Of a stretch of DNA of 32,870 nucleotides, positions 1 through 32,870 are shown in pieces. The first letter of the stretch is position 1, and every line of letters begins with the position of its first letter. The notes under the pieces are model-generated. The model was not told the DNA's origin. It saw nothing but the letters and a program-made list of their open reading frames with translations, and did not search any database. The translations under genes were made by a program, and so were the position numbers. Source of the stretch: a virus; IMG/VR virus record IMGVR_UViG_3300021356_000085, positions 1-32,870 of that record. One strand, 5' to 3'.

Positions 1-1158
1 AGTAAATCCGTGACCTGCCTGAGTGACGAAAATCTTGTTCGAGGTGAGAGCCTGAGATGCTTGGTTGATGAGAGAAACCTCACCACCAATGTAGTTCTTC
101 ACAAAACCACGATCACCAGTCAAACCGATCAGGATGGTCTTCTGGATTTCGCCATTGTTTGCTGGCTTAACACCCGTGATGTTTCCGCTTGTCGAGGGGC
201 TGACGAAGTACGCAGCACCAGCAACCAGACTAGCAGACTCATCACTTACACCAGAGAAGTTACCAATGATTTCACCTTGGGTTGTGATTTCAAATCTGTC
301 GGTGGTTATGACTCTGGAAACAACACCAATCGCTTCTGCTGTAACTGGATTATCCCCGAGAGCCTTGGTGTACTCACCATCTGACTTCATGTACACAACA
401 TTACCAAAGGTTAATCCGTGACCCGTCTGGGTGACTGTGATTTTATTAGCACCATTAGCAATCGAGACATAACCATCGTCGTCGATTCTCATGACATCGG
501 AAGAGTGACCAGCGGCGATGTCTGTATTGAATGATCTGAAGATGGTATCGGAACCTGTGGTTCCAGCGGTGGTTCCCGTACCGAATTCGATGATGAGACC
601 CTTGGGTGCAGTTCCTCCCGATGCGCCAGTTGCTAGGCGAATATCGGTTGCACCAAGGATTGCTTTACCTGTTCCGAGTGAGATGTTCTGGTTTGTGTTC
701 CAAGCAGCGTTGTCGTACTTCCAAAGGAACTCCTTGTCACCCGAACTACCCTTGACGATGATACCACCACCCGCACTATTTCCAGATGCATTCATGATGG
801 TGTCATCGTCGGCAGAGACACCAGTTGCACCTAGAATAATGTTGAAGTCATCTACAGTAAACTCTGTCGAGTTGATGGTGGTGGTCGAGCCGTTTACGGT
901 AATACTGCCGTTGAATGTGATGTCCTTATCAATGGTTGAACCGACCTCAATGAACAAGTTTCCGCTGGTGTCTGTTCCTGCGGAAATACCATCACCTACC
1001 ACGGTCCCCTGACTTGAGATAGAAACGCTACCGAGTTGGTAGAGTTTCATCAGGTTCAACTTTTCAATTATAGAGCCGTTGGTAACGGTGAACCACTCAT
1101 AAAAAGTGTCACTTAGAACAAGATCTGGAATTTGGTAAGTGTTTGTTTCAACGCCCAT
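1..1158 (-). CDS. Tail fibre / receptor-binding structural protein, partial (3' end outside window)
   Basis: The gene starts at the ATG at 1158 and reads open for 386 codons to the window edge, so its C-terminus is missing. The visible protein has a short helical N-terminal part with a FYEWFTVTNGS segment (about residues 19-29). A long Gly/Thr/Ser/Asn-rich beta region follows, of the kind seen in trimeric phage fibres, including SITVNGSTTTINSTEFTV near residue 86. A module beginning KITVTQTGHGLTFGNVVYMK (about residue 238) starts again at the window edge as KIFVTQAGHGFT. It overlaps the upstream 62-aa gene by 11 bases and is the last gene of the leftward baseplate series, where distal fibre genes are expected. 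Fibre-like structure is clear; receptor binding is inferred. Its exact role (short fibre, long fibre or wedge-attached spike) cannot be decided without the C-terminus. Confidence 0.7.
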   Translation of the reverse strand, partial: MGVETNTYQIPDLVLSDTFYEWFTVTNGSIIEKLNLMKLYQLGSVSISSQGTVVGDGISAGTDTSGNLFIEVGSTIDKDITFNGSITVNGSTTTINSTEFTVDDFNIILGATGVSADDDTIMNASGNSAGGGIIVKGSSGDKEFLWKYDNAAWNTNQNISLGTGKAILGATDIRLATGASGGTAPKGLIIEFGTGTTAGTTGSDTIFRSFNTDIAAGHSSDVMRIDDDGYVSIANGANKITVTQTGHGLTFGNVVYMKSDGEYTKALGDNPVTAEAIGVVSRVITTDRFEITTQGEIIGNFSGVSDESASLVAGAAYFVSPSTSGNITGVKPANNGEIQKTILIGLTGDRGFVKNYIGGEVSLINQASQALTSNKIFVTQAGHGFT

Positions 1159-1336
1159 CTATTATTCTCTCTAATAACTGTTTAATTTGAGACAACTCGC
1201 CCTTCAGTGTATTTAGTTCATTTTCCACTCGGGATATTTTTTTCTTGTTTTGAATCTCTGGGGTTTCCTTATAAAGAAGTGCCCCACTAATCTCATCCCG
1301 TACAATATCTGATCTGTTTTCTATGGCTTTAATCAC
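1148..1336 (-). CDS. Small coiled-coil protein (62 aa), function unknown
   Basis: This is a 62-codon gene with a GTG start; the GTG overlaps the TGA of the DUF4815 gene upstream (GTGA). The C-terminal half has heptad-like spacing of I/V/L residues (VENELNTLKGELSQIKQLLE, about residues 37-56), which predicts one parallel coiled-coil helix. The N-terminal half contains LLYKETPEIQNKKK. Its end overlaps the fibre gene by 11 bases, so it is translated between a peripheral baseplate protein and a fibre. A connector, a trimerisation partner or a fibre-assembly chaperone would fit, but none of these is shown by the sequence. I do not recognise the family with confidence. Confidence 0.7.
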   Translation of the reverse strand: MIKAIENRSDIVRDEISGALLYKETPEIQNKKKISRVENELNTLKGELSQIKQLLERIIDGR

Positions 1337-4300
1337 GATTCCAGTGCCACCACTCTCATAGATTTAACAATGGGAACAACATTTTGATCAGTGCTAAACA
1401 AACAAATTTTCACTGCAAAAATATCAAAGGGAACTATTGAACCTGAACGATACTCTTCTGTAACTACTTCACTTGGATCACTAGAGAATTTACTCGAAAC
1501 TCGATTCAATCTTATGTAATCTACCTTATCAATACCTTTACCATCACCTTTTACCTTGCATTTGGCATAAACTTGAATTGTGTTCGGGTCAAATTTAACC
1601 GCGTCAACAAATACCCGAAGTCTGTTCGCCATTTGGTTTTCCTGCAAGCGAACTTTTTTCGTGATGTATCTGACTGCTGCCCCAGCGTTTGTTCCACTAG
1701 GGTTCAAATCATCTGTTGTGCCCTTATTATTGTTTATATTATTTTCTATCTCTAAGAATGTGCATGACTTGGTATCAAACGAGGGAGAAACTTCAGTTTC
1801 TGAACTACTAAGTGTCACGATAACATCCGTGCTTTCTGAAGAACTAATAGTTTCAGTTGAGGGTAGACTAATATTTTCGTTTTCTAATATCGAACCATTA
1901 GTCACTGAGTATGTCATACTCTTACTTGTTCCAGATGGAGTCAAGAAACTACCAATCATTCTAGCAACATTTACCTTATGTTCTGAACCCAAGTTCGTTG
2001 AAGTCAGAGTAAAGGATCTAGATCCTCCAGAGTTTTCAAATTCACAACGATTCATGTGGAACATAATGTCTTTAGTAAGATCTGGCTCGGATACATTAGT
2101 GTTTTGTGGTCTGAATAATTTACCACCGTAAACTGGTTTTTGAATTCTGTCACCACTTCCTAACTCCGAAGACCCAATGGTGGCTGTATATACTTCATAA
2201 TCTTTACTGTTGGAACTTAAACATATTGCATACTCGCCTGGTTCTAGGAAAACTGGAGAGTCAAAAGTCACAGTGGTTTTTACAGAAGGACTGTCTGAGT
2301 CAACATTTACATCCGCAGGATAAATCACCTTTTCGGAGAAAGGAATGATCGCCGAAGGATGAGGATATCCGTTTTTAGTGGGTCTTATTTGAACTGTTAC
2401 GGGAAGAGTCGAATCTTTACCTGCAAAGTAAAGACACACATCCTGAACAAACAATCCCTTTGGATGAGAAGATTCGTTAACGAAGAAAGTCTGAGACAGA
2501 GGATCAAGCCACTGATATTGTTTCCCTGTTCTTAGAACTTTCTTTCTGGTGTTAACATCTGAGGGAATAGAGGTACTGTTGACAGTTTGTTTTCTCCTAT
2601 GAATAGGTCTAACAGAGGAGATGCCCTGTGAACGAGTTTCATAAATTCCTTGTGAATGCAGAACAGTTTCTGCTATAGTGTTGGCAGAAGAAATATCATT
2701 TGCGTTATCGATAAATCGAAGAATTCTATTACCACTTAAGATAGTTTCACTTGGTATGGTTAATGTAAGTCCGCTCAGTTTACCTGTGTCGTCGGTGGTT
2801 AGAGATCCATTGACATTATTAGTGACTTCAGTATTATCAATGTACACATTCATGATTGTGTTTGGCTTCAAGTTATGCACGGTGAGAGGAACATCTTTTA
2901 CTCGCATGTAAGGGACAACACTCAAGTCCACAACCTTATCTCTAAGAGTTTTCACGATGTGATCGGGAAAAGAATTTATGTTAGAAGAAACTTGTTCTAT
3001 TCTTTGCTCGATGCTTTGTGTTCTTCGAGGAATTGTGCTTTCTTTCTGCATGTGTGAACGAATGGTGTTTAATTTTTCATTAGTCTTAGGTACAGAAAGA
3101 AGTCTTTCTAATTTGCTCGAACTAACCTTTTTGTCAGGAGCAATACCACACCAGATAGATTCCCAATCATTCCATTGAGATCCAAATCCAACTTTGGTGT
3201 CATTGTATGATGTTGCAACCCAAGCATCGTTTTCACCGAGAGCATTTGTTTTGACAACTGGCCGAGAAAGATCATCAAACCAAGTGTCAATATTATCATT
3301 TGTTTCAATCGATCCGACCCAATTCACCAACTGATAAGGATTGATTTTTATTTTTTCGCTTGCACTTAATTGTTCAGCAAAAGTTATGCCTGAAGTTGAA
3401 TAGTCCAGCGTAATAATACCGTTGTTATGTAATCTAAGATTTTCACCAACATTGTTTACTGATGGGGTATAATCATAAACATCAAAAGAAGGCCTTAGAG
3501 ATTTAGATTGAAAATCAATTGAACACTCATAGTCATCGTTGGAAACATCACCAATATTATGTCCAGTGAAGTCATCAACTAGGATGGCTTTCTTTTCGAG
3601 TTCTGTTCCGCCATCCGTAAAACTAATGGCATCAATTTTTGATTCGATATTAGTGAGAGAACTAAGAACCTCTATCTTTTCTAACCGTTTATCCACATCC
3701 CCAATTTCTTTCATCGTATACCTCTTGTGAGATACACCCTCAATTTCAATATCATTTGGGTTATGGGTATAAGCAGGAATAATTAGGCGATAAAGAGTTA
3801 AAGAATTTTCTTCATCCGCTGGAGTTTCTGGGACCAGTGATGGTTTTCCTGAAACCACTTTGAATTTAGTTAAATCATCATTTATATCTCTTTTGAGAAT
3901 TACTTTATCGATTCTTGGCAAGTAATATTCGTGTGCTAGTTTCAGAACATCATTTTCTCGGAGAGAAGTGATTTGTAAAATCGGAACGGCCGAGGAAGAA
4001 AGAACCCTTTCATTCGCGGGAACATCATCGGTTGTTGCATTTCTATCATAGTCACGAATAAAACGAAAATCTACACATGAAGTAAGAGACATGGTTTTAC
4101 CAGAAAATTCACTTGTATATACTGGTATGTCTTCATATTTAAATGTTTCACTGCTGTTTTCATAAGGATTGTCGATTGGATAAGAGTCTACGGTTATAAA
4201 TCCATACTTACCTTCGTGTTCAAAATAATCATAGTCTATTTGTAACGAAAAGGTGTAGTCCCCATTCTCATCCGTGTATCTCTCTTCCGCAGTTTTGGTA

Positions 4301-6333
4301 AAGTATAGTCTACCAAACTCATAAGAATAGTCTCGTTGTCCATTATCAAAGGTGAAATCTGATATGACCGAGGTGCCTTCTGAAACATCATCTCTAGGAT
4401 CGTTTGAGGTTATTGTGGCAGATCTTATGCGAATAACATCCGATCTGTTTAACTGGATATAAGATTTTCCTGTGTCGTCTGTTTGGACATCCACACCAGA
4501 AACTGTAAGAACTTCATTTCTTAATTTTTTCTGACGAATGTTTGACTGATAGTCTGTGTTGTGTCTAAATTCTATGGTCGCTATGAATCCATAACTTGTA
4601 TTAGCAATTAGATTTTCGAGATGTAAAGCATCACCAAAATTCTTTATACGCCATCCTGTTGTGAATCGCGTTTTATCTGGATCACCTTCAGGAATTGCAT
4701 CATTATTCCTAAACGCTTGATAGTAAGTTCGAGCAAAATCGTTCTCTAGCGTGCTGGTCCCTTCACTTCTGTCTCCCACAAAACTAAACGAGGCAGCATC
4801 GATACCAACTGGATTGGCAGAAGTTAGCGGAACGATCGCTCTACCTTCGCCGTCTGAGGAAAAACTGAAGGTAACTCTCATTCGAACATTTAAGTCCGTT
4901 ATTGTTTTTACAGCCGAACCCCTATCAACAGGGAAAATTAGACTTGAGTCTGTGGAGTTAAACGATACTCCATCGGCTAGAGCAATAATGTTCTCTTCTG
5001 TTTCGTCGTAAGATATAGCAATTCTACCTGAGATTCTCTCATTTTCATTTAAATTTATGTCCATGAGATAGAAACGATAAAATCTTTGATCTAAGTCTGC
5101 GGTTTGAATTGAAATGAGTTTGGCGGTTCCTATCGATCTAAAAGAACCTGTGTCATCTTTAAGAATGGTAACAGTATCAGGCTCTGTGATCCCCTTACCA
5201 CTTGATATTGAACCCAAAAATCCGCCTGGGAGTATGTTACTCCCGTCGTCACCTTCAGGTCCACCTATAAACTGTAAGTCAAGGTATGATCCTAGTTGAT
5301 ATGGTCTTATGGTAGTTAATGACCTAGATTCTGTAACTCTTGCCTTATCGATATCAATAAATTCTTTGGATTGATTTTCAAATTCATATCCGAACAAATA
5401 TGATTTACCTGTTCCCAAACCAAGAGAAAGTTTAGAAGAGTCGCTTGAGTGTTCCTCTACATCTAACTCAAAAGGATCTACAATGTACGAACCCGATTCG
5501 TCGTATGTTCTTCTTGCCAATGTATTTTCGAGTTCTGCATAGTCACTGTAAATAACCTGATTGGTTATGTCTCCATTATCAGTAACGGTTGCTAGTGGTA
5601 TAAAGTTGTCTCGACTTGATGACTTATGGAAGTTTAGGTTTAGGGATAACTGATATCTATCCCCGCCAGGTGCGTTGTAATTATAAGATCCTCTGGATGG
5701 GTCTAGCAGAGTGCTATCGTCGTTTGATCCGATATAATTTCTTTCAATATCAAAACCGTATACACCCTCTCCCGTTAGTCCTTGACTATCAATATTAGCA
5801 GCATATTGTTCTCCGGTTCTAGCAAAATATCCATCAACATAGTAAATACCCTCAGTGACCGAAAACAATTTTGTTTGACCCGTAGTTACAATAGTTGCTG
5901 TTGCAGAAATACCACTAATTGACGAGGTAACAGTTCCAGAGGTTGGTAAAGATTGCCTGACAACCTGAACAAAAAGATATTTGATGTTGTTAATAGTTTC
6001 AGCATGTACCACCTTACCAACAAAGGAGTTGCCGTCATCATCCACCTGACTTATCTCATAATCAATAAAGGACGACAATTCTTGATCAGTCGTCACTGTC
6101 ATAAAATCAATTGTTTGATACGCACTTTCTCCACCATAAACTTTGGATCCATCCTTGAAGACATGATTACCCAGTCTCTCTACTTGGCTTTGTAGAATAG
6201 ATTGAATCTGTGAAAGTTCTCTTGCTTGTATGGCATAACCAGGCCTAAAGAGAATCTTCTGGTAGTTTTTTGTTTCATCGAAATCATCGTAATAAGGTTC
6301 GATGTTAAAAAGATCTGAATTATACGATGGCAT
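1333..6333 (-). CDS. DUF4815-type giant baseplate-associated structural protein (1666 aa)
   Basis: This is the largest gene in the window. The N-terminus (MPSYNSDLFNIEPYYDDF, then GYAIQARELSQIQSILQSQV at about residues 32-51) matches the DUF4815 family that I associate with structural proteins of marine T4-like phages. Long beta-rich stretches follow. A C-terminal region around residues 1290-1420 contains QTFFVNESSHPKGLFVQDVC and IRPTKNGYPHP, typical of virion beta domains. A good AAGGAG ribosome site sits 6 bases before the ATG. It lies directly downstream of gp8, where T4 carries gp9-gp12, so a peripheral wedge or fibre-anchoring role is a reasonable inference. There is no transmembrane segment or signal peptide. 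The family call is fairly firm; the exact position in the baseplate is unknown. Confidence 0.8.
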   Translation of the reverse strand: MPSYNSDLFNIEPYYDDFDETKNYQKILFRPGYAIQARELSQIQSILQSQVERLGNHVFKDGSKVYGGESAYQTIDFMTVTTDQELSSFIDYEISQVDDDGNSFVGKVVHAETINNIKYLFVQVVRQSLPTSGTVTSSISGISATATIVTTGQTKLFSVTEGIYYVDGYFARTGEQYAANIDSQGLTGEGVYGFDIERNYIGSNDDSTLLDPSRGSYNYNAPGGDRYQLSLNLNFHKSSSRDNFIPLATVTDNGDITNQVIYSDYAELENTLARRTYDESGSYIVDPFELDVEEHSSDSSKLSLGLGTGKSYLFGYEFENQSKEFIDIDKARVTESRSLTTIRPYQLGSYLDLQFIGGPEGDDGSNILPGGFLGSISSGKGITEPDTVTILKDDTGSFRSIGTAKLISIQTADLDQRFYRFYLMDINLNENERISGRIAISYDETEENIIALADGVSFNSTDSSLIFPVDRGSAVKTITDLNVRMRVTFSFSSDGEGRAIVPLTSANPVGIDAASFSFVGDRSEGTSTLENDFARTYYQAFRNNDAIPEGDPDKTRFTTGWRIKNFGDALHLENLIANTSYGFIATIEFRHNTDYQSNIRQKKLRNEVLTVSGVDVQTDDTGKSYIQLNRSDVIRIRSATITSNDPRDDVSEGTSVISDFTFDNGQRDYSYEFGRLYFTKTAEERYTDENGDYTFSLQIDYDYFEHEGKYGFITVDSYPIDNPYENSSETFKYEDIPVYTSEFSGKTMSLTSCVDFRFIRDYDRNATTDDVPANERVLSSSAVPILQITSLRENDVLKLAHEYYLPRIDKVILKRDINDDLTKFKVVSGKPSLVPETPADEENSLTLYRLIIPAYTHNPNDIEIEGVSHKRYTMKEIGDVDKRLEKIEVLSSLTNIESKIDAISFTDGGTELEKKAILVDDFTGHNIGDVSNDDYECSIDFQSKSLRPSFDVYDYTPSVNNVGENLRLHNNGIITLDYSTSGITFAEQLSASEKIKINPYQLVNWVGSIETNDNIDTWFDDLSRPVVKTNALGENDAWVATSYNDTKVGFGSQWNDWESIWCGIAPDKKVSSSKLERLLSVPKTNEKLNTIRSHMQKESTIPRRTQSIEQRIEQVSSNINSFPDHIVKTLRDKVVDLSVVPYMRVKDVPLTVHNLKPNTIMNVYIDNTEVTNNVNGSLTTDDTGKLSGLTLTIPSETILSGNRILRFIDNANDISSANTIAETVLHSQGIYETRSQGISSVRPIHRRKQTVNSTSIPSDVNTRKKVLRTGKQYQWLDPLSQTFFVNESSHPKGLFVQDVCLYFAGKDSTLPVTVQIRPTKNGYPHPSAIIPFSEKVIYPADVNVDSDSPSVKTTVTFDSPVFLEPGEYAICLSSNSKDYEVYTATIGSSELGSGDRIQKPVYGGKLFRPQNTNVSEPDLTKDIMFHMNRCEFENSGGSRSFTLTSTNLGSEHKVNVARMIGSFLTPSGTSKSMTYSVTNGSILENENISLPSTETISSSESTDVIVTLSSSETEVSPSFDTKSCTFLEIENNINNNKGTTDDLNPSGTNAGAAVRYITKKVRLQENQMANRLRVFVDAVKFDPNTIQVYAKCKVKGDGKGIDKVDYIRLNRVSSKFSSDPSEVVTEEYRSGSIVPFDIFAVKICLFSTDQNVVPIVKSMRVVALES

Positions 6334-6343
6334 TCAATTCTCC

Positions 6344-8578
6344 TTAGAATCCAATAGAGATTCGGAACTCTTCTCTTTGTCTCTTTTGTCTTGATATAGG
6401 TCTTATATTCTGTATGTATAACACCTCTCCTGAACCCTTCACCAAATCTGGCTCAACAATTGAGGAAATAGTAAACGAACCATCGGGACTGGAGAATGTA
6501 TTTCCAGAGGTAAATCCACCAACTACATTAGTGATGATTAACTCCCCTGTGTTTCCGTTTGTGGCACTCCACGATGCAACATCAGCCGTGCTGAAAATTC
6601 TAGAGTTTTCTTGTGTGATCCCGTCATCTAGTGTGAACGAAGAACTAGTTAGACTGCCTCCACTGTCCTGAACAATGACAGTGGTTGTCATCTTATACAC
6701 GGGAATTTCTGAAGCATCAATGAATGTGTCAATACCAGAATCAATCCTCGAAACTTTAGTTGTGTTTCCTAACTTTGTAAAGGTTCCTGAAGTGGTTCCA
6801 AAAGTTCCTAGCAATTCTCCACCCTCGTCTTCGGAATTTAGGTAGTCAGAGTGTTCAGCAAGTGAGGTTTTCCCCTTGATAGGTTGAGTTGTGCCTGTCG
6901 AAAAAGGAATAGCGGCAAAACTACCCGTTGCCGATAACCTTAAAACTAATTCCCGAGAGGAAGAGTCCCAATACTTTACTACTCCCTCGGCCGTAGATCC
7001 TACGACATCATTGAATTGTGTTACATTTTCATATAGAGCGTAATCACCAGAGGCACCAGAAGAACCAAAATTTATTCTAATAGTTTGATCTGTTCCACTA
7101 GGTAAAACAAAATCAGCAGATGGGTTCTGTAAAACTAGTTTTCCTCCCTGACGGTCATCATTTAACTTCCATGAAACTATTTCAGCGATAGTCTTGGAAT
7201 CAAAGCCGTAAACATTTTCACCAACGGTAAATGTGGGATTATTACCAGTATCAAAATATTCTTCCGCTGATATTCCATATGGTTTTCTGATATTTAGACT
7301 AGTCTTTCTATCGTATTCACTACCAGCCACTCTTTCGGAGTTGTCATTTAAAATTGGATTTTTAATTATTCCAAATTGTCTGAAATCATTTACATTAATA
7401 ATTTCAGGCTGATTTTCTATGTTCTCGTTTAGAACACGAATCATGAGTCGTGAAGTCTCTAATTCGTTGGGAATGTTTGAACCATGTCCACCTTTTGGTC
7501 CTATTTGAACATCAGCAGTTGGTGTTGATCCTGACGAAAGTGTAGTGGGAAAAGTTGCAAAACCAAACTTATATCCTCGACCACCATCTACAATAGAAAT
7601 CCCATTTGGTTTTTTGTCGGCATCAACATTGACATATGCTTTTGCCCCACTCCCATCTCCATGAATTAAGATTTCTGGGAATATTTGAATTTGAGATGGA
7701 TTTAAATTACCTCTACCATAAATTGTTTGTGACAAAGCAGTATCAAGAGTTATTTCCCGAGTTGATGAATTATAGTTTGTTATTCTTCTCAGTTGTCCTA
7801 TTTCTGCTCCTTGACCTCCCGAAACATAAAGAACATATCCCACATACGCTGTCGCGTCACCAGAAATTTGACTACTGTCATCTGGCAGAAAACAACCAGT
7901 AACTCCAGCGGGAGCATCCGCTTGAAGTTCGAACGCCTCTCTTAGTGAGTATTCGTATACTGCATTATTTGGAGTAACATCCACTTTGTAGATTAGTCCG
8001 TCTATAGCCTTTGACTGAACTTCATATTGTAACTGTGCGATGGTTTCATCTGTTTTTTGTGTAGTAGAAACTGGCATATACTCATCGGTGAGAAAATCTT
8101 TCTGATCCTCCGTTAACTTATACATGAATTGCCATTTATAACCATCACTTGTCGTAAAGATGTATGTCCCTGTGAAGGTAGGTTTTTCGGTACTGGCTAT
8201 TCCTCCGTTGTTATCGATGCACTTATATACCCTGTCCGAGTCAGCCAAAACATAATAAGATTTTAGAGAACCAACATCATGCAAATCAACCGAATCATCA
8301 TATTCATCATATATTGTTCCTGTTGCCCAGTCTATTCTTGGAACCACGAACGCACAATTCCTTTCATCAATCTTGATGCAGAAGAGAGAATTTCTTAATG
8401 CTTCGTTGTGAGTGGCTACAGAATCAACAACTGATGGAGGAGTCTCCTCATCCGACCAAGCAGTGGGTTTACCAAAAAACAAAAAGTAATTATCTTTAGA
8501 AATTGGGTCGAATGAAGACAACAAACTTTCTGCGAAGTCAGTTCTGAATTTATTTTGTAATGCATCAGTTAACGACAT
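6344..8578 (-). CDS. gp8: Baseplate wedge protein gp8 (enlarged)
   Basis: Homologue of T4 gp8, a dimeric wedge protein linking gp7 and gp10 in the baseplate. Matches to T4 are visible at the N-terminus: NYFLFFGKPTAWSDEETPPS (residues 30-49), the VPRIDWATG block (79-87, T4 PRRDWG) and DGYKWQFMYKL (145-155, T4 DGYVWEYLFEI). They recur further on as FGIIKNPIL (402-410) and at the very C-terminus as GEVLYIQNIRPI (T4 GEMIYMENRPPI). At 744 aa it is more than twice T4 gp8 (334 aa). The extra sequence lies mainly between about residues 210 and 395 and between about 420 and 715, and is Gly/Ser/Thr-rich beta. A GAGG ribosome site overlaps the stop of the preceding gene. gp8 identity is well supported. 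Confidence 0.88.
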   Translation of the reverse strand: MSLTDALQNKFRTDFAESLLSSFDPISKDNYFLFFGKPTAWSDEETPPSVVDSVATHNEALRNSLFCIKIDERNCAFVVPRIDWATGTIYDEYDDSVDLHDVGSLKSYYVLADSDRVYKCIDNNGGIASTEKPTFTGTYIFTTSDGYKWQFMYKLTEDQKDFLTDEYMPVSTTQKTDETIAQLQYEVQSKAIDGLIYKVDVTPNNAVYEYSLREAFELQADAPAGVTGCFLPDDSSQISGDATAYVGYVLYVSGGQGAEIGQLRRITNYNSSTREITLDTALSQTIYGRGNLNPSQIQIFPEILIHGDGSGAKAYVNVDADKKPNGISIVDGGRGYKFGFATFPTTLSSGSTPTADVQIGPKGGHGSNIPNELETSRLMIRVLNENIENQPEIINVNDFRQFGIIKNPILNDNSERVAGSEYDRKTSLNIRKPYGISAEEYFDTGNNPTFTVGENVYGFDSKTIAEIVSWKLNDDRQGGKLVLQNPSADFVLPSGTDQTIRINFGSSGASGDYALYENVTQFNDVVGSTAEGVVKYWDSSSRELVLRLSATGSFAAIPFSTGTTQPIKGKTSLAEHSDYLNSEDEGGELLGTFGTTSGTFTKLGNTTKVSRIDSGIDTFIDASEIPVYKMTTTVIVQDSGGSLTSSSFTLDDGITQENSRIFSTADVASWSATNGNTGELIITNVVGGFTSGNTFSSPDGSFTISSIVEPDLVKGSGEVLYIQNIRPISRQKRQREEFRISIGF

Positions 8579-8587
8579 TTATTTTCC

Positions 8588-10351
8588 TCATGGGTTAGGA
8601 CTTTCGGAGGTCGTTCCATATGGAATACTATAATATTCATCATGTGTCCCTCCATCAGCCGTGCTTCCCAGATATGGGAACTGTGGAGATGTCCATGTAG
8701 AATATGTAGGATTAGAATGAAAATGCTCGCCCACAGGAATGAAGAAAAATGGATCTAAAGTAATTCCACCGAATGAAGTTCCCGAAGGTATGATGTTCAG
8801 TCCGCGTACATTTGGATGATGATAGACTGGAAAAAAGTTTAGATCTAAACTTTGTGCAGCCGTAACTCCTTCTGCTCCTGCCGTTCCAAGAGGTCCAGTC
8901 AGTCCTGTACCAACAACATGTGCCGTAATGCCTGCTTCGGGAACAGTTCCGATTGTATTACCATTTGCTGTGACACCCGTGAAGCCAGGTGCAAATCCAT
9001 TGGGGTATAAATCAACACTGGTTCCGCTGGTGGAGTTGTTTGATCTGAGATCCTGTGTTGTTCCAAAAGTATATGGTGTGTAGTTTCCTATGATAGACAG
9101 TTCTTCTATCGCAGTCTGACTATGAAATGGTAAGTCGCTGGTTAGATTTTTGGAAAGAAGAACATCACCGAAAACTTTAAATCCTGCGGGGTGAATGAGA
9201 GCCTTGAGGGCTTTCTCGTATTTTTTAAGGGATAAATTTGTTTTCAACACATAAGAAAATCTCTGGTAATAATCACCGTCTTGCAGTTTCTTTCGTGAAC
9301 TTGGCTTTCCTCCATCATCATAAAAGAACCCATCGTAAATAGCAAGGGCACTAGATTTTCCTACACCTAAAGCCCCATCACCCGTTTCGGACTCTACACT
9401 AAATTCCACATCTTCTGTATAGTTTGCTCCGTGATTTAAAATCACAATTTGTTTAATTCTTCCTAAGTTGTCAACGCGAGCAACTCTAGCGGCTGCACCC
9501 ACGCCCGTCTTATTGTCAATGATAACAATGTTGTCATTGATTCTATATCCAGATCCTGCATTGGTAAGTTCAAACTCTCCCACCAAATTGAAGATAGTTT
9601 CTGTTATGGTGTTCCCTGAACTAATTTCACACGATACCTTTCTCCCACCAAAAAAGTTTCCTTGAATATCTTCTAAAAATAACTCAGTAACCTTATACGG
9701 AAAAATTTCATACTGAACAACATCAACCACCGTGGCGGTGGCATCTGTTACAGTTCCCGCTAAAGATTTTTGTGATATTGTTTTGCCCTTCATAGAAAAA
9801 ACATCTGAGGCGTTTGCAGAAGTAACTCGAATAGATTTCTTTTCTATCCATTTACCACCAGATGATTCTATCATGTCAACTCGGGGATAATAAAATTCTA
9901 CAATGCTGTTGTAAAATGCATGAAAGAAAAACTCAAACGATTTTTCTGTTCCTTTTACGGCATAAAAATCTTTGATCTGTTTTAAGATATTTTTTCTGTC
10001 AATAATATTACCCGACAGATCTGACTCAAAGACTCTAGGAATATTTTTCATAAACCTGTCTTCGAACGAATCAACAAAATCTGTCAATGTTTTATCAATG
10101 TCTGTGTAATCATTTAAAAGCAGTGTTCTCTCTGTTGCGTTTCCTTCATTTTCCATCCACTCATAATATGCCTCTAAAAACGCGACAAAGTTGGGATGAT
10201 CTAAATTTACAAAATCGGGGACTTGACTTTGAATTAGAGGCGAGATGCCCTCCATTAATCTTCTAGTTCTCTCAGGTAATGGAACAAGTTCACCGTTAAC
10301 ATAAACGGTATCTGGACCAGTGCCTCCACGGAGAAGTAAACTTAGTGACAT
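8588..10351 (-). CDS. Baseplate wedge protein in the gp7 position (587 aa)
   Basis: The N-terminal third is helical and conserved-looking: QVPDFVNLDHPNFVAFLEAY at about residues 43-62, and ILKQIKDFYAVKGTEKSFEF at about 122-141. It resembles the domain found in tail protein I and wedge proteins of contractile tails. The middle is a beta domain. The last 150 residues are a Gly/Thr/Pro-rich, low-complexity tail ending TSESPNP. It sits between gp6 and gp8, exactly where T4 has gp7, and starts 3 bases after the gp6 stop, so the two are coupled. T4 gp7 is 1032 aa, so this protein is much shorter and the homology is not demonstrated. I call it a gp7 analogue by position and N-terminal fold. Confidence 0.65.
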   Translation of the reverse strand: MSLSLLLRGGTGPDTVYVNGELVPLPERTRRLMEGISPLIQSQVPDFVNLDHPNFVAFLEAYYEWMENEGNATERTLLLNDYTDIDKTLTDFVDSFEDRFMKNIPRVFESDLSGNIIDRKNILKQIKDFYAVKGTEKSFEFFFHAFYNSIVEFYYPRVDMIESSGGKWIEKKSIRVTSANASDVFSMKGKTISQKSLAGTVTDATATVVDVVQYEIFPYKVTELFLEDIQGNFFGGRKVSCEISSGNTITETIFNLVGEFELTNAGSGYRINDNIVIIDNKTGVGAAARVARVDNLGRIKQIVILNHGANYTEDVEFSVESETGDGALGVGKSSALAIYDGFFYDDGGKPSSRKKLQDGDYYQRFSYVLKTNLSLKKYEKALKALIHPAGFKVFGDVLLSKNLTSDLPFHSQTAIEELSIIGNYTPYTFGTTQDLRSNNSTSGTSVDLYPNGFAPGFTGVTANGNTIGTVPEAGITAHVVGTGLTGPLGTAGAEGVTAAQSLDLNFFPVYHHPNVRGLNIIPSGTSFGGITLDPFFFIPVGEHFHSNPTYSTWTSPQFPYLGSTADGGTHDEYYSIPYGTTSESPNP

Positions 10352-10354
10352 CTA

Positions 10355-12286
10355 TCAATATCCACTGCTAGAGGTTGAGGATGAAGAAGTTGAGGACGAG
10401 GATGAAGAGGTTGAAGTTGAAGTTGAAGTTGAAGTTGAAGAGCCCTGACCAGAAACCGAGACAGTATCTGTTCTCGTAACAGAAATTGCCTGGTTTACCG
10501 TGGCATCGAAAGTTAAAATATTATTATTGACCGTTTTAACGACATCTTCACGCGGAGTCACTGTGAAACGGATCGTCCCGTTTGTGGTGGCACTGAGAGG
10601 AGTGAAATCATTTATTGTGACCACACCTGTCTCAAAATTCACTGATCCAACATCACTAAACACCGTGGTTCTAATATTGTCCACAGTTTCGTATATTCTT
10701 AGTTTACCATCCATATCAGCGTCAATACCGCCCAAGAATATTGTTCCGTCTGTCTTTTCATATGCAAAAAGTGTGGACTGACATGATGTGGGTCCAACAT
10801 TGCCGTCCCTACTGTCGTGATATGTGTTTGCTATTGTATTTTGAAAGTTTATGACATAGTTTTGTTTCTTGTTGAGAGTTGGAGCAATTCTTTTTTCCAT
10901 TTGCACATCGACATCAACAAACAACAAAGACGGATCCAAGGATCTACACAACTCTTCTAATTTATTGATGTATAAATTTTTTCCGAACTTAGAGAGATTT
11001 TCGGTGGAAAATAATCCAAGGTATACAAATATCAGAGTTCGTAATTCCTGCTCATTTTTGGTTGTTAATGTAGAATCATAATCAAATTGAGCATTGAACT
11101 TAAGATATGTGTATGATGGATCTATTATTTCGGGAATAACCCCAACTACATTTTTGGCTCGAAACACATCTCGTAATACATCCTCTTTCTCGTCCTCAGT
11201 TAAGACTCCACCAGATGATGGTTTTATTGAAACGAAAACCTTTCCATATTGGGGAGGATCGTAGTCTTCCCCACCAAAAACTAAAACATCATCAGCGTTG
11301 CCATACTCAGCCAAGGTTAGACTCTTATAGTCATTCTTCGTTACCGCTCTATCCTGAGTCTGGTAAAATAGAGGTGCGTTCTGACGGATACTCTCCACCG
11401 TTTCTCTGGCAGATCCACCAACGGCAGATTGAGACACGATAACAGTTCCATTACTTAGGTTCGCAGTAAATGATCTGTTCGTATCACTATCATTTCTTCC
11501 CACACCATTCGATACTGATCCAGAGGTGGTTAAAAACTCTATGGTAACAACATTACCATCATCTACCTTTTTACCCACAATATTGTCGCCAAATTTTATC
11601 TCGTATAATCCTTGAGTAGTTTCCTCTAGGAAATACTTTTTACTACCTGCGGTTACGCCAGTGATGTCAGTGATTTTCGACCATACATCAGAATTACCCG
11701 TTGCATCATTAGTTGATTCCGAAACTTTGACTGTCATATGATCAGTGTCTACATTTTCTGCGGGAATCAGATATTTTGTGCTTGTGTTTGAACTGGCCAC
11801 ATATGAGATGGTAGACCAAGATCCCTCATAAATTGAAAATTCATCGGAGACATGTGGTGCATCGCCAGTTGCTCCGATCATTACGGGACTGGTATTATAA
11901 AATTTATAATCCACCCCTTCAATGGTCGAAGTAAATTCTGTTTTAGCAGGTATTAAAATAGTGTCGGCACCAGCAGATGAAAAACTTACTGTCACTCTCG
12001 CTTCAGCGGCCTTGGTTGAATGGGGTGTGTATCCAATTTGTTTTGCGTGAGAAACAACCGACTCTCTCTTCAAGGCACTATCAAGAAACATTTCATTGGC
12101 AACCATGTTCGCGTAATACGCAGAATAATGGGTGTTATATGATAAAACATCCAGCAAAATCGAAAGACCAGAACCATTAAAATCGTAGTCTTTGAATCTG
12201 TCTTGTGATTCTAGATATGTTTGTAAATTTGAACGAATGTCATCGAAATCGAGATCGGTTACATTCTTTATAGCGTTGATTGCCAT
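10355..12286 (-). CDS. gp6: Baseplate wedge protein gp6 (baseplate J-like)
   Basis: Homologue of T4 gp6, which forms the inner iris of the baseplate and clamps gp7 and gp53; T4 gp6 is 660 aa and this is 643 aa. The N-terminus (DFDDIRSNLQTYLESQDRFK, DFNGSGLSILLDVLSYNTHY, NEMFLDSALKRESVVSHAKQ) is diagnostic. The central baseplate-J part contains AVTKNDYKSLTLAEYGNADD, and a beta-rich C-terminal domain follows. The start overlaps the gp25 stop (TAATG), so gp25 and gp6 are translationally coupled as in other T4-like phages. The C-terminus is unusual: the last 30 or so residues are almost only Ser and Thr, ending SSSGY, encoded in part by a perfect hexamer repeat. gp6 identity is certain; the tail is an accessory addition. 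Confidence 0.92.
   Translation of the reverse strand: MAINAIKNVTDLDFDDIRSNLQTYLESQDRFKDYDFNGSGLSILLDVLSYNTHYSAYYANMVANEMFLDSALKRESVVSHAKQIGYTPHSTKAAEARVTVSFSSAGADTILIPAKTEFTSTIEGVDYKFYNTSPVMIGATGDAPHVSDEFSIYEGSWSTISYVASSNTSTKYLIPAENVDTDHMTVKVSESTNDATGNSDVWSKITDITGVTAGSKKYFLEETTQGLYEIKFGDNIVGKKVDDGNVVTIEFLTTSGSVSNGVGRNDSDTNRSFTANLSNGTVIVSQSAVGGSARETVESIRQNAPLFYQTQDRAVTKNDYKSLTLAEYGNADDVLVFGGEDYDPPQYGKVFVSIKPSSGGVLTEDEKEDVLRDVFRAKNVVGVIPEIIDPSYTYLKFNAQFDYDSTLTTKNEQELRTLIFVYLGLFSTENLSKFGKNLYINKLEELCRSLDPSLLFVDVDVQMEKRIAPTLNKKQNYVINFQNTIANTYHDSRDGNVGPTSCQSTLFAYEKTDGTIFLGGIDADMDGKLRIYETVDNIRTTVFSDVGSVNFETGVVTINDFTPLSATTNGTIRFTVTPREDVVKTVNNNILTFDATVNQAISVTRTDTVSVSGQGSSTSTSTSTSTSSSSSSTSSSSTSSSGY
10411..10440 (-). 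repeat. Perfect 5 x 6-bp tandem repeat encoding a Ser-Thr tail
   Basis: Five exact copies of TTGAAG on the plus strand (CTTCAA on the coding strand) encode alternating Ser and Thr in the C-terminus of gp6. They lie inside a longer, less regular Ser/Thr tract at about 10365-10443. Because the unit is 6 bp, copy-number change by slippage keeps the reading frame. Confidence 0.9.
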
Positions 12287-12666
12287 TATCGTAGCCTCTC
12301 AAGGGTTAAAGTTACTTGTCCCGTTTCCCGAACATTTTTTGGTCTAAACACAATAGAAACATCAAATGAATTTTTTACTTCATTACCAGAGACAACCACA
12401 TCCACCAATTCTACTCTAGGTTCATTTTCTTTTATGACTTTTTCTATTGAATTTTTTATACGAACGGCAGTTACAGTTGTCATGGGTTCGAACAAATATA
12501 GATGAACACCAGAATTTAATTCGGGTCTAAAGGGTCTATCGTAAGAAGAGGTCAAAACCAAGTTACGAATAGAACGCTTAAGTGCGTTCATGTCGGTTAA
12601 TATGGTTACATCACCAGTAAGTGGGTGCGGTATGAAGTCTAAATTTAGGTCTGAGTATCGTGTCAT
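12286..12666 (-). CDS. gp25: Baseplate wedge protein gp25 (sheath initiator)
   Basis: At 126 aa it is close to T4 gp25 (132 aa). gp25 sits at the core of each wedge with gp6 and gp53 and nucleates the contractile sheath. The family EPR motif is present at residues 82-84 (KENEPRVEL), within the usual helix-strand context. The N-terminus (DLNLDFIPHPLTGDVTILTD) and DRPFRPELNSGV (about 43-54) are typical of the GPW/gp25 family. The ATG lies next to a duplicated TAAGGCAT sequence; the more distant copy is the likelier ribosome site. Its stop overlaps the gp6 start by 1 base. Identification is firm. Confidence 0.93.
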   Translation of the reverse strand: MTRYSDLNLDFIPHPLTGDVTILTDMNALKRSIRNLVLTSSYDRPFRPELNSGVHLYLFEPMTTVTAVRIKNSIEKVIKENEPRVELVDVVVSGNEVKNSFDVSIVFRPKNVRETGQVTLTLERLR

Positions 12667-12690
12667 GCCTTATGTATGCCTTAAATTAGA

Positions 12691-14283
12691 CTAAATGCCA
12701 GGATTTGCACCCTCGGGGAGATCTGGATTTTTCTTAATTTCAATAGCCTCTTCAAGTCTTGATGCTAAACCAAAAGTGCCGATTACAAAGTCGTTACGAT
12801 CGTCGGGGAAAGCATCAATGTATGCCAAGGACTTCTCTAGTTGATCCAGCGGGAAGGTATTAAGTAAGAACTCAACGGGTGCATCATACAATCCTGTTGA
12901 GGTAAACCCACCATTTCTCTGCTGGTTTTTATAAACATCTAAAAGAGATCTTGCCACTGATCTGTAACTCAGAGCAGTTTCCACTCTCACATCTTCAAGT
13001 GTTCTGGGTTCTTGAGTGGCCTTAATGGGAAGATTTGCCGAGACTGGTGACTGATCCGTAGTCTCGTCTGTGATATCTCCTGTGCTTTCCTCTTCTTTCG
13101 CCTCCTCGTCATCGGATGTTGCTTCCTCTATTCTATTCTCTAAGTCTTCAAAGAACTTGTCTACATCATTCCCAAATTCCTCCACATTAGTGGCAAGATC
13201 TTTAGCCGCCTGTTCGGCTTGTTCAACAATTTGTTCACCTGCCTCAATGATGTCCTCAGCAGATTTTTGAATTGCTTCAACAGTTTCTCTACCAATCTCC
13301 ACAGTTTCCTCTATAACCTGCTGAACCTGCTCCTTAACGCTCTCTGCTATCCCCTCAACGCTCTCCTTGATTCCATTAACGACATCCTCTGGATCAGGTA
13401 TTTGACTTAATATATCATCAACACTCGGCAGAGAAGGTAATTCTAGACTGGGGATTAAATTGGTTAGGTCTGGAGAAGCAACAAGATCCTTGATAACTTT
13501 TCCTGCCATACACGGATCGCTGAGAACACTGCTCAGTGCTGTATTTGCCAATGCAAACTGATCCAGGAAAGCCAACGCACCAGCAAGATAGGCGTCTTCT
13601 GCGTTTATAATATTGGTAATACTTTGCTGAATGGTTCTAACATTTCCCAAAATTTGTTGTGCTTCATTATAAAATTCAGCGGGAGAAGGGTCAACAAATG
13701 AAGAGGATGGTATGGGAGGAATAGCGTTTGGATCACCAGCGTTAAAACCTAAACCAAACTGAGCCAAAAAGTTTCCTGCTGCCTCGACCGCAGTGTTTGA
13801 TTGTTGAATCGCATTGACGCCAAACTCTTGCTTAAGACTGTTGAAACCATGAGAAAAATTGTCCTTTAATAATTCCTCTGGGTTTGTAACAAGGGTGGCC
13901 AAAGCAGAATTATACGCACTACCAATCCCAAGTATTCTACCCATATCAGGCTCTCCCTCCTGAAAACCTACTATGAGTCCACTCATTCGATTTGTTCTTG
14001 CCTCAAACTCTACTAATTGATTCTGTAAACTAGTCAAAGTTTCCGACATCTCGCCGAAAAAACCGCCACCCGAAGTATTTGGTCCAGACAGTGTTCCAAT
14101 CTTTGCAAGTGCTGAACCGATATTGTTTCGTACATTTCCTGCCAAGTTAGCGATTGGATTTGCAAAAGCCTCTCCACGCAGAACAGTCTTCATGAAGTCA
14201 AGCGAAGTCTCGGGAAGAATCTGCCGAAGGATGGCACAGTTATTAAGAGGGAAGTCCCCATTTCCTATTTGCGTAATTGACAC
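12691..14283 (-). CDS. Baseplate/tail protein with long central coiled coil (530 aa), unknown role
   Basis: The GTG start overlaps the PAAR gene stop (TAGTG), with AAGGA 6 bases upstream. The N-terminus is helical (CAILRQILPETSLDFMKTVL at about residue 16). Residues about 300-395 form a long, strongly amphipathic Glu-rich helix with V/I/A at heptad positions (IKESVEGIAESVKEQVQQVI). An acidic linker rich in D/E/T follows (about 388-412), then a globular C-terminal domain containing PVEFLLNTFPLDQLEKSLAY. There is no signal peptide and no clear membrane span. Placement between PAAR and gp25 puts it among tip and wedge proteins. I recall similar proteins in marine T4-like phages (a DUF7217-type group), but that assignment is from memory and uncertain. 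A rod-like baseplate component or an assembly scaffold would fit. Confidence 0.7.
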   Translation of the reverse strand: MSITQIGNGDFPLNNCAILRQILPETSLDFMKTVLRGEAFANPIANLAGNVRNNIGSALAKIGTLSGPNTSGGGFFGEMSETLTSLQNQLVEFEARTNRMSGLIVGFQEGEPDMGRILGIGSAYNSALATLVTNPEELLKDNFSHGFNSLKQEFGVNAIQQSNTAVEAAGNFLAQFGLGFNAGDPNAIPPIPSSSFVDPSPAEFYNEAQQILGNVRTIQQSITNIINAEDAYLAGALAFLDQFALANTALSSVLSDPCMAGKVIKDLVASPDLTNLIPSLELPSLPSVDDILSQIPDPEDVVNGIKESVEGIAESVKEQVQQVIEETVEIGRETVEAIQKSAEDIIEAGEQIVEQAEQAAKDLATNVEEFGNDVDKFFEDLENRIEEATSDDEEAKEEESTGDITDETTDQSPVSANLPIKATQEPRTLEDVRVETALSYRSVARSLLDVYKNQQRNGGFTSTGLYDAPVEFLLNTFPLDQLEKSLAYIDAFPDDRNDFVIGTFGLASRLEEAIEIKKNPDLPEGANPGI

Positions 14284-14558
14284 TAGTTAATCCTTACATT
14301 CAGAGAGCCCATAATTATTTTGTGTCCACATAAAGCCTGGTCATCCACTCGAACCACTTGTTTCCCTCCAGCAAAAACATCGGGAGATCCGATACGAACT
14401 TCACTACAAATAACACTGTTACCATGATTATGGCAATCAACAGCAACTCCAGCAACCGCGATTGGTTGACCGTTCACAAATACCCCCGTGCTTGGAGCGA
14501 ATCCAAGTTTAGTAGGTGCATCCACCAAAGAAAATCCTGCTAACGCTGCTTGTGGCAT
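14283..14558 (-). CDS. gp5.4: PAAR-type spike tip protein (gp5.4-like)
   Basis: At 91 aa it has the size of T4 gp5.4 (97 aa), the metal-containing conical cap that sharpens the gp5 spike for membrane piercing. The PAAR pattern is visible: GVFVNGQPIAV (25-35), IGSPDVFAGGKQVVRVDD (56-73) and LCGH (76-79). Candidate metal ligands are Cys42, His43, His45, Cys51, Cys77 and His79; PAAR tips usually use three His and one Cys, and I cannot say which are used here. It lies in the spike/hub block with gp5 a few genes upstream, and its stop overlaps the next gene by 1 base. The family call is well supported. Confidence 0.88.
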   Translation of the reverse strand: MPQAALAGFSLVDAPTKLGFAPSTGVFVNGQPIAVAGVAVDCHNHGNSVICSEVRIGSPDVFAGGKQVVRVDDQALCGHKIIMGSLNVRIN

Positions 14559-14579
14559 ATTAAATCTCTTGTTTATGTA

Positions 14580-15056
14580 TTAAGACCAATTAAGTTTAAT
14601 AGTTATGGTATCTCCACCAGAAAGGAGATTCCAAAAGTTGGTTATTGATGTAACATCAGAAACCCATTTGACTCTAGGGGTCGTTAAATTGTCTCGTCCT
14701 CCTGTGTGATTTATTGAAGTTGCAGTGAATATTGTAGATCCATTATGTTGCCAAGTGCTTTCTGCTACAATGGGACCACCAGCATTAGTTACATCAGTTT
14801 CCCATGCACCAGCGTTAACATAATCACCAGTATTTTTAACTTTAAATAACCACTCAATGTTTGTAGCGGCACTGTTTCTTCTTAGGGGAGTTGAAGTATA
14901 AATGTCATAGTTATTAGCAACATCATCTGTACCAGAAAGAGACGCATTTGTAAGATTAAATCTATTGGTGCTTGTATGAGTAACCAATTCTGCATCAAGT
15001 TGTAACTTAACTCCAGCAGCGGGCGGTGTAGGAATAAACATTATATTAGGAGTCAT
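14580..15056 (-). CDS. Hypothetical beta-rich virion protein (158 aa)
   Basis: The start overlaps the stop of the 717-aa fibre-like gene (ATGA), implying co-translation. The composition is rich in Asn, Thr, Ser and Gly with regular hydrophobic alternation (for example GGPIVAESTWQHNGSTIF at about 93-110), suggesting a single beta-sandwich domain. There are no cysteines, signal peptide or membrane segment. It sits between a fibre-like protein and the PAAR tip, so a small attachment or tip domain is plausible. I do not recognise the family. Confidence 0.65.
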   Translation of the reverse strand: MTPNIMFIPTPPAAGVKLQLDAELVTHTSTNRFNLTNASLSGTDDVANNYDIYTSTPLRRNSAATNIEWLFKVKNTGDYVNAGAWETDVTNAGGPIVAESTWQHNGSTIFTATSINHTGGRDNLTTPRVKWVSDVTSITNFWNLLSGGDTITIKLNWS

Positions 15057-17206
15057 TGAGTATATCCAACACTTATCTCTAAATCCGCCGCTGAGGAATT
15101 TCCAGTTACGCCTATAACAATTTTATTCGTTGCACTAATGAGTTTATTAGACAGTGACGCAGTAGATCCACTGGCAGAAACTCCAACCAGAGTTCCAATA
15201 GTATTACTGGTAGATGAATTTTTTAATTGTAAAGTGCATCCACCCGAGGAAGTCTTGGCAAAAAATTCTGTGACTGTTCTGCCCACAACCGCTCTTGGAT
15301 CTATCGTATAATCTTTATTATCTGTAGGTGTCTCTATAAAAATAATATACGAGTCAGATATATGAACATCACCGGTTTGACCGCTAATAGATCCAACACC
15401 CTGAACTGCCCCTGTTGATCCGTTGAAAGATGCAACATATTTTGTTTTTGGTGGGTAAAGATCAAATCTAAGATATGCTACATCGCCATCACTAAACTCT
15501 GTGTTGATAATCGCTACAGGATCTGCTGCATGTGGAAATGCCGTGTCTGTTAGTTGTAAAGTCCTGACATCCGACGCAACACCAAACTGCCCAATGTCCT
15601 TTACAACCAACACTTCGGTTCCGTCATCCTTCATGATTACTAGATCACCACCACGGTCTGCCAGTTCGTCAAAGTAGGCATCTAAGGTGATACCATCGTT
15701 GGTGGTCTCATGTATGGAGATGAAGTCGTCGGTAAGTGTATAGGTATCGAACTTACCAGCGGCTGGTGATGCGCTTGCATCTGAATCGAACACATATTCG
15801 AAGCCTGGTGACAGGTTTACTGCACCCGTTACCCCGTTCACGGAGGAGACACCACCAGCAGTTGTTTGGTGAGTTCCATCAGGGAAGGTGATACCAGCGG
15901 CGTCAAGAGACAGTCCTTGCTGTAATGCAAATGTATCTGTGAGATGTGCAAGAGTCACACCATTAGTAGTAAGTGTAATCTCATCGTTCGCTGGGAACGC
16001 AAGGTGAGTGTTTATGTCACTAGTGTGTCTTAGTTTTTCTTGTATGTTAACGACTGAAGCCGATAAATTAATAGTGCTGCTTGTTATGTTTATTTGATCA
16101 TGGCTATCTCGGACTAGAATGTTGTTACCATTACCGAAAGAATCGACATCACCAATACGAACATTTCTTCCGCTTGACACTTCAAACAGTGAATTATTAT
16201 CGTCGTTGACGATATCAAAGGTGTCTGGAATTGAGATAAAACTACCTAGTGTAATTCCACCGTCAGAAGAAATACCAGCGACATGTAAATTTAATCCACT
16301 GGTGTTCACAGCACCAGTTAGTCCATTAAAAGATGACACGCCTTGTATAGCACCTGTTGATCCATTGAACGATGAAACAGTTTGAGTCGTTAAGGCAACA
16401 CTTGTGATGGCACCAGTTAAACCATTTACCGATGTCACATAATCATCAAAAGTAACTGCCCCCGTTGAACCATTCCACGAAGAAACCCCCTGAAGATCGC
16501 CAGTCAATCCATTGAATGAACTAACTCCTTCCACATCACCCGTTAGTCCATTATACGAAGTAACGAATTTTTTGTTGAGCGGTCTAAAATAATTTTCATC
16601 GGATGGTAGTCTACCATACACTCTTTTTGATACCTGATAAATACTTTGATCATAAATTACAAGAGATCCCTTTTCATAAATTAAAAAATTTCCCTTGGTA
16701 TCTTTCAATCTAAACTCTGGTATGGAGGGACCACTGCTGGTATCCTTTCGTGGCGGAGGAGTAACAGCATCCTGACCTTTCCATGCAGCACACCAGTGGT
16801 TAGATCTAACGGGAGCATTCCATCTGGTGCAATTTCCACCCAAACCCGTACTGCCAGGCGCAACATTATAAAAACTGCAATTGTAACACCCCTGACCCCT
16901 TGGAAGACCACCCGAGTTAGCAGGAGCATAAGCACCAGGCAGGTTTGGATGGTAAGGCTCTCCATCGGAGTATTGCCGAAGCGTTACTGTTTTTGGCTCC
17001 TCTGGCGCACTTCGTTGAGGGGTTGTGTTTGGTTGAATAGGATCATACGATGTGGGTGGAATCGTCGGTGCGGGTGGAACCGATGGGGAGGAGGGTGTTG
17101 TGGGACTAATAGGCGTAGGAGAACTCGGAGTCGATGGTGTTGAAGGACTCGAAGGACTCGAAGGTACAGAAGGTTGACTTGGTGAACCGTATCCGTAAGA
17201 ACTCAT
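15053..17206 (-). CDS. Fibre-like tail protein with HiPIP-like Cys4 module and NGxTG repeats (717 aa)
   Basis: Four parts are visible. (1) Residues 8-53 are almost pure Ser/Pro/Thr, a stiff extended linker. (2) Residues 107-139 hold four cysteines (107, 110, 126, 139) in the order Cx2C, x15, C, x12, C with HWCAAW at the end, close to the [4Fe-4S] high-potential iron-sulfur protein pattern. (3) Residues 217-305 carry six copies of S(F/V/W/Y)NGxTGxV, with three more near residues 455, 590 and 605. (4) The rest is beta-rich fibre sequence containing TFPDGTHQTT. It starts 6 bases after the gp5 stop and precedes PAAR, so it is probably attached near the spike or baseplate. The Cys4 domain is the only part with a possible cofactor. 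Function is unknown; a fibre or a decoration of the tail tip is the best inference. Confidence 0.72.
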   Translation of the reverse strand: MSSYGYGSPSQPSVPSSPSSPSTPSTPSSPTPISPTTPSSPSVPPAPTIPPTSYDPIQPNTTPQRSAPEEPKTVTLRQYSDGEPYHPNLPGAYAPANSGGLPRGQGCYNCSFYNVAPGSTGLGGNCTRWNAPVRSNHWCAAWKGQDAVTPPPRKDTSSGPSIPEFRLKDTKGNFLIYEKGSLVIYDQSIYQVSKRVYGRLPSDENYFRPLNKKFVTSYNGLTGDVEGVSSFNGLTGDLQGVSSWNGSTGAVTFDDYVTSVNGLTGAITSVALTTQTVSSFNGSTGAIQGVSSFNGLTGAVNTSGLNLHVAGISSDGGITLGSFISIPDTFDIVNDDNNSLFEVSSGRNVRIGDVDSFGNGNNILVRDSHDQINITSSTINLSASVVNIQEKLRHTSDINTHLAFPANDEITLTTNGVTLAHLTDTFALQQGLSLDAAGITFPDGTHQTTAGGVSSVNGVTGAVNLSPGFEYVFDSDASASPAAGKFDTYTLTDDFISIHETTNDGITLDAYFDELADRGGDLVIMKDDGTEVLVVKDIGQFGVASDVRTLQLTDTAFPHAADPVAIINTEFSDGDVAYLRFDLYPPKTKYVASFNGSTGAVQGVGSISGQTGDVHISDSYIIFIETPTDNKDYTIDPRAVVGRTVTEFFAKTSSGGCTLQLKNSSTSNTIGTLVGVSASGSTASLSNKLISATNKIVIGVTGNSSAADLEISVGYTQ
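16292..16561 (-). repeat. Six NGxTG fibre repeats
   Basis: Six consecutive protein-level repeats of about 12-20 residues, each with S-aromatic/V-NG-(L/S)-TG-(A/D)-(V/I/L), run from SYNGLTGDV to SFNGLTGAV. The DNA copies differ at many third positions, so the array is old and kept at protein level. Related copies occur further on in the same gene. Confidence 0.85.
16781..16894 (-). other. HiPIP-like Cys4 domain within the 717-aa protein
   Basis: The segment reads QGCYNCSFYNV, then GNCTRW, then NHWCAAW. The classic HiPIP signature, as in Allochromatium HiPIP, is C-x2-C-x16-C-x13-C with GWCASW at the end; here the spacing is x2, x15, x12 and the aromatic residues around the cysteines are kept. 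The resemblance is seen by eye, and cluster binding is inferred. A zinc knuckle is the main alternative. Confidence 0.55.
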
Positions 17207-17212
17207 TTGAAT

Positions 17213-18208
17213 TTATCCCGGTGGGTTAAGGTTTACATTACCACCTTCGAGAACAATTTTAGCACCTCCACCACAAGCGAAAGATAATTTATCCTTCGCA
17301 CAAAAATTGGTTTCTTGTCCTTCGGCACCCAAGTTTATTTTTTCCTCAGTTTTGATTCCGAAGTTTTTACAGTTAACCGTAAAATCATCCTCTAATTCAA
17401 AGTTTGCTTTTTTGCCCTTGAAAGTAAAATTTTCTGATTTGATAGCAACATTACCGAGAGCGGTTATATTTACATTTCCTCCCACAAATACATTGTTGTC
17501 GCCCAAAACTATGTCGTACTCATCTCCAACAGATTTTATTCTGATGCCATCTGGAGTAAATTCAACATATGATCCATTGATATGAGTAATGTTTATTCTT
17601 TCGGCGCCTGATGTATCATCAATTTCGATAATGTGTCCAGTAGTCGATTCATACACTTTATTGTTAGGATATGTGGGATTTGCAGGCGACGATGGTTCGT
17701 TCCAAGTTTCACCTGTGGCAGTTTCAACTTCCTCCAATTCCATACCAAGATATCTTGGATGCACTTCAGTCATTTCGTATGGAGAAGTTGTGGCCCTCTC
17801 ATTGGTGTCTGGTTTTCCGTTGTAGGACTCACGGCTCGCTTTTTGATAAGCATCTGGTGTATTAAAACCAACCAAAGGATCATTCTCTTGAGAATTTATG
17901 CCTGGAATAGTTCCTAAAATCATGGGTTGGGTTGGAACTTCTTCTCCACCGTCAAGGAAGAATCCAAACACATGACTGCCTGGTAAAAATCCAGGCACAG
18001 TTTGCCCCTTCCCTCTGTTACACGCACTTGTTACAGGAAAAATAGGATGTGCCCAGTATAGTTGAACGGTAGGCAATTCTGCTAAATCGGCAGAATGATA
18101 TCCGTGGATTCGGACTCTTGCTCTACCAAGAGTCTCGGGGTCGTTAATATCCTCAACAACTCCCGTCCACCAAACAAACGGTCCATTTTGTCCTTGAAAT
18201 GGTATCAA
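17213..18208 (-). CDS. gp5: Baseplate central spike gp5 lacking the lysozyme domain
   Basis: Homologue of T4 gp5, the trimeric spike below the hub. The OB domain is at residues 11-115 (WTGVVEDINDPETLGRARVR, aligned to T4 VGVVEDRMDPLKLGRVRVRV; TSACNRGKG; VFGFFLDGG; MILGT). The C-terminal needle starts at about 185 (YESTTGHIIEIDDTSGAERI, T4 METESGHIQEFDDTPGQERY) and runs through NVNITALGNVAIKS-type beta repeats to residue 331. T4 gp5 (575 aa) has a lysozyme domain between these parts; here only a 60-70 aa linker is present. The start is TTG at 18208, overlapping the TGA of the 39-codon gene. An in-frame TGA 7 bases upstream of it and no ATG before about residue 155 make TTG nearly forced. The gp5 call is firm, the initiation mode less so. 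Confidence 0.9.
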   Translation of the reverse strand: MIPFQGQNGPFVWWTGVVEDINDPETLGRARVRIHGYHSADLAELPTVQLYWAHPIFPVTSACNRGKGQTVPGFLPGSHVFGFFLDGGEEVPTQPMILGTIPGINSQENDPLVGFNTPDAYQKASRESYNGKPDTNERATTSPYEMTEVHPRYLGMELEEVETATGETWNEPSSPANPTYPNNKVYESTTGHIIEIDDTSGAERINITHINGSYVEFTPDGIRIKSVGDEYDIVLGDNNVFVGGNVNITALGNVAIKSENFTFKGKKANFELEDDFTVNCKNFGIKTEEKINLGAEGQETNFCAKDKLSFACGGGAKIVLEGGNVNLNPPG

Positions 18209-18324
18209 AAATCTTCAACCCAAGATTCCGCCCAGGTTCTCCATTCTTCCAATTCTTCTTCCGTATAATCTCGACTCTTCAGTTCATCGATTCTTCGCTC
18301 ATACTCTCGGTATTCGTTTTCCAT
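18205..18324 (-). CDS. 39-aa acidic mini-gene coupled to gp5
   Basis: A short ORF between the gp27-like gene and gp5, with a textbook AGGAG ribosome site 8 bases before its ATG at 18322-18324. The product is Glu/Arg/Trp-rich and wholly helical (RRIDELKSRDYTEEELEEWR), ending SWVEDF. Its stop TGA shares two bases with the TTG start of gp5 (TTGA). Since gp5 has no good start of its own, translating this ORF may deliver ribosomes to gp5. It could be only a translational leader, or it could be a small helical chaperone or adaptor for the spike. I know of no named homologue. Confidence 0.65.
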   Translation of the reverse strand: MENEYREYERRIDELKSRDYTEEELEEWRTWAESWVEDF

Positions 18325-18333
18325 AATAATCTC

Positions 18334-19605
18334 CTATTGCGGATAACCTTCCGCTTCGAAACTAGAAACTTTCGGTACTGCCTGAGAATAGGAATCGGTA
18401 CATGCCTCAACAGTCATGGTGTAACCCTTACCTTTCTCTATATTGTGCTTTACCGATGTAACAATGTAAAATCCACTTCTATATTTATCTATGATGTCTC
18501 CAGAGGATACTCTTCCTCGTTGCTTCATGAATTCTAATTTGATTTTATCACCAACATTTGTTGAACTGCTACCCGAAACTAAAAATTTAATTCTCTTACT
18601 CAAAAGGGCATTTACTTGAGACTTTCTTTTCATTTTAATATCACCAGAAAAAATGCCTGAGTAGTTGTGACTATAGTTTGAAAGAATACTCGCTTCTTCT
18701 GATATATTTTCACTGGTTAAAGGGTATTCATTTGCGTGGCTACTATTACCGAACGCATCTTTGTACCCATACTTAATACCACCTGTTGTTTTATTTTTTA
18801 CATCCGTATTTGACATGTACCCACTATACACACCATGAACAGTTTCGTCAAGAAAGTTTTCTCTACCTACGAAGTCAACCTCTTTGATTCTGAATCGAGA
18901 AGTGAATAAGTCAACACCATCTTCAATGGTTCCTCTTTGTGGATCTTCCTGCTCCCAAGAAAAATACCCTCTAACTGCCGTTTGTGTTAGCATGTTACCA
19001 GCGGAGACAAAATTCCAGCCATTAAAGTTTTCAAAGAAAAAGAAATTACAATCGTCTGGATTTGTCTTTCGCTGTGATTTCTTTGCGAGATATTGTATAT
19101 GGGAAAAGGGATTGTTAAATGGTAGAACTAAAGTGTAACTCCCTTCAGTTTGCTCTCTGTTTAGAGGCAAAGATTCACCAAAGTGTTTAGACCAGATGGA
19201 TCCCGCCATATCAGAAAGACTGCCGCTGTATGATCTGGAATCCTTTATCTTTGTATTTTCCACGGTTTCAACAGAAACGAACTTGAGATCGTAGTAGGTT
19301 GTTCTACCATTATCTGCTAACATTACATCCTCTCTGGAGAACAGTCTCATTTTCAGTTCTACCCTATCGTTATCAGGAGAGAAAAACTGAAGATCAAGAG
19401 TTTCGTTATTTTTTATTGGTAAGGATGAATACAAGTCTAACGAGTCTGCAACTCGTATCACACAATACATCGAGGGGTTTATCAACATGTCCTGATGAAT
19501 ACGAATATTCACAAAAAGATCAAGCAAAGAAATTCTATCACCCGAATCTAAAATTAGATCGAGTTTGTCAATCTGATAATCATTTCCTTTGCTATATCCA
19601 CTCAT
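18334..19605 (-). CDS. gp27: Baseplate hub protein, gp27-like
   Basis: At 423 aa it is close to T4 gp27 (391 aa), the trimeric torus that joins the tail tube end to the gp5 spike. Sequence similarity to T4 is low, but the tail-tip hub pattern is present. An N-terminal beta domain is visible (LLDLFVNIRIHQDMLINPSM at about residues 28-47). A middle part has NPFSHIQYLAKKSQ and FFFFENFNGW. A C-terminal beta-barrel contains GDKIKLEF, then SGFYIVTSVKHNIEKGKGYT, like the FYVDEVIHELS segment of T4 gp27. It is flanked by gp53 upstream (ATGA overlap) and gp5 downstream, the partners expected for a hub protein. The hub role is well supported by context, and gp27 is the best label. Confidence 0.78.
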   Translation of the reverse strand: MSGYSKGNDYQIDKLDLILDSGDRISLLDLFVNIRIHQDMLINPSMYCVIRVADSLDLYSSLPIKNNETLDLQFFSPDNDRVELKMRLFSREDVMLADNGRTTYYDLKFVSVETVENTKIKDSRSYSGSLSDMAGSIWSKHFGESLPLNREQTEGSYTLVLPFNNPFSHIQYLAKKSQRKTNPDDCNFFFFENFNGWNFVSAGNMLTQTAVRGYFSWEQEDPQRGTIEDGVDLFTSRFRIKEVDFVGRENFLDETVHGVYSGYMSNTDVKNKTTGGIKYGYKDAFGNSSHANEYPLTSENISEEASILSNYSHNYSGIFSGDIKMKRKSQVNALLSKRIKFLVSGSSSTNVGDKIKLEFMKQRGRVSSGDIIDKYRSGFYIVTSVKHNIEKGKGYTMTVEACTDSYSQAVPKVSSFEAEGYPQ

Positions 19606-20489
19606 GCTGTTATCAGTTCATTAAAAGCGGCCACAACTAAACTTAGATATTCTGGTGCAATTAATTTGATTGAAATTTTACTTTCATTCTGTTTGACCTC
19701 GTATTCAAAGTTAGTTTTTGCAAAATCGGAACTTCTGTCTCCACTGAGACCGAGATATACACCCAAACGAGTTTCATCAATTCGAGGGGGAACAGTAGTG
19801 TAAGAGCCAGATGATCCAGTTAAACCCAATGGAGTGCCATCGGGTGCAGCAAAAGAATTAATATGATCTCCCGTCCCAGTTTCAAAATGATGGAGAGCAT
19901 GAAGACCATCCTCTATTCTCTTTATTTTTGCCTGTTCAATATTGTCACCCTTGTAAATTCCTATTAATTGTCCCTCGGTGAAATATGTGTGTTCCCCTGC
20001 GTCCACACGAATTCTAGACAAACTGGGTTCGTGTTCAACAATTCTCGCACGAACACTGAATTTTTCTTGACGAACACCGAAATCATCAATATTAGTGGTC
20101 GAAGAAAATATAGTTTCGTCTGCCGCGAAGGTCAAACCTGATAACTTTTTGTTATCAGAAGCATCGACAAGGTAAAAGTATTTACCAAAATACTTTTTCT
20201 TCGCATAGTTTTCCAACGAAACAATATCTAATGGTAAATCATAGTAGGGGTTTAGAGCGTCGTTAACTAAAAGAACCACCCAAAAATATTCGGGAGTGTC
20301 GTATAATCTGTCCGATATGTTTTCTGGTCTATCTCCGTCCTTTAGATCATAAGAAACAAAGAAAGAACTATCTTCTTTGCCTTGTGTTGAAATTTGAACA
20401 CGGGTAAGAATGTCCGTTACTAACTTTCTTCTTGCAACGGGACCAAATGAATCTAAATATGACAGTATAGGAAACTTGTCAAAATACAT
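19602..20489 (-). CDS. gp53: Baseplate wedge protein gp53
   Basis: The N-terminal 110 residues match T4 gp53: KLVTDILTRVQI, then DGDRPENISDRLYDTPEYFW (residues 52-71) and VVLLVNDALNPYYDLPLD (72-89), against T4 PRPEELANAIYGNPQLYWVL and NDNYDPYYGW. gp53 binds the gp6-gp7-gp25 wedge core and bridges neighbouring wedges. T4 gp53 is 196 aa and this is 295 aa; the extra part is a beta domain of about 100 residues (roughly 120-240) with VRIDE/GEHTYFTEGQLIGIYKG-type strands. The gene overlaps gp48 upstream by 1 base and the gp27-like gene downstream by 4. Identification is firm. Confidence 0.9.
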   Translation of the reverse strand: MYFDKFPILSYLDSFGPVARRKLVTDILTRVQISTQGKEDSSFFVSYDLKDGDRPENISDRLYDTPEYFWVVLLVNDALNPYYDLPLDIVSLENYAKKKYFGKYFYLVDASDNKKLSGLTFAADETIFSSTTNIDDFGVRQEKFSVRARIVEHEPSLSRIRVDAGEHTYFTEGQLIGIYKGDNIEQAKIKRIEDGLHALHHFETGTGDHINSFAAPDGTPLGLTGSSGSYTTVPPRIDETRLGVYLGLSGDRSSDFAKTNFEYEVKQNESKISIKLIAPEYLSLVVAAFNELITA

Positions 20490-21808
20490 CAGAAACCTTC
20501 CTCGATATCTTGTCTTGTAAGAGGACGCAATTCGGTAAATGTCATGGTTAAACTAGTCCTGACTGGACTTCCATCAGGAAAAGTAGCATTTATTCCATTT
20601 GGTGTGTAGTCAACATTTATATTTGTGAGGGCACACCTTCCGATTTTGTTCAGGAAAAGATTTTCGGTTACGACTTCGCTATTAGCATCGCCAGGGTTAA
20701 AAATCTTGTAGTAACGAATTTCAAACTCTGCTGGTATCTCCAAGAAAAATGAAGATTTATCAATAGCGGGGTGAGAAAACTCTCGGAAGGTTCGGATGAT
20801 TTTACTTACCTCAACAGCCTCATCGGGATTTCTAGGAGCAAGGGAGAAAGTAAAATCAAAACTTCTACTAGAAACGCCTTGAAATATTTGCTCTTGTCTC
20901 GGATTTATTACTAAACCAGTAATCGCTTCGATCGCTTCATTTGCATTTATGTTGACACCAACAATATTACTGAGACCATCAATAGCATTGGCAAGACCTC
21001 GTTTGAGAGAAGGGGCTACCGAACTTAGATTACCCTTACCGATTTGAAGAATTTGATTTACCGCAGAGAAATCTACCCCCGAATAGTTGATGCTACCGTT
21101 ATTTACTATTTTGTTTGGGATGTATAATGCAATACTCTTTTTTTGTTGTTCTGTGGCTGCTGCTAAACGGGTTCTTCCCGTTGCGGACGAAGTTCTCCTG
21201 TCTTTGATACCCAATTTTTCAAATTGACCATATTTAAAGGCCTTTTCTGCTGTGCTGTTTTGAAAATAAGCACTTCTAGCGGCCGTGTTACCTGCCGCGT
21301 TGGAAAGTAATTTATCAAGTTTTTCTTGTTCGTCTTCAAGGTTGCGTTGACGACCGGTCTTGTAACCATCAGACAATCCTGTCGAATCAGCGAGTCCAAC
21401 TCCAACACCCTCGACTGCTGTTATTGAAGAGTCCACTATTTCTTTCGCGGTGCTTCGATTCCAAATGTTGGCAAGTCCAAATAAACTATAACCGTATATT
21501 CCTGAAAACGGTGGCGGCGAGATCGTTGTCATTTTTGAAATTTCTTTCGCCCGCTCTTCTTGTTCTATCGCTCGCTGGTCGTCTCTAAGTTGAATTGCTT
21601 CTCTAACTTTTCTAGTCTGTTCTCTCACTTCTTCATTTTTTCTGTCAAATATGGTGAAAAGAACAAATTGATTATATTCATCCGTTCCCAAATCCACAGG
21701 GTACTGGAGAGTATCCGATTCATTCCCGACTAACCTATTTTGATCGTGTTTGTCTAATTTTCCAAAAACAGGATCTATATTTCTTCTTCCTGACTTAGCG
21801 ATAGGCAT
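20489..21808 (-). CDS. gp48: Baseplate tail-tube cap gp48
   Basis: First gene of the leftward series. T4 gp48 (364 aa) sits on the hub and is the platform on which gp54 and then the gp19 tube polymerise. The conserved C-terminal part shows RQEQIFQGVSSRSFDFTFSL (about 298-317), IIRTFREFSHPAI, and CALTNINVDYTPNGINATFP followed by TSLTMTFTELRPL. These match the tube-like fold of gp48 (T4 IQSIRFDKTPNG, FTLEITMREI). The N-terminal half is helical and charged (EVREQTRKVREAIQLRDDQR). AGGAG stands 6 bases before the ATG. It diverges from gp4 across only 23 bases. gp48 and gp54 are related in fold, so gp54 is the alternative, but the neighbours favour gp48. Confidence 0.85.
   Translation of the reverse strand: MPIAKSGRRNIDPVFGKLDKHDQNRLVGNESDTLQYPVDLGTDEYNQFVLFTIFDRKNEEVREQTRKVREAIQLRDDQRAIEQEERAKEISKMTTISPPPFSGIYGYSLFGLANIWNRSTAKEIVDSSITAVEGVGVGLADSTGLSDGYKTGRQRNLEDEQEKLDKLLSNAAGNTAARSAYFQNSTAEKAFKYGQFEKLGIKDRRTSSATGRTRLAAATEQQKKSIALYIPNKIVNNGSINYSGVDFSAVNQILQIGKGNLSSVAPSLKRGLANAIDGLSNIVGVNINANEAIEAITGLVINPRQEQIFQGVSSRSFDFTFSLAPRNPDEAVEVSKIIRTFREFSHPAIDKSSFFLEIPAEFEIRYYKIFNPGDANSEVVTENLFLNKIGRCALTNINVDYTPNGINATFPDGSPVRTSLTMTFTELRPLTRQDIEEGF
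21775..21782 (+). promoter_or_regulatory. Candidate late promoter element for the gp4 operon
   Basis: CTATATTT, preceded by GGAT, lies 49 bases before the gp4 ATG, inside the 5' end of gp48. T4-type late promoters consist only of a -10 element (TATAAATA in T4). The same word occurs in mirror position for the gp48 operon. There is no room for a promoter in the 23-base gap itself, so each operon must start inside the opposite gene. Confidence 0.3.
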
Positions 21809-21822
21809 GACTTCTCCTAATA

Positions 21823-21834
21823 CATACTAGTATG
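21823..21834. promoter_or_regulatory. Perfect 12-bp palindrome in the gp48/gp4 divergent gap
   Basis: CATACTAGTATG is a perfect inverted repeat filling the right half of the 23-base gap between the divergent gp48 and gp4 starts; its last three bases are the gp4 ATG. The gap also holds the gp48 ribosome site but no recognisable one for gp4. An operator or an mRNA 5'-end structure is possible. A chance palindrome is also possible. Confidence 0.4.
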
Positions 21835-22266
21835 GCATATAAGGGAAAATATAGACCTAAGAATCCCTCAAAGTATATAGGCGATCCTACAAACATTATT
21901 TACCGTAGTTTGTGGGAACGCCGCTTTATGATGTATTGCGATAACGAAGATAATGTGATCTCATGGGGATCTGAAGAGGTCGTGGTCCCTTACCTATCAC
22001 CTATCGACAATCGAATGCACCGCTACTATGTGGACTTCATCGTCGAGGTCAAGCAAAGAAATGGAATGAAGCGAACCAAATTGATAGAAGTCAAGCCTAA
22101 GAAGCAGTGTTCCCCTCCAAAGAAACAAAAGCGAGTCACGCGACGATACATTAGTGAAGTGAAGACATGGGGAGTGAACTCTGCCAAGTGGGAAGCCGCT
22201 AGAGAATATGCAGAGAATCGTGGGTGGGAATTTCAGATCCTAACGGAGAAGGAACTCAAACCATGA
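21832..22266 (+). CDS. gp4: Head completion protein gp4
   Basis: At 144 aa it is colinear with T4 gp4 (150 aa): MAYKGKYRPKNPSKYIGDP matches T4 MAYSGKWVPKNISKYRGDP, and the C-terminus (TWGVNSAKWEAAREYAENRG, then FQILTE) matches T4 TWSVNTDKWKAAQSLAEKRG. gp4 completes packaged heads before tail joining. Candidate residues of a TnsA-like PD-(D/E)xK nuclease core are present: Glu29, Asp68 (YYVDF) and Glu86-x-Lys88 (IEVKPKK). The start is fixed by the T4 alignment, yet no Shine-Dalgarno sequence is visible upstream, unlike most neighbouring genes. The next gene overlaps the stop by 4 bases when its ATG at 22263 is used. Identification is firm. Confidence 0.95.
   Translation: MAYKGKYRPKNPSKYIGDPTNIIYRSLWERRFMMYCDNEDNVISWGSEEVVVPYLSPIDNRMHRYYVDFIVEVKQRNGMKRTKLIEVKPKKQCSPPKKQKRVTRRYISEVKTWGVNSAKWEAAREYAENRGWEFQILTEKELKP
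21846..21854 (-). promoter_or_regulatory. Candidate late promoter element for the gp48-to-fibre operon
   Basis: On the minus strand CTATATTTT, preceded by GGT, lies 37 bases before the gp48 ATG, inside the 5' end of gp4. It mirrors the plus-strand element at 21775-21782. The T4 late consensus TATAAATA is not met exactly, so this rests on the paired arrangement. Confidence 0.3.
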
Positions 22267-23024
22267 AAGAAATAAGAAAAGACACTTACATCATGGGAGG
22301 GGAAAACCGAACCCAGATCAATATCATCCACCAACGCAACATGAAAATGGGCGAGGATCTCCGCAAAGAACTTCTCGAAATGATAGGCAAAAAACCCGAA
22401 AAAACTCCAGTTCAAGCGGCGGACATAGAAGAAATTGGAGAAATAGAAGATGGGTTTGTGGTCAACTCAATGGAAGATGCCATCAAGTTCTTTGTGGGGA
22501 CCATTAACTCTGCATTTGGAAACGCAGACTATACAGCAAACGAAGTAACAGACTTTCTACTCACAACAGAAGACTCAGTGAGTGCATATGAAAGCATCGA
22601 GGGCGGTATGTTCCTCTTTAAGTACGAGCCAACCACAGCAACCAAACTAAAATACTATGACCGACTTCCTCTCGTTATAAATTTGGGGTCGTCTGGCTCA
22701 GGACTCACGGGGCTGAACCTGCACTACCTACCACCAAGGTATAGAGTGGCATTCATGAAAGCACTCTTTGGAGATCAAGACCTCGACACACTAGATGAAG
22801 ATGACATGCAAAGTAGGTTAGGCAAAATTTCATCATATAAATTCGTTAGACCCACCTACAAGCAGTATAAATACGAAGGTATTGCGTCTCGACTCATTCG
22901 AATACCAATCCAAAATTGGACCCTTGCTTCTCTTCTACCCATAAGCAGTTTTCAGAAGCAGTCCAAGAAAGATGTTTGGGATGACTCAATCAGAATGATC
23001 AACGACGAAGAAAGAAGGATCTAA
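22263..23024 (+). CDS. Conserved gp4-coupled protein (253 aa), possible gp2-type DNA-end or tail-completion role
   Basis: I use the ATG at 22263, which overlaps the gp4 stop (ATGA) and has GGAGAAGGAA upstream, rather than the GTG at 22224 buried in gp4. The N-terminus is charged and helical. The core holds FLFKYEPTTATKLKYYDRLP, then PLVINLGSSG and GLTGLNLHYLPPRYRVAFMK (about residues 145-164). A basic C-terminal part ends NDEERRI. I recall that motif series in proteins accompanying gp4 in many T4-like phages, where T4 has gene 2 (DNA end protector), but I cannot confirm homology to gp2. There are no membrane segments. The stop overlaps the next start (TAATG), so gp4, this gene and the gp54-like gene form a coupled set. 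Confidence 0.7.
   Translation: MKEIRKDTYIMGGENRTQINIIHQRNMKMGEDLRKELLEMIGKKPEKTPVQAADIEEIGEIEDGFVVNSMEDAIKFFVGTINSAFGNADYTANEVTDFLLTTEDSVSAYESIEGGMFLFKYEPTTATKLKYYDRLPLVINLGSSGSGLTGLNLHYLPPRYRVAFMKALFGDQDLDTLDEDDMQSRLGKISSYKFVRPTYKQYKYEGIASRLIRIPIQNWTLASLLPISSFQKQSKKDVWDDSIRMINDEERRI
22866..22873 (+). promoter_or_regulatory. Exact TATAAATA inside the 253-aa gene
   Basis: An exact copy of the T4 late promoter octamer, 150 bases before the gp54-like start. It encodes Tyr-Lys-Tyr in frame. An octamer of this composition is expected about once by chance in a window of this size, so an internal late promoter is only a possibility. Confidence 0.2.
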
Positions 23025-23788
23025 TGCCATTACCATCAGACAATATCGATTCATATAGAAATCAATATACCAGAGCGGGACAACTTTATCGTCCTACTCG
23101 TTTTCAGATGGATATTCCTAAACTACCAAACCTGATCAATGTTCCCGCTTCACCTTTCAGAAAAGATTTTCAGTTTGCCATTGACACTGTATTCTTTCCT
23201 GGCAGAAATATTTCAAGCGAACCACTAAAGATCGCTGGACCCGTCGAAGAGATCCCATACGAGTCCACCTATAGTGGCGACCTTGACATCGGAATTCGCG
23301 TATCTGGGGACTTCAAGGAGAAAGTATTGATCGAGTCTTGGATGGATTTAGTTCTGAACCAAAGAACCCAAGATTTGCAGTATCCAGATTTCTATCGATG
23401 CGATGCTCTCCTTCATGGACTAAATTATAAAAATGAAATAATGTATACGCTCAAACTGACCGATGTATGGCCAAAGGGAGCAAGTCGAGTGAGTGTTGGT
23501 CAAGGTCTCACGGATTCAATTGCAACCATGCAAGTTCAATTGGCTTTCCGTCGATATTATCCAATCTATGTCGAGCAAACCTCGTACCACGGATCTCAGT
23601 TCGGCAACCAGTTTGTCAAGGACAAGATTGTTGCTCTTAGGAACCAAGGTGCGGAAAACAATCTTCCTGTAAGCCAAGAGAGAGTAGAAGAAGTTATTCT
23701 AAACGGTGGAGTTGCCGCCCAACAAATCGTCGGCGGAGCCGGCAACGATATAATTGCCATGGGCGGCGGCGGTGCCGTCGGTGCTTGA
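23024..23788 (+). CDS. gp54: Tail-tube-fold protein, baseplate tube initiator (gp54-like)
   Basis: The 254-aa protein shows the tail tube pattern: a beta-strand pair around FQFAIDTVFFPGRNISSEPL (about residues 49-68), PYESTYSGDLDIGIRVSGDF (about 78-97), a helix with SWMDLVLNQRTQDLQYPDFY, then YTLKLTDVWPKG and VQLAFRRYYPIYVEQ. These are features of gp19/gp54 tube proteins. Standing with gp26 and the gp29 candidate, and opposite gp48, it is more likely the tube initiator gp54 (T4 320 aa) than the major tube protein. The last 30 residues are Gly/Ala-rich and probably disordered. The start overlaps the previous stop by 1 base. The fold call is good; the choice of gp54 over a gp19 paralogue is inferred from context. 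Confidence 0.65.
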   Translation: MPLPSDNIDSYRNQYTRAGQLYRPTRFQMDIPKLPNLINVPASPFRKDFQFAIDTVFFPGRNISSEPLKIAGPVEEIPYESTYSGDLDIGIRVSGDFKEKVLIESWMDLVLNQRTQDLQYPDFYRCDALLHGLNYKNEIMYTLKLTDVWPKGASRVSVGQGLTDSIATMQVQLAFRRYYPIYVEQTSYHGSQFGNQFVKDKIVALRNQGAENNLPVSQERVEEVILNGGVAAQQIVGGAGNDIIAMGGGGAVGA

Positions 23789-23803
23789 TAAAATGGAGTT
23801 ATT

Positions 23804-24505
23804 ATGAGTTTACCTAAAGTTGATTCCCCCACATATCTTGTCCAGTTAACAAGCCTCGACAAGAAAGTAAAGTACAGACCATACACCATCGGTGAGGAAA
23901 AAATATTATTGATGGCCACAGAGTCAGAGTCTTCAGACGATGTGCTAGATGCAATCGTGAACATCTGTCAAGCGTGTGTGCTTGACGATATTGACATCCA
24001 AGACCTTCCTCTGTTTGATCTAGAGAAACTGCTAATTGCCATTAGATCCAAGTCTGTAGGCGAAGAGGTAGATGTTCTCGCTACCTGTCCCCACTGCGAA
24101 GAGAAAACAGAAGTCAAAATAAACATCCAAAAGTTGGCTACAGACACAAGCGAAAAACCAACCAAAAAAATCATGTTAGGTGATAAAGTAGGAATTTCTT
24201 TAGAGTATCCAAGCATTCGATCCTCAACCTCTCGGTCCTTTATTCATACAATGAGCATCACTGAAGCCATTCGTTGTTGTATAACTCAAGTTTTTGATGA
24301 TACTGAAGTTTTTTCGTTTGCGAATGAGTCGGAAGAAGAGCAAGTAGAATTTATAGAGTCGCTAAGTGCAGAACATTTAAACACAATCACGAATGAGTTC
24401 TTTGATAAAATGCCTATCAATGTGATCGACATGGATTATACATGCCCTCACTGCGAGAAAAAGGTTGAGAGGAGATTTGAAAACCTTCTTGATTTTTTTA
24501 TCTGA
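23804..24505 (+). CDS. gp26: Baseplate hub assembly protein gp26 (zero-frame product)
   Basis: Member of the T4 baseplate family (Pfam T4_baseplate, which includes T4 gp26, 208 aa); here 233 aa. gp26 takes part in hub assembly together with gp51, gp27, gp28 and gp29. The N-terminus has YRPYTIGEEKILLMA (about 24-38), and the helical middle carries LPLFDLEKLLIAIRSKSVGE. Two zinc-knuckle pairs, CPHC at 95-98 and CPHC at 214-217, can form one four-cysteine zinc ribbon. GGAG stands 7 bases before the ATG. The zero frame ends NLLDFFI-stop, and the two Phe codons form a U UUU UUU heptamer from which a -1 shift gives a longer product. Family identity is firm. Confidence 0.88.
   Translation: MSLPKVDSPTYLVQLTSLDKKVKYRPYTIGEEKILLMATESESSDDVLDAIVNICQACVLDDIDIQDLPLFDLEKLLIAIRSKSVGEEVDVLATCPHCEEKTEVKINIQKLATDTSEKPTKKIMLGDKVGISLEYPSIRSSTSRSFIHTMSITEAIRCCITQVFDDTEVFSFANESEEEQVEFIESLSAEHLNTITNEFFDKMPINVIDMDYTCPHCEKKVERRFENLLDFFI
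24493..24499 (+). promoter_or_regulatory. Candidate -1 frameshift slippery heptamer in gp26
   Basis: T TTT TTT, read in the gp26 zero frame as the last base of GAT plus two Phe codons, fits X XXY YYZ. The -1 frame has a TGA at 24490-24492 and the zero frame a TGA at 24503-24505. The only stretch where a -1 shift can extend gp26 is therefore 24493-24502, and the heptamer fills it. Confidence 0.7.
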
Positions 24506-24672
24506 TCAATACTCACACCACACTGTTTGAGTATTACAAAATGAATCATGAACTGATGTATTGGCATAAGTATTCTTTGACAGAGTTGAACGAAATGATT
24601 CCGTGGGAGAGAGAAGTCTATATTCAGTTAATTCTTGCAGAGATAGAAAAGCAGAAAAAGAATGGCAATTAA
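24493..24672 (+). CDS. -1 frame extension of gp26 (gp51 position; tail assembly chaperone-like)
   Basis: This open -1 frame reads from the slippery site to TAA at 24670-24672. A shift after the second Phe codon would add 57 residues (YLINTHTTLFEYYK, then MNHELMYWHKYSLTELNEMI and a helical, charged end), giving a protein of about 289 aa. The H-x-YS-x2-EL-x3-IPWER-x-VY-x-LI pattern resembles the C-terminal extensions of tail assembly chaperones made by -1 shifting upstream of tape-measure genes. An internal ATG at 24541 exists but has no convincing ribosome site. In T4, gene 51 lies next to gene 26 at this point; I cannot show homology to gp51. The extension ends inside the start of the gp29 candidate (11-base overlap). 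Confidence 0.7.
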   Translation, partial: FFYLINTHTTLFEYYKMNHELMYWHKYSLTELNEMIPWEREVYIQLILAEIEKQKKNGN

Positions 24673-26449
24673 GCACCTGATACGACAACTCAATTCAAAC
24701 CAAGATTCCTTTAAATTAACGGGATCTGGTTTAGGCGTTAGGGACAAACTTTCTAAGGTTGGTCTGGATACCTCCGCGAAATCCTTTCGTCTCGGTGGAA
24801 GAACAAAAGCATCCTCTGTAAATTTAGCAGCGGATAGAGACGCCAAAACCACAACACAAGCCGTAAACAATGCAATCGGAAACGGTGATGTGATGCTTAT
24901 GGATACTCGACAGGTTTACTTCAGAAGACCTGTCACTCGATCTGCGATCAACATTTACAACCCACGAAAAGTTGAAATTGGGGCTGGTAGTGGAGGATCC
25001 AAAGATCAAACAACCGAAGCAGAGAAAAGAGAACAGGAACTAGAAGCAAGACGACGACGAAGAAGAATGGCTCTTCTTACGGGTGGTGCCGCGGGAGGAG
25101 CGGCCGCAGGGTCAGCCTCCGATAGCGGTGGAGGTGGTGGTGACGAATCAGATGAAGAAAGTTTATTTTCATTAGACACTGCGTTGGACGCACTTGGGGC
25201 ATTTGCAGGTGTATCTGCTTTGGGTGGTGTATTCAAAAAACTCCTAAATTTCAGAAAAAGTATTATTCTTAGGGGTGCAGTAAAACTCGCCGGTGTCTCA
25301 GGATTAAGCAGGGCTAGAACAGCAAAAACAACAGCACCAAAAGCACCAACACCAAAGGCACCAGCACCAAAAGCAACAGCACCAAAAGCAACCCCAAAAT
25401 TAGATACCAGAGTAGGCAGATACCGTGACCCCGTGACAGGAAGGTTTACCTCGGCTCCCAAACCTACACCAACAGTTAAACCATCCGCAGCCACAAGATT
25501 TGGTGGAGCAGCAAAAGCAGTGGGAAGCGGTGTTGCCCGTGGCGCAGGTATGGTAACGAGACTCGCCGGCGGGCCCGTTGGAGTTGCATTAATCGCAGCA
25601 GAGTTAATCGGACAAGAATATATAAGACGCCTACAGGAAAGCACGGAAGCACAGAATATTGCAAATGCCTCACATGCACGAAGAAGAGGAAATGCATTTT
25701 TTACTTCCACTGGCCAACCACTTGGTGAATTTTCAGAAAACGATCCTGGCTTCGTAAGGAGCATTGTGCAGGACAGAGCAAATCTTGTTAACAACACTCT
25801 TACTGTAGTAGGTGTGGTAAGAGGTGCAAAAGAAGCATTCTTGGTGGGAGATGACACTCAAGGAAGCATATATCTAAAATCCATTGAACCTCTACTAGAA
25901 GAAAGAGCAAGAATCGCAGGTAGACTCGGTGGAGTAATGCTCGCCGAAAACATGATTTCTTCACCAGGCGAAGTAAACATTCTAGGAAGGTTAAGCCCTG
26001 GTTCAGTCGGGGGAATAGATTTTAATGTTGAGCCAGGTTTGGATCAGGAAGTTCAAAGAGACTTGGACTTAATGAGAAAATCACAGTCCATGTTCGCGGT
26101 TTTCGACAAGAAAGATATAGACAATGCAAAAAGTAATCTACGAGTGACAGATACTGACCTTATTCTAGAAACGACGGGAAAAAGAAGACAGCAATACGAA
26201 TCTGCGAAAGCCGCTCAGGGTATTGAATCGACACCATCAATGGTGGATGTTGCTCCTCCAACCAATGGCATGACTCCCACGGGAACTGCAACTGAAACTC
26301 CACCCGTAATCATAAACAATCAATCCGCACCCGCTCCCTCTCCTCCTCTACCAGAAACTAAATTAGACACCAGAGGTGATGAAGCCAGAGACATACGAGA
26401 CTTGTCAATCGGAAACGGTCAAATGACTGGTGGACCAGGCATAGACTAA
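24662..26449 (+). CDS. Tape-measure / hub protein candidate (gp29 position, 595 aa)
   Basis: It starts inside the end of the gp26 -1 frame, the usual place for a tail tape-measure gene. The length (595 aa) is nearly that of T4 gp29 (590 aa), the tape measure of a tail of about 100 nm. Arg-rich helical sequence (EKREQELEARRRRRRMALL at about 120-138) is followed by small-residue hydrophobic stretches: GGAAGGAAAGSAS, LDALGAFAGVSALGGVF and AGGPVGVALIAAELI. A Lys/Ala/Pro repeat (APKAPTPKAPAPKATAPKAT, about 224-243) and a GRYRDPVTGRFTS motif (about 252-264) lie between them. The C-terminal 100 residues are Pro/Thr-rich. Start context is weak (AAAAAGA), consistent with coupling. A strong hairpin follows the stop. 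The role rests on position, length and composition, not on clear sequence homology. Confidence 0.6.
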   Translation: MAIKHLIRQLNSNQDSFKLTGSGLGVRDKLSKVGLDTSAKSFRLGGRTKASSVNLAADRDAKTTTQAVNNAIGNGDVMLMDTRQVYFRRPVTRSAINIYNPRKVEIGAGSGGSKDQTTEAEKREQELEARRRRRRMALLTGGAAGGAAAGSASDSGGGGGDESDEESLFSLDTALDALGAFAGVSALGGVFKKLLNFRKSIILRGAVKLAGVSGLSRARTAKTTAPKAPTPKAPAPKATAPKATPKLDTRVGRYRDPVTGRFTSAPKPTPTVKPSAATRFGGAAKAVGSGVARGAGMVTRLAGGPVGVALIAAELIGQEYIRRLQESTEAQNIANASHARRRGNAFFTSTGQPLGEFSENDPGFVRSIVQDRANLVNNTLTVVGVVRGAKEAFLVGDDTQGSIYLKSIEPLLEERARIAGRLGGVMLAENMISSPGEVNILGRLSPGSVGGIDFNVEPGLDQEVQRDLDLMRKSQSMFAVFDKKDIDNAKSNLRVTDTDLILETTGKRRQQYESAKAAQGIESTPSMVDVAPPTNGMTPTGTATETPPVIINNQSAPAPSPPLPETKLDTRGDEARDIRDLSIGNGQMTGGPGID

Positions 26450-26450
26450 A

Positions 26451-26480
26451 AAAGCAGGCGCCCCGAAAGGCGCCTGCTTT
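26451..26480. terminator. Bidirectional intrinsic terminator
   Basis: A perfect 12-bp GC-rich stem (AAAGCAGGCGCC / GGCGCCTGCTTT) with a 6-base loop lies between the convergent stops of the gp29 candidate and gp32. On the minus strand the stem is followed by a run of six T; on the plus strand by CTTTGTTTC. It should end gp32 transcription and probably the gp4-gp29 operon as well. Confidence 0.92.
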
Positions 26481-26501
26481 GTTTCACACATCCTGAAGAT
26501 A

Positions 26502-27401
26502 TCAATCGTCAGCAAGTGAGTTGAAGTAGGACATGGCGTCCGCACTCTCATCAAACTTGTTGATATCCTCTTCGTCGGTGGATGTGTTTTCCGTGGGAGT
26601 CTGCGGAGTATTCACAGAAGTATCATGACTCACATTATCACGCTCCGCACTTGCGACCCCACGCTCATCACCCAGAAGAACCTCATCAAGGCGAGCCTTG
26701 AGTTCGTCGTACGACTTGAAGTTCTTGGGATCTGAGAACTCTCCAAGGAGATACTGGCTCTTCCAAAGACGCTCAAGTCGCTCATCGTCCCCGTCGTACA
26801 AAGCAGCGGGAGACTCGAACTCAGACTTGTCGTAGTTGACAAAACCAGAAACCTTACGCACCTTCAACTTGAAGTTTGCGCCGCCCCAATAATCAAAAGG
26901 ATTCACCTTCTCCTCGTCTTGGAATTCAGGATTCATCGCTTCCTGAATCTTATCGAAGATCTTCTTGCCAAACTTGAACAGGAAGATCTTTCCTTCGTTC
27001 TGTGGATTCGCGGGATCACTTACCACAAGAATGTTGGAGATGTAACTGAGTCGTCGCTTGCGATCCCGTGCGATATCTTTATCCGACTCAACGCCGCTGT
27101 TCCAGAGACGACTGTTCATCTCAGAAACAGGATCCTTCTGACCCAGAGTGGTAAGAGAGTTCTCAATGTACCACCCGCCAGGGCCCTTGAATCCGTGGTT
27201 ATACAACTTCACCCACGGAATGTCTTCTCCATCACTTGCAGGGAGAAAACGAATAACGGCAAAACCATTACCAGACTTGTCCAGTTCAGGCCGCCAGAAC
27301 CGATCGTCCTTGTAGGACTTCTTGTTCTCACTTGCCTCCATCTCCTTCTGGAGACTATCAAGGCTTCCTTGTGAACGCTTCTTAAAATCGCTGAAACTCA
27401 T
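26502..27401 (-). CDS. gp32: Single-stranded DNA-binding protein gp32
   Basis: T4 gp32 homologue, 299 aa (T4 301 aa), coating ssDNA in replication, recombination and repair. The start is the ATG at 27401 with AAGGA 7 bases upstream; an in-frame GTG at 27425 lies in a hairpin loop. An N-terminal cooperativity motif (FKKRSQGS, residues 6-13) resembles the T4 LAST motif KRKST. The OB core shows GNGFAVIRFLP (45-55), NHGF (68-71), NILVVSDPANPQNEGK (123-138), FGKKIFDKI and VSGFVNYDKS. The acidic C-terminus ends AMSYFNSLADD, as expected for partner binding. The zinc ligands of T4 (His64, Cys77, Cys87, Cys90) are not kept: His69 remains but the protein has no cysteine at all. It has its own strong promoter and a structured leader. 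Identification is certain. Confidence 0.96.
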   Translation of the reverse strand: MSFSDFKKRSQGSLDSLQKEMEASENKKSYKDDRFWRPELDKSGNGFAVIRFLPASDGEDIPWVKLYNHGFKGPGGWYIENSLTTLGQKDPVSEMNSRLWNSGVESDKDIARDRKRRLSYISNILVVSDPANPQNEGKIFLFKFGKKIFDKIQEAMNPEFQDEEKVNPFDYWGGANFKLKVRKVSGFVNYDKSEFESPAALYDGDDERLERLWKSQYLLGEFSDPKNFKSYDELKARLDEVLLGDERGVASAERDNVSHDTSVNTPQTPTENTSTDEEDINKFDESADAMSYFNSLADD

Positions 27402-27403
27402 AT

Positions 27404-27461
27404 GAGTATCCTTTCCGCGAGGCACTCCCTCGCACTTGAGTTACGCTGGGAACTCCCCAGC
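27404..27461 (-). promoter_or_regulatory. gp32 mRNA leader: two tandem hairpins with possible pseudoknots
   Basis: Hairpin 1 (27461-27445): GCTGGG stem, GAGTT loop, CCCAGC. Its loop is fully complementary to AACTC at 27442-27438. Hairpin 2 (27433-27417): GCGAGG stem, GAGTG loop, CCTCGC. Its GAGT is complementary to ACTC at 27407-27404, between the ribosome site and the ATG, so the AAGGA would lie in the crossing loop. T4 gene 32 mRNA is known to be autoregulated through gp32 binding nucleated at a leader pseudoknot, so a similar role is inferred here. Confidence 0.65.
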
Positions 27462-27471
27462 ACTGAATAGT

Positions 27472-27499
27472 AGTATAGTATGTTTTGTTGAGATGTCAA
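27472..27499 (-). promoter_or_regulatory. Near-consensus sigma70 promoter for gp32
   Basis: On the minus strand TTGACA (27499-27494), a 16-base spacer and TATACT (27477-27472). Transcription should start near 27465, just before leader hairpin 1. The -35 box begins 3 bases after the gp33 stop. A consensus host-type promoter suits early expression of gp32. Confidence 0.82.
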
Positions 27500-27501
27500 T
27501 A

Positions 27502-27720
27502 TTAAATCGGAAGTTTTGGGGTAGAGGGCAGCATGTTGAGACTTTCACCCTCTGCCTGAATCTTCTCGATTACTGGTTTTGATAAATACTTTGCAGCGAT
27601 GGCAGGTTCGACTCCGTGCTTCTCACAGAGATCAACGATCGCATCAATGTACGATCCGCCATTTGCGTTTACAGATTCTTGGAGATCCGTGGTGAACATT
27701 CTTTCAACTTTTTCAAACAT
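27502..27720 (-). CDS. gp33: Late promoter transcription accessory protein gp33
   Basis: The 72-aa protein starts at the ATG at 27720 with AAAGGAA 8 bases upstream; a longer in-frame reading to 27864 enters the promoter region and looks artefactual. Residues 22-58 (GSYIDAIVDLCEKHGVEPAI and then KPVIEKIQAEG) align with T4 gp33 (MSYLEATTAFLEENSIPETQ, then SGIIEKIQSEA), the part that binds the RNA polymerase beta flap. gp33 lets the sliding clamp activate late promoters with gp55. T4 gp33 is 112 aa and ends in a hydrophobic clamp-binding motif (LDFLL); this one ends LPSTPKLPI. It lies directly upstream of gp32, similar to T4, where genes 33, 59 and 32 cluster, but gp59 is absent between them here. 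Confidence 0.85.
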   Translation of the reverse strand: MFEKVERMFTTDLQESVNANGGSYIDAIVDLCEKHGVEPAIAAKYLSKPVIEKIQAEGESLNMLPSTPKLPI

Positions 27721-27745
27721 GATGTGGATTCCTTTCACATAAAGA

Positions 27746-27773
27746 ATCTTACCACAGATACTATCCCAGTCAA
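27746..27773 (-). promoter_or_regulatory. Extended -10 promoter for gp33
   Basis: On the minus strand TTGACT (27773-27768), 16 bases, then TAAGAT (27751-27746) preceded by TGG, which is an extended -10 (TGn). It lies 25 bases before the gp33 ATG. Read-through into gp32 is possible because no terminator separates the two genes. Confidence 0.65.
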
Positions 27774-27774
27774 G

Positions 27775-27784
27775 TATATATATT
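27775..27784 (+). promoter_or_regulatory. Candidate late promoter for the 755-aa/816-aa gene pair
   Basis: TATATATATT lies 35 bases before the ATG of the 755-aa gene, in the right place for a T4-type late -10 element (TATAAATA), with no -35 partner. It abuts the -35 box of the gp33 promoter on the opposite strand, so the two would start back to back. It is the only TATA-like word in the gap. Confidence 0.4.
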
Positions 27785-27818
27785 AAGAATATCCCAATTA
27801 CGCTGGAGAGATTAAAAA

Positions 27819-30086
27819 ATGTCAGACAACACAACCGACAATGTGTTCGTAACGACTGGCACATCTGCCGCAGGAGCAGGAGTAGCCACCGACTTTGTAA
27901 ATGTAGGTGGAGTCACTGCCCACTACCAATATGTAAAACTGGTGTTCGGTAACGACAACACTGCCACCTATGTCAGTAAGACAAGCGGCCAGCACCTCCC
28001 AGTTCAACTGTTCTCGGGTGGCTCTGCTCTCGGTGTTCAGGGATCTGCGTTAAAGACCTACCTTGATGCATCTGGCATCACAATGAATGTAAGCGTCAAC
28101 GCACTAGGAATCACCGCTGTTGCCGTAGAAGGTGTAGCCACCTCAACCGCTCCACTCATGGTATCGGGAACCACCGCTATCGGTGGAGCCGTAGGAGTCA
28201 CGGGTAATGTAGCCGTATCTGGTTCGGTTACTTCTACCGTTTCTGGTGGTGTCACCGTTGGTGGTTTCACTCAAGCAATATTCCCCGTTTTAATCTCAGG
28301 AACAACAGCAATCGGTGGAGCCGTAGGAGTCACGGGTGATGTGGCTGTTTCAGGTTCCGTTACCTCCACGGTGTCGGGTGGAGTTACGGTTGGTGGATTT
28401 ACTCAAGCAACCTTCCCAGTTCTAATCTCGGGAACAACCGCGATTGGTGGCGCCGTCGGTGTCACAGGAACTGTTACCGCAATTGCGACCGACTTGGATA
28501 TTCGAGGTCTAACCTTCGGCGTATCAGGATTTACTGGATCAACTGCGGGTGATGTTGACCACGCCATCGTCCAAGGAATCAGCGGAGCATTCCCAGTATC
28601 AACCCTCATCCGAGGATACTCTGCTGGAAATGATCTAGGAACACCAATTGCCGCTTCTGGTGATGCTCTCAAAGTAGCACTAACAGATGCAACAATCAAT
28701 GCAACAGTGAATGTTGGATCAGAGGTTGGAATTAACAGCACAAACACTTTCATTCAGGTCTCTGGAAGTTCGGCTGGAAACTCACACGCACATCCAGTAA
28801 TCATCGGAGGATGTGCAGGAGCAACCGCGATCGGTGTTACACTATCTCACACAGTCGCAGTGACAGGCACTGTTGGACTCACAGGTTCACAAACAGTCAC
28901 TGCCGCCGATCTTGACATTCGCGGACTCTCATTTGGTGTCTCTGGATTCACAGGATCCACAGCAGGAGATGTTGATCATGTAATAGTTCAAGGTCTCAGT
29001 GGTGCATTCCCAGTCGGAACTGTTCTTCACGGAATGACAACTGGTGCTGGTGGTGGTCCAATCGCACTCAGCACCGTATTCAATGGTAACACCCCAACTC
29101 TACAAACTGATCTGCTTTCTGCGACGGGAATTACAAACGGAACTGCCGTACAAATTCAAGGTAGACATGATGGTCTGACCCTACAACCCGTTTACATCGC
29201 GGGTGTGGGCAGCACAAGTGCAGCGGGTGGTGTCTCCCCAACCGAAGGACTCGTCGGAGTTACCTTTGACCTAGTAAACGGTCTTCCAATCTCAGGTGGA
29301 CTCACCGCAGTCGAGGGATCCAGTTTCGGAGCCGTTGCCTCGTTGCTGCACGGTACAAGTGGCGCATCGGTGCTACCAGTCGGTGTTTCGGGAGATTCGA
29401 TCAAGGTTTCTGTGGTTGGTGCCGCAATCAACGCAACCATCAGTGATACAGACCTCACGATCGCAGGAGGAACCATTGAAATCGGTGGTGGAACTCTCGA
29501 CAGTGCAACCGTCGTTGGAGGAACACTCGACAGCGTTACCATCACAGGAGGAACGGTCGGAATCACTTTCCCCGACCTGTACCAAATCAAGGGTCTCTCT
29601 GGTGGACTAACCAACATCTATGCAGGTATTACAGGAGTATGTGCAGGTGTCTCTGCCATAGCATCCGCAACTGACTCTAATGCCACAGCGATTGGTACAC
29701 TTGGAACTGAAGTTGGTAGTCTTGCCACGGAGGTTGGAACCATCGCCAGCGACATCCCGGGAAATGTAGTATCAACTATTGGTTCTGCACCAAGCAAGAG
29801 AGTATTCGTAGAGGCCACAGCACCCTCCACAGTTAAATTAGCGTCATTAAATGTTGGCTCAGGTGCAGCCTCAACACCGTTCGGATCGAATGGTCTGCGA
29901 AGTGGAGCGAGAGTCAGACTTCATCCAGAGGCAAGTGGTATCGTATTTCTCAATGGCGGAATAAATGCAGGATACCCACTCACAGCAGGTGATGAAGTGT
30001 TCATTGAATGTGACAACTTCTCTAGAATAACCGTAAGTGCCGCTGCAGGCGGATCAAACATGATAGTCTTTGCACTAGGATCCTAA
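27819..30086 (+). CDS. Repeat-built virion structural protein (755 aa)
   Basis: GGAGAG stands 9 bases before the ATG. The protein is low-complexity beta (Gly, Val, Thr, Ser, Ala) with two repeat families. The first is a 44-aa unit (SGTTAIGGAVGVTG, then VAVSGSVTSTVSGGVTVGGF) present twice in full and once in part from residue 114. The second is a 36-aa unit (DLDIRGLTFGVSGFTGST) at about residues 225 and 364. Residues about 540-600 hold shorter SGGTIEIGGGTLDS-type rungs. The last 90 residues form a separate beta domain (GARVRLHPEASGIVFLNGGI, then GYPLTAGDEVFIECDN) of a kind I recall at the ends of marine phage virion proteins. There is no signal peptide. It is probably a fibrous decoration or fibre protein; placement on head or tail is unknown. 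Coupled to the next gene. Confidence 0.7.
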   Translation: MSDNTTDNVFVTTGTSAAGAGVATDFVNVGGVTAHYQYVKLVFGNDNTATYVSKTSGQHLPVQLFSGGSALGVQGSALKTYLDASGITMNVSVNALGITAVAVEGVATSTAPLMVSGTTAIGGAVGVTGNVAVSGSVTSTVSGGVTVGGFTQAIFPVLISGTTAIGGAVGVTGDVAVSGSVTSTVSGGVTVGGFTQATFPVLISGTTAIGGAVGVTGTVTAIATDLDIRGLTFGVSGFTGSTAGDVDHAIVQGISGAFPVSTLIRGYSAGNDLGTPIAASGDALKVALTDATINATVNVGSEVGINSTNTFIQVSGSSAGNSHAHPVIIGGCAGATAIGVTLSHTVAVTGTVGLTGSQTVTAADLDIRGLSFGVSGFTGSTAGDVDHVIVQGLSGAFPVGTVLHGMTTGAGGGPIALSTVFNGNTPTLQTDLLSATGITNGTAVQIQGRHDGLTLQPVYIAGVGSTSAAGGVSPTEGLVGVTFDLVNGLPISGGLTAVEGSSFGAVASLLHGTSGASVLPVGVSGDSIKVSVVGAAINATISDTDLTIAGGTIEIGGGTLDSATVVGGTLDSVTITGGTVGITFPDLYQIKGLSGGLTNIYAGITGVCAGVSAIASATDSNATAIGTLGTEVGSLATEVGTIASDIPGNVVSTIGSAPSKRVFVEATAPSTVKLASLNVGSGAASTPFGSNGLRSGARVRLHPEASGIVFLNGGINAGYPLTAGDEVFIECDNFSRITVSAAAGGSNMIVFALGS
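28158..28469 (+). repeat. 132-bp in-frame tandem repeat, 2.4 copies
   Basis: Units at 28158-28289 and 28290-28421, plus a partial third at 28422-28469. The 44-residue translations are almost identical, while the DNA differs at many third positions; a short stretch (ATCGGTGGAGCCGTAGGAGT) is identical in the first two. This indicates an old duplication held at protein level. Confidence 0.88.
28491..28598 (+). repeat. 36-codon repeat, copy 1 (copy 2 at 28908-29015)
   Basis: DLDIRGLTFGVSGFTGSTAG, continuing DVDHAIVQGISGAFPV, recurs 417 bases later with only a few conservative changes (DLDIRGLSFGV; HVIVQGLSGAFPV). Again the DNA has drifted mostly at third positions. Confidence 0.88.
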
Positions 30087-30087
30087 T

Positions 30088-32538
30088 ATGCCTTTAGAAA
30101 AAATAGATTATGCTCCCGAATCGGGAGAGTGGTTTCCTCACTCGAACGATGAAAGTTACATCAGTAGAGTTAGATCAAATTATCTTTTCTATTCAAAGAA
30201 TAATGAAACTGAATTTGGTACATTCAATGTGGCGTTCACCAACACGGTAACTCTCGGAACAAGTGATACCATGGCCAATTCATGGCCTATTGAAGTAAAT
30301 GGCTCTGTGCCAACTGAGGTTCAAACTACATTTACCCCCAGTCCAATTTACACTGTATCGTACAACAGAAATCAAAATACACTGGCAATAACAATAAAAG
30401 GACAATTATTGTTAAGTACCTATGAACTGATTTTCGGGACCGGCTCAGCAGAGGCAAATGAAGCACTTCAAATCGACACAGAAATATACAATGAATATAA
30501 AACAAATCTAGAAAAAATATTAGATGATACTAACTCAGATGGAATGGTCGGAAACTTTTTTGGTTTCAACTGGGGAATTATAGAAACACCTCTTGGTACT
30601 TTCAATTGCGAAGACATAGTTACTGAAATTGTCCGTGTTGTCTCTGCAACAGAAACGGAAGCAGGTTCTGGTGGTAATTTTACTACATCTCAATCGTTTA
30701 CTGTTGTATTCGAGGTTCAGAACAATCAGGAGTTTCCCTCTGAAATGTTCTCTGGTGGTGTTAGCACATGGGGAAGTAATACGACAGACGGTGTGATCGA
30801 ATGGAACCCATCATTAACTGACGCCGTTTTGGCGGGAGACATAATTAATCTCAACGCGGTTGTTCCAGCAATAACAATCGGACAATATATTCATCTTGAT
30901 AGTGATGGATCCCTTGGAAGATATCAAGTAACGGATATACACGAAGAACAATATCTTTTTGTCAAAAGAATAGATGGTGAAGTCTTCCAAACGGGAACTC
31001 ACAATAACACCACAATTAAAAACTTAAGTCTCCAACCAAGACTACGAATCAAGTATCGTTTACCAGATTCGAGTGGAGTCGGTGGTGGTGGCGGCGGAGG
31101 TGGATCCGTTCCCAGAGCCATGTATAAATTTTATTCTCAGCAAAACGCCGATTTAAGTTACAAGCCTGCTGCTACCAATAGTTCTAGAGAAGCGAGAGAA
31201 GGTTTGGAATCCGATGAACACCAAACATTAATAGAAGTCAATGAACTATTCAATATTGGTTATTCCCGAAGCATTAATGGTATAGGACTTGGAAACCTTT
31301 CTTGGGGTGTAAACACAACAAAGGTTGATCAGTCTTCAACTGGTGGAAGAAACGCCGTCAGAGTAACACCGTGGAGAAAAGGTTATAGAGTAGCAAACCG
31401 CTTTGTACCCAAAGAGGTAACGGTTAGAAAATTTGGAGGTAGTGAGAGCAGTACACCCCCCAATCTTACTGATGCCTATCTTAAACAAGAATTTACTTTA
31501 GGAATAGCAAGAAGCACAAATACAGGCGATGCAATTAAATATCCAGAGGCGATGCTTCACTCACCAATTTTAGTTCAACATGAATCCCCATCCAGTGGCG
31601 GAGAGGGAAAGGGAAATATATTATTCACAACCGCTAAAAAAGGCTCTGTAGAAGTTTTATCGGGATTCGGAGAAATAAATGATATTATGGGCCACCCCTT
31701 CGATGTAACAGTCCCCAGAGAAGACGGTTCTGGTAATGCAACAAACGGATACATTCTCGAAGAGAGTGTTCCTAATCAGATATCGTTTACCGCAAACATG
31801 GAACACGAAGGTAACTCAACAGGAAGACTTCCAGCGTTTAACTTTACTGGAGAAGTGTCAACCAAGTATGGTGTTATTCCCGCTTACTCAGGCGAAATAA
31901 CAGCAGCAGATAATGTCGCCGCAAATCAAATGACACCTGAACATGGTTTTATTAAATTTAACTACAGCAATTCAGATTTAGGTATTACGAATCAGTTTGC
32001 AGTTTTTCTTGACATTAGTGAAACTGACGAGGTTCTTCGGTGGAACGGCTCGAACTATGATGCCGATGAAATTTGGAGAAACACTTTTAGTAGTTTACAA
32101 ATTCGTAATGTGACAACAGGTAAAGTCGTCGTGATCGGAAATGACTCGACCCCAAGTTACAAGGTTAAGAAAAGTAGCAAGACAAACTATGTTGTGGTTA
32201 TGCATACCGACATGAGTAGTATTGATACTACTTTTACTATTAGCACCGATGATGAAATCACCATAGAGTTCATCAACAAAAAGGTAATCCAAAATTACCA
32301 ATTAGACGAAGATCCATCATCACCAACAACACCATATGTACCTATTGCATACAGACCACTTGAAGATGAAGATCTAGATGATCTAGTGGTAACAGAAATC
32401 GAAAGAAATCTATCAGACTTCACAATCACTAGTGATGGACTTCTAGAAACAGGAAACATCACCATCAATTACGATGGTGATGTCCCAGATGGTACGGAAT
32501 TTAGACTCTTCATTGAAGATGAAGAGGATGAAGGCTAA
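30088..32538 (+). CDS. Large structural-type protein of unknown function (816 aa)
   Basis: It starts 1 base after the 755-aa gene stop, with TAGGA 7 bases upstream, so the two are co-translated. The N-terminal third contains a short conserved-looking segment (YISRVRSNYLFYSKNNETEF at about 24-43) and mixed beta sequence. A run of eight Gly at residues 332-339 acts as a hinge. A second part begins PRAMYKFYSQQNADLSYKPA and includes NIGYSRSINGIGLGNLSWGV and TPWRKGYRVANRFVPKEVTV. The C-terminus is very acidic (DLDDLVVTEI; ending FIEDEEDEG). There is no signal peptide, membrane span or cysteine-rich motif. I do not recognise the family. Coupling to a repeat-built virion protein suggests a second virion or fibre component. 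Confidence 0.65.
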   Translation: MPLEKIDYAPESGEWFPHSNDESYISRVRSNYLFYSKNNETEFGTFNVAFTNTVTLGTSDTMANSWPIEVNGSVPTEVQTTFTPSPIYTVSYNRNQNTLAITIKGQLLLSTYELIFGTGSAEANEALQIDTEIYNEYKTNLEKILDDTNSDGMVGNFFGFNWGIIETPLGTFNCEDIVTEIVRVVSATETEAGSGGNFTTSQSFTVVFEVQNNQEFPSEMFSGGVSTWGSNTTDGVIEWNPSLTDAVLAGDIINLNAVVPAITIGQYIHLDSDGSLGRYQVTDIHEEQYLFVKRIDGEVFQTGTHNNTTIKNLSLQPRLRIKYRLPDSSGVGGGGGGGGSVPRAMYKFYSQQNADLSYKPAATNSSREAREGLESDEHQTLIEVNELFNIGYSRSINGIGLGNLSWGVNTTKVDQSSTGGRNAVRVTPWRKGYRVANRFVPKEVTVRKFGGSESSTPPNLTDAYLKQEFTLGIARSTNTGDAIKYPEAMLHSPILVQHESPSSGGEGKGNILFTTAKKGSVEVLSGFGEINDIMGHPFDVTVPREDGSGNATNGYILEESVPNQISFTANMEHEGNSTGRLPAFNFTGEVSTKYGVIPAYSGEITAADNVAANQMTPEHGFIKFNYSNSDLGITNQFAVFLDISETDEVLRWNGSNYDADEIWRNTFSSLQIRNVTTGKVVVIGNDSTPSYKVKKSSKTNYVVVMHTDMSSIDTTFTISTDDEITIEFINKKVIQNYQLDEDPSSPTTPYVPIAYRPLEDEDLDDLVVTEIERNLSDFTITSDGLLETGNITINYDGDVPDGTEFRLFIEDEEDEG

Positions 32539-32673
32539 TCAGCCCTTGTTCCAAGGAAGCAGTCCACCAAGCCAACTAAAGAACTTGGGACCAGCAACGG
32601 CGCCAAGAGCGAAGATGACGAGAGTGTAAAAGACAGTTCCCAGAACTTCTGAGGTAGTAATGTCTTCAAACAT
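32539..32673 (-). CDS. Small single-pass membrane protein (44 aa)
   Basis: The ATG at 32673 has AAAGGAG 7 bases upstream, so I prefer it to a longer in-frame reading. The product MFEDITTSEV is followed by one hydrophobic helix (LGTVFYTLVIFALGAVAG, residues 11-28), then an amphipathic FFSWLGGLL and the end PWNKG. One short helix with a positively charged end fits a small membrane protein of the phage; holin or superinfection-exclusion roles are possible but unsupported. It overlaps the upstream gene by 8 bases, and its stop abuts the stop of the convergent 816-aa gene with no spacer. Confidence 0.7.
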   Translation of the reverse strand: MFEDITTSEVLGTVFYTLVIFALGAVAGPKFFSWLGGLLPWNKG

Positions 32674-32870
32674 TTTCTTCTCCTTTAAAAAGGTACTTTT
32701 CTCTCTTACGCCACGCAGCGTAAAGTCTTTTATATGTAGGGTGCTTTCTCGCCCTGTCATATACTTCTTTAAAGATTCTCGCGGACTCTGCCTTGTCGCA
32801 TGTCCAGTGATCATCCTCTTGTGGTTTTACATTTCCATTCTCATCGTACTTGCGACCCGCTCGATGCTTG
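32666..32870 (-). CDS. Hypothetical protein, 3' part only
   Basis: The frame enters from the right edge and ends at TGA 32668-32666, giving the last 67 residues (KHRAGRKYDENGNVKPQEDD, then a helical KEVYDRARKHPTYKRLYAAW). It is Lys/Arg-rich and has real-gene features: it spans the ribosome site of the 44-aa gene and overlaps that gene by 8 bases. The start lies outside the window, so size and family are unknown. Confidence 0.6.
   Translation of the reverse strand, partial: KHRAGRKYDENGNVKPQEDDHWTCDKAESARIFKEVYDRARKHPTYKRLYAAWRKREKYLFKGEENV

Follow-up and report, generated by a model that had tools for sequence, protein, structure and literature searches.

Predicted -1 frameshift joining a gp26-family gene and a gp51-like frame in a viral genome record

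Introduction

In the tail gene region of phage lambda, the short protein gpG is accompanied by a rarer long form, gpGT, which arises by a -1 slip near the end of the gene and gains a C-terminal domain. Such G-T frameshifting is described as widely conserved "except T4" (Atkins 2016, PMC5009743). T4 gp26 and gp51 are listed as hub assembly chaperones in a review of the T4 tail (PMC3004832). In T4-like phages, the same gene pair was reportedly identified as short and long chaperones (Vladimirov, Gautam and Davidson 2022, Virology 566:9-15). Outside phages, E. coli dnaX carries a slippery heptamer with a Shine-Dalgarno (SD) sequence about 10 nt upstream and a stem-loop 5-9 nt downstream.

The window analysed here is the whole stretch of 32,870 nucleotides, positions 1 to 32,870 of the IMG/VR virus record IMGVR_UViG_3300021356_000085. 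A sequence-only reading had predicted a -1 frameshift at the end of its gp26 gene. The features of the locus are collected in Table 1.

Table 1 Features of the gp26 locus in the window
Feature	Position	Strand	Basis or remark
gp26-family gene (PF12322, phrog_150)	23804..24505	+	short form, 233 aa; Pfam and PHROGs matches
AGGAG, SD-like, candidate stimulator	24470..24474	+	18 nt 5' of the heptamer
TGA closing the -1 frame directly 5' of the heptamer	24490..24492	+	reading-frame check
Slippery heptamer T TTT TTT, in phase with gp26	24493..24499	+	sequence and comparison with relatives
-1 frame extension, 57 codons and TAA (24670-24672)	24499..24672	+	phrog_634, T4 gp51 BLASTP, alignment
Zero-frame TGA ending gp26	24503..24505	+
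Hairpin, 8 nt 3' of the heptamer	24508..24535	+	8 perfect pairs (24508-24515/24528-24535) and 2 inner pairs
43-aa ATG ORF within the extension, alternative "separate gp51"	24541..24672	+	no ribosome site
Next ORF, 595 aa	24662..26449	+	overlaps the end of the extension by 11 nt

Sequences compared

The first comparison set consisted of 14 phage loci taken from gp26 and gp51 matches. Two scans of viral contigs, with alignment queries made from gp26 or from gp51, added 149 further distinct loci; the set found with the gp26 query is blind to the -1 frame. A non-redundant set of 123 loci, under 85% identity, was used for the counts of codons and signals. The phage collection held no phage near-identical to the window, and the closest gp26 relative found is about 40% identical, so that conservation was assessed at long range.

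RNA folding was scanned in sliding segments of 40 nt from -160 to +160 around the heptamer. Since the raw hairpin energy is also strong at a +100 control position, composition-corrected z-scores are the proper measure.

Layout of the locus

Residues 9-232 of gp26 match positions 2-218/219 of PF12322, the full family length (E 3.3e-52), and gp26 also matches phrog_150 over the full length of the protein (E 3.3e-54). The neighbouring genes are T4-like tail and neck genes, namely head closure (gp4), DNA end protector (gp2), tail tube, tube cap and baseplate wedge. An AlphaFold model of gp26 reached a pLDDT of 87.7. Its best three VIA-align matches in the PDB, 3fgx, 2ob9 (tail assembly chaperone of HK97) and 3klu (YqbN), with Z values of 7.6, 7.6 and 7.2, cover the N-terminal 84-86 residues; the next match has a Z of 5.0, and all Z values are under 8. 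Foldseek returned no significant E-values for the model, and a sequence search of the PDB gave no match. The modelled N-terminal domain appears to resemble known tail assembly chaperones of the HK97 and YqbN type in fold, which is supporting and not decisive.

The gene ends with the codons GAT TTT TTT ATC TGA, 24494 being a codon start. The position and phase of the heptamer given by the sequence-only reading are exact, and all its other coordinates hold. Reading the frames again also reproduced its slip room of 10 bases between the two TGA stops (24493-24502), as well as the shifted frame of 57 codons (24499-24669), which ends within the next ORF. The predicted fusion would measure 232+57 = 289 aa.

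The shifted frame had been described as looking coding, and homology bears this out. Its 59 residues match phrog_634 (E 3.6e-18), the family of the gp51 "baseplate hub assembly catalyst". They match phrog_150 at its C-terminal end as well, and BLASTP aligns the peptide with the C-terminus of T4 gp51 (5e-8). It had further been called the ORF at the position of T4 gp51. The homology to T4 gp51 stands, but the match covers the C-terminal extension of that protein only, not the whole of it.

Taken together with the comparisons below, we put the probability that gp26 and the gp51-like frame form a single gene, which yields two products through a -1 slip on the heptamer, at about 0.93, on sequence grounds. 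Most ribosomes would translate 23804-24502 and then stop, giving the 233-aa short chaperone. Some would slip by -1 with two tRNA-Phe on T TTT TTT, read 57 more codons and give the 289-aa long form. By analogy with lambda gpG, the short form may coat the tape measure protein, and the C-terminal domain of the long form may recruit tail tube subunits, as gpGT does. We infer the slippage itself, the slip rate and the chaperone roles of both products.

The next ORF had been proposed as a tape measure candidate. A tape measure would fit both its position and its length of 595 aa, but the proposal found no support in homology: neither tblastn against phage records nor viral contigs, Pfam or PHROGs gave a homologue. 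In the relatives, the downstream genes found here differ greatly from one another. A second candidate is a 530-aa ORF at 12691-14283 (-), which weakly matches tape-measure families within a coiled-coil stretch (best E 1.5e-5); tblastn with this ORF gave no match. The 331-aa ORF at 17213-18208 (-) has as its best match the first part only of a "baseplate hub subunit and tail lysozyme" family of about 870 aa, and the lysozyme part is seemingly missing. A PAAR-motif protein is encoded near it, at 14283-14558 (-). The 587-aa ORF at 8588-10351 (-) looks like a patchwork of shared domains, its parts matching pieces of families of baseplate wedge, head closure and very large virion proteins.

Conservation of the heptamer and of the shifted frame

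Alignment of gp26 loci from related phages, which had been proposed as a check, found both the heptamer and the -1 frame conserved. The same layout is present in 12 of the 14 phage loci, with T TTT TTC or T TTT TTT right before the gp26 stop. All loci from the viral contigs, 70/70 with the gp26 query and 79/79 with the gp51 query, have the in-phase heptamer (T TTT TTN in the gp26-query loci), and their -1 frame encodes a gp51 domain that spans the gp26 stop. Sequencing or assembly errors typically fall in homopolymer runs, and one of them could in principle have split an in-frame gene. The same frame relation recurs in every related locus examined that has the layout, finished isolate genomes included; this explanation is refuted, and its probability is practically nil.

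An in-phase T TTT TTN is found in 162 of 166 distinct gp26-family ORFs, the exceptions being the two T4 paralogues, Klebsiella phage May and Vibrio phage D531. It occurs in Pseudomonas phage pf16, Sinorhizobium phage phiM7, Vibrio phages VmeM-32, F86 and V05, Aeromonas phage AsFcp_1, Agrobacterium phages OLIVR5 and Atu_ph07 and Salmonella phage SD-6. T TTT TTC is kept in distant relatives, jumbo phages included, while Rhizobium phage RL2RES has T TTT TTG. Frameshifting was reportedly also found by Vladimirov and co-workers to be kept in several T4-like groups.

All 123 loci have a T-ending codon before the Phe pair, where 61% would be expected, although the codon itself (AGT, AAT, GAT, TCT, GCT or ACT) and the amino acid (Ser, Asn, Asp, Ala, Thr) vary. 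All 123 also use TTT for the first Phe, a codon with a background of 71%. At Phe-Phe pairs elsewhere in gp26, the heptamer context is found in just 4 of 105 cases.

Three phages count against the shift. In Klebsiella May and in Vibrio D531 and K469 the gp51-like -1 frame is present but the heptamer is absent, and the ends of their gp26 genes (L013 2302, L015 2176 and L180 2221) hold only U_UUC or U_UUU. Such tetramers have been described as -1 motifs (PMC4066793).

The heptamer types among the 123 loci, TTTTTTC in 94, TTTTTTT in 27 and TTTTTTA in 2, bear on the possibility that RNA polymerase rather than the ribosome slips, so that a share of transcripts minus one U would encode the fusion. 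The window does have seven consecutive T's, but the 94 loci of the main type have only six followed by C, and six T's are a short run for polymerase slippage. The SD-like element and the hairpin that flank the heptamer are, moreover, ribosome signals. Polymerase slippage is extremely unlikely as the source of the fusion.

If the gp51-like frame were expressed as a separate gene, whether from ATG 24541 or through re-initiation once gp26 has ended, the heptamer would be incidental. Databases annotate gp51 separately in many cyanophages, and 119 of 123 loci have an ATG somewhere on the way from the heptamer to the KYS motif. The position of this ATG varies, however, from codon 3 to codon 21, and anti-SD binding 5' of it does not even reach the random level (mean +0.17 vs -1.40; -2.79 for the gp26 ATG). 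In the window, conserved residues precede the ATG and are missing from the 43-aa ORF. T4 has an in-frame fusion, and a separate gene would leave the invariant heptamer, the codon bias and the hairpin unexplained. We consider it highly improbable. With an in-phase heptamer near the end of the upstream ORF, a conserved -1 frame and no conserved start of its own, the locus agrees in these points with the G/GT-like layout that had been proposed for it.

Signals flanking the heptamer

Two signals that the sequence-only reading had overlooked flank the heptamer. Upstream of it, an SD-like element is conserved in most relatives. There, GAG encodes the Glu at codon -5 in 82 of 95 loci, compared with a background of 28%, and Gly follows it in nearly all loci, which gives a GGAGGG-like sequence. 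Anti-SD binding in the relatives shows a single sharp peak 9 nt 5' of the heptamer and amounts to -7.0 kcal/mol, compared with -5.0 kcal/mol under synonymous resampling (p 1e-14). The GGAGGG found 9 nt upstream in most relatives is, judging from these patterns, a probable stimulator of the shift. Against the shift in the window counts that its AGGAG, a candidate stimulator, sits farther away, at 18 nt, than the usual 9 nt.

Downstream, the folding scan gave one peak, at +10, with a mean z of -1.68 and 40% of the loci under -2, compared with z values from -0.9 to +0.3 at other offsets. When the amino acids of the -1 frame were held fixed by synonymous resampling, the mean z was -1.95 (p 1e-15), and the window itself reached -3.3. 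In the window's own sequence, unusual folding is seen in the first 40-45 nt only and not in downstream segments of 60-90 nt. An Rfam search gave no match.

Pairing between the arms of the hairpin appears to be maintained. Arms of the same locus pair with -7.6 kcal/mol, against -4.8 +/- 0.2 kcal/mol for arms swapped between loci with the kinship between loci retained. Among 26 loci of one geometry, 11 cells were changed on both sides of a pair, against 2.4 +/- 1.3 in shuffles, and one pair is seen as U-A, G-C and A-U. These 26 loci were picked for folding, which biases their paired percentage; the compensatory changes are the informative part. Against the hairpin counts that it reaches -6 kcal/mol or lower in only 69 of 123 loci and that its geometry varies with lineage. 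All in all, the hairpin just 3' of the heptamer probably stimulates the shift.

Annotation of the extension

In cyanophage records, the extension is a separate gp51 gene in S-PM2 (L178, 3188-3364) and is unannotated in S-CAM1 (L005, 2212-2399).

The splitting of one recoded gene in public cyanophage records is apparently a systematic misannotation. Judging by the comparison, the annotation of hundreds of T4-like genomes divides the gene in two or leaves out its second half, and a simple sequence rule is available for correcting these annotations. The conserved upstream and downstream signals also make the ratio of short to long form directly testable in cyanophages.

Comparison with known systems

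T4 gp26 and gp51 both match PF12322 and are paralogues. Like the gene of the window, they belong to this family, gp51 being a gp26-like domain with an extension: it continues in frame for some 50 residues, with matches to phrog_634 and to the -1 peptide of the window. Unlike in the window, two genes stand in place of one gene and a shift; they are separate and divergently oriented, and the slippery context is missing in both (GAG TTC TTT GAG and GTG TTT AAG). Since the long form is an ordinary in-frame protein in T4, the comparison gives independent support for the fusion. The earlier proposal that gp26 and the gp51-position ORF form one gene is supported by the conserved heptamer and -1 frame and by the joined parts of T4 gp51. 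The paralogous gene pair of T4 is a clear counterpart to the recoding event.

The window family resembles E. coli dnaX in its slippery heptamer and in the probable stimulators, an SD-like element upstream and a stem-loop downstream. The relatives, with the SD at 9 nt and the folding peak at the site, and the window hairpin, at 8 nt, would suit dnaX-type spacing, unlike the window AGGAG at 18 nt. The dnaX heptamer is A AAA AAG, and its slip shortens the protein, whereas the slip in the window would extend it. We think it likely that a three-part dnaX-like signal sets the chaperone frameshift across marine T4-like phages: U UUU UUC/U, preceded at 9 nt by an internal SD and followed by a hairpin that differs between lineages and stays paired through compensatory changes. 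T4-type phages would have lost this signal on duplication into gp26 and gp51, the ratio then being set by two genes and not by slippage.

As in lambda gpG/gpGT, a short form and a rarer long form would be made by a -1 slip near the end of a gene in the tail region, the long form gaining a C-terminal domain. The gene of the window belongs to the T4 gp26 family and has no detectable sequence relation to lambda G, and its family would slip on Phe-Phe codons and shows SD-like and hairpin elements as probable stimulators. By its sequence features, the predicted shift in the window is a G/GT-type tail assembly chaperone shift and hence a new instance of a known trick; the conserved stimulators are the fresh part of the finding.
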